A stretch of 64,000 nt of DNA from Oceanobacillus caeni. Its GTDB lineage: Bacteria > Bacillota > Bacilli > Bacillales > Amphibacillaceae. The notes under the pieces are model-generated. The model saw nothing but the letters and a program-made list of their open reading frames with translations, did not search any database and was not told where the DNA came from. Numbering within the stretch: the stretch's first letter is position 1; every line of letters begins with the position of its first letter. This document shows positions 1 through 64,000 of the stretch, piece by piece. The position numbers and the translations under genes are program-made. The stretch spans positions 1 to 64,000 of the forward strand of contig NZ_JAHHXM010000013.1 of assembly GCF_019037185.1 (NCBI RefSeq). The letters run 5' to 3'.

Positions 1-83
1 AAACTATCGGAAACAAAGGTATTGTGAAAAGTTTTTTGAGACACTTTGGTACTGTCTACTTGACAGAAGCAGGTGTACCCATT

Positions 84-250
84 GTCACGGCCATTTGCAA
101 GTAAAAAGGAGGGTACTTTGTCCGTGATCCCCACAGTCACGGCCAATTGCAAGGAAAAGTTAGGAGGTTTTGTCCATGATCCCCACCCTCACGGCCATTT
201 GCATGTAAAAAGCAGAAGACTTTGTCCATGAAAACCCCTATCACAGACAT
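84..250. repeat. Tandem 52-bp repeat units upstream of pcrB
   Basis: Three imperfect tandem units begin near 85, 137 and 189, exactly 52 bp apart, and a degenerate fourth begins at 241. Each opens with TCACGGCCAWTTGCA and carries TTTGTCCRTGA near its end, so TCACGG and CCRTGA form short inverted arms within each unit. There are no distinct spacers, so this is not CRISPR. Function unknown; it may be an imperfect palindromic repeat family dispersed in this genome. Confidence 0.75.
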
Positions 251-318
251 GATAATAGCCTTTTCACATACGCTTCAAAAATTTCCACCACATAACTCTA
301 AATACTACCTACGATTTT

Positions 319-327
319 TGGTATAAT
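319..327 (+). promoter_or_regulatory. Extended -10 promoter for pcrB cluster
   Basis: TGGTATAAT is an extended -10 (TGnTATAAT). No good -35 lies 17 bp upstream, as is usual for extended -10 promoters. It lies 37 bp before the pcrB start and would drive pcrB-pcrA-ligA-camS. Confidence 0.6.
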
Positions 328-363
328 GGATTAATGTAATTTGAAAGATGGAGGGATATCCCT

Positions 364-1050
364 TTGAAGACAAAAATGAATGAATGGAAGCATATTTTCA
401 AGCTTGATCCTGCAAAGGAAATTTCAAATGAACAATTGGATATCCTCTGTACATCAGGTACAGATGCCATCATGGTTGGTGGAACAGATGACATTACTTA
501 TCGAGGAGTAGAAGACTTATTAAATCGACTCAGTCATTATTCCGTCCATAAAATACTGGAAATATCCAGAATGGACGCCATTACAACCGGTTTTGATGAT
601 TACTTCATTCCGATGGTACTCAATTCCAAAGAAAAGAAATGGATGATGGACATGCATCATCAAGGAATCAAACAACATATGGACTATATAGATTATGTCC
701 AACCCGTTTTTGAGGGATATTGTATTTTGAATGAAGAAGCAAAGGTTTTTCAATATACGAACAGTACACTTCCAGATGCAGAAGATACGTTAGTATACGC
801 ATATATGGCGGAGGAAGTTTTTCACTTACCTATATTTTACTTGGAATACAGTGGGATATATGGGGATGCAGAACTTGTTAAACAAGTAAGCCATCAATTA
901 AACGATACATTGCTCTTTTATGGGGGTGGAATTGAGAATGCCCACCAAGCAAAAGAAATGAAGCAGTATGCGGATGTTATTATTGTTGGTAATAGTATCT
1001 ATACCGATTTTGATAAGGCACTGGAAACGGTACGAGCGGTAAAGCCTTAA
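364..1050 (+). CDS. pcrB: Heptaprenylglyceryl phosphate synthase PcrB
   Basis: This is a TIM-barrel prenyltransferase of the GGGP synthase family, 228 residues, the full family length. In Bacillaceae the enzyme joins heptaprenyl diphosphate to sn-glycerol-1-phosphate. Visible signatures are GTDAIMVGGTDDI near residue 32, YLEYSGIYGD near 160, LFYGGGI near 180 and DVIIVGNSIY near the C-terminus, all phosphate or prenyl-site loops of the family. I chose the TTG start at 364 because GGAGGG (350-355) is 8 bp upstream; an ATG at 376 is too far from it. First gene of a co-directional cluster with pcrA 18 bp downstream. Confidence 0.95.
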   Translation: MKTKMNEWKHIFKLDPAKEISNEQLDILCTSGTDAIMVGGTDDITYRGVEDLLNRLSHYSVHKILEISRMDAITTGFDDYFIPMVLNSKEKKWMMDMHHQGIKQHMDYIDYVQPVFEGYCILNEEAKVFQYTNSTLPDAEDTLVYAYMAEEVFHLPIFYLEYSGIYGDAELVKQVSHQLNDTLLFYGGGIENAHQAKEMKQYADVIIVGNSIYTDFDKALETVRAVKP

Positions 1051-1068
1051 TATGATGGAGGTGTAAAA

Positions 1069-3285
1069 ATGAGTCAGACGATGGATGACTTATTGAAAGG
1101 ATTAAATAAAGAACAACGAGAAGCGGTAAAGACAATAGAAGGCCCGTTATTGATTATGGCTGGTGCTGGATCAGGGAAAACAAGAGTATTAACACATCGA
1201 ATTGCTTATTTAATTGGTGAAAAAGGTGTGGCACCACGCAATATTTTGGCAATTACGTTTACGAATAAAGCAGCAAGAGAGATGAAAGAACGTGTCCGCA
1301 GATTAGTTGGGCCTGACAGTGAGTATATGTGGGTTTCTACATTCCACTCCATGTGTGTTCGTATTTTACGAAGAGACATCGATCGGATTGGTTATAATAG
1401 AAATTTCACCATTCTAGACAGTAGTGACCAATTATCTGTTGTGAAACAAGTTTTAAAAAATAAAAACATCGATCCGAAAAAATTTGACCCACGTGCTATG
1501 ATTGGGCAAATTAGTGCTGCAAAGAACGAATTAATTACCCATGAACAATTTAGTAAGAATGCTGGGAATTTCTATGACAGGCAAGTGGCTCAAGTCTATG
1601 AAGGCTATCAAAAAATGCTTCAAAAAAACCAGTCACTTGATTTCGATGATTTAATTATGTTGACAATTCAATTATTCAAGCGTGTACCTGAAGTGCTAGA
1701 ATTTTATCAACGCCGTTTTCAATATATCCATGTGGATGAGTATCAAGATACGAACCATGCGCAATACTTCTTAGTAAAACAATTAGCGAGTCGTTTTCAA
1801 AATTTATGTGTAGTAGGGGATTCAGATCAGTCCATCTATCGTTGGCGTGGAGCAGATATTACGAATATCTTATCATTTGAAAAAGATTATCCAACAGCAA
1901 AAACGGTATTTCTAGAACAAAATTATCGTTCAACAAAATCCATTCTACAAGCAGCTAATACAGTGATAGCCAACAACCCTGGACGTAAACCAAAAAATCT
2001 TTGGACAGAAAACCCAGATGGACAAAAAATCAATTATTATCAAGGTTCAACAGAGCAAGATGAAGCATTATTTATCACAAATAAAATACAAGAATTAACA
2101 AAAGAAGGGTATTCTCCAAGTGATATTGCGATTTTATACCGTACGAATGCACAATCCCGTGCCATTGAGGATACGTTTGTAAAATCAGGAATTGCTTATC
2201 AAATGGTTGGTGGCACAAAGTTCTATGATCGAAAAGAAATTAAGGACATGCTTGCTTACTTACGCCTAATTACAAACCCAGATGATGATATAAGTTTTGA
2301 ACGTGTCGTGAATGAGCCAAAACGTGGAATAGGGAAAACCTCTATTGAAAAACTACGAGCTTATGCAATGGTAAACGATCTTTCTTTCTTCCAAGTAGTA
2401 AAGGAAGTTGATTTTACTGGTGTATCTAAGAAGGCGGCAAATGCATTAGTTGAATTTGGCCAGTTGATTGAAACATTATCTCAACAACAAGAATTTTTAA
2501 CAGCTACGGATATGGTTGAACAAATATTGCAACGGACAGGCTATGAGAAGATGCTTAAAAATGAAAATACACTTGAATCTCAGTCACGTTTAGAGAACTT
2601 AGAAGAGTTTATGACGGTAACGAAAGACTTTGAAGCTAGTGCTGAAGATAAGACATTAGTTGCCTTTCTTACTGATTTAGCGCTTATTGCGGATATCGAT
2701 AAAGTGGATGAGGAAGATCCAGATAATGAAGAAAAAGTTACCATGATGACATTGCACGCTGCAAAGGGGCTTGAGTTTCCTGTTGTGTTCCTCATTGGTT
2801 TGGAAGAAGGGATTTTCCCACATAGTCGTTCGATTATGGATCAAGAGGAAATGGAAGAAGAGAGAAGACTGGCTTATGTAGGAATAACTCGAGCAGAGAA
2901 AATCCTTTTCCTTACACATGCCAAGATGCGGACCTTATTTGGTAGAACAAGTATGAATCCAGTTAGTCGTTTTATTAACGAGATTCCCAAAGATCTATTA
3001 GACGGTTTGGAACAACTGAACTCATTCACCTATGGTTCTTCTTCGTTTGGACAGAGAAAAGACACCCCAGCACCTAAGCGACAAGCAGTACGTATGCAGA
3101 AAACAACTGGAGCTGAAAATGAGGAGTGGGCACCAGGAGATAAAGTGACACACAAAAAATGGGGGATAGGTACCGTAGTAAAAGTACAAGGACAAGGGGA
3201 TTCCACAGAATTAGATATTGCATTTCCAGCCCCAACCGGAATTAAACGGTTATTAGCAAAATTTGCTCCGATTACAAAACAGTAG
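1069..3285 (+). CDS. pcrA: ATP-dependent DNA helicase PcrA (UvrD family)
   Basis: An SF1A 3'-5' DNA helicase of 738 residues, essential in Bacillus for repair, rolling-circle replication and clearing RecA or RNA polymerase from DNA. Walker A is AGAGSGKT at residues 31-38, the Walker B region has HVDEYQDTN near 222, and later motifs include [30 protein letters not shown] and [11 protein letters not shown]. The last 45 or so residues ([16 protein letters not shown] onward) form the Tudor-like domain that binds RNA polymerase. GGAGGTG lies 7 bp before the ATG. Spacing to ligA is short, so the two are probably co-transcribed. Confidence 0.97.
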
Positions 3286-5313
<2,028 letters not shown>

Positions 5314-6453
5314 ATGAAAAGAATAAGTATCATATTAATTATCGCGCTCCTACTACTTGCGAGCTGTTCACCGAAAGGTAATGATCAAGAGGAAGTAGTA
5401 CAAGAAAACAAAAATGAAGAACAACAAACGTCCATTGTTCCGAGCTATCAATTAAACGACGAAACGTATCGTATTATTCTTCCGTTTCAAACAAGTGAAG
5501 CAAGAGGGGTCATTACGAACCAAATGGGAAATCGAGTGGACATTGATGAATTAGAAGAAGGGCTCATGCGCCAATCTAAGGAAATTTTTGATCCGAGTGA
5601 GTTGTTTTATCAAGAAGGGCAATATTTTTCAAATGAACTTCTCTTTTCTTTGATTGATGAATTAAATCCAAAGGTAAACGAGGAAAAAATCAAAGGATTG
5701 GATAAAGAAGAAAAAGCTGAAGTTTACAAAAAGAATCCTCGTTACTTAACACATATATTAGAGCAAAATTATATGAAAAGAAACGAAAAGGAAAACACGG
5801 TTGAGTTAGCTGGAGTTTCTATAGGAATTGCATTAAAATCCGTTTATCGATTCCAAACAGAAGTTGGTGGACCATATCAATACAAAAAAATTCCTATGAA
5901 AGATATGATAGAAAAAGGCCAAGAAGTGGCACAAAAGGTGGTAGACGAATTAAAGGGTATGGAAAACTTTCCGGATGTACCGATTATGATTGCTTTGTTT
6001 AGGGAAGCGGAAATAGATTCCCCTGTACCAGGAAATTTCGTCTCCAAAACAGTCGTTCCTGCTGGACAAAACAAAATAGATAAATGGGATAAAATAAATG
6101 AAAAAAATGTTCTTTTCCCATCAGAAGAGGCGAAAAAGGATTATACAGACGACAATGAAATAATTAATAGTTTTGGAAATGAAATATCACAATTCTTCCC
6201 TAATTATGTCGGTTATATTGGAAAAGGCTTTTACATTAACGATGATTTACAAAAGCTTACAATCGAAATACCACTTGAGTTTTATGGTAAAGGGGAAATA
6301 ATAGGATTTACTCAATATGCATACGGACTTATTCAAGACATGTTTCCAAAGAACTATGATTTAGAAGTTCAGGTTACCTCAAGTGCTGGTGCAGAGAGTT
6401 TAATCTATCGAGAAGCAGGAAAGGAAAAACCAGAATTTCATATTTATAATTGA
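5314..6453 (+). CDS. camS: CamS family sex pheromone lipoprotein
   Basis: A 379-residue predicted lipoprotein. The N-terminus has a charged start, a hydrophobic stretch and the lipobox LASC, with Cys18 as the lipidated residue, so the mature protein should be anchored outside the membrane. Sequence and position after ligA match the CamS/YerH family, whose signal peptide in enterococci and staphylococci yields pheromone peptides. Its function in Bacillaceae is not established. The ATG directly follows the ligA stop codon, which implies translational coupling. A strong terminator follows. Confidence 0.9.
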   Translation: MKRISIILIIALLLLASCSPKGNDQEEVVQENKNEEQQTSIVPSYQLNDETYRIILPFQTSEARGVITNQMGNRVDIDELEEGLMRQSKEIFDPSELFYQEGQYFSNELLFSLIDELNPKVNEEKIKGLDKEEKAEVYKKNPRYLTHILEQNYMKRNEKENTVELAGVSIGIALKSVYRFQTEVGGPYQYKKIPMKDMIEKGQEVAQKVVDELKGMENFPDVPIMIALFREAEIDSPVPGNFVSKTVVPAGQNKIDKWDKINEKNVLFPSEEAKKDYTDDNEIINSFGNEISQFFPNYVGYIGKGFYINDDLQKLTIEIPLEFYGKGEIIGFTQYAYGLIQDMFPKNYDLEVQVTSSAGAESLIYREAGKEKPEFHIYN

Positions 6454-6456
6454 TTA

Positions 6457-6493
6457 AAAATCATCACCTAAAAAATGGGTGATGATTTTTTTA
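6457..6493 (+). terminator. Intrinsic terminator after camS
   Basis: AAAATCATCACC (6457-6468) pairs perfectly with GGTGATGATTTT (6478-6489), and the T-run continues to 6492. It closes the pcrB-camS transcription unit. Confidence 0.9.
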
Positions 6494-6572
6494 TTTTGGG
6501 AAGGCTCACAAGAATCTATTGTTAATTAAGGAATCTAGCTATAATTTTTCTAATATAAAACTATAGTACCTA

Positions 6573-6581
6573 TGTTATAAT
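6573..6581 (+). promoter_or_regulatory. Extended -10 promoter of the RRNPP regulator
   Basis: TGTTATAAT matches TGnTATAAT exactly, 46 bp upstream of the regulator start and downstream of the camS terminator. No consensus -35 is visible. Confidence 0.6.
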
Positions 6582-6627
6582 GTAAAACGAATACATATCA
6601 TTAAAACTTCATACTTAATAGGATAGG

Positions 6628-7902
6628 ATGGGTATTTTGATAGAGATTGGATCTTTTATTAAATTGCAACGCACTAAGAAAGGAATGACACTAGGGGAAT
6701 TAGCTGATGGTATCGTTTCTGTATCCTACTTGTCCAAAATTGAAAATCTAAAAACCCAAGCAAGTCCTGAAATTATTCAGTTACTTTGTAATAAGCTTGG
6801 TATCAACGTAGACAAGAGTAAAGAGCCCATAATTAAAGAGAAATGTGACCAATGGTTTAGCATGCTTTTTGAAGTGAACGATAAAGAGGATATTATTGTT
6901 ACCTATAAAGAACTACAGGAATTAATGGATACCAATATATCTGATTATATACTCCTGTTTGAAATACATAAAATTAGGTATTACCTCTTGATTGGGGAGA
7001 CATCCCAAGCTTATAATAAAATGGAAGAGCTCAATGAAATGAGCGATGACTTTGACAATATACATAAGTTCTATTGGTTTAAGTATAGAGGAAACTATTA
7101 TTCTGTTAAAGAGGATTACAGTAATGCCTTAGAAATGTACAACCAGGCAGAAACGCTGTTCAAGTTTACGAACTTAGAAGAACATGAGATAGCAGATGTC
7201 TACTATCTTTTGGCAGTTACACATAGCAAGCTGAGAAACACATTAGAATCTATTGACTTTGCGAATAAGGCATTAGAAGTTTATATGAAACAATATAACT
7301 TTGTTCGCTGTGCCCAATGTCATAATATTTTAGGTATATCATACAGAAGAATTAGGATGTATGATAAAGCTATAAAAAATTATAATCTAGCATTACATTT
7401 AGGTAAATTGAACAATAACAAAGCTATTATCCAATTAACGAACCAAAACCTTGGTCATTTATACTCTGTAAAAGGAGATTCAGAGGAAGCAATTAAACAT
7501 TATCTAGAAGTATTGAATGATAGCGAAGTTTCACCGTCTAGCAGATTAACTACCTTAGCATCATCCGTAAGTGAGTACTATCAAGCTGGAAGATATGAAG
7601 AGGCAAAAGAAACCATACATATTGCCTTCGAATTAATGAAAGAATTAAAAGAGGAAACACATAGGTTGAGCCATTATACGATTCATATTTATCACCATCT
7701 TTTAAATGAGGAATGGGATAAATTTGAAAATGTAATGGTTAACGAGCTCTTACCTTACTTAAGGAAAACAAAAGACTACGCAAATATTATTATATTTAGT
7801 AGTCTACTTGCAGATTTCTTTGAAAAACGGCAACGATACAAGGATGCGGCTAAGTATTATAAGGTAGTCAATTTTGCCTATAGGCAAATTGCTAATATAT
7901 AA
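6628..7902 (+). CDS. RRNPP-type transcriptional regulator (HTH + TPR, NprR-like)
   Basis: A 424-residue protein with an N-terminal XRE-type helix-turn-helix (about residues 8-62; IKLQRTKKGMTLGELADG then VSYLSKIEN) followed by tetratricopeptide-type helical repeats to the end (for example ALEMYNQAE, AIKNYNLALHLG, AIKHYLEVL). Length and layout match peptide-bound quorum-sensing receptors of the NprR group; PlcR is much shorter. In that family the TPR domain binds a short re-imported peptide encoded directly downstream, and such a gene begins here 18 bp after the stop. An in-frame TTG at 6637 is an alternative start. It has its own extended -10 promoter. Target genes are unknown. Confidence 0.85.
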   Translation: MGILIEIGSFIKLQRTKKGMTLGELADGIVSVSYLSKIENLKTQASPEIIQLLCNKLGINVDKSKEPIIKEKCDQWFSMLFEVNDKEDIIVTYKELQELMDTNISDYILLFEIHKIRYYLLIGETSQAYNKMEELNEMSDDFDNIHKFYWFKYRGNYYSVKEDYSNALEMYNQAETLFKFTNLEEHEIADVYYLLAVTHSKLRNTLESIDFANKALEVYMKQYNFVRCAQCHNILGISYRRIRMYDKAIKNYNLALHLGKLNNNKAIIQLTNQNLGHLYSVKGDSEEAIKHYLEVLNDSEVSPSSRLTTLASSVSEYYQAGRYEEAKETIHIAFELMKELKEETHRLSHYTIHIYHHLLNEEWDKFENVMVNELLPYLRKTKDYANIIIFSSLLADFFEKRQRYKDAAKYYKVVNFAYRQIANI

Positions 7903-7920
7903 AAAAGGGGGGCTATGTAA

Positions 7921-8058
7921 ATGAAAAAAGCATTGATGATTATAGGTCTTGGTGCTCTACTAGCCACTGGGGTTGCTTTTTCGGTTTTACCAAATGACTT
8001 AGCAATCGAAGTGGAGCCAGGGATTTTCTTTATTGGAAACTTCCTATCTAATTTTTAA
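7921..8058 (+). CDS. Probable exported signalling pro-peptide (45 aa)
   Basis: A 45-codon ORF with a good ribosome site (GGGGGG, 7907-7912) 8 bp before its ATG. The product begins MKKALMIIGLGALLATGVAF, a classic short signal peptide, followed by a mainly polar or acidic stretch and a hydrophobic C-terminus (IFFIGNFLSNF). It lies 18 bp downstream of the HTH-TPR receptor gene on the same strand and is followed by a terminator. This is the NprR/NprX, PlcR/PapR and Rap/Phr arrangement, in which the mature signal is usually a 5-10 residue piece near the C-terminus. The exact mature peptide is inference. Confidence 0.75.
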   Translation: MKKALMIIGLGALLATGVAFSVLPNDLAIEVEPGIFFIGNFLSNF

Positions 8059-8098
8059 TATCTTCATATTTTTTACGCTTTAATTTTAAGAAGACAGA

Positions 8099-8134
8099 GC
8101 CGGATTAGTATTTACTTTTCCGGCATTTTATTTT
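8099..8134 (+). terminator. Terminator after the signal peptide gene
   Basis: GCCGGA (8099-8104) pairs with TCCGGC (8119-8124), followed by ATTTTATTTT. It would end the receptor-peptide transcript. Confidence 0.7.
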
Positions 8135-8193
8135 GTACAACATTTTTTTCTACAAAATTTGCCTAGATACGGCTATCTCTGCTATTATCATAG

Positions 8194-8202
8194 TGTTATA
8201 AT
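8194..8202 (+). promoter_or_regulatory. Extended -10 promoter upstream of gatC
   Basis: TGTTATAAT is another exact TGnTATAAT match, 145 bp before gatC. The palindromic element at 8239-8309 would lie in the leader. Confidence 0.5.
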
Positions 8203-8238
8203 AATAAATTATGGTTATATTGAGATGTATATAGTGAG

Positions 8239-8309
8239 TGTTCAAAAATAAGGATGAAAAGCGAGCCAACTAGAAACGGAAGTGTCATTTTCACCGGGCT
8301 TTTTGAACA
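8239..8309. repeat. Palindromic element in the gatC leader
   Basis: TGTTCAAAAA (8239-8248) and TTTTTGAACA (8300-8309) are perfect inverted 10-mers enclosing about 50 bp that includes further partial pairing (GCGAGCC against GGGCT). It could be a dispersed palindromic repeat or a leader structure. No T-box hallmark (GGGTGGNACCGCG) is present. Confidence 0.6.
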
Positions 8310-8346
8310 ACCTTATATAGCGAAAATACGGTTTGGAGGTTGAACC

Positions 8347-8640
8347 ATGGCAGACATATCAAAAGAACAAGTAAAACACGTTGCTCATCTAGCAAGACTT
8401 GCTGTTACGGAAGAAGAAGTCGAACAGTTAACAAAAGACCTAGGTGCTATTATTGATTATGCAGAACAATTAAATGAACTTGATACAGAAAACGTAGAAC
8501 CTACTACCCATGTATTAGAAATGAAGAATGTGATGCGTAAAGATGAAGCAAGACAATGGATTACGCAAGAGGAAGCTTTGAAGAATGCTCCGGACAAAAA
8601 AGATGGTCAATTCCGCGTACCATCCATTTTGACAGAGTAG
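8347..8640 (+). CDS. gatC: Asp/Glu-tRNA amidotransferase subunit C
   Basis: The 97-residue small subunit of the GatCAB complex, which converts misacylated Glu-tRNA(Gln) or Asp-tRNA(Asn) to the correct amide. GatC wraps around GatA and GatB and stabilises them. The N-terminus ([16 protein letters not shown]) and [16 protein letters not shown] are typical. GGAGGT (8335-8340) is 6 bp from the ATG. First gene of gatC-gatA-gatB, whose presence means the host lacks or does not rely on a glutaminyl-tRNA synthetase. Confidence 0.96.
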
Positions 8641-8729
8641 AAAGTGCAAAAGTTTACATTCGTGCAACAAAGGCATTTACTTACATTTAGCGAATGCCAA
8701 GTGTACTAGATTAAGGAGGAGAGAAGGAT

Positions 8730-10196
8730 ATGTCATTATTTGACCATTCCATTAAAGAATTGGAAGGGAAATTACATAATAAAGAAATCACCGTTCAAGA
8801 TTTAGTTGAAGAATCTTACAAACGTATTAAAGAAGTAGACGGTGAAGTTCATGCTTTTTTAACATTAGATGAAGAAAATGCAAGAAGACAAGCGAAGGAA
8901 CTAGATGAGTCTCCAGATACTTCTGCAAGTCTTTTTGGCATGCCTCAAGGTATTAAAGATAATATTGTGACGAAAGGCCTTCGTACTACTTGTGCAAGTC
9001 AATTTTTAGATAACTTCCATGATCCACTATATGATGCAACCGTTATTCAAAAATTAGCGAATGAAAAACCAATTACAATTGGTAAATTAAACATGGATGA
9101 ATTTGCGATGGGTTCATCTAATGAAAACTCAAGCTATACTCCAACCAGAAACCCATGGAATACAGATCATGTTCCGGGTGGATCTAGTGGTGGATCTGCA
9201 GCAGCGGTAGCAGCAGGAGAAGTATTATACTCTTTAGGATCTGATACTGGTGGTTCTATTCGCCAACCTGCAGCATTTTGTGGTGTGGTAGGAATGAAAC
9301 CTACATATGGTCGTGTATCTCGTTTTGGTTTAGTAGCATTTGCTTCTTCCCTTGATCAAATTGGACCAATTACACGCAGCGTTGAAGACAATGCACGTGT
9401 ATTGGAAGTAATTGCTGGACATGACAAGATGGATGCAACTAGCGCAAATGTGGACGTGCCTAAGTATACAGATGCTTTAACAAATGATGTAAAAGGACTT
9501 AAAATTGCAGTACCGAAAGAATATTTAGCAGAAGGGGTAAACCCTGAAGTTAAAGAAGCGGTGATGAATGCATTAAACGTATATGAGTCACTTGGTGCAA
9601 CATGGGAAGAGGTTTCTCTACCACATTCTAAATATGCAGTAGCAACCTATTATATCCTATCTTCATCTGAAGCATCTGCTAACCTTGCGCGCTTTGATGG
9701 GGTTCGCTATGGTGTACGTACAGAAAACGCAGATAACATGATTGATATGTTCAAGAATTCTCGTAGTGAAGGATTTGGACAAGAAGTTAAACGTCGTATC
9801 ATGCTTGGAACATTTGCTTTAAGTTCCGGCTACTATGATGCTTACTATAAAAAGGCACAAAAAGTTCGTACATTAATTAAGAATGACTTCGATAAAATCT
9901 TTGAAGAATACGATGTTGTTATTGGACCAACAACTCCAACGCCAGCATTTAAAGTTGGAGAAAAAATTGATGATCCATTAACCATGTATGCAAATGATAT
10001 TTTAACCATTCCAGTAAACTTAGCTGGTGTCCCAGGGATCTCTATTCCATGTGGATTCTCAAACGAAGGTTTACCAATTGGTTTACAAGTTATTGGAAAA
10101 CATTTCGATGAAAGCACTGTATATCGTACTGCACATGCTTTTGAACAAGCAACAGATTTTCATACAAAACGACCTCAACTAGGGGGTAGTAACTAA
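8730..10196 (+). CDS. gatA: Asp/Glu-tRNA amidotransferase subunit A
   Basis: Amidase-signature enzyme of 488 residues that releases ammonia from glutamine for the GatB active site. The Ser-cisSer-Lys triad is visible as Lys76 in GIKDN, a serine at about 152 in [11 protein letters not shown] and Ser176 in [18 protein letters not shown] (8713-8720) precedes the ATG. The 89-bp gap from gatC holds an inverted pair (GGCATT/AATGCC) and no gene. The stop overlaps the gatB start by one base. Confidence 0.97.
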
Positions 10197-11626
10197 TGAA
10201 TTTTGAAACAATTATAGGTCTAGAAGTACACGTAGAATTAAAAACAAAATCTAAGATATTTAGCCCAAGTGTGAATGCATTTGGCTCTGAACCAAATACA
10301 AATGTAAGCCCAATTGAATTAGGTTATCCTGGAACACTTCCAGTTTTAAATGAAGAAGCAGTAAACTTCGCTATGAAAGCTGCGATGGCTTTAAACTGTG
10401 AAATTGCAACAGATACGAAGTTTGACCGTAAAAACTATTTCTATCCAGATAATCCGAAAGCTTACCAAATCTCCCAATTTGATCAACCGATTGGGGAACA
10501 TGGTTGGATTGAAATTGAAGTAAATGGCAAGAAGAAAAAAATCGGTATTACTCGTCTTCACTTAGAAGAGGATGCTGGTAAATTAACTCACGGTGATGAC
10601 GGATATTCTTATGTTGACTTTAACCGTCAAGGAACACCATTAATCGAAATTGTTTCTGAACCCGATATGCGCACTCCAGAAGAAGCTTATGCATATTTAG
10701 AAAAACTGAAAAACATTATTCAGTACACAGGTGTATCTGATGTGAAAATGCAGGAAGGTTCCCTACGATGTGATGCGAACATTTCTTTACGTCCAATTGG
10801 TCAAGAAGAATTTGGTACAAAAACAGAATTAAAGAATTTAAACTCCTTTAACTTTGTACAAAAAGGACTTGAGTATGAAGAAAAACGTCAAGAAAAAGTT
10901 CTATTATCAGGTGGAGAAATTCTTCAAGAAACCCGTCGTTACGATGAGAAAACAAAAGAGACAATTTTAATGCGGGTTAAAGAAGGTTCTGATGATTACC
11001 GTTACTTCCCAGAACCGGATTTAATTCCACTTTATATTGATGAAGAGTGGAAAGAACGTATTCGTGCAGAAATCCCAGAACTTCCAGATGCGCGCCGTGA
11101 GCGATATGTGAAGGAGCTTGGTTTATCGGAATACGATGCGAATGTATTAACAAGTTCCAAAGAAATGGCAGACTTCTTTGAAGAAGCAGTTGGCCATGGC
11201 GCAGATGTTAAACAAGCATCTAACTGGTTAATGGGTGAAGTTTCTGCTTACATGAATAAACATTTAAAAGAACTTCATGATTTAGCGATTACTCCTGAAG
11301 CATTAGCATCTATGATTAAGCTAATTGAAGATGGAACAATTTCTTCTAAGATCGCGAAGAAGGTATTCTCTGAGCTTGTTGAAAAAGGCGGAGATCCTGA
11401 GAAGATTGTTAAGGAAAAAGGACTTGTACAAATTTCTGACCCTGAACAATTAAAAGAAATTGTAAACAAAGTCTTGGATGAAAACGAACAATCTATTATA
11501 GACTTTAAAGCGGGTAAAGGAAAAGCGCTTGGCTTCTTAGTTGGACAAATTATGAAAGCATCAAAAGGGCAAGCTAACCCGCCAATGGCGAACAAAATCC
11601 TTAAAGAAGAAATTGAAAAACGTTAA
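10196..11626 (+). CDS. gatB: Asp/Glu-tRNA amidotransferase subunit B
   Basis: A 476-residue subunit that phosphorylates the acyl-tRNA carboxylate and performs transamidation. Signatures include the N-terminal [37 protein letters not shown], and [11 protein letters not shown]; the C-terminal YqeY-like tail domain (about residue 330 onward) binds the tRNA elbow. Its ATG overlaps the gatA stop (TAATG), indicating translational coupling. A strong terminator follows 14 bp downstream. Confidence 0.97.
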
Positions 11627-11640
11627 ATGAAAGTAATGGA

Positions 11641-11681
11641 TTAGACTACGATTTTAATTAAATCGTAGTCTAAACTTTTTT
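11641..11681 (+). terminator. Intrinsic terminator after gatB
   Basis: A perfect 14-bp stem: TTAGACTACGATTT (11641-11654) against AAATCGTAGTCTAA (11660-11673), 5-nt loop, followed by ACTTTTTT. Confidence 0.93.
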
Positions 11682-11776
11682 AGTAGCCGGGAAAGTATAG
11701 ACCTTTCCCATTTACTAAAAGAGTTTAGCCAATGCCAAGTTTGTTAAGCCAAATAAGAAAGCTTGTACTCTCTTAT

Positions 11777-11805
11777 TTGCCAAATAGTTTTTTTGAGACT
11801 ATGAT
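11777..11805 (+). promoter_or_regulatory. Probable promoter upstream of dagK
   Basis: TTGCCA (11777-11782), a 17-bp spacer and TATGAT (11800-11805) make a reasonable sigma-A promoter. It lies about 300 bp before dagK, so the structured repeat at 11918-12060 would be in the leader. Confidence 0.5.
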
Positions 11806-11917
11806 AGAATGGGTAAACTAATTATTGCGAATTGTAAAGCCCTATACAAAACAAATAAACGAAGTGATTAACTAAATACAAAGGACAGCTTTTTTGCCTT
11901 ACTGTACAAAGTAAACA

Positions 11918-12060
11918 ATTTATCCGACCTAAATGGGCAGTAAGACCCCCACCACAAAACAAAGAAGATAGGTGGAAGATTAACTGCCCATAAAGGTCCG
12001 ATAAATGCGACTAACCATCAATGGGGGATGAAGGAAAATCCCCACTGTGGAAGTCTTCTT
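11918..12060. repeat. Large palindromic repeat element upstream of dagK
   Basis: Two 24-nt arms (11918-11941 and 11983-12006) are inverted complements at 21 of 24 positions; they contain ATGGGCAGT and ACTGCCCAT. The enclosed loop has a second pair (CCACC/GGTGG), and a further hairpin around TGGGG/CCCCA follows at about 12015-12050. The compact nested folding suggests a mobile palindromic repeat or a structured RNA. No protein is encoded. Confidence 0.7.
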
Positions 12061-12104
12061 TATAAATTAACAAGAAGCAAATGTTGCAGGAGGGAGGAAG
12101 TAAA

Positions 12105-13025
12105 ATGAAAAGGGCTAGAATCATTTATAATCCGACATCAGGTCGTGAAATATTTAAAAAGGAATTACCTTACGTATTGCAAAGATTGGAATTAGCTGGT
12201 TATGAAACATCTGCTCATGCAACTACTGGCGAAGAAGGAGATGCTGAAGAGGCAGCAAAATATGCACTTTCGAGGAGTTTTGATTTAGTTATAGCTGCAG
12301 GTGGAGATGGAACCATCAATGAAGTTATTCATGGGGTAGCTGAACAAAATCATCGTCCAAAGCTGGGCATTATTCCAACGGGGACTACAAACGACTTTGC
12401 ACGAGCATTGCATATTCCACGGGATATTAAAAAAGCGGTAGATATTATTGTCGAAGGGCACTCACAACTTTTAGACATCGGCAGAGTAAATGAACATTAT
12501 TTTATAAACATAGCCGGTGGAGGTAAATTAACCGAATTAACTTACGATGTTCCGGCGAAATTAAAAACAGTTATTGGGCAGTTGGCTTATTATGTGAAAG
12601 GAATCGAGATGCTTCCTTCCCTGAAGCCTGCGAGAGTAAAAATAGAATATGATGGAAACGTAATTGATGAAGATATTATGATATTTTTAGTATCTAATTC
12701 CAACTCTGTAGGTGGCTTCGAAAAGTTAGCACCAAGCGCTGATTTAAGTGATGGATATTTTGATTTAATTATATTAAAAAAGGTGAATTTAGCCGAATTT
12801 TTACGTATCGCTACACTAGCTATACGTGGTGCACATTTAGATGATCCCAATGTCATCTATAAACAAGCAAAACGAATTACTGTTACACCACAAGAAAAAA
12901 TGCAACTGAACATAGACGGTGAGTATGGCGGTCTTTTGCCGGGAGAATTTATTAACTTAAAACAACATATCGAATTTATGGTACCGAAAGAATTTATTAA
13001 AGAGGAAGAGAAGGCTGAAGAATAA
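12105..13025 (+). CDS. dagK: Diacylglycerol kinase / lipid kinase (DagK family)
   Basis: A 306-residue cytoplasmic lipid kinase of the YegS/DagK group, which returns diacylglycerol from lipoteichoic acid synthesis to phosphatidic acid. The nucleotide-binding motif is GGDGTINEV (GGDGT at residues 66-70) after NPTSG near residue 10; PTGTTNDFARAL is the second conserved block. An ATG at 12081 is in frame, but AGGAGGGAGG (12088-12097) is optimally placed for the ATG at 12105. A terminator overlaps the stop codon. dagK followed by rlmCD is the B. subtilis order. Confidence 0.92.
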   Translation: MKRARIIYNPTSGREIFKKELPYVLQRLELAGYETSAHATTGEEGDAEEAAKYALSRSFDLVIAAGGDGTINEVIHGVAEQNHRPKLGIIPTGTTNDFARALHIPRDIKKAVDIIVEGHSQLLDIGRVNEHYFINIAGGGKLTELTYDVPAKLKTVIGQLAYYVKGIEMLPSLKPARVKIEYDGNVIDEDIMIFLVSNSNSVGGFEKLAPSADLSDGYFDLIILKKVNLAEFLRIATLAIRGAHLDDPNVIYKQAKRITVTPQEKMQLNIDGEYGGLLPGEFINLKQHIEFMVPKEFIKEEEKAEE

Positions 13026-13039
13026 ACAGCCTTCTTTTT
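13011..13039 (+). terminator. Terminator overlapping the dagK stop
   Basis: AAGGCTG (13011-13017) pairs with CAGCCTT (13027-13033), followed by CTTTTTG. The stem starts inside the last codons of dagK. Confidence 0.75.
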
Positions 13040-13075
13040 GTTTAAGTAAGAAAGTCTTTTAAAACGCATCAAAGA

Positions 13076-13230
13076 GATGAACGACCAAATATAGAAAAGT
13101 TATCGTCATAGGTTGGATGAGTGCCCGAATGCAGGAAAATAAAAGTCAAAAGGTCACTCATAGGTTAGATGAACGACCGAGTACAGCAAAGAAATCGCCA
13201 CACGGTCACTTACAGGTAGATGAATACCGA
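13076..13230. repeat. Degenerate tandem repeats between dagK and rlmCD
   Basis: GATGA-containing units start at 13076, 13116, 13168 and 13219 (spacing 40, 52 and 51 bp). The second and third share CATAGGTTRGATGA followed by a similar CCGA.T.CAG stretch. No ORF with a ribosome site is present. Similar in period, but not in sequence, to the repeats at 84-250. Confidence 0.5.
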
Positions 13231-13403
13231 TTGAAGTTACTGATGAGCTTCTTACAAACAAATAGCCTATTGATTTTTGTATGAAATACTGGGTTTCACA
13301 CTTAAACGAAGACAGAAAACATGAAAGTATGAGAAATGCCTTTCCCGTTCAGAATATGATAAGATAGAACCATTATATGTTCGAAAAAAGGAAGATTAGC
13401 ATA

Positions 13404-14786
13404 ATGGCGAAACAAACAGCTCCAGTTAAAAAAAATGAAACAATTACTTTAACATTTGAAGACCTCACCCACGAAGGAAACGGCGTTGGGAAAGTGGAAG
13501 GGTATCCGCTTTTTGTACCCTATGGATTACCAGGTGAAGAAGCAACAGTTAAAGTAGTGAAGGTAAATAAAAATTTTGGTTACGGAAAATTATTAGAGGT
13601 TACAAAGAAAAGCAAAGATAGAGTGGAACCACCATGTAATGTATTTTATCAATGTGGTGGATGCCAACTTCAGCATATGAGCTATGATTTGCAACTTGAA
13701 ATGAAACGGAATCAAGTAAAAAATGTTATGAAGAAAATTGCTCACCTTGAACATGTACCCGTTCACCCGACAATCGGTATGAAGGATCCATGGCGTTATA
13801 GAAATAAAGTACAGATTCCTGTTGGGGATCGTGATGGTGAGTTGATAACTGGATTCTACCGGATGCGCAGTCACGATATAATCGATGATATGGAAACATG
13901 TGTTATTCAAGATGAAGTAAATGATCGTTCGGTCCATGCTGTACGTAGAATAGCGAATCAATTAGGAATCGAAGCCTATGATGAAAAATCAGACCGAGGC
14001 GTCCTACGACATATTATGGTTCGTACAGGCAGAGAAACGAATGAAACAATGATTGTTTTAGTTACTCGAACTAAAAAACTACCACATCAAGAAGAATTCA
14101 TCCGTCAACTAACGGAAACTTTTCCACATGTGAAATCAATCGTTCATAACATTAATGATAGGCGAACCAATGTTATTTTAGGTAGAAAGACGAAAGTGAT
14201 ATGGGGAGAGGAATACATTTATGACACCATTGGTGATATTAAATTCGCCATTTCAGCAAGGTCCTTTTATCAAGTGAATCCATATCAAACAAAGGTATTA
14301 TATGAAAAAGCATTAGAAGTGGCCAATATTGATAAAAATGATGTGGTCATTGATGCCTATTGTGGAATTGGAACGATTTCTTTATTCTTAGCCCAAAAGG
14401 CAAAGAAAGTTTATGGGGTGGAAGTCGTTCAAGAAGCCATTAATGATGCAAAAAATAATGCTAAGTTGAATGGTATAACGAATGTTGAATTTATAGTAGG
14501 AGAAGCGGAAAAGGTCATGCCAGAGTGGAAAAATGAAGGACTTAATCCCGATGTCATTGTCGTTGATCCACCGAGAAAAGGATGCGAACCAGAGTTTCTT
14601 GAAGCAATGGTCGAGATGGAGCCTAAGCGAATTGTGTATGTTTCTTGTAACCCATCTACATTAGCTCGTGACTTAAGAATTTTAGAAGATGGTGGATATG
14701 AAACGAAAGAAGTTCAACCAGTAGATATGTTTCCGCAGACGAACCACGTCGAGTGTGTTGTCTTGATGTCAAGGGTTGAGGAATAA
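13404..14786 (+). CDS. rlmCD: 23S rRNA (uracil-C5)-methyltransferase RlmCD
   Basis: A 460-residue RumA/TrmA-family enzyme that makes m5U in 23S rRNA (both U747 and U1939 in Bacillus). It has an N-terminal TRAM domain (about 12-70), four Fe-S ligands (Cys78, Cys84, Cys87 and Cys166), the SAM loop [14 protein letters not shown] (318-330), VDPPRKGC, and the catalytic cysteine in YVSCNPSTL (Cys415). An ATG at 13377 is in frame, but AAGGAAG (13388-13394) favours 13404. The coding end is intact and full length. It is the last host gene: the mobile element begins at or just after its 3' end. Confidence 0.95.
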
Positions 14787-14811
14787 GCTCTATTCAAAGT
14801 ATTGATAAATA

Positions 14812-14888
14812 AAGGGTTTCCAAGGTTGGAGGATTTTCTGCCCAATGTCTGGCAGTGCCTTTTAACCTTGAAAATCCTTATTTTTATT
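14812..14888 (+). terminator. Terminator-like hairpin after rlmCD
   Basis: Sixteen-nucleotide arms (14812-14827 and 14864-14879) pair with two non-Watson-Crick positions and enclose a small inner hairpin (CTGCC/GGCAG). ATTTTTATTT follows. It would terminate rlmCD transcription at the element junction. Confidence 0.65.
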
Positions 14889-14922
14889 TATTGAGGAAAC
14901 AGTTCAATCGCAAAAATTTGCG

Positions 14923-14977
14923 TAGGGTTGTGGAGACAGATTAGATAACTTCATAGGGTTGTGGAGATAGGTTAGAT
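14923..14977. repeat. 24-bp direct repeat at the left end of the element
   Basis: Two copies (14923-14946 and 14954-14977) of TAGGGTTGTGGAGAyAGrTT followed by AGAT, differing at two positions and offset by 31 bp. They lie between rlmCD and the first element gene. They could be recombinase or regulator sites; nothing else is coded in 14787-15140. Confidence 0.6.
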
Positions 14978-15108
14978 TAAACATTCCCTAATTTTGAAAT
15001 GAAGGGTTATCCATATTTCTATATTATAGATATACATATATTAATATTTGAGTTGAAAAAGTAATTACATTTCAAGTATAAATAGTCATTTCAATAGACT
15101 GATTTTCT

Positions 15109-15117
15109 TGGTATAAT
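15109..15117 (+). promoter_or_regulatory. Extended -10 promoter of the defence operon
   Basis: TGGTATAAT, an exact extended -10, lies 24 bp before the Phd-like gene, the first gene of the restriction operon. Confidence 0.6.
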
Positions 15118-15140
15118 AAAAAGAAAAAGCAGGTGTGGAT

Positions 15141-15353
15141 ATGGAAAGTGAAGATAAAATACAAAAACAGCCTATGGACTTTTATAATATGTCAGATTTT
15201 TTAAGAGGGCAATCCTCGAAATTAATAACTAAATTATCTGATGAGGATAGGACAGCTTTCGTTTTAAAAAATGGAAAGCCTATTGCTGTTCTACTGTCTA
15301 ATGAACGCTATGAAAGGCTTTTGAAATCGGGTATTGATATAACAGAATATTAA
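15141..15353 (+). CDS. Phd/YefM-like antitoxin-type protein
   Basis: A 70-residue protein with the Phd/YefM fold pattern: an N-terminal strand-helix part (FYNMSDFLRGQSSKLITKLS) and the typical AFVLKNGKPIAVLLSNERYERLL. These proteins bind DNA as dimers and normally repress their own operon while neutralising a toxin through the C-terminus. No RelE, Doc or YoeB toxin gene follows; the next gene is hsdM 20 bp downstream. I infer a role as autoregulator of the type I restriction operon. AGGTG (15131-15135) supports the ATG at 15141 over the GTG at 15135. Confidence 0.75.
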   Translation: MESEDKIQKQPMDFYNMSDFLRGQSSKLITKLSDEDRTAFVLKNGKPIAVLLSNERYERLLKSGIDITEY

Positions 15354-15373
15354 AGATGAGCGAGGTAAAATGA

Positions 15374-18064
15374 ATGGCCGTGAAAAAATCAGAACTATAT
15401 TCCCTACTATGGGAAGCGTGTAATAAACTAAGAGGTGGCGTAGAGCCGTCAAGATACAAAGACTACGTACTTGTATTGTTGTTTTTTAAATACGTATCAG
15501 ATAGATACAAGGGACAGCGATTTGCTGAGTTTACAGTAAGCGAAGGTGCATCATTTGATGACTTAATTGCTGCGAAGGGCAAGAGTGATGTCGGTGAACG
15601 AGTAGATAAGATTATCCAAAAGTTCCTAGAGGAAAACCGTCTTCAAGGTTCTCTTCCTGATGTTAGTTTTAATAACCCGGATGAATTGGGTTCTGGCAAG
15701 GAACTAGTTGATAAAGTTTCTGGACTTATTGCTATATTCCAAAATCCTGCTATTGACTTCAGAAGTAACAGAGCTAGTGGTGATGACATCATCGGAGATG
15801 CTTATGAGTACTTCATGATGAAATTTGCTCAAGAGTCTGGTAAGAGCAAGGGTCAATTTTATACACCTAGTGAGGTGTCACGTATCATTGCTAGACTTAT
15901 TGGTATTGGTGATATTAGACAAGAAACAGGTAAAAAGTGGACACTTCATGATCCTGCAGCGGGCAGTGGTTCTTTATTAATTCGTGCAGCAGATGAAGCT
16001 CCTATGGATGAAAACGGTGACTCTATAGTTACAATATTTGGTCAGGAAAAGTACCCTGATACTGCAGGTTTAGCAAAGATGAACTTTATCCTACATAACA
16101 AAGGTACAGGTGAAATTAAAAGTGGTAATACATTAGCAAACCCAGCATATACTGATGATTTTGGTGGGCTTAAGAAATTTGACTTTATTGTTATGAATCC
16201 ACCTTTTTCTGATAAGGACTGGACAGATGGAATCAAACCATCAGAAGATAAATTTAAGAGATTTGATGGGTATGGCATTCCACCAGAAAAGAATGGTGAC
16301 TATGCTTGGTTTTTACACGTCTTAAAGGCCTTAGATAGTAATGGTAAGGCAGGGATTATTCTGCCCCATGGTGTGCTATTTAGAGGGAATATAGAAGAGA
16401 CCATTAGAAAAGCAGTTCTTGATAAGCGATACATAAAGGGCATAGTTGGTCTGCCTGCTAATTTATTTTACGGCACAGGTATTCCTGCTTGTATCATAAT
16501 TATTGATAAAGAAAATGCCGATAATCGTGAAGGTATCTTTATGGTAGATGCAAGCCGTGGATTTAAGAAAGACGGTAACAAAAATCGCCTTCGTGAACAA
16601 GATATTGAGAAGATAGTACAAACATGCATAAATAAAGAAGAAATTATGGGATATTCTCGCTTTGTTACCTATAAAGAAATCTTAGAAGAAAACGATGGTA
16701 ATTTGAATGTTCCTCGATATATCCAAAAGATTGACGATACATTGCCGCAAAATATTTCATCCCATCTAAAGGGTGGAATTCCGGAAGTTGATATTGATTC
16801 AATAGAAAAACTATGGAAAGTTTCACCAAAGTTAAAACAAGAGCTATTTACCCGTGTTGATGAAAAGCATAACGTCTATAACCTTGCTACGTCACCAAAC
16901 GAGATAGAAACGGTTATCTCTGAGGACGAAAATATCAAGAGCCAAAAGGATACCGAGTGTGGTGAACTATTCGGGGCTTGGAGAAATGCAGTAAAAAATG
17001 TGCTATTAAATATCAATGTAGATACAAATCCAAAGGAGTTAATTCGTAACATTGGCCTTGAAATGTTGCATGATTTCGAATCGGCACAGCTTTTAGACAA
17101 TTATGATGTGTACGATTTCTTGCTAAATTATTGGAATGAGAAAATGCAAGATGATGTGTATGTAATTAAGGCTAGTGGATATGAGGCTGGTCGTGAGATT
17201 GAATATGTATATGCTCAAAAGAAAGCAAAAGATGAAAGTGGAGAAGAAATAAAAGTTGACGATACCTCTAAAATGAAGTCGTTTGAAGGGGCGTTAATCT
17301 CAAGAGAGATTATCGAGAATGAGTATTTTGAAAAAGAGTTAATTGTTCTTAATGAGTTGAGAGAAAAATCAACATTGCTTGAATCTGAAATAGATGAAAT
17401 GCGTGAAGAAGAATCTGGCGATGAAGGTTTGCTGGTAAATGCCCTAAATGAAAAAGGTGACAGCATTCCAAAGGCAAATCTTAATAAACGGATTAAGGAA
17501 CTCGAAAGTAAAAAGACCTCACCTGTAATGAGCGATATTACAAAGTTGATTGAATTGTTAGATGAGGGCAATACAATTGAAATGGAGCAAATCGTTCAAG
17601 ATAACAGTGAGCTAAAGGGCTACGAACTTAGAAATAAGAATGGGTCATTTGGTAAGGCCAAGCTAAAAGCCGCATTAAAAGAGGCAAACGAAAAAGCGGT
17701 TATGCCTGAAATTTATGCAGATGAATATAACGCTCTGCTTGCATATCAGGCTAAGGTTTCAGAAAAAGAAGAATCTGATAAGGCTATCAAAGAGGCACAA
17801 AAGACACTTGATGAACTAGTGCTTGCTAAATATGGCGAATTATCAATTGATGAAATTAAGCACTTGCTTTTTAATAAGAAATGGATGGCAAGACTTGAGG
17901 GTGATATTGTAGATGCAATTGATCAAGTATTAAATGAACTAGCATCAAAAGTGGTGTTAATCGCAAAACGCTATGAGCATACTCTAGGTGAGATTGAAGA
18001 AAAGACAGCTCAGTCAAAGATTAAGGTAAAGTCTGCTCTGGAAAGGATGGGGTACATATGGTAG
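15374..18064 (+). CDS. hsdM: Type I restriction-modification methyltransferase subunit HsdM
   Basis: An N6-adenine methyltransferase subunit of 896 residues. An N-terminal HsdM domain leads into the catalytic domain with the SAM motif DPAAGSGS (193-200) and the adenine motif NPPF (275-278). The enzyme protects host DNA as M2S and restricts as R2M2S. The protein is much longer than the usual 500 residues: the extra C-terminal 400 are rich in Glu and Lys with long predicted helices, probably coiled coil (about 540-890). This extended form occurs in a subgroup of type I systems. It overlaps hsdS by 7 bp. Confidence 0.92.
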   Translation: MAVKKSELYSLLWEACNKLRGGVEPSRYKDYVLVLLFFKYVSDRYKGQRFAEFTVSEGASFDDLIAAKGKSDVGERVDKIIQKFLEENRLQGSLPDVSFNNPDELGSGKELVDKVSGLIAIFQNPAIDFRSNRASGDDIIGDAYEYFMMKFAQESGKSKGQFYTPSEVSRIIARLIGIGDIRQETGKKWTLHDPAAGSGSLLIRAADEAPMDENGDSIVTIFGQEKYPDTAGLAKMNFILHNKGTGEIKSGNTLANPAYTDDFGGLKKFDFIVMNPPFSDKDWTDGIKPSEDKFKRFDGYGIPPEKNGDYAWFLHVLKALDSNGKAGIILPHGVLFRGNIEETIRKAVLDKRYIKGIVGLPANLFYGTGIPACIIIIDKENADNREGIFMVDASRGFKKDGNKNRLREQDIEKIVQTCINKEEIMGYSRFVTYKEILEENDGNLNVPRYIQKIDDTLPQNISSHLKGGIPEVDIDSIEKLWKVSPKLKQELFTRVDEKHNVYNLATSPNEIETVISEDENIKSQKDTECGELFGAWRNAVKNVLLNINVDTNPKELIRNIGLEMLHDFESAQLLDNYDVYDFLLNYWNEKMQDDVYVIKASGYEAGREIEYVYAQKKAKDESGEEIKVDDTSKMKSFEGALISREIIENEYFEKELIVLNELREKSTLLESEIDEMREEESGDEGLLVNALNEKGDSIPKANLNKRIKELESKKTSPVMSDITKLIELLDEGNTIEMEQIVQDNSELKGYELRNKNGSFGKAKLKAALKEANEKAVMPEIYADEYNALLAYQAKVSEKEESDKAIKEAQKTLDELVLAKYGELSIDEIKHLLFNKKWMARLEGDIVDAIDQVLNELASKVVLIAKRYEHTLGEIEEKTAQSKIKVKSALERMGYIW

Positions 18065-19281
18065 CTTATCCTAGTGATTGGAGTGAAAGCATTCTTGATG
18101 ATGTCATTAAAATAAAAAGGGGTGCATCCCCTCGTCCAATAGAGAGTTATTTAACTTTCAGTTCATCAGGAGTGAACTGGATTAAAATTGGCGATGCCCC
18201 ACAAGATGGGAAATATATTATTTCTACGGCAGAGAAAATAACAAAAGATGGGGCTAAGCGTTCGGTACGGGTATGTCCAGGTGATTTTATTTTATCAAAT
18301 TCAATGAGTTTTGGGAGACCCTACCTTTTAAAAATTGATGGGTGCATACATGACGGATGGTTAAGGCTATACGATTTTCAAAATGAAGTTGATAAGGACT
18401 TTCTTTATTATTTGCTTTCATCATCAAGTGTCAAGGGGCAATATGATTCTTTTGCTGCCGGAAGTGGAGTCCAAAATCTTAATAAAGAGGTTGTAAAAAA
18501 AGTACAAGTTCATTTACCCTTGCTCGCTGAACAACAAGCCATCGCCTCTGTTCTATCCGACTTCGATGAGCATATCAATAATCTAGCAAAGCTTATCGAA
18601 AAGAAAAAAGCTATCCGTGATGGTGCTTTGGAGGATTTGGTTAGTGGCAAAACTAGGGTTGATAGTTTTGAAAAGGAATGGGAAACTGTTTCTTTTAACC
18701 AAGTGATTAAACCAAAAGCAAGAATTGGATGGCAAGGTTTAAAAAAGGAAGAGTATTTAAGAAGTGGATACAGTTATTTAATTGGGGGCACTGATTTCCA
18801 TAATGGAAAGGTCAATCTGGAGAACATATCATACGTATCAAAAGAACGATACGATATGGATTCAAATATTCAAGTCGAGTCAAATAATGTACTGGTAACA
18901 AAGGATGGAACGATTGGTAAGGTAGCACTGGTTCCTAAATTGGATAAACCAGCAACTCTGAATAGCGGAGTTTTTGTTTTCAGAACAACGTCTAGCCTTC
19001 TTCCAACGTTTCTCTATAGAGTTTTGTTGTCCTCAATTTTTAAAGAGTTTATTAATACATTGTCCGCAGGTTCTACAATAAAGCATCTATATCAAAAAGA
19101 TTTAAGTAATTTTGAGTTTAGAATGCCACAGGATATCAGAGAACAACAAGCCATCGCCTCTGTCTTAACAGCTATGGATGAAGAAATCGAATCTCTCGAA
19201 ATAGAAAAAGAGAAGATAATGGGAATTAGAGAAGGTGCAATGGATGACCTTTTAACAGGCCGTGTGCGTCTTAAATTATAG
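18058..19281 (+). CDS. hsdS: Type I restriction-modification specificity subunit HsdS
   Basis: A 407-residue protein with two target recognition domains (about 1-155 and 215-360), each followed by a conserved helical spacer. The spacers are visibly homologous: LAEQQAIASVLSDFDEHINN in the middle and IREQQAIASVLTAMDEEIES at the end, each leading to GALEDLVSGK or GAMDDLLTGR. Each domain reads half of the bipartite target. A 23-bp identical DNA repeat underlies the spacers (18529-18551 and 19141-19163). The start ATG lies inside the end of hsdM. Confidence 0.92.
   Translation: MVAYPSDWSESILDDVIKIKRGASPRPIESYLTFSSSGVNWIKIGDAPQDGKYIISTAEKITKDGAKRSVRVCPGDFILSNSMSFGRPYLLKIDGCIHDGWLRLYDFQNEVDKDFLYYLLSSSSVKGQYDSFAAGSGVQNLNKEVVKKVQVHLPLLAEQQAIASVLSDFDEHINNLAKLIEKKKAIRDGALEDLVSGKTRVDSFEKEWETVSFNQVIKPKARIGWQGLKKEEYLRSGYSYLIGGTDFHNGKVNLENISYVSKERYDMDSNIQVESNNVLVTKDGTIGKVALVPKLDKPATLNSGVFVFRTTSSLLPTFLYRVLLSSIFKEFINTLSAGSTIKHLYQKDLSNFEFRMPQDIREQQAIASVLTAMDEEIESLEIEKEKIMGIREGAMDDLLTGRVRLKL
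18529..19163 (+). repeat. Identical 23-bp direct repeat within hsdS
   Basis: 18529-18551 and 19141-19163 are identical over 23 bp (begins GAACAACAAGCC, ends GCCTCTGT). They encode the EQQAIAS part of the two conserved spacer regions and are well placed for recombination that swaps or deletes a recognition domain. Confidence 0.9.
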
Positions 19282-19294
19282 GGAGGTTAAGTTT

Positions 19295-22200
19295 ATGTCT
19301 GTTGATTTAGAAAGAAAATTACAAAATAAGGTCCTCCACTGGTTAATAGATAAAGAAAAAGACGGTGGTTTAGGCTACACATATCTTGGCAACCTTGAAG
19401 ATCAAGACAACACACCAGTTAAAGAGGACTTGCTAAAGAAGAATCTAGAAAAGCGCGGTTATACGAAAGACCAAATTTCAAAAGCAGTAAATGAACTTGT
19501 TACTAAGGCAAGTAATCAAGTGGATAGCTTATATCAAACCAATAAAGAGGTCTATTCCCTACTTCGTTACGGAAAGCAAGGTGTAAAGGACGATAATAAA
19601 AATCGTCAAACTGTGCATTATATCGACTGGGATAATGTAGAGAATAATGATTTTTATGTTGCTGAAGAAGTAAGTGTACTTTGTTTTAATCAGATAGAAA
19701 GAAAACGTCCTGATGTGGTGCTGTATATAAACGGCATCGCTCTAGGCGTATTTGAGTTAAAGCGTTCATGCGTTAGTATTGGCGAAGGTATTCGTCAAAA
19801 TCTTACAAATCAAAAAAAAGAGTATATTCAGCCTTTTTTTAGTACCGTTCAATTAATTTTTGCAGGTAATGAGGCAGAGGGGCTTAAGTACGGTACTACC
19901 GAAACGGCTGAAAAGTATTTTCTTAAATGGAAAGAAGATATCAAAGCCACCGATGACCTTTCCGCAACTATCAAGGATATTCAATCTAAAGAAAAGAATA
20001 AGCTAAGAGATGCTATAGTCTCTCTTTGTCAAAAAGAACGTTTTTTATCGTTGATTTATGACTTCATTATCTTTGATGCTGGAGTGAAGAAGGTTACAAG
20101 ACATAATCAATACTTTGCAAATATTGCTGCAAGGAAAAGGATTATTGAAAAAGAGGGAGGTATCATTTGGAATACACAAGGTTCCGGTAAGTCGTTGATA
20201 ATGGTTTGGCTGGCTAAGTGGATTATTGAAAATTTGGCAGATAGCCGTGTAGTTATCATTACAGACCGTGATGAGCTTGATGACCAAATAGAGAGCCTAT
20301 TTATTGATGTTAATGAGAAAGTTAAAAGAGCAAAGAGTTGCTCTGATTTAAGAGAAATACTAAATAAAAATGATGATTCTATCATATGCTCTTTAATTCA
20401 TAAGTATGGACACAATGCAGGTAAACAATCCGATGTGGATCAGTATCGGAAAGAGTTATTAAAGGACTTACCTGCTGACTTTAAGGCAAAAGGAAACATT
20501 ATTGCCTTTATTGACGAATGCCACCGTACAAACTCGGGGAAATTACACGAGGCTGTTAAAGTATTGATGCCTGAGGCAGTGCTTATAGGTTTTACAGGAA
20601 CACCGCTACTTAAAAAGGACAAGAAAACCAGCCTTGAAACATTTGGATCGTATATTCACACTTATAAATTTGATGAGGGTGTGGAAGATGGCGTTGTTCT
20701 TGATTTGCGTTATGAGGCAAGAGATGTTGACCAAGATCTATCCAATAAGGAAAAGGTAGATTTGTGGTTTGATAATAAAACCTTTGGTCTTACTGAAAGA
20801 GCAAAGACAAATTTAAAACAGAGTTGGACTTCAATCAATAAACTATATAGTTCAAGACAAAGACTTGAGAAAATTGCAGGGGACATTATCTTTGATATGA
20901 ATTTAAAACCGCGCCTTAAAAATGAACGTGGAACGGCTATGCTGGTTGCCAACAGTATATACGAGGCTTGTAGATATTGGGATATCTTTACTAGCAATGG
21001 CTTTAATAGGTGTGCTGTTGTCACCTCTTACGAACCTTCAGCCGCTAGTGTAAGAACTGCTACGAGCGACTTAAGTCAAGAGGGTGAGGAAGAATATAAG
21101 AAGTCTATTTATGAGCGGATGCTTAGAGGTAAAAAACTATCCGAGTTCGAAAAAGAAGTAAAAGAACAATTCAAAAAAGAACCCGCTAAAATGAAGTTAC
21201 TTATTGTGGTGGACAAACTATTAACAGGTTTTGATGCACCAAGTGCCACTTATCTATATATTGATAAATCTATGCGTGATCATGACTTGTTCCAAGCAAT
21301 CTGTCGAGTTAATAGACCGGATGGTGAGGATAAAGACTATGGTTACATTGTAGATTATATGGATTTGTTCCGTAATGTACAGTTGGCAGTTGCCGATTAT
21401 ACAACTGAGGCTTTCGATAACTTTGATAAAGAAGATGTTGAAGGACTTATTAAGAATCGTTATGATGAAGCCAAATCTGAAATGGTAGGTGCAATTGCAT
21501 CACTTAAGGATTTGCTGGAAAATGTAAATGATCCGAAAGAGGATACTGATTATATTGAATATTTCTGTGGTGAAAATAGTGAGGATGATGAGAGAATAGG
21601 TCGTAGGGATATATTATACGCTCTTACTGCATCCCTGACTCGTTCCTTTGCAAATTGCTGTGATAAACTTGTGAGCAACTATGGTTATTCAGATAATCAA
21701 GTTAACCAGCTTAGAAGTGATATTTCTGGATATAACAAAATAAAAGAAATGATTAAACTTGCTAGTTGTGATTATATTGACTTGAAGCCGTATGAGGCGG
21801 ATATGCGTTATATCTTGGACACCTACATTCGTGCCGAAGATTCTAAGGTTGTAAGCGAACTTGCCAATATGCCATTGGTTGAGTTGCTATTAAATAATAC
21901 AACTACAACACCAATAGATGCATTAGTGAAAGAACTTCCAGGAAGCGATAATGCTAAAGCGGAGATAATTGAAAATAACTTGCAACATGAAATTGTTAAG
22001 AAGATGTCATCAAATAAAGTCTACTATGGTAAGCTATCGGAAATGCTCCAAATAGTTATTGATCAAAGACGAATTGAGGCTATGAGTTATGAGGAGTATC
22101 TGTGTCAAGTGGTAGAACTAGCACAAGCGATTTTACGTCCGGAAGAAAATTCTGATTATCCTGATGCTATTAAGAAAAGCGAAGCCAGAAGAGCTTTCTT

Positions 22201-22420
22201 TGATTACTTTGATAGAGATGAAAAACTGGCTATAAATAGTGACAATGCTATCCGTAATGCAATACGTCCTGATTGGAAGCGAAATTTCCAGAAACAACAA
22301 AATATAAGACTTGCTATATATCAAAATTTATTGGTATATGGTTATGACGAAGATGTAGCAACTGAAAAAACAAATGCCGTCTTCGAAATAGCTGAAAGAC
22401 AGGGAGAATACGATGTGTAA
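19295..22420 (+). CDS. hsdR: Type I restriction enzyme R subunit HsdR
   Basis: The 1041-residue motor and nuclease subunit. The N-terminus carries a PD-(D/E)xK-type endonuclease (RPDVVLYINGIALGVFELKR), followed by an SF2 translocase: Walker A in NTQGSGKSLIMVW near residue 290, DECH box in FIDECHRTNSG, and motif III GFTGTPLL. A helical C-terminal domain joins it to the methyltransferase. GGGAGG (19281-19286) sits 8 bp before the ATG at 19295; a GTG at 19262 is in frame but lies within hsdS. The gene looks intact, so the system should cut. Confidence 0.93.
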   Translation: MSVDLERKLQNKVLHWLIDKEKDGGLGYTYLGNLEDQDNTPVKEDLLKKNLEKRGYTKDQISKAVNELVTKASNQVDSLYQTNKEVYSLLRYGKQGVKDDNKNRQTVHYIDWDNVENNDFYVAEEVSVLCFNQIERKRPDVVLYINGIALGVFELKRSCVSIGEGIRQNLTNQKKEYIQPFFSTVQLIFAGNEAEGLKYGTTETAEKYFLKWKEDIKATDDLSATIKDIQSKEKNKLRDAIVSLCQKERFLSLIYDFIIFDAGVKKVTRHNQYFANIAARKRIIEKEGGIIWNTQGSGKSLIMVWLAKWIIENLADSRVVIITDRDELDDQIESLFIDVNEKVKRAKSCSDLREILNKNDDSIICSLIHKYGHNAGKQSDVDQYRKELLKDLPADFKAKGNIIAFIDECHRTNSGKLHEAVKVLMPEAVLIGFTGTPLLKKDKKTSLETFGSYIHTYKFDEGVEDGVVLDLRYEARDVDQDLSNKEKVDLWFDNKTFGLTERAKTNLKQSWTSINKLYSSRQRLEKIAGDIIFDMNLKPRLKNERGTAMLVANSIYEACRYWDIFTSNGFNRCAVVTSYEPSAASVRTATSDLSQEGEEEYKKSIYERMLRGKKLSEFEKEVKEQFKKEPAKMKLLIVVDKLLTGFDAPSATYLYIDKSMRDHDLFQAICRVNRPDGEDKDYGYIVDYMDLFRNVQLAVADYTTEAFDNFDKEDVEGLIKNRYDEAKSEMVGAIASLKDLLENVNDPKEDTDYIEYFCGENSEDDERIGRRDILYALTASLTRSFANCCDKLVSNYGYSDNQVNQLRSDISGYNKIKEMIKLASCDYIDLKPYEADMRYILDTYIRAEDSKVVSELANMPLVELLLNNTTTTPIDALVKELPGSDNAKAEIIENNLQHEIVKKMSSNKVYYGKLSEMLQIVIDQRRIEAMSYEEYLCQVVELAQAILRPEENSDYPDAIKKSEARRAFFDYFDRDEKLAINSDNAIRNAIRPDWKRNFQKQQNIRLAIYQNLLVYGYDEDVATEKTNAVFEIAERQGEYDV

Positions 22421-23165
22421 TGAAGTAATCATTGGCGGTATGCCAATAGAGATTATCAAAAAGCAAAATCTTAAAAATCTTTATATAAGGGTTAATCCCC
22501 CAGAAGGAAATGTAACCGTCAGCACTCCTAGTGATTATCCTGATGAAGAAATAAGGCTTTTTGTTTTAAAGAAAATGCCGGAGATTACAAAGGTGAGAGA
22601 TAGGATGTTGTCACAACCACGTCAAACTGAACGTGAATATGTGTCTGGCGAATCACATTATTTATGGGGAAAGCCTTATCGGTTGCAGGTCGTTTATGAA
22701 GGAAACAAATACGAAATTACTAAACTACCAAATAAAATAATTTTAACTGCTCCCGAAAGATCAACCAAGGAATCTAGGGAGAGGGCTTTTAACGAATGGT
22801 ACAGAGAAGAACTTAAACGAGTATTGAATGGTGTGGTTTCGAGGTGCGAGGCAAAGACAAACCTTTATGCTAATGAATACAAAATAAAAAACATGAGGAC
22901 AAAATGGGGTACTTGTAACATTGATAAAAAAAGAATATGGATTAATTTGCAGCTTGCTAAAAAGCCGGTCGAATGTCTTGAGTATGTGGTTATACATGAA
23001 CTAGTACACTTGATAGAAAAGAATCACACCCATAGATTTCATGCTCTTGTTGAGGAGTTCTACCCTACCTGGAAAGAGGCAAGAAAGCTATTAGCAGAGC
23101 TGCCTTTAGATTATATTGAAAAAGGGGAGTGGGTAGAGAATGAAGAGAAAAATAACATCGAGTGA
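22413..23165 (+). CDS. DUF45/YgjP-type zinc metallopeptidase
   Basis: A 250-residue member of the DUF45 (YgjP, SprT-like) family. The zinc site is clear: HELVH with His195, Glu196 and His199, and a third ligand at His210 in HTHRFH. The MRTKWGTCN block (161-169) is a family hallmark. Genes of this family are often found beside type I restriction operons; their substrate is unknown. It overlaps the end of hsdR by 8 bp and the next gene by 26 bp, so it is translated as part of the restriction operon. Confidence 0.88.
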   Translation: MCNEVIIGGMPIEIIKKQNLKNLYIRVNPPEGNVTVSTPSDYPDEEIRLFVLKKMPEITKVRDRMLSQPRQTEREYVSGESHYLWGKPYRLQVVYEGNKYEITKLPNKIILTAPERSTKESRERAFNEWYREELKRVLNGVVSRCEAKTNLYANEYKIKNMRTKWGTCNIDKKRIWINLQLAKKPVECLEYVVIHELVHLIEKNHTHRFHALVEEFYPTWKEARKLLAELPLDYIEKGEWVENEEKNNIE

Positions 23166-24726
23166 TATTTTTGATATTAATAAAAAATCGGGCGCATTGA
23201 TACTTGGAAAGAATCGACTTGATGATTATGCAACTAAATTTCTAACAAAATATTGTAAGCAGGCATTGGTTGATCCAATGCCTCTTCCAGTTGAGGAGAT
23301 TCTTCAGGATATGGGACTAACAGTACAAGAAGTTTCCTTATCTAGCAATTTAGATGTTTTTGGTTGTTGTTTGCTATTAGATGCACATATAGATGTTTAT
23401 GACCAAGAAACAAGGCAATATACATCAACTGCTTTTAATGCTGGAACTGTATTGATTGATCCATTATCTGAAGCTGTATTTGGTGAAGGTTCGAGAAGAA
23501 ACACACTAATCCATGAGGCACTGCATTGGGAAAAAGATAAAAGATATTTTGAAATCCTTGAGATAAAAAGTAAAAACGCATCTGAAAAGCTATACCCTAT
23601 TTTATGCCGTCAATCTGAGACTTTCTATACTCCACCTGAGGGAAAGAACACAAAAGAAAATGAAGTAAGGTGGTTGGAATGGCAGGCACATAGATTAGCA
23701 CCAAGGGTACTTATGCCAAAAAACAGCTTTAAAAAGAAGGCACTGGAGTTTATTCAACAATATAAAGAGGCTGGAGAAAATGTTATATTATCGTGTGACA
23801 CTTTGATTGAAGATTTAAGTATCTTCTTTAAAACGTCACGGTTATCAGTAAAATATAGATTGATTGAGGTTGGTCTCAAAGATACAATTTCAAGGTTTTC
23901 AGATTATGAAGATGTCTATGAAGAAATCAATAGCAATAAAGATTTTGTCAAATTAACCCCAGTAGAAGCATTAAAGATTGTTGACACAGATTCAGTGCTT
24001 AAAGGGTGGATAAGCGATGGACGATTTGTTTATGCTGACGGGTACTTTGTTCTCGCTGACATCCAGTATGTAAAACAAAAAGATGGAGTACTTCATTTAA
24101 CTGCTAAAGCAAAGAAAAATCTTGCAAAATGTGTTATTAATATTCGTGAGCAAAAGTTTACTACATATGAAAATGCCGATAAGGATTTTCTTGGTTATGC
24201 GGTACTTAGAAAAGTAGAAGGAATTGACAATAGACTTCTTACATTCCATCCAAAGTATCAGTCTTCTTTAATGTGTGAACCAGAAGAGGCTTACCAAGCA
24301 TTTTATAAACAGTTAGCTTCTTATGATGAACAAGAAGAAATTGAACTTATGAAGATGATAGGAGACCCAACTAAATCACTGTGTGAGTGTTTATGGTTTT
24401 TGATGGAGAATAGAAAATGGAACTATCCTAAGCAATTTAACGAAGAGACAGGGCTGCACATAAACTATCATGGTAAAATTAAGAAAAATAACTATAACAA
24501 CATGACTACTAATGTTTTGATGGCGATTTGTGTAGCCATGAGATTAAGTTCGAGAATAACACAAAAGTTATTTGATAAATCAAATAACAAATTAAATTAT
24601 TATTCTGATCCTGATAAAACCTATATTCGTATAATGGATACTATGCCAGGACTGTCGCTTGACGATTTCAATGGAGTCTTAGGGCAGTTTGGAATACCTG
24701 AACTAGGTAGTGAAATAAAAATTTAA
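23140..24726 (+). CDS. ImmA/IrrE family metallopeptidase fused to a large C-terminal region
   Basis: A 528-residue protein whose N-terminal third is an ImmA/IrrE peptidase: LIHEALHW with His125, Glu126 and His129, plus a downstream WLEWQAHRLAPRVLMP segment typical of the family. ImmA peptidases cleave XRE-type repressors to switch on mobile elements. The C-terminal 300 residues I do not recognise. No XRE repressor gene adjoins it, which is unusual. As last gene of the restriction operon, with a terminator 28 bp downstream, it may act on a regulator or sense DNA damage for this operon. This is inference. Confidence 0.82.
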   Translation: MKRKITSSDIFDINKKSGALILGKNRLDDYATKFLTKYCKQALVDPMPLPVEEILQDMGLTVQEVSLSSNLDVFGCCLLLDAHIDVYDQETRQYTSTAFNAGTVLIDPLSEAVFGEGSRRNTLIHEALHWEKDKRYFEILEIKSKNASEKLYPILCRQSETFYTPPEGKNTKENEVRWLEWQAHRLAPRVLMPKNSFKKKALEFIQQYKEAGENVILSCDTLIEDLSIFFKTSRLSVKYRLIEVGLKDTISRFSDYEDVYEEINSNKDFVKLTPVEALKIVDTDSVLKGWISDGRFVYADGYFVLADIQYVKQKDGVLHLTAKAKKNLAKCVINIREQKFTTYENADKDFLGYAVLRKVEGIDNRLLTFHPKYQSSLMCEPEEAYQAFYKQLASYDEQEEIELMKMIGDPTKSLCECLWFLMENRKWNYPKQFNEETGLHINYHGKIKKNNYNNMTTNVLMAICVAMRLSSRITQKLFDKSNNKLNYYSDPDKTYIRIMDTMPGLSLDDFNGVLGQFGIPELGSEIKI

Positions 24727-24735
24727 AAGTTCGTT

Positions 24736-24839
24736 AACTCGTTGAGTTGGTTTTGAACCCCGAAAGGGGTTCTTTTTTTTTGCTTAAAATTGAAAAACCC
24801 CCATTTATAAGGAAACAAAAGCCAACTCGATGAGTTGGT
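24736..24839. promoter_or_regulatory. Two palindromic operator-like sites
   Basis: AACTCGTTGAGTTGGT (24736-24751) and AACTCGATGAGTTGGT (24824-24839) are the same 16-mer with one change, 88 bp apart. The second extends to a perfect 17-bp palindrome, CCAACTC-GAT-GAGTTGG (24822-24838). The shape suggests a dimeric regulator. They flank the defence-operon terminator. Confidence 0.45.
24755..24781 (+). terminator. Terminator of the defence operon
   Basis: GAACCCC (24755-24761), GAAA tetraloop, GGGGTTC (24766-24772) and eight or more Ts. Confidence 0.95.
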
Positions 24840-25095
24840 CGCTGAATTTTGAAATCCTTTATGTTTATAAGTGTAAGGCACAGGTCTTACAAAAATTTAA
24901 ATACGTCTAAAGCTGGCCAGCAGAAGACGGTGGATACATAAATGAATCGAAGATAGTCAATGAAGGGCTATTGGAAAAGTTTATGCTCCTCCGTTTTATT
25001 TCCTATGCACATTTTCGGGAAGTAACTCTGTTGGTCATTTTTTCTAAGACTCATTAGTACTCCGCCGTCTTGCAAGACGGGAAAAGGAGAATCTA
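24840..25095 (+). other. Leader region upstream of early module A
   Basis: No supported gene. A 16-bp perfect palindrome, CCGTCTTGCAAGACGG (25065-25080), ends just before the ribosome site of the sigma-like gene and would form a 6-bp stem with a TGCA loop in RNA. A 48-codon open stretch (24911-25057) has no start codon with a ribosome site, so I do not call it. Confidence 0.5.
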
Positions 25096-25620
25096 ATGAG
25101 ATTTTCAGTAAGGTATGAAGAAAAAATTCAAACAATCGAGCTTAATGATGAAGAAACCGAGCAAATGTGGGTTAGTCTGTCCCTTGTAGGTGAAGGACTT
25201 TCCAAATCAAATAAAGAGCGCTTAATTCAAGATGCTTTTAACGATAAGTATAACAAACCCGACTACAATAACTGGCATAAATTTGATAGACACAGAGGGA
25301 TGCCAAAAAAACCATTCCGTAAGGACGACGAATCCGAGGATGCAACGGATCATATGGACTATCTCCCCGATAATTCCCATGAAGTGGCACGAAATAAAAA
25401 GGAAGATTATGAATATTACTGTGAGATTATTCGTTCCATTCTCAAGCCGAAACATTCAGAACCTTTTATTGCTGTATATCTTGATGGCATGACAATGACC
25501 GAGTATGCAGAGCGAGAAGGTGTTAGTAAAAGTGCTATTTCACATCGCTTGGCTACCGCTAAGAAGAAATTAAAAAAAGTTTTTCCAGAATCCTCAACTT
25601 TCCCCTCTTGCCACGGCTAA
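25096..25620 (+). CDS. Sigma-70-like phage regulatory protein
   Basis: A 174-residue protein whose C-terminal half holds a region-4-like helix-turn-helix (MTEYAEREGVSKSAISHRLATAKKKLKKVF, split here as MTEYAEREGVSKS and AISHRLATAKKKLKK, about residues 134-165). The N-terminal half is charged and has no recognisable core-binding region 2, so it may not be a true sigma factor. Such proteins open the early region of this element family. AAAGGAGA (25083-25090) precedes the ATG. Its last codons and stop (SSTFPSCHG, TAA) lie inside the first copy of the repeated module-start motif. Confidence 0.7.
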   Translation: MRFSVRYEEKIQTIELNDEETEQMWVSLSLVGEGLSKSNKERLIQDAFNDKYNKPDYNNWHKFDRHRGMPKKPFRKDDESEDATDHMDYLPDNSHEVARNKKEDYEYYCEIIRSILKPKHSEPFIAVYLDGMTMTEYAEREGVSKSAISHRLATAKKKLKKVFPESSTFPSCHG

Positions 25621-25630
25621 TAGATAGAGG
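25591..25630 (+). repeat. Module-start motif, copy 1
   Basis: TCCTCAAC (25591-25598), 16 bases, then GGCTAATAGATAGAGG (25615-25630). The same layout with exactly the same spacing occurs at 32055 and 61336. Here it overlaps the end of the sigma-like gene and precedes the next start codon by 37 bp. Confidence 0.8.
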
Positions 25631-25667
25631 GCAGTACATAAACGCTCTCAAGAAAGAGGTGAAGAAC

Positions 25668-25886
25668 ATGAAACACAACTTGAAAATCAGTGTTTCAAAA
25701 ACTCCACAGTCTGGCGGGATTGTCTCCTGTCGTAATGTCACTATAAGGGAGCGTTTCCTACGTTTCTTACTTGGTGATAAGCAGAAACTGACTATCCTTG
25801 TCCCGGGTGACACCGTAAAGGAACTCGCCATTAGTGAGATTAAGGAGGGAGGATTAAACCATGAGCAAAATCAAACTTCTTCTTGA
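25668..25886 (+). CDS. Small phage protein of unknown function
   Basis: A 72-residue protein starting MKHNLKISVSKTPQSGG; not recognised beyond its occurrence in phage early regions. It is basic in the middle (CRNVTIRERFLRFLLGDKQK) with a possible beta-rich N-terminus. AAAGAGGTGAAG lies upstream of the ATG at 25668. Its end overlaps the next gene by 26 bp, indicating co-translation. Confidence 0.6.
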   Translation: MKHNLKISVSKTPQSGGIVSCRNVTIRERFLRFLLGDKQKLTILVPGDTVKELAISEIKEGGLNHEQNQTSS

Positions 25887-26184
25887 TGTGGTTTCTGATA
25901 TGCGCTCTTTGGCAGACAGTATACAAGCGGTTGCTGATGCAATGGCGGGCAATGAACCTGTCGAAGCAAAAGAACCGACTACACCTGTAAAAAAACCTGC
26001 GCCAAAGAAAAAGGAGATCACTCTGGAGGAAGTCAGAGCAAAACTCGCTGAAAAGAGTCAAGCCGGTCTTACTTCTCAAGTGAGAGAAATTATCAAAAAG
26101 TACGGTGGCTCTAAATTAAGCGAAGTTGACCCAAAACATTATGCAGATATGTTGAAAGATGCGGAGGTACTAGGTAATGGGTGA
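25861..26184 (+). CDS. Small Lys-rich phage protein (Rrp5-like annotation family)
   Basis: A 107-residue protein: an N-terminal helix (SKIKLLLDVVSDMRSLADSI), a Pro/Lys-rich linker (TTPVKKPAPKKKE) and a C-terminal helical part (LEEVRAKLAEKSQ to SKLSEVDPKHYADML) that resembles a small SAP/Rho-N-type DNA-binding fold. Homologues are commonly labelled rRNA biogenesis protein, for which I see no support. GGAGGATTAAACC precedes the ATG. It overlaps the next gene by 8 bp. Confidence 0.6.
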   Translation: MSKIKLLLDVVSDMRSLADSIQAVADAMAGNEPVEAKEPTTPVKKPAPKKKEITLEEVRAKLAEKSQAGLTSQVREIIKKYGGSKLSEVDPKHYADMLKDAEVLGNG

Positions 26185-27325
26185 TCACGCAGTACTTTCA
26201 GCATCGGGGTCCCATAGATGGCTTAATTGCCTTCCGTCTGCGAGATTGGAACTGGAATTTGAAAATAGTGAATCCAATGCAGCCGCTGAAGGTACAGCCG
26301 CCCATGCTCTCTGTGAACATAAACTTAAAAAAGCACTTCACATGAGGAGTAAGCGTCCCGTCTCGGCTTATAACACCGATGAGATGGAAGAACACAGCGA
26401 TGCCTATGTGGAATTTGTAATGGAGCAGCTTGAACTGGCAAGGCAAAGCTGTACGGACCCGTTAATACTTATTGAACAACGTCTTGATTTTTCCTGCTAT
26501 GTACCGCAGGGGTTCGGAACTGGTGATTGCATCATTATTGGAGATAAAAAGCTTCATATTATCGATTTTAAGTATGGCATGGGTGTGTTGGTAGATGCGG
26601 TGGATAATCCGCAGATGAAATTATATGCCCTTGGTGCTTTGGAAATCTACGATAGCCTGTATGACATCGAGGAGGTTTCCATGACCATCTTCCAACCCCG
26701 CAGGGAAAATGTCAGCACATGGACAATCCCGGTAAAGGAATTAAAAGACTGGGCAGAAAATGAACTGAAGCCAAAGGCGAAGAAGGCCTATGACGGCAAA
26801 GGTGATTATGTTCCAGGCGAGTGGTGTACTTTCTGTCGAGCAGCTGTTAAATGTCGTGCAAGGGCTGAAGAGAAACTGAAACTAGCACAAATGGAGTTTA
26901 AATTACCACCTCTGCTTACAGACTCTGAAATTGAAGAAGTTCTTTCTAAATTGTCCGACCTTACAAAGTGGGCAAATGAAATCATTGCTTATGCCACGGA
27001 TGCTGCTGTTAATCACGGGAAAGAGTGGCACGGTTTTAAGGTAGTCGAGGGCAGGTCTATCCGTAAATATAAGGACGAAGAGGCTGTGGCTGAAGCAGCC
27101 AAGGCAAGCGGCTATAAAGATATCTACCGCCATAGTCTTATTACCCTTACGGAAATGCAGAAGCTAATGGGTAAAACGAAATTTGAGAAAATCCTTGGTG
27201 GTCTCATACATAAACCACCAGGCAAACCTACGCTGGTTCCACTTTCGGATAAGCGGCCAGCTATGAATATATCAAACGTAAAAAACGAATTTAACGAAAT
27301 AACGGAGGAATTGGAATATGAATAA
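26177..27325 (+). CDS. DUF2800 family nuclease (PD-(D/E)XK, Cas4/RecB-like)
   Basis: A 382-residue DUF2800 protein. The N-terminus SASGSHRWLNCLPSARLE and EGTAAHALCEHKL match the RecB/AddB-type nuclease fold, followed by GDCIIIGDKKLHIIDFKYG, where Asp and the DFKYG Lys are probable metal-site residues. Cysteines in GEWCTFCRAAVKC, with the early Cys, could hold an iron-sulfur cluster as in Cas4. It lies directly before the DUF2815 ssDNA-binding gene (8-bp overlap), so I infer a role in phage recombination or replication. Confidence 0.8.
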   Translation: MGDHAVLSASGSHRWLNCLPSARLELEFENSESNAAAEGTAAHALCEHKLKKALHMRSKRPVSAYNTDEMEEHSDAYVEFVMEQLELARQSCTDPLILIEQRLDFSCYVPQGFGTGDCIIIGDKKLHIIDFKYGMGVLVDAVDNPQMKLYALGALEIYDSLYDIEEVSMTIFQPRRENVSTWTIPVKELKDWAENELKPKAKKAYDGKGDYVPGEWCTFCRAAVKCRARAEEKLKLAQMEFKLPPLLTDSEIEEVLSKLSDLTKWANEIIAYATDAAVNHGKEWHGFKVVEGRSIRKYKDEEAVAEAAKASGYKDIYRHSLITLTEMQKLMGKTKFEKILGGLIHKPPGKPTLVPLSDKRPAMNISNVKNEFNEITEELEYE

Positions 27326-27866
27326 TCAAAACAGAACGAAGGTTGTTACAAGCGTCAACACACGGCTTAGCTATTTTCACGGTTGGGAACCCGTATCCAT
27401 CAATGGCGGAGCAGAAAAGTACAGCGTATCCGTATTGATTCCTAAAACAGATAAGGAAACCATCAATGCTATCAATGCAGCAGTAGATGCAGCCATTGAA
27501 GAGGGCCTTGCAAAGTTTGGTGGTAAAAAGCCTAATAAGGCTGCTATTAAAATGCCACTTCGAGATGGTGATGTAGAACGTGATGACGAGGCTTACAAAG
27601 GACATTACTTTGTAAATGCCAACAGCAAGACTCCACCTCAAATAGTAGATAAAGCAGTTAGACCTATCTTGGATCGCAACGAGGTTTACAGCGGTTGTTA
27701 TGCAAGAGTATCCCTAAATTTCTACGCTTTTAACTCTAATGGCAATAAGGGTGTAGCTTGTGGTCTTGGCAACATCCAAAAGATAAGAGATGGAGAGCCT
27801 TTAGGTGGAAGAACCAATGCAGCTGATGACTTCACAACGATTGAAGATGATGATTTTCTAGCATAA
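27318..27866 (+). CDS. DUF2815 family ssDNA-binding protein
   Basis: A 182-residue protein of the DUF2815 family, related to the T7 gp2.5-type OB-fold ssDNA-binding proteins (KVVTSVNTRLSYFHGWEP, YSVSVLIPKTDKET). The C-terminus is acidic (TTIEDDDFLA), the usual tail by which SSBs contact partners. It overlaps the DUF2800 gene by 8 bp and precedes the DNA polymerase gene. It should coat ssDNA during element replication. Confidence 0.8.
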   Translation: MNNQNRTKVVTSVNTRLSYFHGWEPVSINGGAEKYSVSVLIPKTDKETINAINAAVDAAIEEGLAKFGGKKPNKAAIKMPLRDGDVERDDEAYKGHYFVNANSKTPPQIVDKAVRPILDRNEVYSGCYARVSLNFYAFNSNGNKGVACGLGNIQKIRDGEPLGGRTNAADDFTTIEDDDFLA

Positions 27867-27879
27867 GGAATAAATACAG

Positions 27880-27914
27880 ACGAGGTGGTGGAGGTTGTTC
27901 TTCTGCCACCTCGT
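27880..27914 (+). terminator. Hairpin between DUF2815 and polymerase genes
   Basis: ACGAGGTGG (27880-27888) pairs with CCACCTCGT (27906-27914), loop 17 nt, only a short T-rich tail (TTTGC). More likely an attenuator or mRNA-processing structure than a full terminator. Confidence 0.5.
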
Positions 27915-27938
27915 TTGCATTGGAAAGGGTGGTAATAT

Positions 27939-29873
27939 ATGAATTCTATTTCTATTGATATTGAAACATTTAGTAGTGCCAACCTTCAAAAGTCTGGAGT
28001 TTACCGTTATGCAGAGAGTGATGATTTTGAAATTCTACTATTTGGTTATTCGGTGGATGGTGGTGAAGTACAGGTGGTTGACCTTGCTTGTGGAGAGGAA
28101 ATCCCGGATGAAATTATAAACGCACTTATGGATAATTCCGTCACCAAGTGGGCTTTCAATGCAATGTTTGAGCGTGTGTGTCTATCAAAATGGCTTAACC
28201 TCACAGGATATCTTGACCCTACATCTTGGAAATGTTCCATGATCTGGTCGGCATATATGGGACTTCCGCTTTCGCTAGAGGGGGTCGGTGCAGTTTTAGG
28301 TTTAGAAAAGCAAAAATTGACTGAAGGTAAAGACCTTATTAAATATTTCTGTACTCCCTGCCCCCCTACTAAATCAAATGGCGGTCGAGTTCGTAATCTG
28401 CCGGAACATGACGTGGAAAAATGGGAGCGGTTTAAAGCATATAACCTTCGTGATGTGGAAACTGAGTTGTCAATACAGCAGAGATTATCCAAGTTTCCGA
28501 TGCCTGAGACCATTTGGGAGGAGTATCATCTCGACCAGGAAATCAATGATCGCGGCATTGCCATTGACATGACTTTCGTAAAACAGGCTGTCGAGATGGA
28601 TGAATATTCCCGTGAAAAGCTGATGGCTTTAATGCAGGATATAACCAATTTAGAGAATCCAAACTCTGTACAACAAATGAAAGACTGGCTTGCCAATAAT
28701 GGGTTAGAAACAGATACCCTTGGTAAAAAAGCGGTTGCTGAGATGTTAAAGACAGCACCTGAACCACTAGGTACTGTTTTGGAACTTCGTCAGCAACTTG
28801 CAAAATCATCAGTGAAAAAATACACGGCAATGGAGAATGCGGTATGTAATGACAGTCGTGCAAGAGGAATGTTCCAGTTTTACGGAGCCAACAGAACTGG
28901 CAGATTCTCTGGCAGGCTGATTCAACTACAAAATCTCCCCCAAAACCATATGTCCGATTTAGAACAGGCTCGAGCTTTAGTTCGAAGCGGAAACTTTGAT
29001 GCACTTACTTTACTTTATGATTCAATCCCAGAGGTACTGTCGGAACTTATCCGTACAGCTTTTATACCCCGAGATGGCATGAAGTTCATCGTTGCAGATT
29101 TTTCAGCGATTGAGGCCCGTGTCATTGCGTGGCTTGCAGGCGAAAAATGGAGAATAGATGTATTCCAAAACGGTGGTGACATCTACTGTGCCAGTGCGTC
29201 TCAGATGTTTAATGTACCTGTTGAAAAGCATGGTGTGAACGGTCACCTTCGTCAGAAAGGGAAAATAGCCGAACTTGCCCTCGGTTATGGTGGATCTGTT
29301 GGAGCATTAAAATCAATGGGTGCTTTGGAGATGGGAATTGAAGAAGAGGAACTTCAGCCCCTTGTAACGGCTTGGAGACAATCCAATCCCAATATCACAA
29401 AACTTTGGTGGGATGTTGACCGAGCAGTAAAAACCTGTGTTAAGCAAAAAACTCCCACAGAGACACATGGCATTAAATTTATCTATCAAAGTGGGATGCT
29501 CTTTATTGTCCTCCCTTCCGGCAGACGGCTTTCTTATGTGAAACCTCGTATGGGAGAGAACGTGTTCGGCGGTGAGTCTGTTACTTACGAAGGCGTTGGT
29601 GGGACGAAGAAATGGGAAAGAATCGACAGCTATGGGCCAAAATTTGTAGAGAATATTGTCCAGGCAATCAGTCGTGACATTTTGTGCCATGCCATACAGA
29701 CGTTAAAGAATTGTTCCATTGTGGCTCATGTGCACGATGAAATTATAATTGAAGCGGACATGAGGATGTCACTTTCCGCTATCTGTGAACAGATGGCTAG
29801 GACACCAACATGGGCAAATGGCCTGTTACTTAGTGCTGATGGCTATGAGTGTCTGTTTTATCAAAAAGATTAA
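27939..29873 (+). CDS. Family A DNA polymerase (phage type)
   Basis: A 644-residue replicative polymerase. The N-terminal 3'-5' exonuclease begins ISIDIETFSS (DxE motif) and continues with NAMFERVCLSKW; the polymerase domain has NRTGRFSGRLIQLQNLPQN, motif A VADFSAIEARVIAWLAGE near residue 383, and motif C VAHVHDEIIIEAD near 597. No 5'-3' exonuclease domain. AAAGGGTGG precedes the ATG. It is the last gene of early module A, and its presence means the element brings its own replication polymerase. Confidence 0.92.
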   Translation: MNSISIDIETFSSANLQKSGVYRYAESDDFEILLFGYSVDGGEVQVVDLACGEEIPDEIINALMDNSVTKWAFNAMFERVCLSKWLNLTGYLDPTSWKCSMIWSAYMGLPLSLEGVGAVLGLEKQKLTEGKDLIKYFCTPCPPTKSNGGRVRNLPEHDVEKWERFKAYNLRDVETELSIQQRLSKFPMPETIWEEYHLDQEINDRGIAIDMTFVKQAVEMDEYSREKLMALMQDITNLENPNSVQQMKDWLANNGLETDTLGKKAVAEMLKTAPEPLGTVLELRQQLAKSSVKKYTAMENAVCNDSRARGMFQFYGANRTGRFSGRLIQLQNLPQNHMSDLEQARALVRSGNFDALTLLYDSIPEVLSELIRTAFIPRDGMKFIVADFSAIEARVIAWLAGEKWRIDVFQNGGDIYCASASQMFNVPVEKHGVNGHLRQKGKIAELALGYGGSVGALKSMGALEMGIEEEELQPLVTAWRQSNPNITKLWWDVDRAVKTCVKQKTPTETHGIKFIYQSGMLFIVLPSGRRLSYVKPRMGENVFGGESVTYEGVGGTKKWERIDSYGPKFVENIVQAISRDILCHAIQTLKNCSIVAHVHDEIIIEADMRMSLSAICEQMARTPTWANGLLLSADGYECLFYQKD

Positions 29874-29878
29874 ATTAA

Positions 29879-29925
29879 TTGGTAATCGGATAATCGTGTG
29901 GGAGGAGGTTAAAAGACCTTCAATT
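29879..29925 (+). repeat. Module-end segment, copy 1
   Basis: GTAATCGGATAATCGTG then GGAGGAGGTTAAAAGACCTTC. A similar segment (GTAACCGGAAAATAGTG ... GTTAAAAGGCCCTC) ends module B at 38159-38203. Each contains a short hairpin around TTAAAAG. Confidence 0.5.
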
Positions 29926-29938
29926 TTTAAATAATGAA

Positions 29939-29990
29939 AACAGGATAGCACTTATTTTATGACCGGTACGTGCTATCTTGTTTGTTTAAT
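29939..29990 (+). terminator. Terminator after the DNA polymerase gene
   Basis: AACAGGATAGCAC (29939-29951) and GTGCTATCTTGTT (29970-29982) pair with one non-Watson-Crick position, followed by TGTTTAAT. It closes module A. From here to 30157 I see no gene. Confidence 0.75.
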
Positions 29991-30157
29991 AAACGCTCCA
30001 TTTTTGTGGAATAAAGGGTTAAAATTCGAATCTTGAAGAAATATAGTGAAAGAACCGATTTTGACTCCTCTCTCTATAAAGTTAATAATAAATCAAGGGG
30101 TAAGACTAAATCTATTAAAAACACATGGGACAATAATTGATACATCGACCGATTAGC

Positions 30158-30757
30158 TTAATTGATTTTATTGCAGAGTGTCTCTAAATGATAACGAATA
30201 ACTTCCTTCACCTTTTCTGGAGAGTATACATCAGGTCTTAATAAAGCATGAATCGACAATCCCTCTATTAATGCCGTTAACCTACTCTTTTCTAATTCTG
30301 CATTCATTGAATCTGATAATACGCCTTTTAGAGCTAAGATTTCAATCATTGAATTTGCTAATTCATATGTACCGTCCGTCATTTCATCTTTTTTGTCCCT
30401 TATTGTATCACTTGTAAGTGAACGTAATGCAAGAATCCACCAAACACTCGTTTCAATTTTCTTTTCTTCATCTATTGGTACTAGCTCTAATAAAACTTCT
30501 TCTACTGCCTGCACTGGGTTTTCTGACCATTCTTTATTTTGAGAACGCTTTTTCCCTTCTTCTAAGTAGTAATTCATAATAAATAATAACATTTCATCTT
30601 GAGTTGAAAAATAATGTCTTAACGCACCAGAAGATATCCCTGCCTCAGCTGCAACTCTTCGTATAGACGCTTTCTCAACCCCTTCTTTCCTAATAATATT
30701 CCATGCAGCCTCAGCAATTTGTTTGCGCTTTTCATCATGATCAACAATTTTTGGCAT
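30158..30757 (-). CDS. TetR family transcriptional repressor
   Basis: A 199-residue TetR/AcrR regulator (BetI-like). The N-terminal helix-turn-helix is typical (QIAEAAWNIIRKEGVEKASI, VAAEAGISSGALRHYFSTQDE, about residues 12-56); the rest is a ligand-binding helical domain. The ATG at 30757 has AAAGGAAG 11 bp upstream; the GTG at 30769 overlaps that site. It is divergent from a membrane-protein gene, with two matching palindromes between them, so it should repress both itself and that gene. The pair looks like host-derived cargo, since TetR regulators are not part of phage cores. Confidence 0.88.
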   Translation of the reverse strand: MPKIVDHDEKRKQIAEAAWNIIRKEGVEKASIRRVAAEAGISSGALRHYFSTQDEMLLFIMNYYLEEGKKRSQNKEWSENPVQAVEEVLLELVPIDEEKKIETSVWWILALRSLTSDTIRDKKDEMTDGTYELANSMIEILALKGVLSDSMNAELEKSRLTALIEGLSIHALLRPDVYSPEKVKEVIRYHLETLCNKIN

Positions 30758-30779
30758 TATAAAAATCACTTCCTTTATT

Positions 30780-30820
30780 TAGCACAGTGTGTTATTATCT
30801 TTTTATAGCACGATGTGTTA
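30780..30820. promoter_or_regulatory. Two TetR operator sites
   Basis: TAGCACAGTGTGTTA (30780-30794) and TAGCACGATGTGTTA (30806-30820) are near-palindromic 15-mers with centres 26 bp apart, in the gap between the divergent TetR and membrane-protein genes. Best read as operators of the TetR protein. Confidence 0.75.
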
Positions 30821-30860
30821 AATAGATAATACCACAACATTTAAAGGAGGACTAGTTTGT

Positions 30861-31574
30861 TTGATCGAAACTATTGAAGCATTGATGCCTTCTTCATCAT
30901 TAGACATTTCTTCAGCATTAATGATTATTTCTTTGTGTGCTTTAATTGATATTTTAAGTCCCGGTGTACTGACTGTAACAGCCTATTTATTACTGACACA
31001 ACCGAATCAGTTACCTTCTCGTTTATTTGTGTTTTTATTCATCACGCAGTTAGGCTATTTCATCACGGGTTTATTACTCTACTTTGGTGGAAATTCATTA
31101 TTGAAGAGAATAGAACAATTGTCTCAGTTTGACTTTATCAATTGGTTTTATATCCTACTTGGAGCAGTTCTTGTTCTAATAAGCTTCAGTAAACCAAAAG
31201 AGACTACAAAAAAACGTTTAATTTCATTTATCCCCAAAAATACAACAATTAAAGGGATGATTATATTAGGAATCATTGTTTTCCTAATTGAATTTGTAAC
31301 GGCATTGCCTTACTTTTATTCAATCTTTTTAATGAATCATCAAACAATTGATGCTACACCTGCTATCTTAATAATAATTGGATACAATCTAGTAATGGTG
31401 CTTCCTTCTCTGTTACTGTTAGGGGTTAATATTATATTTAAAGAAAAATTGCAACAATTTCTTGTTAAAATCAGGTCAAAATTAAATGAAGCTCCAATCT
31501 CTTCACTCTTGGTAGCGACAGGAGTCATAGGTGCAGTTTTTTTTAATATCGGTCTTAGGGGCATATTAAATTAG
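30861..31574 (+). CDS. GAP-family (Sap-like) six-helix membrane protein
   Basis: A 237-residue integral membrane protein with about six hydrophobic helices (for example ALMIISLCALIDILSPGVLT, LFVFLFITQLGYFITGLLLY, FYILLGAVLVLISF). It matches the GAP/sulfolipid-1-addressing-protein-like family, thought to act in transport of lipids or small molecules; substrate unknown. The TTG start at 30861 has AAAGGAGG (30843-30850) 10 bp upstream. Divergent from the TetR gene and probably controlled by it; a regulator-exporter pair is the natural reading. Confidence 0.75.
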   Translation: MIETIEALMPSSSLDISSALMIISLCALIDILSPGVLTVTAYLLLTQPNQLPSRLFVFLFITQLGYFITGLLLYFGGNSLLKRIEQLSQFDFINWFYILLGAVLVLISFSKPKETTKKRLISFIPKNTTIKGMIILGIIVFLIEFVTALPYFYSIFLMNHQTIDATPAILIIIGYNLVMVLPSLLLLGVNIIFKEKLQQFLVKIRSKLNEAPISSLLVATGVIGAVFFNIGLRGILN

Positions 31575-31599
31575 AAAAAATATTAAAGAGGTGTTCATC

Positions 31600-31818
31600 A
31601 TGAAAGAAATTATCAGTGGACTCAGTCTACTTTTTATTATTCAGGGAGTAGGCGGATTAATCAATCATTTGACTAATGGAGGAAAAAGTTGGTTTTTAGT
31701 AAATTATATTGATGCGTTTCAAGGGTTGGAAATCGTTTTGGACATTGTATTTATTGTAGTTGGTGGGATCATAGCTTTAGCCACTCGTAAAATAACATCT
31801 AGTAAAAACGATAAGTGA
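31600..31818 (+). CDS. Small two-helix membrane protein
   Basis: 72 residues with two hydrophobic segments (GLSLLFIIQGVGGLINHL and VLDIVFIVVGGIIALA) and a charged tail. Not recognised. AGAGGTG lies 6-8 bp before the ATG at 31600; a GTG at 31591 overlaps that site. It follows the GAP-family gene by 25 bp and shares its terminator, so it belongs to the same TetR-controlled unit. Confidence 0.65.
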   Translation: MKEIISGLSLLFIIQGVGGLINHLTNGGKSWFLVNYIDAFQGLEIVLDIVFIVVGGIIALATRKITSSKNDK

Positions 31819-31830
31819 ATGATGTAAATA

Positions 31831-31870
31831 AAAAATACAGAGTGAGAATTTCTCGCTCTGTATTTTTTAT
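31831..31870 (+). terminator. Terminator of the TetR-regulated cargo
   Basis: Seventeen-nucleotide arms, 31831-31847 (AAAAATACAGAGTGAGA) and 31851-31867, pair with a single G-T wobble and a 3-nt loop; the stem ends in a T-run. The A-rich 5' arm would let it work in both directions. Confidence 0.9.
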
Positions 31871-32131
31871 TTTAATTGATTCTCCTCGAGGCTCTACCAA
31901 CCTTACTCATCCAGGTCATAGATCAAAGATGATGCCCAAAATGACTGTTTTTCTCTTTTCTTAAAGTAGAAAATTACTGAATCAACCATTTAAATCTATT
32001 TTACATATACAAATTTCGAACAACAATCCGGATGTCTAATTTATTTTTTCAAAATCCTCAACAATCATTACCTCCTGTGGCTATTAGGTAGAGGGGTTTC
32101 CTCTCTGACTATATTGCAGGAGGTAATTCGT
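31871..32131 (+). other. Gap upstream of module B
   Basis: No supported gene. AT-rich. It holds the second copy of the module-start motif at 32055-32094 near its right end. Confidence 0.6.
32055..32094 (+). repeat. Module-start motif, copy 2
   Basis: TCCTCAAC (32055-32062), 16 bases, then GGCTATTAGGTAGAGG (32079-32094), 37 bp before the antirepressor start. Same orientation and spacing as copies 1 and 3. Confidence 0.8.
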
Positions 32132-32884
32132 ATGGACGAATTAGTAAAAATCAACTATGAAAATCAACGACCCACCGTACTCGGTCGTGATTTACATGAA
32201 GCCTTGGAAGTAAAGACCGCTTATAAAGACTGGTTTCCAAGAATGTGTGAGTACGGATTTGAGGAAGGGTCAGACTTTAGCTCATTTTTGAGCGAAAGTA
32301 CTGGAGGCAGACCAAGCATAGACCATCAGTTAACAATTGACATGGCAAAAGAGCTATGCATGATACAGCGTACTCCAAAAGGGAAAGAGTGCCGCGGGTA
32401 CTTTCTTGAAATAGAAAGAAGATGGAATTCCCCAGAAGCAATCATGGCAAGGGCACTTCAGATTGCCAATCAACAGCTAACACAAGTAAGGAAACAAAAT
32501 AAAGTGCTTGAAGGTACAGTTGCTGTTCAGAATCAGCAAATTGCAGAAATGAAACCGAAAGTCTCTTATTACGATGTAGTTTTAAATTGTAAAGACCTTA
32601 TTTCCACATCAGCTATTGCCAAAGATTACGGGAAGTCAGCTATTTGGATGAACCGCTATCTCAATAAAAAGGGCATTCAGTTTAAACAAGGTGGTATCTG
32701 GCTTTTATATCAGAAGTATGCGGAAAAAGGCTACACCAGCACTAAGACACATAGCTACCTTGGCAGTAACGGTGAACAGCATACAAAGGTCCATACATAT
32801 TGGACTCAAAAAGGCAGACTCTTCATTTACGAACTTATGAAGGCGGACGGTATTTTGCCTCAGATAGAAATGGAGGGTGTGTAA
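32132..32884 (+). CDS. AntA/KilAC-type phage antirepressor
   Basis: A 250-residue antirepressor. Residues 1-110 form an AntA/AntB domain (RDLHEALEVKTAYKDWFPRM, FEEGSDFSSFLSES); after a helical linker, the C-terminus is a KilAC-type domain (YYDVVLNCKDLISTSAIAKD, GKSAIWMNRYLNKKG). Such proteins inactivate lysogeny repressors. GCAGGAGGTAA precedes the ATG at 32132; the TTG at 32114 is a poorer start. First gene of early module B. No CI-type repressor is recognisable within the module or near it. Confidence 0.87.
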   Translation: MDELVKINYENQRPTVLGRDLHEALEVKTAYKDWFPRMCEYGFEEGSDFSSFLSESTGGRPSIDHQLTIDMAKELCMIQRTPKGKECRGYFLEIERRWNSPEAIMARALQIANQQLTQVRKQNKVLEGTVAVQNQQIAEMKPKVSYYDVVLNCKDLISTSAIAKDYGKSAIWMNRYLNKKGIQFKQGGIWLLYQKYAEKGYTSTKTHSYLGSNGEQHTKVHTYWTQKGRLFIYELMKADGILPQIEMEGV

Positions 32885-33318
32885 TGGGAATCAACAAATT
32901 TAACCATGAAGGATACCATGACCCAACTCCCCATGAAGCACTAACCAACATAATGAGAAAGGAAAAGGCAGAGAAAAAATCTGCCTTTAAGCCGCTTGTA
33001 TATATCTGTTCTCCCTATTCCGGTGATGTAGAAGGAAACGTTAAAAAGGCTCGTAGTTTTTGCAGGTTTGCCTTAGACCAAAACTGTATTCCGATTGCTC
33101 CCCATCTTATGTTTCCACAGTTTATGGATGATGAAAACCCAGAGGAACGAGAGCTTGCCATATTTATGGACATCGTGCTTATGGGCAAATGCTCCGAGGT
33201 ATGGGTGCTGGGAAATACCATCTCAAACGGTATGGCTAGGGAAATTGAAGTAGCCAAGAAACGCAGACAAACAGTCAGATATTTTAGTCCGGAGCATGAG
33301 GAGGTCGAAAGTTTATGA
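32884..33318 (+). CDS. DUF4406 nucleoside 2-deoxyribosyltransferase-like protein
   Basis: A 144-residue protein of the DUF4406 family, a Rossmann-like fold related to nucleoside 2-deoxyribosyltransferases and LOG-like enzymes. Diagnostic parts are YICSPYSGDVEGNVKKAR and SEVWVLGNTISNGMAREIEV. Possibly acts on nucleotides or on NAD-type metabolites; the substrate is unknown. The ATG overlaps the antirepressor stop (TAATG), and the gene ends 4 bp inside the next one. Confidence 0.78.
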   Translation: MGINKFNHEGYHDPTPHEALTNIMRKEKAEKKSAFKPLVYICSPYSGDVEGNVKKARSFCRFALDQNCIPIAPHLMFPQFMDDENPEERELAIFMDIVLMGKCSEVWVLGNTISNGMAREIEVAKKRRQTVRYFSPEHEEVESL

Positions 33319-35681
33319 AAATTGCAGTGGGCAATAGCCGGATGGACAGGAAATGGAAAAACAAAGATATCTCCTGGGAGGATTTTTGCTCCCGTGTAAA
33401 GACAACACAGCGGACCACAGAAACAGTACAAGAATATCGGAAACTTAAAAAAGGTCAGCAAGATGATATCAAAGATGTCGGTGGCTTTGTCGGAGGGCAT
33501 TTAAAAGAAGGAAGGCGAAAGAAGGGCAATGTTCTCTGCCGCTCTTTACTTACCCTTGATATGGATTACGGTAGACCAGATATTTGGGAGCAAATCTCAA
33601 TGCTTTTTGATTTCAAATGTTGCGTTTACTCCACCCATAAGCACACACCGGAAAATCCGAGACTCAGGCTTATCGTTCCCCTTGCTCGTGAAATCAGCGA
33701 AGAAGAATATGCAGCCGTTGGACGTATGGTGGCAAAAGAAATCGGCATTGATCTTTTCGATGATACAACCTATGAGGCGCATCGCCTTATGTATTGGCCA
33801 TCCACTTCCTCTAATGGTGAATTTGTCTATGAAGAACAGGATGGGGCATTACTTGACCCTGATGTTTATCTCTCTAAATATGAAAACTGGCGAGATACAA
33901 CAACTTGGCCCGTATCAAGCAGGCAGTCTGAAGTTATTAATCGCAGTCTTAAAGAACAAGCAGATCCTCTTTTAAAGGAAGGTGTAGTAGGAACTTTCTG
34001 TCGCGCCTATTCCGTTCGTGAAGCAATTGATAAATTTTTAGGTGCAGTTTACGCCCCATCTGCTATGGAAGGGCGATATGACTATATTCCAGCTGACAGT
34101 AGTGCGGGTGTGATTATCTATGATGATAAATTTGCATACAGCCACCATGCTACTGATCCAGCAAGCGGCCTGCTTCTTAATGCTTTTGATCTCGTTCGTA
34201 TTCATAAATTCGGCTCTTTAGATGATAGAGCTTCCACTACTACGGCTCCTGGCAGGATGCCGTCTTTTGTGGCAATGTGCGAGTTTGCTATAAAAGATGA
34301 AGCGGTAAAAGCCGAGTTCGCAAAGGAAAGACAGGCTCAGGCTGAAGAGGAGTTTAGTGATGAGGATTGGCAGACAGGTTTGGAACTAGATAAGCAAGGT
34401 CGGATAAAAGACACACTGGATAACATTGTCTTGATTATTCGGCATGATGAGGAATTACAGCATATCGCTTTCAATTGCCACCGTGACGGTATTGATGCCA
34501 AAGGTGGTCTGCCTTGGGAACAGATCAAGATGGGTTGGAATGATTCGGATAACGCACTTCTTAAGGTGTACTTAAGCAGCAAATACGGAGTCTATTCCCC
34601 TACCAAGACCAAAGATGCTGTATTAGCTGTAGCGTCAGAACGAGCCTACCATCCTGTTAAGGAGTATCTAGACTCCCTGCCAAAATGGGATGGTATTAGC
34701 CGAGTAGAAAATCTACTCATTGATTATTTCGGTGCAACAGATAATTCCTACACAAAGGCAATTATTCGCAAAACGATGGTTGCGGCGGTAGCCCGTATTT
34801 ATAGACCAGGCACAAAGTTTGATAGTGTTCTTATCTTAAATGGTCCTCAAGGCATCGGTAAGTCAACCTTCTTTGCTAAGCTTGCCGGAGATTGGTTTTC
34901 AGACAGTTTGACCATTACGGACATGAAAGATAAATCAGGTGCTGAAAAACTTCAAGGATATTGGTTGTTGGAACTCGGTGAGCTTGCTGGAATGCGTAAG
35001 ACGGATGTGGAGATTGTGAAGTCCTTTATTTCAAGGGCGGATGATAAATACCGTGCCAGTTATGGGGTCAACGTCGAAAGCCATCCCCGTCAGTGTGTAA
35101 TTGTAGGTTCAACGAATGCAGAAAGTGGATTTCTTCGAGATATCACGGGCAACCGCAGATTTTGGCCAGTCCGCATTAACGGTAACGGTAAAAAGAAAGC
35201 TTGGCAGATGACCAAAGAGGAAGTACAGCAGATTTGGGCAGAAGCACTAGTGCTTTATGAGAAGGGCGAAAAACTCTACCTTGAAGGTGATGATGTATCC
35301 ATGGCGACGAGTGAACAGGCAGATGCGATGGAAACAGATGAACGAGAAGGACTGGTTCGTACCTATCTAGATACGCTCTTGCCGGATGATTGGGACACGA
35401 TGTCTTTGTACGAGCGTAGAAATTTCCTTGGCGGTAGCGAATTTGGCGGCGGCACCCGTGTTGGAACAGTAAAAAGGACCCTTGTTTGTAATATGGAAAT
35501 TTGGTGTGAGTGTTTCGGTAAAGAGGCATCATTGCTAAAGCCTTCAGATTCCTATGCCATCGGTGCCATTATGAGAAAGATCAGTGAGTGGAACAAGTAC
35601 ACTGGGAACAAGAATGGTGTTGTAACGTTTCCTGTCTACGGAAAGCAACGAGCTTATTCCCGAGTCGAGGAACAACGCTAA
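33315..35681 (+). CDS. Primase-helicase (prim-pol-like N-terminus + VapE/SF3-like helicase)
   Basis: A 788-residue replication protein. The N-terminus resembles an archaeo-eukaryotic primase domain, with the DxD motif in LLTLDMDYG near residue 80 and a possible catalytic His region (RLRLIVPLAR). From about 455 it is a VapE-type helicase: PKWDGISRVENLLIDYFGA, Walker A NGPQGIGKSTF near 510, ELGELAGMRKTDVE, and the sensor region GSTNAESGFLRDITGNRRFW. Together with the element's polymerase and ssDNA-binding protein it forms a nearly self-sufficient replisome. The start overlaps the previous stop (ATGA). Confidence 0.87.
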   Translation: MKIAVGNSRMDRKWKNKDISWEDFCSRVKTTQRTTETVQEYRKLKKGQQDDIKDVGGFVGGHLKEGRRKKGNVLCRSLLTLDMDYGRPDIWEQISMLFDFKCCVYSTHKHTPENPRLRLIVPLAREISEEEYAAVGRMVAKEIGIDLFDDTTYEAHRLMYWPSTSSNGEFVYEEQDGALLDPDVYLSKYENWRDTTTWPVSSRQSEVINRSLKEQADPLLKEGVVGTFCRAYSVREAIDKFLGAVYAPSAMEGRYDYIPADSSAGVIIYDDKFAYSHHATDPASGLLLNAFDLVRIHKFGSLDDRASTTTAPGRMPSFVAMCEFAIKDEAVKAEFAKERQAQAEEEFSDEDWQTGLELDKQGRIKDTLDNIVLIIRHDEELQHIAFNCHRDGIDAKGGLPWEQIKMGWNDSDNALLKVYLSSKYGVYSPTKTKDAVLAVASERAYHPVKEYLDSLPKWDGISRVENLLIDYFGATDNSYTKAIIRKTMVAAVARIYRPGTKFDSVLILNGPQGIGKSTFFAKLAGDWFSDSLTITDMKDKSGAEKLQGYWLLELGELAGMRKTDVEIVKSFISRADDKYRASYGVNVESHPRQCVIVGSTNAESGFLRDITGNRRFWPVRINGNGKKKAWQMTKEEVQQIWAEALVLYEKGEKLYLEGDDVSMATSEQADAMETDEREGLVRTYLDTLLPDDWDTMSLYERRNFLGGSEFGGGTRVGTVKRTLVCNMEIWCECFGKEASLLKPSDSYAIGAIMRKISEWNKYTGNKNGVVTFPVYGKQRAYSRVEEQR

Positions 35682-35747
35682 GTTGTATCTTACCTTGTTC
35701 CCATACTTGTTATTTCCCTAAAGTTAGTAATGAAAAGGAAAATCAAC

Positions 35748-35885
35748 GGTTCGGAACAAGTGGAACAAGAAGTAACCTATTTATTTATAAATAATAAAAA
35801 GAAGTAATAGTAGCCTGTGCATACACGCATACACGCGCGTATAGGAAAATTGGGTCAAAGTTGTTTTCTTGTTCCGAGCCTTTTT
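35748..35885. repeat. Inverted repeats and iteron-like stretch after the primase gene
   Basis: GGTTCGGAACAAG (35748-35760) and CTTGTTCCGAGCC (35868-35880) are inverted 13-mers with one mismatch; the second is followed by TTTTT. Between them lie an AT-rich run and ATACACGC ATACACGC GCGTAT near 35820-35842. It could be a terminator with a long loop or part of a replication origin. The gap 35682-35900 contains no supported gene. Confidence 0.45.
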
Positions 35886-35900
35886 ACATGGGAGGTATTT

Positions 35901-36182
35901 ATGCTTGAAAAATATATCGAAAAGAAACTGGTGACTGAGGTAAAAAAGATGGGAGGCATTGCTGCGAAGTTTGTTAGCCCAGGTTTAGATGGGATGCCAG
36001 ATCGCCTGGTGCTTTTACCACATGGGAAGATGGCATTTGTAGAATTAAAGGCTCCCGGGAAGAAACCTCGACTGTTACAGATTAGAAGAATAAAGCAATT
36101 ACAGAAGTTAGGCTTTGCCTGCTATGTCATTGATGATGTTAAGCAGATTGGAGGGATACTCGGTGAAATACAATCCTCATAA
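35901..36182 (+). CDS. VRR-NUC domain nuclease
   Basis: A 93-residue minimal VRR-NUC (PD-(D/E)XK superfamily) nuclease: KFVSPGLDGMPDRLVLLPHG then MAFVELKAPGKKP, where the D of MPDR and the E and K of ELK are the expected metal-binding and catalytic residues. Single-domain phage VRR-NUC proteins cut Holliday junctions as dimers. CATGGGAGGT precedes the ATG at 35901; the longer in-frame start at 35817 lies in the noncoding repeat. It overlaps the helicase gene by 20 bp. Confidence 0.85.
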   Translation: MLEKYIEKKLVTEVKKMGGIAAKFVSPGLDGMPDRLVLLPHGKMAFVELKAPGKKPRLLQIRRIKQLQKLGFACYVIDDVKQIGGILGEIQSS

Positions 36183-37524
36183 ATATCAGACCTATGCAAC
36201 GAACTTCATTCTAGAGCATCCCATTGCTGCGGTGTTTTTAGAAATGGGTCTTGGCAAAAGCGTCATTACTCTAACTGCTATATTCGACCTTTGTCTTGAT
36301 AGTTTTGAAATTGGAAAGGTTCTGGTCATTGCCCCACTTCGAGTAGCTAGGGATACTTGGCCAGCTGAGATTAATAAGTGGGAGCATTTAAAAGGACTCA
36401 AGTTTTCGGTAGCAATCGGTACAGAGCAGGAGCGATTGGCGGCTCTAAGGAAACCTGCAAGTGTCTATCTTATAAACAGAGAAAATGTTGACTGGTTGGT
36501 AAACAAAAGCGGTATTCCTTTTAATTTCGATATGGTGGTCATTGATGAACTATCATCTTTTAAGTCCTATGGCGCAAAAAGGTTTAAAAGTTTACTAAAA
36601 GTAAGACCGAGGGCAAAACGGATTGTGGGTCTTACGGGTACACCCTCCAGTAATGGATTAATGGATTTGTGGGCAGAGTTTCGTATTCTCGACATGGGTA
36701 AAAGACTCGGCAGGTACATAACACACTACCGCAATTCCTACTTTACACCGGATAAACGAAATCAGCAGATTGTGTTTTCATATAAGCCATTGCCAGGTGC
36801 TGAAGATGCCATATATCGGCTCATTTCAGATATTACCATTTCCATGAAGTCGGTAGATTTTCTAAAAATGCCTGAATGCGTGATCAATGAAGTGCCTGTC
36901 TATCTTAATGCTAAAGAACAATCAGTATATGATCACTTTCGTGAGGAGATGGTCCTTAAATTTGGCGATGAAGAAATAGATGCCATGAATGCAGCTGTCC
37001 TTTCAGGCAAACTTCTGCAAATGGCAAACGGTGCTATCTATGATGATGATAAAAAACCCCATATTATCCACGACCGCAAGCTAGATGCTCTTGAAGATTT
37101 AATCGAAGGTGCAAACGGCAAACCCGTGCTTATTGCCTATTGGTATAATCACGATTTGGAGCGTATTAAGGCAAAATTTAATGTCAGAGAAATTAAAACT
37201 TCCAAGGATATTAAGGATTGGAACAACGGTGATATTTCTGTGGCAGTTATCCATCCTGCATCGGCGGGACACGGTCTCAACTTACAAAGTGGAGGTTCAA
37301 CGCTTATCTGGTTCGGACTTACTTGGAGTCTGGAACTCCATCAACAAACAAATGCGAGACTTTGGAGACAAGGACAAAAAGAGACAGTAGTAATCCATCA
37401 CATCATTACTAAAGGCACAATCGATGAAGATGTGATGAGAGCCTTGAAACGAAAGGAAAAGACACAAACCGATCTTATTAATGCGGTCAAAGCAAATCTT
37501 GGGAAAGCGAGGGATGCTGTATGA
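36163..37524 (+). CDS. SNF2-type DEAD helicase
   Basis: A 453-residue SF2 helicase with Walker A in EMGLGKSVITL near residue 27, DELSSFK near 126, GLTGTPSSNGL, and the C-terminal GHGLNLQSGG and QTNARLWRQGQ motifs. Short SNF2 proteins of this type pair with VRR-NUC genes in phages; their job in replication or recombination is inferred. The likely start is GTG at 36163 (MKYNPHKYQTYATNF) with GGAGGG upstream; the ATG at 36115 is deep within the nuclease gene in another frame. Confidence 0.87.
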   Translation: MKYNPHKYQTYATNFILEHPIAAVFLEMGLGKSVITLTAIFDLCLDSFEIGKVLVIAPLRVARDTWPAEINKWEHLKGLKFSVAIGTEQERLAALRKPASVYLINRENVDWLVNKSGIPFNFDMVVIDELSSFKSYGAKRFKSLLKVRPRAKRIVGLTGTPSSNGLMDLWAEFRILDMGKRLGRYITHYRNSYFTPDKRNQQIVFSYKPLPGAEDAIYRLISDITISMKSVDFLKMPECVINEVPVYLNAKEQSVYDHFREEMVLKFGDEEIDAMNAAVLSGKLLQMANGAIYDDDKKPHIIHDRKLDALEDLIEGANGKPVLIAYWYNHDLERIKAKFNVREIKTSKDIKDWNNGDISVAVIHPASAGHGLNLQSGGSTLIWFGLTWSLELHQQTNARLWRQGQKETVVIHHIITKGTIDEDVMRALKRKEKTQTDLINAVKANLGKARDAV

Positions 37525-37742
37525 TGGATGCATTTGAAAAACTGGCAAATGCCATTATTCTACAGGCAGTCAAGGATTATCGTTTTGCTTTAAAAAGACT
37601 AGCAAAACACCCTCGCAATGATTCTGCTTTATATACGAAACGTGAGGTTGAGTGCTTCTTTCATTCTGGATTGTTCAATGTCCTCACCTCTCTCAACCCT
37701 GACATGTTAATTCAACAGCTACAAGAGGAGGTGGTGCGATGA
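37521..37742 (+). CDS. Small conserved phage protein, unknown function
   Basis: A 73-residue protein, not recognised. A mixed helix protein with ALKRLAKHPRNDSALYTKRE, followed by VECFFHSGLFNVL. It overlaps the helicase stop by 4 bp and the next gene by 4 bp, so it is tightly coupled between them. An ATG three bases later is equally possible as start. Confidence 0.65.
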   Translation: MMDAFEKLANAIILQAVKDYRFALKRLAKHPRNDSALYTKREVECFFHSGLFNVLTSLNPDMLIQQLQEEVVR

Positions 37743-38152
37743 TGACAGCTAAGGAATTCTTAAAACAGGCTTACCGTTTGAATGAATTGATTAACTCCGA
37801 CCTTGAAGAGTTGCAAAACTTAAGGGATTTATCAAGAAGTGTTTCATCCCCTGTGCTTGATGAGAAAGTCAGTCGAACCAAGAGTACTGACCCACCCTTT
37901 GAAAAATATGTGATTAGGATAATAGATTTGGAGCAACAGATACAACATGAGGTTGAGCGATTAATAAAGCTTAAATCAGATATCCGTGAAGCGATTAACC
38001 AGATGGAAAATGTGGATGAGAAGCTGCTTCTTCGCTACCGATACATTAACTTTCTTAACTGGGAAGAAATCTGTGTCAACCTTAATGTTTCTATGAGAAC
38101 CGTACACAGACTCCACTCATCCGCTTTGCAACATTTAAAGGTTCCAAAATAA
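37739..38152 (+). CDS. DUF1492 family regulator, candidate late-gene activator
   Basis: A 137-residue DUF1492 protein: long N-terminal coiled-coil helices (SDLEELQNLRDLSRS, IDLEQQIQHEVERLIKLKSD) and a C-terminal sigma region 4-like helix-turn-helix (LRYRYINFLNWEEICVNL, MRTVHRLHSSALQHLK). Proteins of this type (ArpU/RinA-like) switch on phage late operons. It is the last gene of module B and lies about 1.1 kb before a promoter with three TTGGCAY repeats at the head of the late operon. That it binds there is inference. Confidence 0.75.
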   Translation: MMTAKEFLKQAYRLNELINSDLEELQNLRDLSRSVSSPVLDEKVSRTKSTDPPFEKYVIRIIDLEQQIQHEVERLIKLKSDIREAINQMENVDEKLLLRYRYINFLNWEEICVNLNVSMRTVHRLHSSALQHLKVPK

Positions 38153-38158
38153 AAAGGA

Positions 38159-38203
38159 GTAACCGGAAAATAGTGCAGGAAGAGGGTTAAAAGGCCCTCT
38201 TCA
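38159..38203 (+). terminator. Module B end segment with terminator-like hairpin
   Basis: GAAGAGGG (38180-38187) pairs with CCCTCTTC (38196-38203). There is only a weak T-rich tail. The upstream part GTAACCGGAAAATAGTG resembles the segment that follows module A at 29880. It closes module B before the minus-strand cargo. Confidence 0.6.
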
Positions 38204-38343
38204 CCATTACCTTAGTCATTGTATGAAAATTACAGTGATTTAAATAATTAGTTTCTCCTTTTTAATGATTATTAAATTAAAATGAGCTGTCAAAACAACA
38301 ACTCATTGCTTACCCACTTTGAATACCGACCTAATGCATGATC

Positions 38344-38919
38344 TCAGTATAAACTTTTACAGTTTTCTGGTAGTTTGAAAGGATTTTCTTTATTGATACG
38401 CTCATAAAACATAATTCCATTTAGGTGATCTATTTCATGTTGAATAACAATAGAGGAATAGCCATTGAGTTTTAATATTATTTCTTCTCCTTCTAAATTA
38501 AACCCTTTCACTTTAATTCTCTCATATCTTGGTACGAACCCATTTATATCTCGATCAACAGATAGGCACCCTTCACTTGGTGGTAAGTAAATCATAGAAA
38601 CGGAATGGCTAATAATTTTTGGATTAATAAGGGTATATTCATGTTCTTTCCCCATCTCGTCAGTGAAATACGCTACAAACATTCGCTTATTCAAGCCAAT
38701 CTGATTCGCGGATAATCCAACTCCTCCACGTAATTTATATTTTTTGGATAGAATGGGGTCTTGACTATTTTTTAAGAAATTCATCATACTAGTTAATGTT
38801 TCCTTATCTTCCTCAGGGGGAGGTACCATCACTTCCAGTGTTGGTCGATGTAAGATATCATTACCTTCCCTTACAATATCTTTCATTGTTATTATATAAT
38901 TTGAATGAAATTTATTCAT
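38344..38919 (-). CDS. def: Peptide deformylase
   Basis: A type 2 (Gram-positive) peptide deformylase of about 190 residues that removes the formyl group from nascent proteins. All three metal-site motifs are present: GVGLSANQIG (usual form GxGLAAxQ; one A is S), EGCLSV (Cys ligand) and QHEIDHLNG (two His and catalytic Glu). Upstream in-frame starts exist: 38934 (weak AAAGG site), 38919 (overlapping the XRE stop as ATGAATAA, chosen) and 38886 (closest to the usual family N-terminus). It is encoded opposite to the phage genes with its own regulator, so it is cargo. Confidence 0.88.
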   Translation of the reverse strand: MNKFHSNYIITMKDIVREGNDILHRPTLEVMVPPPEEDKETLTSMMNFLKNSQDPILSKKYKLRGGVGLSANQIGLNKRMFVAYFTDEMGKEHEYTLINPKIISHSVSMIYLPPSEGCLSVDRDINGFVPRYERIKVKGFNLEGEEIILKLNGYSSIVIQHEIDHLNGIMFYERINKENPFKLPENCKSLY

Positions 38920-39103
38920 AAATAAACAATTCATCTACCTTTACTTTTAACGTTTTTGATAATTTGAAAGCCAGTTCCAGTGTGGGATCATATTTATCAT
39001 TCTCTATACAATTTATTGTTTGTCTAACAACTCCACACTTCTTAGCAAGTTGCTCTTGTGTTATCCCCAATTTGTTCCGTATTGCTTTAATTTTATTTTT
39101 CAA
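38912..39103 (-). CDS. XRE-family small transcriptional regulator
   Basis: A 63-residue single-domain helix-turn-helix protein (IKAIRNKLGITQEQLAKKCG, VVRQTINCIENDKYDPTLEL), like the small YozG-type regulators. The likely start is TTG at 39103 with AGGTGA 8 bp upstream; a GTG at 39112 overlaps that site. It precedes the deformylase gene and overlaps it by 8 bp, so both should share one transcript. A 17-bp palindrome covering its -10 box suggests autorepression. Confidence 0.85.
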   Translation of the reverse strand: MKNKIKAIRNKLGITQEQLAKKCGVVRQTINCIENDKYDPTLELAFKLSKTLKVKVDELFIYE

Positions 39104-39133
39104 CAGTATCACCTATGTCAAAGATATTGGACA

Positions 39134-39166
39134 TTGTTATTATAACAATTACAATAAACATGTCAA
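39134..39166 (-). promoter_or_regulatory. Promoter and operator of the XRE-def cargo unit
   Basis: Read on the minus strand: TTGACA (complement of 39161-39166), a 16-bp spacer and TATAAT (complement of 39139-39144) preceded by TG. The -10 lies within a perfect palindrome ATTGTTA-TTA-TAACAAT (39134-39150). A strong promoter with an operator over its -10, as expected for autoregulation by the XRE protein. Confidence 0.8.
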
Positions 39167-39236
39167 TAACTTTGGATATTTTTGAAAATATCTATTGGTG
39201 GTTTTTGTACGCAGTAATCTGAATGCTCGCAAAAGG

Positions 39237-39301
39237 TTGGCACACTTTGGCACAGTTTGGCATACGATGACACTGTTTGTCTGTAGTGAAAGTTATATAA
39301 T
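39237..39301 (+). promoter_or_regulatory. Candidate activator-dependent late promoter
   Basis: Three direct repeats TTGGCAC (39237), TTGGCAC (39247) and TTGGCAT (39257) are spaced exactly 10 bp apart. A consensus -10, TATAAT (39296-39301), follows, but the -35 position (39273-39278, CTGTTT) is poor. The repeats would lie around -71 to -45, the usual place for an activator. The late operon starts downstream. Confidence 0.65.
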
Positions 39302-39326
39302 GGTAGTATGGAATATTAATAAACAG

Positions 39327-39366
39327 AAGCCTTCACGGGAGAACCACTCCTGCGAGGGCTTTTTCT
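39327..39366 (+). terminator. Leader hairpin before the HNH gene
   Basis: AAGCCTTCACGGGAG (39327-39341) and CTCCTGCGAGGGCTT (39347-39361) pair over 15 positions with three non-Watson-Crick pairs, and TTTTCT follows. It lies between the candidate late promoter and the first late gene, so it would act as an attenuator. Confidence 0.7.
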
Positions 39367-39387
39367 ATGGGCAAAAGGAGGTGCAGT

Positions 39388-39747
39388 ATGCCAAAGAAAC
39401 CTAAGCGACCGTGCTCTTACCCTGGTTGCCCAGAGCTAACCGACAAGCGCTTTTGTGAAGAGCATAGCAAGAAGGAAGCTGCACGGTATGAAAAGTATGA
39501 TCGTGACCCAGCAACACGTAAGCGTTATGGTCGTGCTTGGAAAAGAATACGTGACCGTTACATTGCAGCTCATCCTCTTTGTGAGGAATGCAAACGACAA
39601 GGAAAGCTGACCCCAGCAACCGAAGTGCATCACATTCTTCCTCTTGCAAGAGGAGGGACTGACGATAGAAGTAATCTGATGGCTCTTTGTACTCCTTGCC
39701 ACTCTGCAATCACAGCAAGAGATGGAGATCGTTGGGGAACCCGGTAG
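39388..39747 (+). CDS. HNH endonuclease
   Basis: A 119-residue HNH nuclease. Structural cysteines come in CSYPGCPEL, FCEEH, CEECKRQG and CTPCHSAI; the catalytic block is EVHHILPLARGG and DDRSNLMALC. In HK97-type phages an HNH protein encoded next to the terminase is needed for DNA cutting during packaging. AAAAGGAGGTG precedes the ATG at 39388; the ATG at 39367 lies before that site. First gene of the late operon. Confidence 0.9.
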   Translation: MPKKPKRPCSYPGCPELTDKRFCEEHSKKEAARYEKYDRDPATRKRYGRAWKRIRDRYIAAHPLCEECKRQGKLTPATEVHHILPLARGGTDDRSNLMALCTPCHSAITARDGDRWGTR

Positions 39748-39858
39748 GGGGAGTCAAATCTCTACAGCTTTTTAAATGTGCAACGGGCGTGGGGTAACGC
39801 GTGAAAATTCGCGGTTTCAAACGGGGTAATAGGCCCATCGATGAAAAGAGGTGAGTGA

Positions 39859-40410
39859 ATGGCCAAAGATGGAACAAATCGAGGCGGCGCCCGTATAGGC
39901 TCCGGTCAAAAGAAAAAACCACTTGCTGACAAAATTGCTGAGGGAAATCCCGGTAAAAGAAAGCTTGAAGTCGTCGAGTTCAAGAATACTGCTGACCTGA
40001 AGGGGCAGGAAATGCCAAAACCAAGGGCCATGCTCTCCGCAGTGCAAAAGGATGGGAAAACCTTAGAAGCGAGTGAAATCTATGAAATTACATGGAAATG
40101 GCTTGAGGAGCGAGAATGTGCCCATTTGGTACTTCCACAGCTTCTAGAGCGATATGCCATGAGTGCGGCCAGATGGATACAGTGTGAGGAAGCAGTAACC
40201 GAGTTTGGCTTTCTAGCCAAGCACCCAACCACCGGCAATGCTATTCAAAGTCCTTATGTAGCGATGAGTCAGAACTTTATGAGTCAGACAAACAGGCTAT
40301 GGATGGAGATATATCAAATCGTTCGAGAGAACTGTGCTACAGAGTATTCTGGTTTAAACCCACAGGACGATGTGATGGAGCGACTGCTATCTGCCCGCAG
40401 AGGAAAATAA
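39859..40410 (+). CDS. Phage terminase small subunit (P27 family)
   Basis: A 183-residue P27-family small terminase, with the Gly/Arg-rich N-terminus (NRGGARIGSGQKKKP), GNPGKRKL, and the helical core EITWKWLEERECAHLVLPQL. It recognises the packaging site and guides the large subunit. AAGAGGTGAGTG lies before the ATG. It follows the HNH gene and precedes metK, which separates it from the large subunit encoded 3.7 kb downstream. Confidence 0.88.
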   Translation: MAKDGTNRGGARIGSGQKKKPLADKIAEGNPGKRKLEVVEFKNTADLKGQEMPKPRAMLSAVQKDGKTLEASEIYEITWKWLEERECAHLVLPQLLERYAMSAARWIQCEEAVTEFGFLAKHPTTGNAIQSPYVAMSQNFMSQTNRLWMEIYQIVRENCATEYSGLNPQDDVMERLLSARRGK

Positions 40411-40430
40411 AAATGAGGAGATATGATGTA

Positions 40431-41606
40431 ATGAGTAAAAGATATTTAACAGCAGAAAGTGTATGTGCTGGACATCCTGACAAACTATGCGACATCATAG
40501 CAGATAGCATTTTGGAAGCTTGCCTACGTAAAGATAGGGCATCACGTGTCGCTTGTGAGGTAATGGCAACCAAGGGGAAAATTATCGTGGCGGGCGAGAT
40601 CTCCTGCAGCGAGAAAGTGAACATTAGAGACATTGTAAAAACTGTACTGAAAGATGTGGGATACAATCCTCTAAAATTTTTGATTTATGTATATGTACAT
40701 AATCAAAGTGTAGATATTGCGGCTGGTGTGAATACCGCACTAGAAGCACGAAATGGCATAAACGAACAGTACGGTTCAATAGGTGCCGGAGACCAGGGAA
40801 CAATGTATGGCTTTGCTACAAAGGAAACAAGAGAAATGCTTCCCCTACCCCTTGTACTATCTCACAGAATCGTAAAGAGACTGGATGATTGTCGCAAAGG
40901 AAAGCTGATCAAAGGGATTCTTCCTGATGGTAAAGCACAGGTAACGGTGGAATATGAGGATGACACTCCAGTGAGAATAAAGACGATTGTGATTTCTGTG
41001 CAGCATGATAAGAATAAAACACAGGAAGAACTTAAGGCGGATATTCTTAACAATGTCTTATGGCAATGCTTTGAGGATTTCCCTTTTGATGATGAAACAG
41101 AACTTCTCGTCAATCCATCTGGTCAGTTTGTTCTTGGTGGACCCGCTGCCGACACGGGTTTGACTGGAAGAAAAATCATGATCGACACCTATGGAGGGCT
41201 TTCATCTCATGGAGGTGGTGCTCTTTGTGGTAAAGACCCAACCAAAGTTGACCGAAGCGGTGCTTACATGGCTCGGTATATTGCCAAGCATATTGTTTGG
41301 TGTGGTTATGCAAAGAAGTGTGAAGTGAGTATTTCCTATGCCATTGGTAAGGCAAATCCAGTAGCCTTTACTGTAAATACCCTTGGCACTGGAACTGTTT
41401 CTGATGAAATATTAACTATTGCAGCTCAGGAGACTTTCAACTTAAGACCTGCGGCCATCATTGAAAAACTACGTCTTAGAAATGTGGTTTATTCTGACAC
41501 AGCGGCTTATGGTCACTTTAATAGTTGTCTGTTCCCGTGGGAGGATGTAAATAAATACAGTGAATTTAGAAAGGCGGTGGAAAAGTATGTTGATAGAGAA
41601 GATTAA
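40431..41606 (+). CDS. metK: S-adenosylmethionine synthetase (phage-borne MetK)
   Basis: A 391-residue methionine adenosyltransferase, normal length, making SAM from ATP and methionine. Conserved parts: ESVCAGHPDKLCDIIADSIL, the ATP/metal motif GAGDQGTMYGFAT, NPSGQFVLGGPAADTGLTGR, and the phosphate-binding GGGALCGKDPTKVDRSGAY. The active-site residues look intact. AGGAG (40416-40420) is 10 bp before the ATG at 40431. It is followed, with a 20-bp overlap, by a DNA methyltransferase that uses SAM. It is distinct from a host metK, which would not be expected in a phage late operon. Confidence 0.92.
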   Translation: MSKRYLTAESVCAGHPDKLCDIIADSILEACLRKDRASRVACEVMATKGKIIVAGEISCSEKVNIRDIVKTVLKDVGYNPLKFLIYVYVHNQSVDIAAGVNTALEARNGINEQYGSIGAGDQGTMYGFATKETREMLPLPLVLSHRIVKRLDDCRKGKLIKGILPDGKAQVTVEYEDDTPVRIKTIVISVQHDKNKTQEELKADILNNVLWQCFEDFPFDDETELLVNPSGQFVLGGPAADTGLTGRKIMIDTYGGLSSHGGGALCGKDPTKVDRSGAYMARYIAKHIVWCGYAKKCEVSISYAIGKANPVAFTVNTLGTGTVSDEILTIAAQETFNLRPAAIIEKLRLRNVVYSDTAAYGHFNSCLFPWEDVNKYSEFRKAVEKYVDRED

Positions 41607-42843
41607 AACGAAACAACTCATCCCCGCTGAATATAACCCAAGGAAGGATTTAAAACCTGGTGATCCGGAATATGAGAAACTTAAACGCTCCCTTGAGGAG
41701 TTTGGATATGTAGAACCCGTTATATGGAATAAGACCACAGGCAAAGTTATCGGAGGGCATCAACGCTTGAAAGTCCTGCTGAGTATGGGCATGGATGAAA
41801 TAGAATGCGTAGTTGTCGAAATGGATGAGCAAAAGGAAAAGGCTCTAAACATTGCACTAAATAAAATAAGTGGCGATTGGGATAAAGATAAATTGGCACT
41901 TCTCATTACAGACCTAAATGCTTCTGATTTTGATGTTTCTCTTACAGGATTTGACCCAGGAGAGTTGGAGGATCTTTTCAAAGATTCCCTTAAGGATAAT
42001 ATAAAAGAAGATGATTTCGATGTAGACAGCGAGCTGAAAAAGCCCGCTGTTTCGAATTTAGGGGATGTTTGGATACTCGGACAGCATCGATTAGTCTGCG
42101 GAGACAGTACAAAGAAAGACACCTTTGATGTCTTAATGGATGGGAAAGCTGCCAATCTGGTAGTTACGGACCCTCCATATAACGTCAACTATGAAGGCAC
42201 TGCTGGAAAAATCAAAAATGACAATATGGCGAATGAAGCGTTCTATGATTTCCTGCTTGCGGCATTTCAAAACACCGAGGCAGCGATGGCAAAGGACGCT
42301 TCTATTTATGTATTCCATGCTGATACGGAAGGACTCAATTTTAGAAGAGCATTCTCCGATGCAGGATTTTATCTTTCTGGTACTTGTATATGGAAAAAGC
42401 AGTCCCTTGTTCTCGGTCGCTCTCCTTATCAGTGGCAACATGAACCTGTACTCTTTGGATGGAAAAGGAAAGGCAAGCATCTCTGGTATTCAGACCGTAA
42501 GCAGACCACCATCTGGGAGTTTGAGAAACCGAAGAAAAACAGCGACCACCCAACCATGAAACCAGTGGCACTTGTGGCATACCCCATTATGAATTCGAGC
42601 CTTAGTAACTGTATCGTGCTTGATCCCTTCGGCGGTTCAGGAAGTACACTGATTGCCTGTGAGCAGACAAATAGAATCTGCTACACCATTGAACTGGATG
42701 AAAAGTACTGTGATGTCATTGTGGAAAGGTATATTGAGCAAGTCGGAAACTCGGATGGTGTGTTTCTTTTAAGAGATGGTTCGAAATTTAGATATGGTGA
42801 CCTGCCAAATGTTGATTTATCTACACAAAATACCGCCGATTAA
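41587..42843 (+). CDS. ParB-like N-terminal domain + DNA methyltransferase fusion
   Basis: A 418-residue fusion. Residues 1-100 form a ParB/sulfiredoxin-like domain (LIPAEYNPRKDLKPG, GGHQRLKVLLSMG); the rest is an amino-methyltransferase of the beta class with DPPYNVNYEG near residue 193 and the SAM loop DPFGGSGSTLIAC near 346. It probably methylates the element DNA at N6-adenine or N4-cytosine; the ParB part may bind or act on nucleotides. AGGCGGTGG precedes the ATG at 41587, which lies inside the end of metK. Confidence 0.9.
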   Translation: MLIEKIKTKQLIPAEYNPRKDLKPGDPEYEKLKRSLEEFGYVEPVIWNKTTGKVIGGHQRLKVLLSMGMDEIECVVVEMDEQKEKALNIALNKISGDWDKDKLALLITDLNASDFDVSLTGFDPGELEDLFKDSLKDNIKEDDFDVDSELKKPAVSNLGDVWILGQHRLVCGDSTKKDTFDVLMDGKAANLVVTDPPYNVNYEGTAGKIKNDNMANEAFYDFLLAAFQNTEAAMAKDASIYVFHADTEGLNFRRAFSDAGFYLSGTCIWKKQSLVLGRSPYQWQHEPVLFGWKRKGKHLWYSDRKQTTIWEFEKPKKNSDHPTMKPVALVAYPIMNSSLSNCIVLDPFGGSGSTLIACEQTNRICYTIELDEKYCDVIVERYIEQVGNSDGVFLLRDGSKFRYGDLPNVDLSTQNTAD

Positions 42844-42859
42844 TAGAATCAGAAAGATG

Positions 42860-42892
42860 CTCTAAATGACTTGATAATAACAGCTTTTAGAG
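42860..42892 (+). other. Small hairpin after the methyltransferase gene
   Basis: CTCTAAA (42860-42866) pairs with TTTAGAG (42886-42892), loop 19 nt, no T-run. A mRNA structure between two late genes; function unclear. Confidence 0.35.
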
Positions 42893-42932
42893 TGATATAT
42901 GTACGTACCGAAAGTAGAAAGGCGGTATGAAA

Positions 42933-43625
42933 ATGCAGATTAACTATAATGTTACAGGACCAAAAAGAAAAGCACTGGTTAACGCAATCAGCCAAGAACT
43001 AAATGCCCCTGTAAAATATCTCGGAGCACCTACATTTGCATATGAGGTGGCAGACTACAATGTTAACAAAAACGGAGTTCTAAGTGGACCAGACAATAAG
43101 GAACTGGTCGATGATCTATTGAGATTTCACGATTTCAAAGCAATTTCAGAAGAATTTGACACACCACTTCCGAAAGCAGAAGTAAATGAAAGGGAAGAAT
43201 CTATCAATCTGATAATTCAAATGCCACGGGCGGATTTTACCGACACGGCAATCGAGAACCTAAAAGGATTAGTAGAAAGTAAAGCTACTCTTATAAAGAA
43301 AGCACTTGATACGGACTCCATTCCCATCATTGAAGATGAGGAATATGTCACCTTCCCTTGGTTTCAAAGTAAGTGCGCCTCAGAGGAGGTTAAGGCATAC
43401 ACCCATTTTGTCACGGCACTTTGCGAAATGGCGAAAAAACACACCCGTGTCAATTCCACCGAGAAATCAGTAGAGAATGAAAAGTACGCTTTCCGTTGCT
43501 TCCTGCTAAGGCTCGGCTTTATCGGACCAGAATATAAGAGGGAACGAAAGATTCTCCTCTCGAGGCTTTCAGGTAGCTCCGCTTTCAAAAGCGGAACGGC
43601 CAAGCAGGAGGTGAGTGAACAATGA
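42933..43625 (+). CDS. Conserved phage protein (virulence-protein-like), unknown function
   Basis: A 230-residue acidic protein. Homologues in mobile elements are often called virulence-related protein, but I see no enzyme motif. MQINYNVTGPKRKALVNAIS opens it; a central acidic part is followed by WFQSKCASEEVKAYTHFVTA and a basic C-terminus (IGPEYKRERKILLSRLSG). AAAGGCGG is 8 bp before the ATG at 42933, better than 42927. Overlaps the DUF4314 gene by 4 bp. Confidence 0.65.
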   Translation: MQINYNVTGPKRKALVNAISQELNAPVKYLGAPTFAYEVADYNVNKNGVLSGPDNKELVDDLLRFHDFKAISEEFDTPLPKAEVNEREESINLIIQMPRADFTDTAIENLKGLVESKATLIKKALDTDSIPIIEDEEYVTFPWFQSKCASEEVKAYTHFVTALCEMAKKHTRVNSTEKSVENEKYAFRCFLLRLGFIGPEYKRERKILLSRLSGSSAFKSGTAKQEVSEQ

Positions 43626-43849
43626 ATATCATTCACCCAGAAATGCTAAAGCAACTTAGAAGCTATTACACTCCAGGAACACGTGTGATGCTACTTAAAA
43701 TGAACGACCCTTATACTAAACTTCAGCCTGGATCTAAAGGTACGGTTACTAGTGTTGATGACATAGGAACGATTCATGTCAGTTGGGATTCGGGTGGTTC
43801 CCTTGGAGTAGCCTTTGGTGAGGATTTATGCAAGAGAATCGAAGAGTAA
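43622..43849 (+). CDS. DUF4314 domain protein
   Basis: A 75-residue DUF4314 protein with a small beta-barrel look: YYTPGTRVMLLKMNDPYTKL, GSKGTVTSVDDIGTIHVSWD. The pattern resembles SH3-like or KOW-like barrels. Function unknown. Starts by 4-bp overlap (ATGA) with the previous gene. Confidence 0.75.
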   Translation: MNIIHPEMLKQLRSYYTPGTRVMLLKMNDPYTKLQPGSKGTVTSVDDIGTIHVSWDSGGSLGVAFGEDLCKRIEE

Positions 43850-43872
43850 ACATGAATCGGGGGAGGTAATAA

Positions 43873-44061
43873 ATGAATGAGATAATCAAAGAACAAATCC
43901 TTTCCATCCGAGAAAGTGGAGTCACAAATATGTTTGATGCAAATCGAGTCCAGTATGAAGCAAATGAACGAGGGTTTTATGAATTGGTAGTCTATTTAAT
44001 AGACCATAAAACGGAATATGCTCATTTCATACTGACGGGGGAAGTGGATGAAAAGAAGTAA
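43873..44061 (+). CDS. DUF5049-like small phage protein
   Basis: A 62-residue protein (EQILSIRESGVTNMFDANRV, FYELVVYLIDHKTEYAHFIL) matching the DUF5049 pattern. Function unknown. GGGGGAGGTAA precedes the ATG. It ends 21 bp before a hairpin with a T-rich tail. Confidence 0.7.
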   Translation: MNEIIKEQILSIRESGVTNMFDANRVQYEANERGFYELVVYLIDHKTEYAHFILTGEVDEKK

Positions 44062-44082
44062 AAAAAATTTAACTAGGATAAG

Positions 44083-44122
44083 GAGAAGGGCTTCATCTAT
44101 AGGATTGAGGCTCTTTTCTTTT
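44083..44122 (+). terminator. Intra-operonic hairpin before the large terminase gene
   Basis: GAGAAGGGCTTC (44083-44094) and GAGGCTCTTTTC (44107-44118) form a 12-bp RNA stem with three G-U pairs, followed by TTTTGTCC. Similar in shape to those at 39327 and 59950. Confidence 0.6.
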
Positions 44123-44150
44123 GTCCTTTTTCATAAAAGGGGCGGTGTTT

Positions 44151-45755
44151 ATGCGGAAACTGAAGAAATATAAGCCGACCGCCTTTATAGCTGATGGGTC
44201 ATATTACGATAAGGATGCTGCTGATTACGCTGTAGCTTTTATCGAAGCACTCTCCCATACGAAAGGTTTATGGGCAGGTAAGCCTTTTGAACTTATCGAT
44301 TGGCAGGAGCAAATAATCCGTGATTTATTTGGAATTTTAAAGCCAGATGGATATCGGCAGTTTAATACTGCTTATGTAGAGATACCTAAAAAGATGGGAA
44401 AAAGCGAGCTTGCCGCAGCAATTGCACTTCTCCTCACTTGCGGTGATGGTGAAGAACGGGCAGAGGTGTACGGTTGTGCCGCTGACCGCCAGCAGGCATC
44501 AATTGTATTTGAAGTAGCAGCCGATATGGTGCGGATGTGTCCGGCACTGAATAAACGAGTAAAGTTGCTGGCTTCAACTAAGCGATTGGTGTACCTGCCG
44601 ACCAACAGCTTCTATCAGGTATTGTCGGCTGAAGCCTATTCCAAACACGGCTTCAATATACATGGTGTTGTTTTTGATGAACTTCATACTCAGCCAAACC
44701 GCAAATTATTTGACGTTATGACGAAAGGATCTGGGGATGCGAGGACCCAACCACTATATTTTCTTATCACCACTGCGGGGACGGATACCCAGAGTATTTG
44801 CTACGAAACACACCAAAAAGCGGTTGATATTATTGAGGGCAGAAAATACGATCCTACCTTTTACCCCATAATCTATGGTGCCAAAGAAGAGGATGATTGG
44901 ACAGATCCAAAAGTGTGGAAGAAAGCAAATCCAAGCTTAGGAATTACGGTGGGAATTGACAAGGTAAGGGCAGCTTGTGAAAGTGCAAAGCAAAACCCTG
45001 CTGAAGAGAACAGCTTCAGGCAATTAAGATTGAATCAGTGGGTTAAACAGTCTGTCCGTTGGATGCCAATGGCAAAGTGGGATGCCTGTGCATTTCCAGT
45101 TATACCAGAAAGTCTTGAAGGGCGGGTATGTTATGGGGGTCTTGACTTATCTTCTACAACAGACATTACAGCCTTTGTGTTGGTGTTCCCACCAGAGGAT
45201 GAAACAGATAAATACGTTGTTCTTCCGTATTTTTGGATGCCAGAGGACAACATTGACCTCCGAGTTCGAAGAGACCATGTGCAATACGATCTTTGGGAGA
45301 AGCAAGGGTATATTCTAACTACAGAAGGCAATGTAGTACATTACGGCTACATTGAGCGGTTTATTGAGGAACTGGGAGAAAAGTATAACATTCGAGAAAT
45401 TGCTTTTGACCGTTGGGGAGCTGTTCAAATGGTTCAGAACCTTGAAGGATTAGGCTTTACTGTCGTTCCTTTCGGTCAAGGCTTTAAAGATATGTCACCA
45501 CCAACCAAAGAACTGATGAAATTGACATTAGAAGAAAGAATAGCGCACGGTGGGCATCCAGTACTTCGTTGGATGATGGACAACATCTTTATAAAAACTG
45601 ATCCAGCGGGCAACGTGAAGCCGGATAAAGAAAAAAGTACAGAAAAAATAGATGGCGCGGTGGCAACTATCATGGCACTTGATCGTGCTATTCGTTGTGG
45701 CTCAGGTAATAGTGGAGATTCGGTGTATGACGAGCGAGGTTTGATTGTCTTTTAA
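44151..45755 (+). CDS. Phage terminase large subunit
   Basis: A 534-residue packaging motor and nuclease. The ATPase domain has PKKMGKSELAAA (Walker A, near residue 78) and VVFDELHTQPN (Walker B, near 174), with ITTAGTDTQS as the coupling motif. The nuclease domain shows GGLDLSSTTDITAF and later FDRWGAVQMV and GAVATIMALDRA. Typical of HK97-like siphoviruses. AGGGGCGGTG precedes the ATG at 44151; an in-frame start at 44121 lies upstream of that site. Confidence 0.93.
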   Translation: MRKLKKYKPTAFIADGSYYDKDAADYAVAFIEALSHTKGLWAGKPFELIDWQEQIIRDLFGILKPDGYRQFNTAYVEIPKKMGKSELAAAIALLLTCGDGEERAEVYGCAADRQQASIVFEVAADMVRMCPALNKRVKLLASTKRLVYLPTNSFYQVLSAEAYSKHGFNIHGVVFDELHTQPNRKLFDVMTKGSGDARTQPLYFLITTAGTDTQSICYETHQKAVDIIEGRKYDPTFYPIIYGAKEEDDWTDPKVWKKANPSLGITVGIDKVRAACESAKQNPAEENSFRQLRLNQWVKQSVRWMPMAKWDACAFPVIPESLEGRVCYGGLDLSSTTDITAFVLVFPPEDETDKYVVLPYFWMPEDNIDLRVRRDHVQYDLWEKQGYILTTEGNVVHYGYIERFIEELGEKYNIREIAFDRWGAVQMVQNLEGLGFTVVPFGQGFKDMSPPTKELMKLTLEERIAHGGHPVLRWMMDNIFIKTDPAGNVKPDKEKSTEKIDGAVATIMALDRAIRCGSGNSGDSVYDERGLIVF

Positions 45756-45798
45756 ACCTTAATGGTTAGCACAACGTTGATATTCGGAGGTGACGCCT

Positions 45799-47043
45799 AT
45801 GAATCTAATAAAAGGACTGTTTCGGTCAAGAGACAAACCGCAAAACCGTGTGGGTAGTGCATTTTCCTTCCTGTTTGGCGGTACGTCATCTGGCAAAACG
45901 GTTAATGAACGTACTGCAATGCAGGCAACAGCGGTGTATGCCTGCGTAAGGATACTGGCTGAAGCGATTGCAGGACTGCCACTACATGTATATAGATATC
46001 GTTCTGATGGAGGTAAAGAAAAGATTCCTTTCCACCCGCTGTATTACCTTCTTCATGATGAACCAAATCCAGAGATGACTTCGTTCGTGTTTCGAGAAAC
46101 ACTGATGAGTCATCTTTTGCTTTGGGGAAATGCCTATGCACAGGTGGTCAGAAACGGTCGTGGGCAGGCAGTTGCACTTTATCCCTTACTCCCCAACAAG
46201 ATGGAAGTTAGTCGAGCAACAAACGGAGAGCTGGTATTTACCTACTATCGTGATACCGATGAAAGTGGCCTAAACCCAAAAGGTGGCTATGTCACACTCC
46301 GTAAAGATGAAGTCCTACACATACCTGGCTTAGGTTTTGATGGACTCATTGGTTATAGCCCAATCGCTATGGCGAAAAATGCAATCGGTATGTCACTTGC
46401 TACTGAAGAGTACGGTGCAGCATTCTTTGCCAATGGTGCTAATCCCGGAGGTGTGCTGGAACACCCAGGAGTAATCAAAGATATACAGAGGGTCAAGGAT
46501 AGTTGGAATAGTGCCTATCAAGGCACAGGCAATGCTCACAAAATCGCTGTGTTGGAAGAGGGGATGAAGTTTCAAGCCATCGGCATCCCTCCAGAACAGG
46601 CTCAATTTCTAGAAACACGGAAGTTTCAAATCAATGAGATTGCGAGAATTTTCCGTGTGCCGCCTCATATGGTGGGAGATTTAGAGAAATCCAGTTTCTC
46701 CAATATTGAACAGCAGTCTTTGGAGTTTGTAAAATACACCCTTGATCCGTGGGTGGTGCGATGGGAACAAAGTCTCCAGCAATCGCTTATTTTGCCTTCT
46801 GAGAAAACTTCACTGTTTATCAAGTTCAATTTGGACGGTCTGCTTCGTGGTGATTACCAAAGTCGTATGAATGGCTACGCTACAGGTCGTCAAAATGGCT
46901 GGATGTCAGCCAACGATATCCGTGAACTGGAGGACATGAACAGAATACCAGCTGAGGAAGGTGGCGATTTATATCTGGTTAACGGAAATATGACAAAACT
47001 GGCTGACGCAGGTGCGTTTGCCAAAACCGAAGGAGGTCAGTAA
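45799..47043 (+). CDS. HK97-family portal protein
   Basis: A 414-residue portal, the dodecameric DNA gate of the capsid. The family N-terminus (VNERTAMQATAVYACVRILA), LPLHVYRY, GYSPIAMAKNAIG and RIFRVPPHMVGDLEKSSFSN are diagnostic. CGGAGGTGA precedes the ATG at 45799; the GTG at 45790 lies in that site. It is followed without a gap by the protease gene. Confidence 0.94.
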   Translation: MNLIKGLFRSRDKPQNRVGSAFSFLFGGTSSGKTVNERTAMQATAVYACVRILAEAIAGLPLHVYRYRSDGGKEKIPFHPLYYLLHDEPNPEMTSFVFRETLMSHLLLWGNAYAQVVRNGRGQAVALYPLLPNKMEVSRATNGELVFTYYRDTDESGLNPKGGYVTLRKDEVLHIPGLGFDGLIGYSPIAMAKNAIGMSLATEEYGAAFFANGANPGGVLEHPGVIKDIQRVKDSWNSAYQGTGNAHKIAVLEEGMKFQAIGIPPEQAQFLETRKFQINEIARIFRVPPHMVGDLEKSSFSNIEQQSLEFVKYTLDPWVVRWEQSLQQSLILPSEKTSLFIKFNLDGLLRGDYQSRMNGYATGRQNGWMSANDIRELEDMNRIPAEEGGDLYLVNGNMTKLADAGAFAKTEGGQ

Positions 47044-47733
47044 ATGAGGAAGTTTTGGAACTGGGTGCGAGATTCTGATGAAGAACGTACCCTCTATTTA
47101 AATGGAGTGATATCCGAAGAAACGTGGTGGGGGGATGAGGTTACACCTAAGATTTTTAAAGATGAATTGCTGGCAGGCACCGGCGATATTACGGTGTGGA
47201 TTAATTCCCCTGGCGGTGATGTGTTCGCAGCAGCCCAGATTTATAACATGCTGATGGAGTATACCGGAAAAGTCAATGTAAAGATTGATGGGCTTGCGGC
47301 AAGTGCGGCATCCGTTATTGCAATGGCAGGTGGAGATGTATATATGTCCCCGGTTTCCATGCTGATGATTCATAACCCATCAACGATTGCTATCGGTGAC
47401 AGTGAGGAAATGCTACGAGCAAAAGCACTATTAGATGAGGTTAAGGAAAGTATTATTAATGCCTATGAGCTAAAAACGGGTCTTTCCCGAACAAAACTCT
47501 CCCATCTGATGGATGCAGAATCATGGATGAATGCAAATAAAGCCATTGAGCTTGGTTTTGCAGACAAGATCATGTTCATGGAAAGTGAAACACCAGATTT
47601 GACGGATAGTCTTATCTTTAGCAGGATGGCCGTTACTAACTCGCTTATCAGTAAACTGCCAAAACAACCAAAACAGAAAACAGGTACACCCATTGAGTCG
47701 CTGGATAAGCGGCTTTCTTTAATTTCGCACTAA
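47044..47733 (+). CDS. ClpP-like prohead maturation protease
   Basis: A 229-residue serine protease of the ClpP fold that processes the capsid precursor. INSPGGDVFAAAQIYNML near residue 52, the nucleophile Ser in GLAASAASVIAMAG near 86, the His in MLMIHNPSTIAIGD near 110, and DAESWMNANKAIELGFAD with the acidic residue near 160. The ATG directly follows the portal stop. Confidence 0.94.
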   Translation: MRKFWNWVRDSDEERTLYLNGVISEETWWGDEVTPKIFKDELLAGTGDITVWINSPGGDVFAAAQIYNMLMEYTGKVNVKIDGLAASAASVIAMAGGDVYMSPVSMLMIHNPSTIAIGDSEEMLRAKALLDEVKESIINAYELKTGLSRTKLSHLMDAESWMNANKAIELGFADKIMFMESETPDLTDSLIFSRMAVTNSLISKLPKQPKQKTGTPIESLDKRLSLISH

Positions 47734-47752
47734 TTTAAAGGAGGAAATAACA

Positions 47753-48946
47753 ATGAGTAAAATTCTTGAATTGCGCGAGAAACGCGCTAAAGCATGGGAC
47801 GCAGCAAAGGCATTCCTTGATTCAAAACGTGGCGGTGATGGACTGTTATCCGCTGAGGACACGACAACCTATGAAAAAATGGAAGCCGATGTGGTGGCTC
47901 TTGGTAAGGAAATTGAACGTTTAGAACGCCAAGCATCTATCGACTTGGAACTGTCGAAAGCAACCAGTAACCCAATTACCAACGAACCTACTAGAACTGG
48001 AGAGGAAATGACCGGTCGTGCAAGTGCTGAATACAAAAAGGCTTTCTGGAATGCGATGCGTGACAATGTCAGCTATGAAGTAAGGAACGCTCTAAAGATT
48101 GGCACTGATTCTGAAGGTGGATTCCTTGTGCCAGATGAGTTTGAACGTACTCTAGTAGAAGCTCTAGAGGAAGAAAATATTTTCCGTAGGTTGGCCAATG
48201 TAATTACTACATCTTCTGGTGACCGTAAGATTCCTGTTGTTGCAAGCAAAGGTACAGCAAGCTGGATAGATGAAGAAGGAGCTATCCCAGAAAGTGATGA
48301 CAGCTTCGGTCAAGTATCCATCGGGGCCTATAAACTAGCGACAATGATTAAAGTCTCTGAGGAGCTACTAAACGATTCCGTGTTTAATCTCGAAAGCTAC
48401 ATCACAAGAGAATTTGCCCGTCGCATTGGTAACAAGGAGGAGGAAGCCTTCTTTGTAGGTGATGGCACAGGTAAGCCAACAGGAATTTTAAATGCCACAG
48501 GCGGCGGTCAAGTTGGTGTTACTGCGGCAAGTGCCACTGCCATTACTTTGGATGAGGTTTTAGATTTATTCTACAGCTTGAAAGCACCTTATCGTAATAA
48601 GGCAGTATTCGTAATGAATGATGCCACTATAAAAGCTATCCGTAAATTAAAAGACGGTAATGGCCAGTACCTATGGCAACCTTCCATCCAAGCGGGAACA
48701 CCTGATACTATTCTTAACCGTCCGCTGTACACCTCATCCTATGTACCTACTATTGAAGCAGGTGCAAAGACTGTGGTATTCGGTGATTTTAGTTATTACT
48801 GGGTGGCAGACCGTCAAGGACGAGTATTCAAACGATTAAATGAACTCTATGCTGTCACAGGTCAAGTAGGATTTATTGCGACTCAACGAGTTGATGGAAA
48901 GCTTATCTTGCCGGAGGCCGTTAAGGTACTCCAACAGAAAGCGTAA
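47753..48946 (+). CDS. HK97-family major capsid protein
   Basis: A 397-residue capsid protein. Residues 1-100 are a helical scaffold-like delta domain (KILELREKRAKAWDAAKAFL) expected to be removed by the protease; the HK97 fold follows (KIGTDSEGGFLVPDEFERTL, FVGDGTGKPTGILN, FGDFSYYWVADRQG). AAAGGAGGAAATAACA precedes the ATG, a strong site suited to high expression. Confidence 0.95.
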   Translation: MSKILELREKRAKAWDAAKAFLDSKRGGDGLLSAEDTTTYEKMEADVVALGKEIERLERQASIDLELSKATSNPITNEPTRTGEEMTGRASAEYKKAFWNAMRDNVSYEVRNALKIGTDSEGGFLVPDEFERTLVEALEEENIFRRLANVITTSSGDRKIPVVASKGTASWIDEEGAIPESDDSFGQVSIGAYKLATMIKVSEELLNDSVFNLESYITREFARRIGNKEEEAFFVGDGTGKPTGILNATGGGQVGVTAASATAITLDEVLDLFYSLKAPYRNKAVFVMNDATIKAIRKLKDGNGQYLWQPSIQAGTPDTILNRPLYTSSYVPTIEAGAKTVVFGDFSYYWVADRQGRVFKRLNELYAVTGQVGFIATQRVDGKLILPEAVKVLQQKA

Positions 48947-48958
48947 CGGAGGTGCTTT

Positions 48959-49171
48959 ATGAGTTATAACACGAAGAACTATACCGAACAAGGCGGAGAA
49001 AAAACTGTCATCGGCGGTGTTTTAGAAATTAAAGAGGGGGCCTCGGTTACGGGGATTCCTATTGCAGAAAACCAAGCAGACAGCATAGCCACCGATGTTG
49101 CTGGTTTAGTTACGGACTTCAATTCCCTGCTTGCCAAACTAAAGGCAGCGGGGCTTATGGAGACGGACTAA
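48959..49171 (+). CDS. Head fibre-like structural protein
   Basis: A 70-residue protein: KNYTEQGGEKTVIGGVLEIK then EGASVTG, a pattern seen at the start of phage head fibre or decoration proteins, followed by a helical tail (VTDFNSLLAKLKAAGLMETD). Position directly after the capsid gene agrees. A very short version of the family. Confidence 0.65.
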   Translation: MSYNTKNYTEQGGEKTVIGGVLEIKEGASVTGIPIAENQADSIATDVAGLVTDFNSLLAKLKAAGLMETD

Positions 49172-49197
49172 GGTGGAATGTAAAGGAGGTTGGTGGT

Positions 49198-49518
49198 ATG
49201 GCAGTGGCAGATAATCTCTTGCCTAAAGTTAAGGCAAACTTAATTTTGGCACATGACCAAGATGATGCCCTCCTTATTGGATTTATCACTGCGGCAGTCT
49301 CATATGCACAGAGCTATCAGCATGTTCCTGAAAACTATTATGAAACCCATGCCATGCCTCCAACAACAGAACAGGCAGTGATTATGTTATCGAGCCATTT
49401 CTATGAAAGCAGGGATGGCTCGACGGCAGGTTTCTTTGCTGATAGTGTACAGGCGGGGCAACAAGTATGGAATACAGTGAACTTGCTTTTACGGCTTGAC
49501 CGAGAGTGGGGTGTTTAG
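49198..49518 (+). CDS. Head-tail connector protein (gp6-like)
   Basis: A 106-residue helical protein of the HK97 gp6 family (DDALLIGFITAAVSYAQSYQ, TEQAVIMLSSHFYESRDG). It should form a ring under the portal. AAAGGAGGTTGGT precedes the ATG. One base separates its stop from the next start. Confidence 0.82.
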   Translation: MAVADNLLPKVKANLILAHDQDDALLIGFITAAVSYAQSYQHVPENYYETHAMPPTTEQAVIMLSSHFYESRDGSTAGFFADSVQAGQQVWNTVNLLLRLDREWGV

Positions 49519-49519
49519 C

Positions 49520-49855
49520 ATGAGTTTTGGAAAGATGAACACCTTTATCGATATCATCAGCACGGTCCCAATAAAGGATGAGGATGGTTTCACCACAAAA
49601 GGTGACAACATACTCGCCAGTGTACTTGCTTACAAGGAAGATCGGCATGGCAGTGAACGGTGGACGAATATGGCATCATTTTCTTCTGCAACTTCCTTAT
49701 TCAGGTTTAGGAAAATCTTTGGGCTTAAGGTGACGAATGAAATGGTCATCGTCTGTGATGATGGCAGATATCAGATTTTAAGTGTTGAGGATGTAAGAAA
49801 CCGAGGGATGTATGTCGAGGTTTTAGCCGAAAAGCTAGAACCATCTGTGAGGTGA
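49520..49855 (+). CDS. Head-tail adaptor / head closure protein
   Basis: A 111-residue protein of the SPP1 gp16-like family: FGKMNTFIDIISTVPIKDED, GSERWTNMASFSSATSLFRF, EMVIVCDDGRYQILSVEDV. Typical place between connector and HK97 gp10. The ATG at 49520 directly follows the connector stop. Confidence 0.8.
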   Translation: MSFGKMNTFIDIISTVPIKDEDGFTTKGDNILASVLAYKEDRHGSERWTNMASFSSATSLFRFRKIFGLKVTNEMVIVCDDGRYQILSVEDVRNRGMYVEVLAEKLEPSVR

Positions 49856-49860
49856 TGGAT

Positions 49861-50292
49861 ATGGCAAAAGCGAATATAAAGATGCCAGAAGAATTCCTTT
49901 TAAAGGTATCCCGATTAGCTGACCAGACCGATGTGATTCTTCCTAAGGTTTTGGAAGTTGGCGGTGAAGTGGTGCTGGATAAAGTCAAAGGAAATCTAAG
50001 TAAGGTGGTTGGCAAGGACACGAAATATCCATCCAAAAGTACTGGCGAGTTGCTATCTTCACTGGGCCTTTCTGGTGCAAAGCAAGATAGAAACGGCAAT
50101 TTCAATGTAAAAGTTGGCTTTGCCGAGCCACGATCGGATGGTGAAAGCAATGCTAAACTTGCCAGCATCATTGAATATGGCAAACATGGTCAGCCTGCAA
50201 AACCCTTCCTAAAGCCTGCGAGGAATTCATCTAGGAAACCTTGCATCAACGCAATGGTCGCCAAGCTGGAGGAGGAGATCGAGAAGATATGA
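49861..50292 (+). CDS. HK97 gp10-like tail completion protein
   Basis: A 143-residue HK97 gp10-family protein (LPKVLEVGGEVVLDKVKGNL, STGELLSSLGLSG, IEYGKHGQPAKPFLKPA). The C-terminal G-x-PAKPFLKPA is a hallmark. GAGGTGATGG supports the ATG at 49861. Overlaps the next gene by 4 bp. Confidence 0.83.
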   Translation: MAKANIKMPEEFLLKVSRLADQTDVILPKVLEVGGEVVLDKVKGNLSKVVGKDTKYPSKSTGELLSSLGLSGAKQDRNGNFNVKVGFAEPRSDGESNAKLASIIEYGKHGQPAKPFLKPARNSSRKPCINAMVAKLEEEIEKI

Positions 50293-50630
50293 ATATTTTA
50301 GAGGAATTGAATACCCTTGTTTCCAATATACCGCTCCCCGTGGAAATTGGGGTTTTTTCAGGTTTGGCACCAGATGAGTATGTCGTGATACTCCCTCTTT
50401 CGGATATTTTTGAAGTTCATGCGGATAACCATCCAGGCTTTGATGTGCAGGAAGCGAGGATATCACTGTTCTCAAAAAATAACTACCTAGAGCGGAAAAG
50501 ACAGCTCACAACTGCTTTAATAAATGCAGATTTTACTGTGACCGAACGAAGATATATCGGTCGCGAGGATGATACTGGATATCATCATTACGCCATCGAT
50601 GTGGCGAAAAACTATAGATTGGAGGAATAA
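50289..50630 (+). CDS. Tail terminator-like / minor structural protein
   Basis: A 113-residue protein (LPVEIGVFSGLAPDEYVVIL, QEARISLFSKNNYLERKRQL, YHHYAIDVAKNYRLEE). By its position between gp10 and the major tail protein it should be the tail terminator. Overlaps the gp10-like gene (ATGA). Confidence 0.7.
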   Translation: MNILEELNTLVSNIPLPVEIGVFSGLAPDEYVVILPLSDIFEVHADNHPGFDVQEARISLFSKNNYLERKRQLTTALINADFTVTERRYIGREDDTGYHHYAIDVAKNYRLEE

Positions 50631-50633
50631 CAC

Positions 50634-51224
50634 ATGGCAACGATCGGTCTTGATAGACTGTACTATTCAAAAATAACCGAGGACGCTAACGGTGAGGAAA
50701 CTTATGCCCAACCTTCTGTACTTGCAAAAGCCATCACTGCTGAACTCTCGGTAGAACTGGTGGAAGCAATTCTGTATGCTGACGATGGTGCGGCTGAGGT
50801 TGTGAAAGACTTTAACAGTGGTACTCTCACTCTCGGTGTTGACGACATTGGTCCGACAGTCGCAGCGGATTTAACTGGTGCTTCTACTGATGACAACGGA
50901 GTACTAATCTCAGCTAGTGAAAACGTAGGTACACCAGTTGCAGTGGGGTTTCGTGCGCAAAGGGCTAATGGAACATACCGCTATTTTTGGCTGTATCGCG
51001 TTAAGTTTGGACTACCAGCCACCAACTTACAGACAAAGGCTGATTCCATTACCTTTTCTACACCCACCATTGAAGGAACCGTTATGCGTAGGAATAAGCT
51101 GGATGGATTGGGCAAGCACCCATGGAAAGCGGAAGTTACAGAAGGTGATCCTGGTGTTTCATCGACCACCATAACAGGCTGGTTCACTGAAGTCTATGAA
51201 CCTGTATATACACCTGAACCATAG
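50634..51224 (+). CDS. Major tail protein (phi13 family)
   Basis: A 196-residue tail-tube protein: ATIGLDRLYYSKITEDANGE, SVELVEAILYADDGAAEVVK, VGFRAQRANGTYRYFWLYRV, DSITFSTPTIEGTVMRR. Typical for Gram-positive siphophages with a non-contractile tail. Strong site GGAGGAATAACAC before the ATG. Confidence 0.87.
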   Translation: MATIGLDRLYYSKITEDANGEETYAQPSVLAKAITAELSVELVEAILYADDGAAEVVKDFNSGTLTLGVDDIGPTVAADLTGASTDDNGVLISASENVGTPVAVGFRAQRANGTYRYFWLYRVKFGLPATNLQTKADSITFSTPTIEGTVMRRNKLDGLGKHPWKAEVTEGDPGVSSTTITGWFTEVYEPVYTPEP

Positions 51225-51235
51225 GAGGGGAAATA

Positions 51236-51622
51236 ATGGATAATGATAGAAGTGCCTCAATCAACATAGGTGACAAAGAGTATGAACTGGTTTTAACTAC
51301 ACGTGCAACAAAGGCCATTGCCGGTCGTTACGGTGGTCTTGAAAACCTTGGAGAAAAACTGATGAAATCAGAAAACTTCGAGATGGCACTGGACGAGATT
51401 GTTTGGCTAATCACACTGCTTGCAAACCAGTCCATTTTGATTCGGAATCTTAAAAATAAGAACACACCAGAAGAATTGCTTACAGAGGAAGAAGTGGAGC
51501 TTCTTACTTCACCACTTGACTTAGCGGCATATAAAAATGCAATTACCGAGGCGATGTTCAAAGGTACAAAGAGAAATGTGGAAAGTGAGGAGGAAACTCC
51601 AAAAAACGTGGAAGTCGGGTAA
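51236..51622 (+). CDS. Tail assembly chaperone, short form (gpG-like)
   Basis: A 128-residue tail assembly chaperone (GDKEYELVLTTRATKAIAGR, EIVWLITLLANQSILIRNLK). The zero-frame product ends at TAA 51620-51622. Codons 122-124 read CCA AAA AAC, a canonical -1 slippery site, leading into the extension at 51607-51810. The short form is made by normal decoding. Confidence 0.85.
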   Translation: MDNDRSASINIGDKEYELVLTTRATKAIAGRYGGLENLGEKLMKSENFEMALDEIVWLITLLANQSILIRNLKNKNTPEELLTEEEVELLTSPLDLAAYKNAITEAMFKGTKRNVESEEETPKNVEVG

Positions 51623-51649
51623 CGGACGCTGAGGTCTTTACCCGGCTTC
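51601..51649 (+). promoter_or_regulatory. Programmed -1 ribosomal frameshift site and stem-loop
   Basis: The slippery heptamer A AAA AAC (51601-51607) is followed 3 nt later by a 12-bp stem, GAAGTCGGGTAA (51611-51622) with TTACCCGGCTTC (51638-51649), one G-U pair and a 15-nt loop. The zero-frame stop TAA lies in the stem. Confidence 0.88.
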
Positions 51650-51810
51650 TTTATTATGGAACAGTTCAGATGGGCATGGAAGCAGAGGAATTCTGGCTTC
51701 TGCCAATTGGACTGTTTTTTGATTTATGGACTTGCCACAAGCAATGGCATGGGATTGAAAAGCCAAAGAAAACTCGGACAATTGACGATATTATCCCACT
51801 AGGCATATAG
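51607..51810 (+). CDS. Tail assembly chaperone -1 frameshift extension (gpGT-like)
   Basis: After slippage at A AAA AAC (51601-51607), reading resumes at CGT (51607) for 67 codons to TAG (51808-51810). It includes TRLLYYGTVQMGMEAEEFWL then LPIGLFFDLWTCHKQW, and ends IDDIIPLGI. There is no ribosome site for independent initiation. The fused product would be 191 residues (124 + 67). This two-product arrangement just before the tape measure gene is the conserved G/GT pattern of siphophages and is needed for tail assembly. Confidence 0.88.
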   Translation, partial: RGSRVTDAEVFTRLLYYGTVQMGMEAEEFWLLPIGLFFDLWTCHKQWHGIEKPKKTRTIDDIIPLGI

Positions 51811-51824
51811 GAGGAGGTGAAGGG

Positions 51825-54245
51825 ATGGCGGACAATTTTGGATTAAAAATAGGTGTCGAGGGTGAGCGAGAATTTAAGAAGGCGCTCTCCGAAATCAATC
51901 AATCATTTAAGGTACTAGGTAGTGAAATGGCCCTTGTAACCAGTGAATTTGATAGAAACGATAAATCTATTCAATCGATCACGGCTCGAAATGCCGTTTT
52001 AAATAAAGAAATTGACGCACAGAAAGAAAAGATTTCTACCCTTAAGGCTGCCCTTGATAATGCCTCCTCCTCTTTCGGTGAAAATGACCGCCGCACCCAA
52101 AACTGGCAGATACAATTAAATAGGGCTCAGGCAGAACTGAACCTTATGGAGCGTGAACTTGAAGAGTCCACAATTGAAGCGGATAATCTCGGTGAAGAGT
52201 TAGAGGATTCCGGTAAAAGTGCAGAGGATGCAGGAGGCAGGTTCGAAAAGCTTGGCGGTGTACTCAAGGGCATTGGTGTGGCAATGGGCGCAGTTGCCGT
52301 TGCCGCTGGAGCCGCGGCTATTAAGTTAGGTAAAGAGGTAGTTACTCAGTTCGGAGAATTGGAGCAAAACCTAGGCGGATCAGAAGCGGTTTTCGGTGCA
52401 TACGCTGCATCGATTCAAAAAACCGGTGAAGAAGCCTATAAAAATCTCGGTGTCTCTCAAAGTGAGTATCTTGCGACCGCCAACAAAATGGGTGCATTGT
52501 TCCAAGGCTCTGGTATACAGCAACAGAGAAGTCTTGAGCTAACTGAAAAGGCCATGCAACGTGCAGCAGACATGGCATCGGTTATGGGTATTGATATGTC
52601 CTCGGCATTAGAGGCAGTCACTGGGGCGGCAAAGGGTAACTTTGATATGATGGATAACTTGGGTGTAGCGATGAACGCTACAAACATTGAAGCCTACGCT
52701 CTCGCAAAGGGTCTGGATTTCACTTGGAATACTGCAACACAAGCGGAAAAAGCCGAAGTTGCAATGCAAATGTTCTTTGAGAACACGGAGCAGTATGCAG
52801 GTAACTTTGCAAAAGAATCAACCCAGACGATTTCTGGTTCTATTGGTTTGCTACAGGCTGCACTTGGTTCATTTACAGCCGGACTCGGCAATGCTAATGC
52901 CGACATGACAAATCTGACTGAGAATCTTGTGGAGGCTTTCGAGGCAGTTGTAACTAATATCGTACCGGTCTTGGAAAATATCGTAGCCGCATTACCAACA
53001 GCGACGGGCGCAGTATTAGCAGCGGTTGCAGACTTGCTTCCAATGCTTCTTGAATTAGTTACAAATATATTCACGCAAGTACTGGAAACAATTTTGAGCC
53101 TTTTACCCGAACTTATTCCAGCTGCGGTAAGTGCTCTAATGACGATTGTCGGTGCATTAATTGATAACCTTCCACTGCTGATAAATGCAGCAATCGAACT
53201 AGTAACAGCACTTGTGGATGGGATCGGAATAGCGTTACCACAACTCATCCCTGCCGCGGTTTCTGCTGTAATGCAGATTGTCCAAGGATTGATGGATAAC
53301 CTACCACTCATTTTAGATGCCGCTTTGCAGTTGATTATAGGATTAGCACAGGGATTGGTAGAGGCAATACCTCAGCTTACTTCTGCCTTACCGGTCATCA
53401 TCAAAGCAATAGTGGATTTTATCATTGCATCTATTCCACAGATTATTGATGCGGGTATTCAATTATTGACATCATTGGTCACAGCTTTGCCTACCATTAT
53501 TACAGCAGTTGTGGAAGCAATTCCGCAAATTATCGATAGTATCATCAGTGCTGTTATTGGGTCGATTCCTTTGATTATTGATGCAGGTATCCGGCTTCTA
53601 ATATCACTCATACAGGCATTGCCACAGATTATTACTACTGTTGTAGGTGCTATTCCCAAGATTGTTAGCTCGCTGGTCAATGCCATTATTGGTAACATCG
53701 ATAAGATTATCTTAGCGGGTGTACAACTGTTTGTGGCACTGATTGCAAATCTGCCAAGGATAATCGTGGAGATCGTAAAAGCCGTACCGCAGATTATCTC
53801 TGGACTGGTTAGGGCCTTTACTGGCTATATCGGTCAAATGGCACAAGTGGGCGGCAATTTGATTAAAGGGTTGTGGAAGGGTATATCAGACGCAGGTGCA
53901 TGGTTATGGGGTAAAATATCCGGGTTTTTCGGAAATGTTGTTTCAAGGATTAAAGACTTCTTCGGTATCCGCTCCCCTTCAACTCTATTTGCTGGAATTG
54001 GCCACAACATGGGTGAAGGTATCGGTGTAGGTTTTGAGGATGCAATGACAGCAGTTTCAAGGGATATGCAAAATGCAGTACCAACCAGCTTTGATTTTAA
54101 TTACAGAGGTGTATCTGGACAAGGTAATGCCACGGGTTCAAGTATCACTCAAAATATTTCAGTTGTGACACCTAAAGCTCTATCAGAAAAAGAATTAGCA
54201 CGGGAGTTTAAGAACCTATCCCGTAAACTGGCACTTGAATTGTAA
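51825..54245 (+). CDS. Tail tape measure protein
   Basis: An 806-residue tape measure protein. The N-terminus is a coiled coil (ALSEINQSFKVLGSEMALVT and onward), then a glycine/alanine hydrophobic segment (GVAMGAVAVAAGAAAIKLGK), and a long set of hydrophobic helical repeats of the type LLPELIPAAVSALMTIVGAL and IPQIIDAGIQLLTSLV (about residues 380-670). It sets tail length and forms the DNA path. GGAGGAGGTGA precedes the ATG. Confidence 0.92.
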   Translation: MADNFGLKIGVEGEREFKKALSEINQSFKVLGSEMALVTSEFDRNDKSIQSITARNAVLNKEIDAQKEKISTLKAALDNASSSFGENDRRTQNWQIQLNRAQAELNLMERELEESTIEADNLGEELEDSGKSAEDAGGRFEKLGGVLKGIGVAMGAVAVAAGAAAIKLGKEVVTQFGELEQNLGGSEAVFGAYAASIQKTGEEAYKNLGVSQSEYLATANKMGALFQGSGIQQQRSLELTEKAMQRAADMASVMGIDMSSALEAVTGAAKGNFDMMDNLGVAMNATNIEAYALAKGLDFTWNTATQAEKAEVAMQMFFENTEQYAGNFAKESTQTISGSIGLLQAALGSFTAGLGNANADMTNLTENLVEAFEAVVTNIVPVLENIVAALPTATGAVLAAVADLLPMLLELVTNIFTQVLETILSLLPELIPAAVSALMTIVGALIDNLPLLINAAIELVTALVDGIGIALPQLIPAAVSAVMQIVQGLMDNLPLILDAALQLIIGLAQGLVEAIPQLTSALPVIIKAIVDFIIASIPQIIDAGIQLLTSLVTALPTIITAVVEAIPQIIDSIISAVIGSIPLIIDAGIRLLISLIQALPQIITTVVGAIPKIVSSLVNAIIGNIDKIILAGVQLFVALIANLPRIIVEIVKAVPQIISGLVRAFTGYIGQMAQVGGNLIKGLWKGISDAGAWLWGKISGFFGNVVSRIKDFFGIRSPSTLFAGIGHNMGEGIGVGFEDAMTAVSRDMQNAVPTSFDFNYRGVSGQGNATGSSITQNISVVTPKALSEKELAREFKNLSRKLALEL

Positions 54246-54258
54246 AGGAGGTACGGAA

Positions 54259-55110
54259 ATGGAGCTAACATACACCAATAGAGATGGAGAGAGTATTACG
54301 CTTAAGCAAAGCCGACCGTACTTTCTTACGAGGGTAGACGGTACTGGAAATATTCGTCAAACCGTCAACACTTTCAAGGCGCCGGATCAGGATGGCGCTT
54401 TTTATATTTCCTCCACACTAGATATGCGAAACATAACGATTGAAGGTACGGTTGTTGCTGATACTCCCGATGAAGCCTTTAAAAGGAGACAACGATTCCT
54501 TCAAATATTCAGCCCAAAGCTACTAGGGACCCTTCAATACCGTGACCGACAGATATCCTGCGTGGTGGAGGAGGCAGGTTTTAGTGTTTCTAATCGGCAA
54601 CGAATACCAAACTTCTTTGTCAGTCTACTCTGCCCATCCCCTTTCTTCGAGACATTAAATGAGGTGCGAGAGGAACTGGCATCATGGATACCGCTATTTG
54701 AGTTTGAATTGGAAATTCCTATGAGTGGCATGGAGTTCGGAATGCGTCAACCTAGCCAAATCATTACAGTGGAAAATATCGGGGATGTATCTTGTGGATG
54801 TGAGATTGTATTCCGAGCCTTAGGTACTGTGTCGAACCCTGAACTATTAAACATAGACACGGGAGAATATATCCGACTTCTCACTACAATGAGCGCTGGG
54901 GATGAACTTCGCGTATATACCCACTTCGCTGGTAAGCGTGTGGTCCAGATTGATGGGTCAACGATTACAAATGCTTTTTCACTGTTGGATACCAATTCGG
55001 TGTTCTTTCAACTCGCGGCAGGTCTTAATACACTACGATACGATGCTTCAGTCAATATGGAACTGCTAGAGGTTAGTATTTACTTTCGTCCGCAGTTTCT
55101 GGGGGTGTGA
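54259..55110 (+). CDS. Distal tail protein (Dit-like)
   Basis: A 283-residue phage tail-family protein, comparable with SPP1 gp19.1/Dit (YTNRDGESITLKQSRPYFLT, VNTFKAPDQDGAFYISSTLD, YRDRQISCVVEEAGFSVSNR). It forms the ring at the tail tip. AAAGGAGGTACGG supports the ATG at 54259; the ATG at 54235 overlaps the tape measure gene in another frame. Confidence 0.85.
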   Translation: MELTYTNRDGESITLKQSRPYFLTRVDGTGNIRQTVNTFKAPDQDGAFYISSTLDMRNITIEGTVVADTPDEAFKRRQRFLQIFSPKLLGTLQYRDRQISCVVEEAGFSVSNRQRIPNFFVSLLCPSPFFETLNEVREELASWIPLFEFELEIPMSGMEFGMRQPSQIITVENIGDVSCGCEIVFRALGTVSNPELLNIDTGEYIRLLTTMSAGDELRVYTHFAGKRVVQIDGSTITNAFSLLDTNSVFFQLAAGLNTLRYDASVNMELLEVSIYFRPQFLGV

Positions 55111-55112
55111 AA

Positions 55113-57050
55113 ATGGAACTGTATATCTACAATTCAAACCGAGATCTTGTGGGCATTGTGGAGTCCTTCGAGTACTTACGCTGGACGAGACGCTATTCCC
55201 AGTGTGGCTCATTTGAGTTAAAAGCGATTGCAACTTTGGAAAATACAGAACTATTAAAGGAAGGGAATATCATCTGGAAAAATGATGATGAGGAAGTCGG
55301 GATCATCGAACATCTGGAACTTTCTCAAACCGAGCATGAAATTATTACTGCAAGTGGTCGGTTTGCAACTTCCTTCCTCTCCCGCCGCATTGTTTGGCAA
55401 ACGGAGAAATTGTCTGGTGATATTTCTACTTGTGTAGAGCAACTTTTAAATAATAATCTTATCAATCCTTCTGATGTAGCAAGGAAGATTGCGAACATAT
55501 CCTTTTCTGCTCCAAACTTAAATGTTCCTATCAGCACACAGGTATCGTATCGAAATTTGATGGATGCTGTGACAGAACTATGTGTTGCTTCGGATATTGG
55601 CATTAAGACCGTGTTCAATCCTGCGACAGGGGTTTTTACTGTAGCGTTGTATATGGGAACAGGGTCACAAGCGGTATTTTCTAAGGAGTTTGAAAACCTT
55701 ACGGAACAGATTTATACAATAAGTGCTGGAGATTATGCCAACACCGCCCTCGTTGGTGGCGAAGGAGAAGGTACAGACAGAACCTTTGCAGCTATAACAA
55801 GTGGCTCTGGTGAGACAAGACACGAGATTTTTGTGGATGCTAAGGATTTGCGGGCAGAAGACTTTGGTTCAGATTACATTAATACACTAATCTTTCGAGG
55901 TCAAAGTAAGCTGAGTGAGCAGGCAATACGCTATTCATTTGATACATCGGTCAATCCACACGGCAATTTGACATATAAAATAGACTTCGATCTTGGGCAG
56001 ACCGTCAAAGTCATTTCCAAAGCATGGGGTGTATCCATGACGACACGCATCACCGAGGTCGAAGAAACTTATGACGCAGATGGCCAGAGTATCAGTGTAG
56101 TGTTCGGAAAAGCTGAGTTGACAATAGCACAAAAATTACGCTCCGACTTGAGTGAAGTTAAAACAGCAATAATGGCACCAACTGGCATATCCGAAATTGC
56201 ACAGGCTTTAGGAACTGTGGAGGAAACGCTGGGAACTGTAGAGGAAACCTTGGGTGACTTGACGGAGGTAGATTCAGAGATTCAAGGAGACAACGTATCA
56301 TCTACTATCAACAATCTGTATGGGAAACTACCTGCACTAGAAATTAATGTTGGCGGAGGAACTGTATCGATAGGTCAATATGCGTTGCATCATATGAACC
56401 CTGGAGATGCCTTTTATTTCACCTCTTGGAGTGGCAATAAGTTCAGTGATCAGCCAAGTGACGACGGCCATGTCTTTTTGGTAAAGCATAACGGGGACAA
56501 TACGGGAAATGGCTTTCAGCGGGCGATGGGTTTCTTTATTTCTCGTAATACCATGACATTCTATGTGATTTCCGTTTTCGTATTTAACAACCCTTCTGGT
56601 CAAGCTAACTGGCTAAATATCAATAACGAGCCTGTAACTACGGCAAGAATAGAAAATGGAGCAGTCACTGGCTTGAAAATTGCAGACCGTACAATTACAG
56701 CTGCCAAGATGGTATCCTCCTTTAGCGATTACTCAACTACTGAACAAAATACTGGGCGACTATGGATTGATGGCAAGACGATTTATCGTAAAGAGATAAA
56801 TCTGGGTTCGCTTACGGATACGACACCAAAACATGTACCTCATGGCATAGCAAACCTCAGCACTGTTGTCAATCTATCCGGTTTTGTCACGAACGGGAAT
56901 GTCTTCTTACCACTGCCGCTTGCTCGGTACAACAACTTCGCATCGCAAATCGGACTCTTTGCGAATTTGACCGACATTGTCGTCGAACCAGGAAATGATA
57001 GAACAGCATATACAGGCTATGTGGTTATAGAGTACACAAAAGCCATTTAA
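55113..57050 (+). CDS. Tail-tip / baseplate protein (ReqiPepy6 Gp37-like)
   Basis: A 645-residue tail-associated protein. The N-terminal 370 residues match Gp37-like siphovirus proteins (VESFEYLRWTRRYSQCGSFE, NIIWKNDDEEVGIIEHLELS, GDYANTALVGGEGEGTDRTF); the C-terminal part has collagen-free beta-rich repeats ending in FVTNGNVFLPLPLARYNNF, likely host-contacting. GGGGG is 8 bp upstream of the ATG at 55113; a GTG at 55107 is an alternative start. Confidence 0.8.
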   Translation: MELYIYNSNRDLVGIVESFEYLRWTRRYSQCGSFELKAIATLENTELLKEGNIIWKNDDEEVGIIEHLELSQTEHEIITASGRFATSFLSRRIVWQTEKLSGDISTCVEQLLNNNLINPSDVARKIANISFSAPNLNVPISTQVSYRNLMDAVTELCVASDIGIKTVFNPATGVFTVALYMGTGSQAVFSKEFENLTEQIYTISAGDYANTALVGGEGEGTDRTFAAITSGSGETRHEIFVDAKDLRAEDFGSDYINTLIFRGQSKLSEQAIRYSFDTSVNPHGNLTYKIDFDLGQTVKVISKAWGVSMTTRITEVEETYDADGQSISVVFGKAELTIAQKLRSDLSEVKTAIMAPTGISEIAQALGTVEETLGTVEETLGDLTEVDSEIQGDNVSSTINNLYGKLPALEINVGGGTVSIGQYALHHMNPGDAFYFTSWSGNKFSDQPSDDGHVFLVKHNGDNTGNGFQRAMGFFISRNTMTFYVISVFVFNNPSGQANWLNINNEPVTTARIENGAVTGLKIADRTITAAKMVSSFSDYSTTEQNTGRLWIDGKTIYRKEINLGSLTDTTPKHVPHGIANLSTVVNLSGFVTNGNVFLPLPLARYNNFASQIGLFANLTDIVVEPGNDRTAYTGYVVIEYTKAI

Positions 57051-57066
57051 AGGGAGGGAAGGATTT

Positions 57067-57570
57067 ATGGAGAAAAGTGGATTTTTTAACTCATCCGATG
57101 GAGATAGAGTCTATGATGCAACGGACTTTGCTTCATATTTTGGAAGTCTTGTCTCGAACGGCATATTTTATGCGACACCAACAAACCTTTTGGTGTCTCC
57201 TGGGATTGGGTTGGCAGTGAGCATAGCAGTGGGCAGTGCATGGATTAATGGATATAGATATGAAAATACGGATGTTTTAAATAAACCCCTTGCTACAGCA
57301 GACGGAAGTAATCCTCGCATAGACCGGGTTGTGCTTAGGTTAAGTCAAATTACGAGGAGCATTCAGCTTGCCATTGTCACGGGTACTCCTACAGCAACAC
57401 CCACAGCCCCAGAGTTGACAAGAACAAGCGATATCTATGAACTTGGCATTGCTGATGTTTTAGTACCTTCGGCTGCTACATCGATTTCAGCAAATAACAT
57501 TATAGATACCCGACTGAATACTAGTCTTTGTGGGTTGGTAAATTCGTTAGTTTCGGCTGTTTATGAATAG
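57067..57570 (+). CDS. Baseplate / tail fibre attachment protein
   Basis: A 167-residue protein (SGFFNSSDGDRVYDATDFAS, FGSLVSNGIFYATPTNLLVS, GSNPRIDRVVLRLSQITRS) of a family often found as the N-terminal part of siphophage tail fibres and baseplate proteins. No receptor-binding domain is attached. AGGGAGGGAAGG precedes the ATG. Confidence 0.72.
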   Translation: MEKSGFFNSSDGDRVYDATDFASYFGSLVSNGIFYATPTNLLVSPGIGLAVSIAVGSAWINGYRYENTDVLNKPLATADGSNPRIDRVVLRLSQITRSIQLAIVTGTPTATPTAPELTRTSDIYELGIADVLVPSAATSISANNIIDTRLNTSLCGLVNSLVSAVYE

Positions 57571-57583
57571 GAGGTGAATGTAA

Positions 57584-59938
57584 GTGGCGGATATTAACGG
57601 TATAACTTTGCAGGCGGGTTCTAGCCCGACCGTTCATTACACGATTACTTATACTAAAAGCCGACCTAATAATAGTCAGATGACATACAACTTCACCATA
57701 TCCGCTGCGTTAGGTTCATCAGGTTCCTTTATTCGTAGTGGTTATGCATTGCTTTGCACTATGACTGTAAATGGATCTTCTTCACAAGTGCGTATTAAAG
57801 CGGCAGACGGAGATAACTGGGAAGGGACCACACCAAGGATTAGATATGTTTCGGTGACCTGTGCTTCTACTACAGGTAATGCAACCCAGCCAGTCACATT
57901 CAAAGTGGTATCTGATGGACGATTACCATTATCCTCTGGTGTGATTACCAATTCAAGCTATACGGTACTAAGTGCTCCATTGCTTACTACGGTTTGTGGA
58001 GCTCCGACAGCTTGTACGGTTTCTCCGCTACTTGCGGAAGGCAATGTGACCCTTTCTTGGAGTGGGGCTTCTGGAGGCATCAATAATACGATTTCCAGTT
58101 ACGAAATTCAATATAGTGACTCTGCAGATAACGTCACATGGGGAGCATGGACTGCTCTGACCACAGTGACCACCACAGCGACAAGTGGTAGTGTATCGGT
58201 TGCATCACCTCCTACCCGAGGTAATTACCGTAGATTTCGGGTACGAACCCGTGGTACAGCAGGCGCTAGTTATTACTCTAGCTGGAAAGTGTCCACAAAC
58301 AGCGTCCGTAGAAATACTGTGCCAAAGCCAGCAACGACAGCTGTTGCCTCCCCGGCAGCATATAGTGATGAGACGATCACACTTTCTTGGAGCGGGGCGT
58401 CAAGCGGTACGAGTCCAATTAAGGGATATCAAATTGCCAGCCGCACATCCACAGATAACAGCACATGGAGTACATGGAATGTGTTAACCATACTGACATT
58501 GGCGGCAAGCGGTGGTAGTTATAACCCAACTGTATCGAGGACTCCAGGAACATACACACAATTTGGTATTTGGACAATCGACACATTGGATGTTTATTCA
58601 ATAGAGAAAGTCAGCAATAGTATCTATTGTAATGTCACAGCTTGTGCGGCACCGACCGTTTGTACGGTAAGCGCAACATTATCTGAAGGAAATGTTACTC
58701 TTTCTTGTAGCGGAGCATCTGGCGGCGCAGGCAATGCCATTACATCCTACGAAATACAATATAGTGATTCGCCTGATAATAGCAATTGGGGTGCCTGGTT
58801 GGCATTGGCGATAGTCAATACTTCTGCAACAAGCAGTATTTTAAATGTCAGTCCACCTGCTACACGTGGTCATTATCGTCGGTTCCGAATAAGAACTCGA
58901 GGTACGGCTGGGGAGGTTTATTACTCAGACTGGACTATTTCCAGCAATACTGTACGTAAAAATATACTACCGATCCCGCCAACTATTTTTTCGGCAAACC
59001 CTCCTATATATGAAGCTAATACAATAAATCTTTCATGGAGTGGGACGGTACCTGGAACCAGTGCGATTAAGCAGTATGTCATACAACAGTCTATATCGAC
59101 AGATGGTGTGAATTGGTCGGCATACGTAGCACTGACGACTATTATTTCAAGCAATACTTCAGGTAGCCTTCAGGTAAATGCTTCACAGATAGCTGGTCGG
59201 TATACCCGTTATCGAATCAGTGTTACAGATGCACTTGATGCAGTGTCTGCCTTTGTAGTTAGCAACACGGTTAAGAAAAACAGCCCTCCTGCAGCACCGG
59301 TAGTGGACTGTCCAATGTCTGGCAATTTTACTTATAACCCTACACCACGTTTTATGATCACAACAGGAATTGAACCAGATGGACAAACACAAATAGTGGA
59401 GGTAAAAATTGACTCTGGTCCATGGCAAAATAGCGTAGACAATCCTGAACGGTTTTCTGTAAGCGGCTATCTTGGTAATGGGGTCAAGACAATTTACCAA
59501 GCAGAACCGCTTTCTGCAGGAAATCATACGGTTACCTTCCGTTGTCTTGACAGTGATATCGAATCAGCAAGCACAGAAGTTGTTCGTACCTTCACGATTT
59601 TAGCATTACCTTTTGAAATCATCACCGCTAATGTGACACATGTAAAGGCAGCGCATATTCAGACGCTTCGAACTGCTATAAACAGGATTCGTAGCTATTA
59701 CAATCTGTCCCCTGCAACTTGGAAAGAGGATATCATCGCAGGAAAGACAGCTGTTAAGAATTGGCCATTTCATATCGTTGAAATACGCAAAGCTATTGAT
59801 GCGATTATTATAATGGTTAATAGTTTTGATTCCTCCCAGGCATTCGATATACCACCTGTCACATGGCTACCTATTGGTACAGGAAGACCAAGGGCAGATG
59901 TAATGCAACAAATTCATGACCTAATTCAAATAATATAA
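57584..59938 (+). CDS. Fibronectin type III repeat tail protein
   Basis: A 784-residue secreted-type structural protein made of about six beta-sandwich (FN3-like) modules. Two pairs of modules are clearly duplicated: EGNVTLSWSGASGG / SYEIQYSDSADNVTWGAW / FRVRTRGTAGASYYS near residues 150-245 recurs as EGNVTLSCSGASGG / SYEIQYSDSPDNSNWGAW / FRIRTRGTAGEVYYS near 360-455. The C-terminus is a helical domain (AAHIQTLRTAINRIRSYYNL). FN3 modules on phage tails are thought to bind cell-wall sugars. The GTG start at 57584 follows GGAGGTGA. Confidence 0.82.
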   Translation: MADINGITLQAGSSPTVHYTITYTKSRPNNSQMTYNFTISAALGSSGSFIRSGYALLCTMTVNGSSSQVRIKAADGDNWEGTTPRIRYVSVTCASTTGNATQPVTFKVVSDGRLPLSSGVITNSSYTVLSAPLLTTVCGAPTACTVSPLLAEGNVTLSWSGASGGINNTISSYEIQYSDSADNVTWGAWTALTTVTTTATSGSVSVASPPTRGNYRRFRVRTRGTAGASYYSSWKVSTNSVRRNTVPKPATTAVASPAAYSDETITLSWSGASSGTSPIKGYQIASRTSTDNSTWSTWNVLTILTLAASGGSYNPTVSRTPGTYTQFGIWTIDTLDVYSIEKVSNSIYCNVTACAAPTVCTVSATLSEGNVTLSCSGASGGAGNAITSYEIQYSDSPDNSNWGAWLALAIVNTSATSSILNVSPPATRGHYRRFRIRTRGTAGEVYYSDWTISSNTVRKNILPIPPTIFSANPPIYEANTINLSWSGTVPGTSAIKQYVIQQSISTDGVNWSAYVALTTIISSNTSGSLQVNASQIAGRYTRYRISVTDALDAVSAFVVSNTVKKNSPPAAPVVDCPMSGNFTYNPTPRFMITTGIEPDGQTQIVEVKIDSGPWQNSVDNPERFSVSGYLGNGVKTIYQAEPLSAGNHTVTFRCLDSDIESASTEVVRTFTILALPFEIITANVTHVKAAHIQTLRTAINRIRSYYNLSPATWKEDIIAGKTAVKNWPFHIVEIRKAIDAIIIMVNSFDSSQAFDIPPVTWLPIGTGRPRADVMQQIHDLIQII

Positions 59939-59949
59939 AGATAAAATTC

Positions 59950-59982
59950 AGCGCTCTTGCAATTTGCAGGGGTGCTTTTCTA
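59950..59982 (+). terminator. Intra-operonic hairpin before the holin gene
   Basis: AGCGCTCTTGC (59950-59960) and GCAGGGGTGCT (59966-59976) form an 11-bp RNA stem with three G-U pairs and a 5-nt loop; TTTCTAT follows. It divides structural from lysis genes. Confidence 0.6.
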
Positions 59983-60013
59983 TATACAAATACTCGAAAC
60001 GGAGGTGTTTTTA

Positions 60014-60454
60014 ATGAAAGAGACTTGGAATTGGATACAGCTGACTTTTGCCGCTGCCGGTGGATTTTTCGGATGGTTTCTCGGCGGTTATGATGGATTT
60101 CTCTATGCACTGGTAGCCTTCGTGGTCATCGATTATCTGACAGGTGTCCTTTGTGCAATTGCGAATAAAAAACTGTGTAGCGAAATCGGTGCTAAGGGAA
60201 TTTTCAAAAAGGTGCTCATCTTTATAATGGTAGGAATCGCTCATATTATCGATACACAAATTTTGGTTAGTATTGGAGAAAATAGTGGCATTTTACGAAC
60301 AGCAGTAATCTTTTTCTACCTAAGTAATGAAGGAGTATCCATTTTGGAGAATGCTGGACATATTGGACTGCCTATCCCAGAAAACCTAAAATCGGTTCTA
60401 CAGAAACTACATGGACGTGATAAGGAACCGCCTAAGCCTGGTGATGGAATATGA
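60014..60454 (+). CDS. Phage holin (toxin-secretion/phage-lysis family)
   Basis: A 146-residue holin_4-family protein with membrane segments FAAAGGFFGWFLGGY, YALVAFVVIDYLTGVLCAIA and VLIFIMVGIAHIIDTQILV plus a basic C-terminus. It forms the membrane lesion that releases the amidase. GGAGGTGTT supports the ATG at 60014; the in-frame ATG at 59957 overlaps the hairpin. Confidence 0.88.
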   Translation: MKETWNWIQLTFAAAGGFFGWFLGGYDGFLYALVAFVVIDYLTGVLCAIANKKLCSEIGAKGIFKKVLIFIMVGIAHIIDTQILVSIGENSGILRTAVIFFYLSNEGVSILENAGHIGLPIPENLKSVLQKLHGRDKEPPKPGDGI

Positions 60455-60485
60455 TTGAATTAATATTTGATTAGAGGTGATTTTA

Positions 60486-61187
60486 ATGAAGTTACGCAAA
60501 CTAATACTTACGAACAATGCCTGCTATAAAGCAGGTAAAACAATAAAACCGAAGGGTATCATGGTTCACTCAACTGGGGCCAACAACCCGTGGCTTAAGC
60601 GATATGTTGGACCAGATGACGGTTTGTTAGGAAAGAACCAGTACAACAACCATTGGAATCAAGATAAACCTGGGGGTCGTCAAGTTTGTTTTCATGCCTT
60701 TATTGGTAAATTAGCAGATGGCTCTATTGCTACCTATCAAACATTGCCTTGGAATCACCGAGGTTGGCATGCTGGCGGAACGGCGAATAATACTCATATT
60801 GGATTTGAAATCTGCGAGGACGGTCTAACTGATGCCTCGTATTTTTCTGCCGTTTATAAGGAAGCTGTAGAGCTTTGTGTATATCTTTGCAAACTCTATG
60901 GGTTTAGTGAGGAGGATATCATCTGTCACAGCGAAGGTTATAAACGAGGCATTGCCAGTAACCATGGGGATGTGATGCACTGGTTTCCTAAACATGGGAA
61001 GAGTATGGACACCTTTCGAGCGGATGTGAAGAAGTTACTTAGCACAGAAAATAAACCAGCAGGGCCGGTGACAAAGAAATATTACCGTGTGCAGATCGGT
61101 GCATATTCGGACAAAGCAAATGCTGAGGCACAGCTTACCAAAGCTAAGAAGGCAGGCTTTACGGATGCATTTATTAAGTATGATTAA
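60486..61187 (+). CDS. N-acetylmuramoyl-L-alanine amidase (endolysin)
   Basis: A 233-residue endolysin. Amidase_2/PGRP domain (about 10-170): the zinc His in MVHSTGANNPW near residue 27, HAFIGKLADGSIATYQTLPW, NHRGWHAGG, and CHSEGYKRGIASNHGDVMHW. The C-terminal SPOR-like domain (about 195-233, YYRVQIGAYSDKANAEAQL) binds denuded peptidoglycan. GAGGTGATT supports the ATG at 60486. Last gene of the late operon. Confidence 0.9.
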   Translation: MKLRKLILTNNACYKAGKTIKPKGIMVHSTGANNPWLKRYVGPDDGLLGKNQYNNHWNQDKPGGRQVCFHAFIGKLADGSIATYQTLPWNHRGWHAGGTANNTHIGFEICEDGLTDASYFSAVYKEAVELCVYLCKLYGFSEEDIICHSEGYKRGIASNHGDVMHWFPKHGKSMDTFRADVKKLLSTENKPAGPVTKKYYRVQIGAYSDKANAEAQLTKAKKAGFTDAFIKYD

Positions 61188-61269
61188 TCAAATAGAGCAG
61201 GTAAAAAAACAGTATTTCTTAAATTTCATCAAGCCTCTCAAATAAAATATTAAACTATTAAATTTAAGT

Positions 61270-61308
61270 AGCCTGTGAGGGTTCTTCCCTTGCAGGCTCT
61301 TTTTTTTA
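61270..61308 (+). terminator. Terminator of the late operon
   Basis: AGCCTG (61270-61275) with CAGGCT (61293-61298), inner GGG/CCC, then CTTTTTTTT. Strong. Confidence 0.92.
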
Positions 61309-61335
61309 TGCCTTGATTTAATTAAATTCTACAAA

Positions 61336-61376
61336 TCCTCAACTTCGACCTGTTCCCACGGCTATTAGGTAGGAGG
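61336..61376 (+). repeat. Module-start motif, copy 3
   Basis: TCCTCAAC (61336-61343), 16 bases, then GGCTATTAGGTAGGAGG (61360-61376). Here the right part merges with the ribosome site of the next gene. Same orientation and spacing as at 25591 and 32055. Confidence 0.8.
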
Positions 61377-61385
61377 TGATTCCTA

Positions 61386-61622
61386 GTGAATCAGCATGAG
61401 GATAAAAAAGTTACGAAGATCTTAGATGAGGCTATAGAAAACAGCACCGCACTAAAGAGAGTATCACAGGAACAGTTACAATGTGAGTTTGATTATATCC
61501 AGGCAGAAAAATTGCTGAGAAAGATGCTCGAAAAAGGCTTAATAACTGAAGTGGAATTCAACAAAATAGACGCATTAAACCGACAAACTTCCCCCCCTTT
61601 TTTAGCTGAGATAATGCCCTGA
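61386..61622 (+). CDS. SHOCT-like small protein
   Basis: A 78-residue protein with a short N-terminal part and a SHOCT-like C-terminal helical hairpin (EKLLRKMLEKGLITEVEFNK). SHOCT segments are oligomerisation motifs. It precedes the serine recombinases in this kind of element; a role in excision control is inference. The GTG start follows GGAGGTGATT. Confidence 0.75.
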   Translation: MNQHEDKKVTKILDEAIENSTALKRVSQEQLQCEFDYIQAEKLLRKMLEKGLITEVEFNKIDALNRQTSPPFLAEIMP

Positions 61623-61683
61623 AATCGTTGATATATAAGGGTTTCAGAGGTAATATGTGACCTACCAAGAAGGAGGTGAGAGG

Positions 61684-63249
61684 ATGAAAAAGATAACGAA
61701 AATAGAAGGAAATCTAGCCAACTCTTTTATTAAGCCAAAAACACGAGTAGTTGCCTACAGCCGAGTTTCAACAGATAGTAATGAACAGCTAGTCAGCTTG
61801 CAAGCACAAAAGGCCCATTATGAGACCTACATAAAGGCGAATCCAGAATGGGTATATGCAGGCCTATATTATGATGAGGGAATCAGTGGCACGAAAAAGG
61901 AAAACCGCTCTGACCTGCTTAGAATGTTATCAGACTGTGAAACTGGGAGAATTGACTTAATCATTACAAAGTCCATCAGCCGATTTGCGAGAAATACTAC
62001 AGACTGCTTGGAGATGGTTCGAAAACTGATAGGCCTTGGGGTTCATATCTATTTTGAGAAGGAAAATATTAATACGGGTTCAATGGAAAGTGAATTGATG
62101 CTCTCTATTTTAAGTGGGCTTGCAGAAAGTGAGTCAATTTCCATTTCAGAAAATTCGAAGTGGGCCATTCAAAGACGATTTCAAAACGGAACCTTTAAAA
62201 TTTCCTACCCGCCATATGGTTATCAAAATATTGGCAGTCAAATGATAGTAAACCCCAAGCAGGCTGAAGTTGTGAAGTATATTTTTGCAGAAGTATTATC
62301 GGGCAAAGGTACACAGAAAATTGCAGATGATTTGAATCAAAAAGGTATCCCATCAAAAAGAGGTGGCCGTTGGACGGCTACAACCATTCGAGGGATTCTG
62401 ACCAATGAAAAATATACTGGCGATGTTATTTTGCAAAAGACTTATACTGACAGTCATTTTAATAGGCACACCAATTATGGTGAGAAAGATATGTACCTAG
62501 TAGAAAACCATCATGAGGCAATTATCAGCCATGAAGACTTTGAAGCTGTGGATGCTGTTCTCAATCAGAGAGCAAAGGAAAAAGGTATCGAAAAGCGCAA
62601 CAGCAAATATCTAAACCGATATGCTTTCTCTAGCAAAATTATCTGCTCAGAATGTGGCGGTACCTTTAAAAGACGGATTCATTCATCCGGTCCAAGAAAG
62701 TACATTGCTTGGTGCTGCAGTAAGCATATAAGCAATATAACGGAATGTTCTATGCAGTTCATTCGAGATGAAGATATAAAGACTGCATTTGTTACGATGA
62801 TGAATAAACTAATTTTCGGTCAGAAATTCATACTAAGACCACTTTTGAATGGGTTACGTAACCAGAACAATGCAGCAAGTTTTCGCAGAATTGAAGAGTT
62901 GGAAACTAAGATTGAAAACAACATGGAGTAGAGCCAGATGCTGACGGGTTTAATGGCCAAAGGATATCTGGAACCTGCTCTGTTTAATAAAGAAAAGTAT
63001 TCACTGGAAGCAGAAAGAGAAAGGCTTCTTGTCGAAAAGGATCAACTTACTCGTTCCGTCAATGGGAATTTTGCAAAAGTTGAAGAGGTTGACCGTCTGC
63101 TTAAGTTTGCAACTAAGTCCAAAATGCTTACAGCCTATGAGGAAGAGCTGTTTGAAAATTACGTAGAAAAGATTATGGTCTTTTCACGAGAGAAAGTTGG
63201 GTTTGAATTAAAATGTGGAATCACATTGAAGGAAAGGTTGGTGAATTAG
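61684..63249 (+). pseudogene. Large serine recombinase 1, interrupted by an in-frame TAG
   Basis: A large serine recombinase. N-terminal resolvase domain with YSRVSTDS (catalytic Ser29) and [11 protein letters not shown]; recombinase domain (ISYPPYGYQNIGSQMI, GIPSKRGGRWTATTIRGIL); zinc ribbon (ICSECGGTFKRR, CC); and coiled-coil region. Reading stops at TAG 62929-62931 after 415 codons, but the same frame continues (SQMLTGLMAKGYLEPALF) to 63249, giving 521 codons if the stop is ignored. The change looks like a single CAG to TAG. The truncated form keeps catalysis and zinc ribbon but loses the end of the coiled-coil region. AAGGAGGTGAG precedes the ATG. Confidence 0.85.
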
Positions 63250-63663
63250 ATGGGTCACACACCCTATGGATATAGAATTGAAGATGGAAAGGCTGTTGTA
63301 GATGATATAGCAGCAGAAAAAGTAAAAGAATTATTTTCAGGGTACTTGGCAGGACTTTCTTTGAAGGGTGCCGCTAAAAAAGCTGGCATAGACTGCTACC
63401 ATGCCACTGCAGGAAAGATGTTACAGAATAAGCACTACCTTGGAGATGAATTCTACCCTCCAATTATTGATGGGGAAACCTTCGAAAAAGCCAAAGTAGA
63501 AAAGCGAAGACGAGCAGAAAAGCTAGGAAGGATATGGGAACCTAAAGATGAACCGGAAACTTATTATCCTATAAAGTTCAAAGCAAAACCTCTAGTGCAA
63601 AAATATGACGACCCATACAAGCAGGCGGAATATGCCTACAGTTTGATAGAAAGCGAGGTGTAA
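63250..63663 (+). CDS. Recombinase-like accessory protein without catalytic domain
   Basis: A 137-residue protein that resembles the middle recombinase domain only (GHTPYGYRIEDGKAVVDDIA, KVKELFSGYLAGLSLKGAA, MLQNKHYLGDEFYPPIIDGE). No resolvase domain or serine. It starts directly after the stop of recombinase 1 and is followed 3 bp later by recombinase 3. Small proteins like this lie between two large recombinases in related elements and may help DNA binding or direction control. Confidence 0.75.
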   Translation: MGHTPYGYRIEDGKAVVDDIAAEKVKELFSGYLAGLSLKGAAKKAGIDCYHATAGKMLQNKHYLGDEFYPPIIDGETFEKAKVEKRRRAEKLGRIWEPKDEPETYYPIKFKAKPLVQKYDDPYKQAEYAYSLIESEV

Positions 63664-63666
63664 AAA

Positions 63667-64000
63667 GTGGCAGTGAGTAGGAATGTAACAGTCATTCCGG
63701 CAATTCAACGAATCGGAAATAATAAAAATAGTGAAAGCAAACCCAAAATACGAGTGGCCGCTTACTGTCGTGTTTCAACGGATAGTGAGGAGCAGGCTTC
63801 AAGCTATGACATTCAGATCGAGCATTATACAAACTATATTAAGAAGAACAAGGAATGGGAATTGGCAGGAATTTTTGCGGATGACGGCATCACAGGCACA
63901 AATACAAAAAAGCGTGAAGAATTCAACCGTATGATTGAAGAGTGTATGGCAGGAAAAATAGACATGATCATCACAAAGTCCATTAGCCGATTTGCCAGAA
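63667..64000 (+). CDS. Large serine recombinase 2 (partial, cut by window edge)
   Basis: Open to the end of the window. Starts GTG at 63667 with GAGGTG (63655-63660) upstream. The N-terminus contains [20 protein letters not shown] (catalytic Ser37), [20 protein letters not shown] and [10 protein letters not shown], that is, an intact catalytic domain. It is the third gene of the recombinase group and probably needed with the others for integration or excision. Confidence 0.9.

Follow-up and report, generated by a model that had tools for sequence, protein, structure and literature searches.

The window, that is, the whole 64,000-nt stretch of Oceanobacillus caeni DNA analyzed here, contains a receptor gene followed directly by a small propeptide gene; this is a real receptor–propeptide pair of an already known type, and it very probably constitutes a self-contained quorum-sensing system of the NprR type. 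The pair consists of the following features:

6628–7902, + strand: NprR-type receptor gene (ATG at 6628, stop codon at 7900–7902, 424 aa), encoding an N-terminal HTH_3 DNA-binding domain and a TPR superhelix predicted to bind a peptide (Pfam, fold).
7907–7912, + strand: G-rich ribosome-binding site of the propeptide gene, recognized from the sequence; the ORFs of relatives have similar G-rich sites.
7921–8058, + strand: propeptide gene (putative pheromone precursor), 45 codons, MKKALMIIGLGALLATGVAFSVLPNDLAIEVEPGIFFIGNFLSNF.
8014–8031, + strand: predicted pheromone core EPGIFF, lying within the conserved AIEVEPGIFFI (8002–8034).

According to Pfam, the HTH_3 domain of the receptor occupies residues 11–62 (E = 6.1e-11) and is followed by matches to TPR families. 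Comparison of the single sequence with PDB gave NprR 4gpk as the best match (E = 1.7e-16), and the profile search returned the same structure (E = 4.9e-24) with Rap proteins next. The AlphaFold model of the receptor, based on an alignment of 66 receptors, had a mean pLDDT of 92.1 and consisted of HTH helices and a TPR superhelix. The Foldseek search with this model placed apo NprR 5dbk first, ranks 1–36 of the listing being NprR or Rap chains, and VIA-align gave close similarity to Rap 4gyo (Z = 34.9, rmsd = 3.2, 348 aligned), NprR 5dbk (Z = 31.7, rmsd = 4.5, 353 aligned), and NprR 4gpk (Z = 30.1). Thus, both fold and sequence place the window receptor with NprR and Rap, and a plain Rap identity is excluded because of the HTH domain. 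The original prediction of an HTH–TPR receptor of NprR size was therefore borne out by domains, fold, and PDB matches, with 424 aa against 423 aa in NprR. The genome of the window contains one such receptor at E-values of up to 1, and the nearest named relatives belong to Oceanobacillus (88% identity with O. sp. Castelsardo and 63% with O. salinisoli).

In the fold comparison, Rap structures reach scores as good as those of NprR, and NprR is reported to have both functions (PMC4970707, available text), so that the receptor might chiefly be a phosphatase of the Rap kind or a protein that binds Spo0F, in which case the peptide would switch this activity off and DNA binding would be a secondary property. 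We regard this as improbable: the receptor has an HTH domain, and residues D107 and Y118 of B. thuringiensis NprR, which contact Spo0F and are required for the control of sporulation, align with S105 and K115, next to which no conserved D or aromatic residue was found in the receptor alignment. Residues Y223 and F225 of the window receptor, identical in all 24 receptors of the genus, align with Y223 and F225, which form the tetramer interface of B. thuringiensis NprR according to PMC4970707 (available text). The NprR pocket residues H201, R343, N306, and D309 were not visibly retained in the profile alignment.

The propeptide begins with MKK, which is followed by a hydrophobic stretch and a short mature part; its N-terminus is signal-like, and A-x-A/S cleavage sites occur in only 17 of 81 propeptides. 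Its ATG lies 18 nt behind the receptor stop codon, the G run ending 8 nt ahead of it, and the positions originally given for the receptor, the gap, and the 45-codon ORF with its ribosome site were all exact. The occurrence of such an ORF was assessed in 113 places, which are all that the family search gave up to an E-value of 1.8e-125 (24 in the genus, 6 additional given loci, and 60 and 23 fetched), a sample which includes several receptors of one genome of genus g38. The ORF was recognized by a ribosome-like site, a basic N-terminus, a hydrophobic stretch, and nearness to the receptor stop codon. It was present directly behind 98 of the 113 receptors (81 of 90 and 17 of 23, the window for the ORF start being 20 nt wider for the set of 23 than for the set of 90), as the original prediction had proposed to check. 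By this rule, 15 receptors had no ORF (L018–L024, L114, L115, L178, L186, L190, L191, L194, and L199); since a ribosome site followed by a 28-codon ORF is present in L178, and a repeat-bearing frame with a different start in L186, about 13 receptors truly have none. The propeptide ORF of the window differs from that of its nearest relative by 13 synonymous and 5 non-synonymous base changes, the changed residues being 4, 23, 41, and 43 with none at 24–40, which indicates that the ORF is under purifying selection. The arrangement exceeds chance, given its recurrence and this ratio of substitutions. Consequently, the claim of an RRNPP-type receptor with its own propeptide gene was upheld by fold, sequence, locus plan, and adjacency.

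The conserved part of the propeptide is internal and corresponds to [EH]-P-[SG]-[IV]-[FL]-S, with EPGIFF as the window version. Among the single-copy propeptides, the core could be set on a proline in 66 of 69, with E or D at position −3 in 61 and S at position +4 in 43 of these 66, neither of which was imposed; the P itself and the I/V two places on were partly fixed by the search pattern. The pattern [EHKQ]P.[IVL][FLVYI] was found in 74 of 81 propeptides versus a mean of 2.25 in shuffled ones. In 11 propeptides, the core is repeated in tandem (3 to 10 copies with a spacing of 13–17 residues); the propeptides of L195 and L196 carry three copies each, and L009:2799-3353 (genome G007) encodes a 184-residue propeptide with ten AMDKHPGVL-type units. 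The extreme tail evolves fast, two of the four non-synonymous codon changes falling at residues 41 and 43. Because the conserved, tandemly repeated segment is the internal core, the signal peptide is most likely excised from an internal part of the precursor rather than from its tail. The extreme C-terminal peptide was rejected as the signal because of the internal conservation and the tandem copies; the original prediction, which had taken the hydrophobic C-terminus for the mature signal and found it unlike NprX SKPDIVG, was thus mistaken on the first point and compared the wrong segment on the second, EPGIFF in fact resembling SKPDIVG. Of 81 propeptides, however, 69 end with F, Y, or L, which speaks for some function of the tail, as far as can be judged from the sequences. 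Since the EPGIFF core differs from SKPDIVG, a new specificity of the window's signal is plausible.

It should be noted that the four genomes of genus g38 (G138–G141, loci L181–L189) each contain several receptor paralogues, and the propeptide cores of this genus have diverged (LQPNPT, RPPSPT, and YEPKPL). A more distant receptor paralogue, L029:1501-2730 (−), precedes an ORF of 71 codons that carries two copies of the NDEHPD type. On a Mesobacillus foraminis plasmid, a "hypothetical protein" with repeated EE(L/F)PPPLAP units is encoded behind an NprR-like receptor (L177:2072-2485).

Export signals alone do not suffice for a pheromone, trimming and binding being predicted steps, and folding of receptor and propeptide as one chain gave no confident placement of the propeptide (residues 439–476 all with pLDDT <50), as might be expected if the small ORF encoded a microprotein that is secreted or sits in the membrane and has an independent function. 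Such a role appears very improbable in view of the strict adjacency to the receptor, the confinement of tandem repetition to the core, and the resemblance of the core to SKPDIVG. As the receptor's signal, the precursor would be exported via its signal-like N-terminus and cut on both sides by extracellular proteases to yield a short peptide around EPGIFF, which an oligopeptide permease would re-import; five SBP_bac_5 substrate-binding proteins of the oligopeptide-permease type are encoded in the genome. The peptide would then sit in the TPR groove of the receptor encoded upstream and alter its DNA binding. By analogy with NprR, this would convert the peptide-free form into a DNA-binding tetramer.

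Seven Oceanobacillus receptors at the same locus have no peptide gene. In the tree of 90 receptors, these seven orphans form one clade (on a long branch of 1.06 changes per column) adjoining the multi-copy L009 and L013, and L114 and L115 form a second orphan group; both groups are nested within ORF-bearing clades. As read from the sequences, a terminator-like hairpin lies directly behind the receptor stop codon in six of the seven orphans and further on in L020. Receptors without the ORF, which the original prediction had named as evidence against the pairing, do occur (15 of 113), but their nested position would fit derived losses. Multi-copy propeptide genes were found by eye at three separate places of the tree, and an automatic count, made against other labelled rows only, gave 2 changes per label. 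The 81 ORF-bearing receptors share 88 columns with a conservation of at least 95%, and 13 of these were changed in all seven orphans: 2 of 22 at residues 1–62, 3 of 18 at 63–160, 8 of 36 at 161–300, and 0 of 12 at 301–424. In the second orphan group, the corresponding numbers were 1, 0, 7 (of 36), and 1. Five control pairs of ORF-bearing receptors had 0, 1, 2, 2, and 6 changed columns (of 30 to 34) at 161–300. The concentration of orphan changes in this region is suggestive only, and the pattern is not specific to orphans, since the control pair L107/L108 had 6 of 34 conserved columns changed there.

The pair is located in a housekeeping region, as originally stated, with ligA and camS (Pfam CamS, E = 8e-106) upstream and gatC downstream. 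Of 90 loci, 85 have camS or the P5C dehydrogenase gene on the upstream side and gatC or putP on the downstream side (the assignments of P5C dehydrogenase and PutP were verified at a single locus, L061); in the 24 loci of the genus, only camS and gatC were found where the stretch allowed. In many relatives, the pair lies between the genes of P5C (glutamate semialdehyde) dehydrogenase and the sodium/proline symporter PutP, as at L061:60-1187 (+) and L061:3257-4777 (+), and a link of the pair with proline use is possible. The following elements precede the receptor gene in the window:

6456–6490, + strand: camS terminator, a terminator-like stem of 15 pairs, separating the pair from the ligA–camS side.
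6546–6559, + strand: diverged copy of the family promoter motif TTTCCCAATATGAA, with 3 mismatches.
6573–6581, + strand: extended −10 element TGTTATAAT, corresponding in the alignment to the TATGnTATaAT conserved among family promoters.

The 10-mer TTTCCCAATA was found in 75 of 90 upstream regions, whereas the best shuffled 10-mer was found in 4. Upstream of TATGnTATaAT, TTTCCCAATATGAA was exact in 57 of 90 loci and had at most 3 mismatches in 82 of 90; these matches are the best places within 260 nt, and a 3-mismatch match such as that of the window is weak alone, its position relative to the −10 element being the same as in L002. The pair would probably be controlled through this conserved motif at the receptor promoter, either by the receptor or by a different factor. 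A regulon sharing the motif was looked for and not seen. With up to 2 mismatches, the 18-nt motif occurred 36 times in 20 genomes; 14 of these sites belong to receptor promoters and 22 lie elsewhere (11 with the reversed-pattern control), and 15 of the 17 inspected non-receptor sites lay inside reading frames of more than 133 aa. The palindrome TTTTCCT(4-7)AGGAAAA occurred 24 times in 13 genomes, with 12 of the sites at receptor promoters and the other 12 elsewhere (control 17). Upstream of TTTCCCAATATGAA, for example in L058 and L062, GGAAA/TTTCC inverted repeats were observed that seem to covary with the motif (ACTTTCC with GGAAAGT, and ATTTTCC with GGAAAAT).

Behind the propeptide stop codon, 60 of 81 loci have TTTTTTACCCTATTA with no more than 2 mismatches and, after it, a terminator-like hairpin, the loops being GTGTGGAA or GCGTGGAA in 41 of 61; three more loci (L013, L074, and L091) scored above 60 bits with the covariance model. 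This conserved 3' element consists of TTTTTTACCCTATTAC and a hairpin with a GYGTGGAA loop, as in L058:1953-2017 (−) and L012:1226-1293 (−); in the window, it is represented as follows:

8069–8133, + strand: diverged 3' RNA element with a hairpin at 8099–8124 (covariance model R1, 28.4 bits).

After one fuzzy match (L096) was removed by hand, 96.6% of cells in the 60 aligned copies paired, 9 of the 11 stem pairs had changes on both sides (reached in 6 of 500 shuffles), and the covariation score was 0.434 versus 0.265 in shuffled alignments. The first 16 nt had a pairwise identity of 93%, a value inflated by the selection of matches with few mismatches, versus 31% and 35% in the flanking 20 nt; the receptors averaged 59%. 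The covariance model gave 66 matches in 65 of 159 family genomes (E = 0.01 or better, strict filters), all of them 148–833 nt behind a family receptor on the same strand. A set of 249 genomes of the order, which includes some members of this family, had three with a match; two of these belong to the family, and the third matched weakly (E = 0.008). The 23-nt pattern of the element had two further 3-mismatch matches elsewhere in G101 and G141. In eight loci searched, Rfam gave no match to the element. The Rfam Bacillaceae-1 RNA was observed at L100:1416-1480 (+), adjoining a receptor paralogue (48.3 bits, gathering threshold 35). A coding function of the element was excluded by single-base insertions in the linker and loop among aligned copies. 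Pairing with the ribosome sites of the receptor, the propeptide, and the next gene gave no clear signal (mean z = −0.71, −0.19, and 0.10, respectively).

The window hairpin is stable (−14.5 kcal/mol, z = −4.38). The 28.4 bits of the window copy were obtained with filters off and 501 nt searched; a default-filter search covering the entire window did not list the copy, a chance-like match elsewhere reached 25.0 bits, and its case rests on its position. The earlier claim that the pair has its own promoter and terminator therefore holds in part: the extended −10 lies at the conserved family promoter place and the hairpin follows the pair, but the former is absent from the list of the sigma-70 consensus scan and the latter from that of the terminator scan.

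The 3' element may simply be a conserved terminator; its conserved single-stranded part and loop would speak for something more. It is conceivable, although we hold it to be somewhat short of probable, that the locus is dual, with one transcript carrying both the peptide signal and a regulatory 3' RNA, in which single-stranded UUUUUUACCCUAUUAC precedes a hairpin of 11 bp with the loop GYGUGGAA; this RNA would be inherited with the pair, occur about once per genome, and act beyond termination. In that case, the window keeps only a diverged copy of the RNA. The erosion of the non-coding elements also raises the question of whether the system is being rewired or is decaying in this lineage: the promoter motif has 3 mismatches in the window versus 1 in the nearest relative, the flanking palindrome TTTTCCT..AGGAAAA was not found in the whole genome of the window, and the 3' element scores 28.4 bits versus up to ~95 in relatives. 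Both frames are open, however, and the propeptide is under purifying selection between this genome and the nearest relative, and we consider such a fate unlikely. If the NprR-type system is functional as proposed, it would place peptide signalling in the same chromosomal neighbourhood throughout a family of halotolerant bacilli, with the likely signal named for each species, and the natural series of single-copy, multi-copy, and signal-less relatives would allow tests of receptor–peptide coevolution; the 3' element, if confirmed, would be a new RNA family.

Among known systems, the pair is closest in plan to NprR–NprX of the B. cereus group (B. thuringiensis 407, Bacillus sp. S51107), with which it shares an HTH and TPR receptor of the same length and a propeptide gene of nearly equal length (45 versus 43 aa) directly downstream; for Bacillus sp. 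S51107, an NprR of 423 aa, an NprX of 43 aa, and the peptide SKPDIVG are given in the available text of PMC5641580. In EPGIFF, P and I/V are spaced as in SKPDIVG, and the tetramer residues Y223 and F225 of B. thuringiensis NprR are kept. Unlike NprR–NprX, the window pair has a different peptide core and is chromosomal, between camS or P5C dehydrogenase and gatC or putP; its receptor has only ~21% identity with NprR in the fold alignment, and the Spo0F-contact residues D107 and Y118, a trait of the B. thuringiensis member and not a definition of the subfamily, are not kept. With Rap–Phr, the system shares the TPR superhelix, the small downstream propeptide, and tandem pheromone copies, which are known there (PMC11343458 and PMC5199041, available text), whereas Raps are without the HTH domain.

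The plasmid receptor of Priestia koreensis FS-1 has 33% identity with the window receptor over 98% and is followed by a 45-codon ORF annotated as a hypothetical protein with the core IEKEPGPLKS. NprR–NprX systems on the plasmids of this strain are counted in the available text of PMC10075063, where family membership requires an identity of at least 30% with a family reference over 80%; by this measure, the window receptor stands at ~21% to B. thuringiensis NprR and at the above values to the Priestia koreensis plasmid receptor. The FS-1 pair differs from that of the window in being plasmid-borne, with neither the 3' element nor the promoter motif found nearby, and neither was seen in the three plasmid relatives checked. 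In the available text of PMC9765709, PMC11343458, and PMC5199041, no mention of the two elements was met.

The available text of the NprR survey PMC9765709 reports NprR in 21 genera, including Virgibacillus, repeats in 17 of 17 unusually long NprR propeptides with up to six identical copies, and receptors without a propeptide, termed eavesdroppers; the words Oceanobacillus and orphan are absent from its main text. Pheromone repeats numbering 1 to 4 and internal pheromones are described in PMC11343458, and duplications in nprX genes in PMC5199041 (available text of both). The ten copies in L009 exceed the six stated in the NprR survey. No literature linking NprX, NprR, or RRNPP to Oceanobacillus was found in a search that left most subscription papers outside its range. 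Since NprR genera, repeated propeptides, and peptide-less receptors have already been reported in surveys, the window pair is of a known type; the pair, the tandem copies, and the orphans are all known kinds, to which the window adds a member with its own signal.
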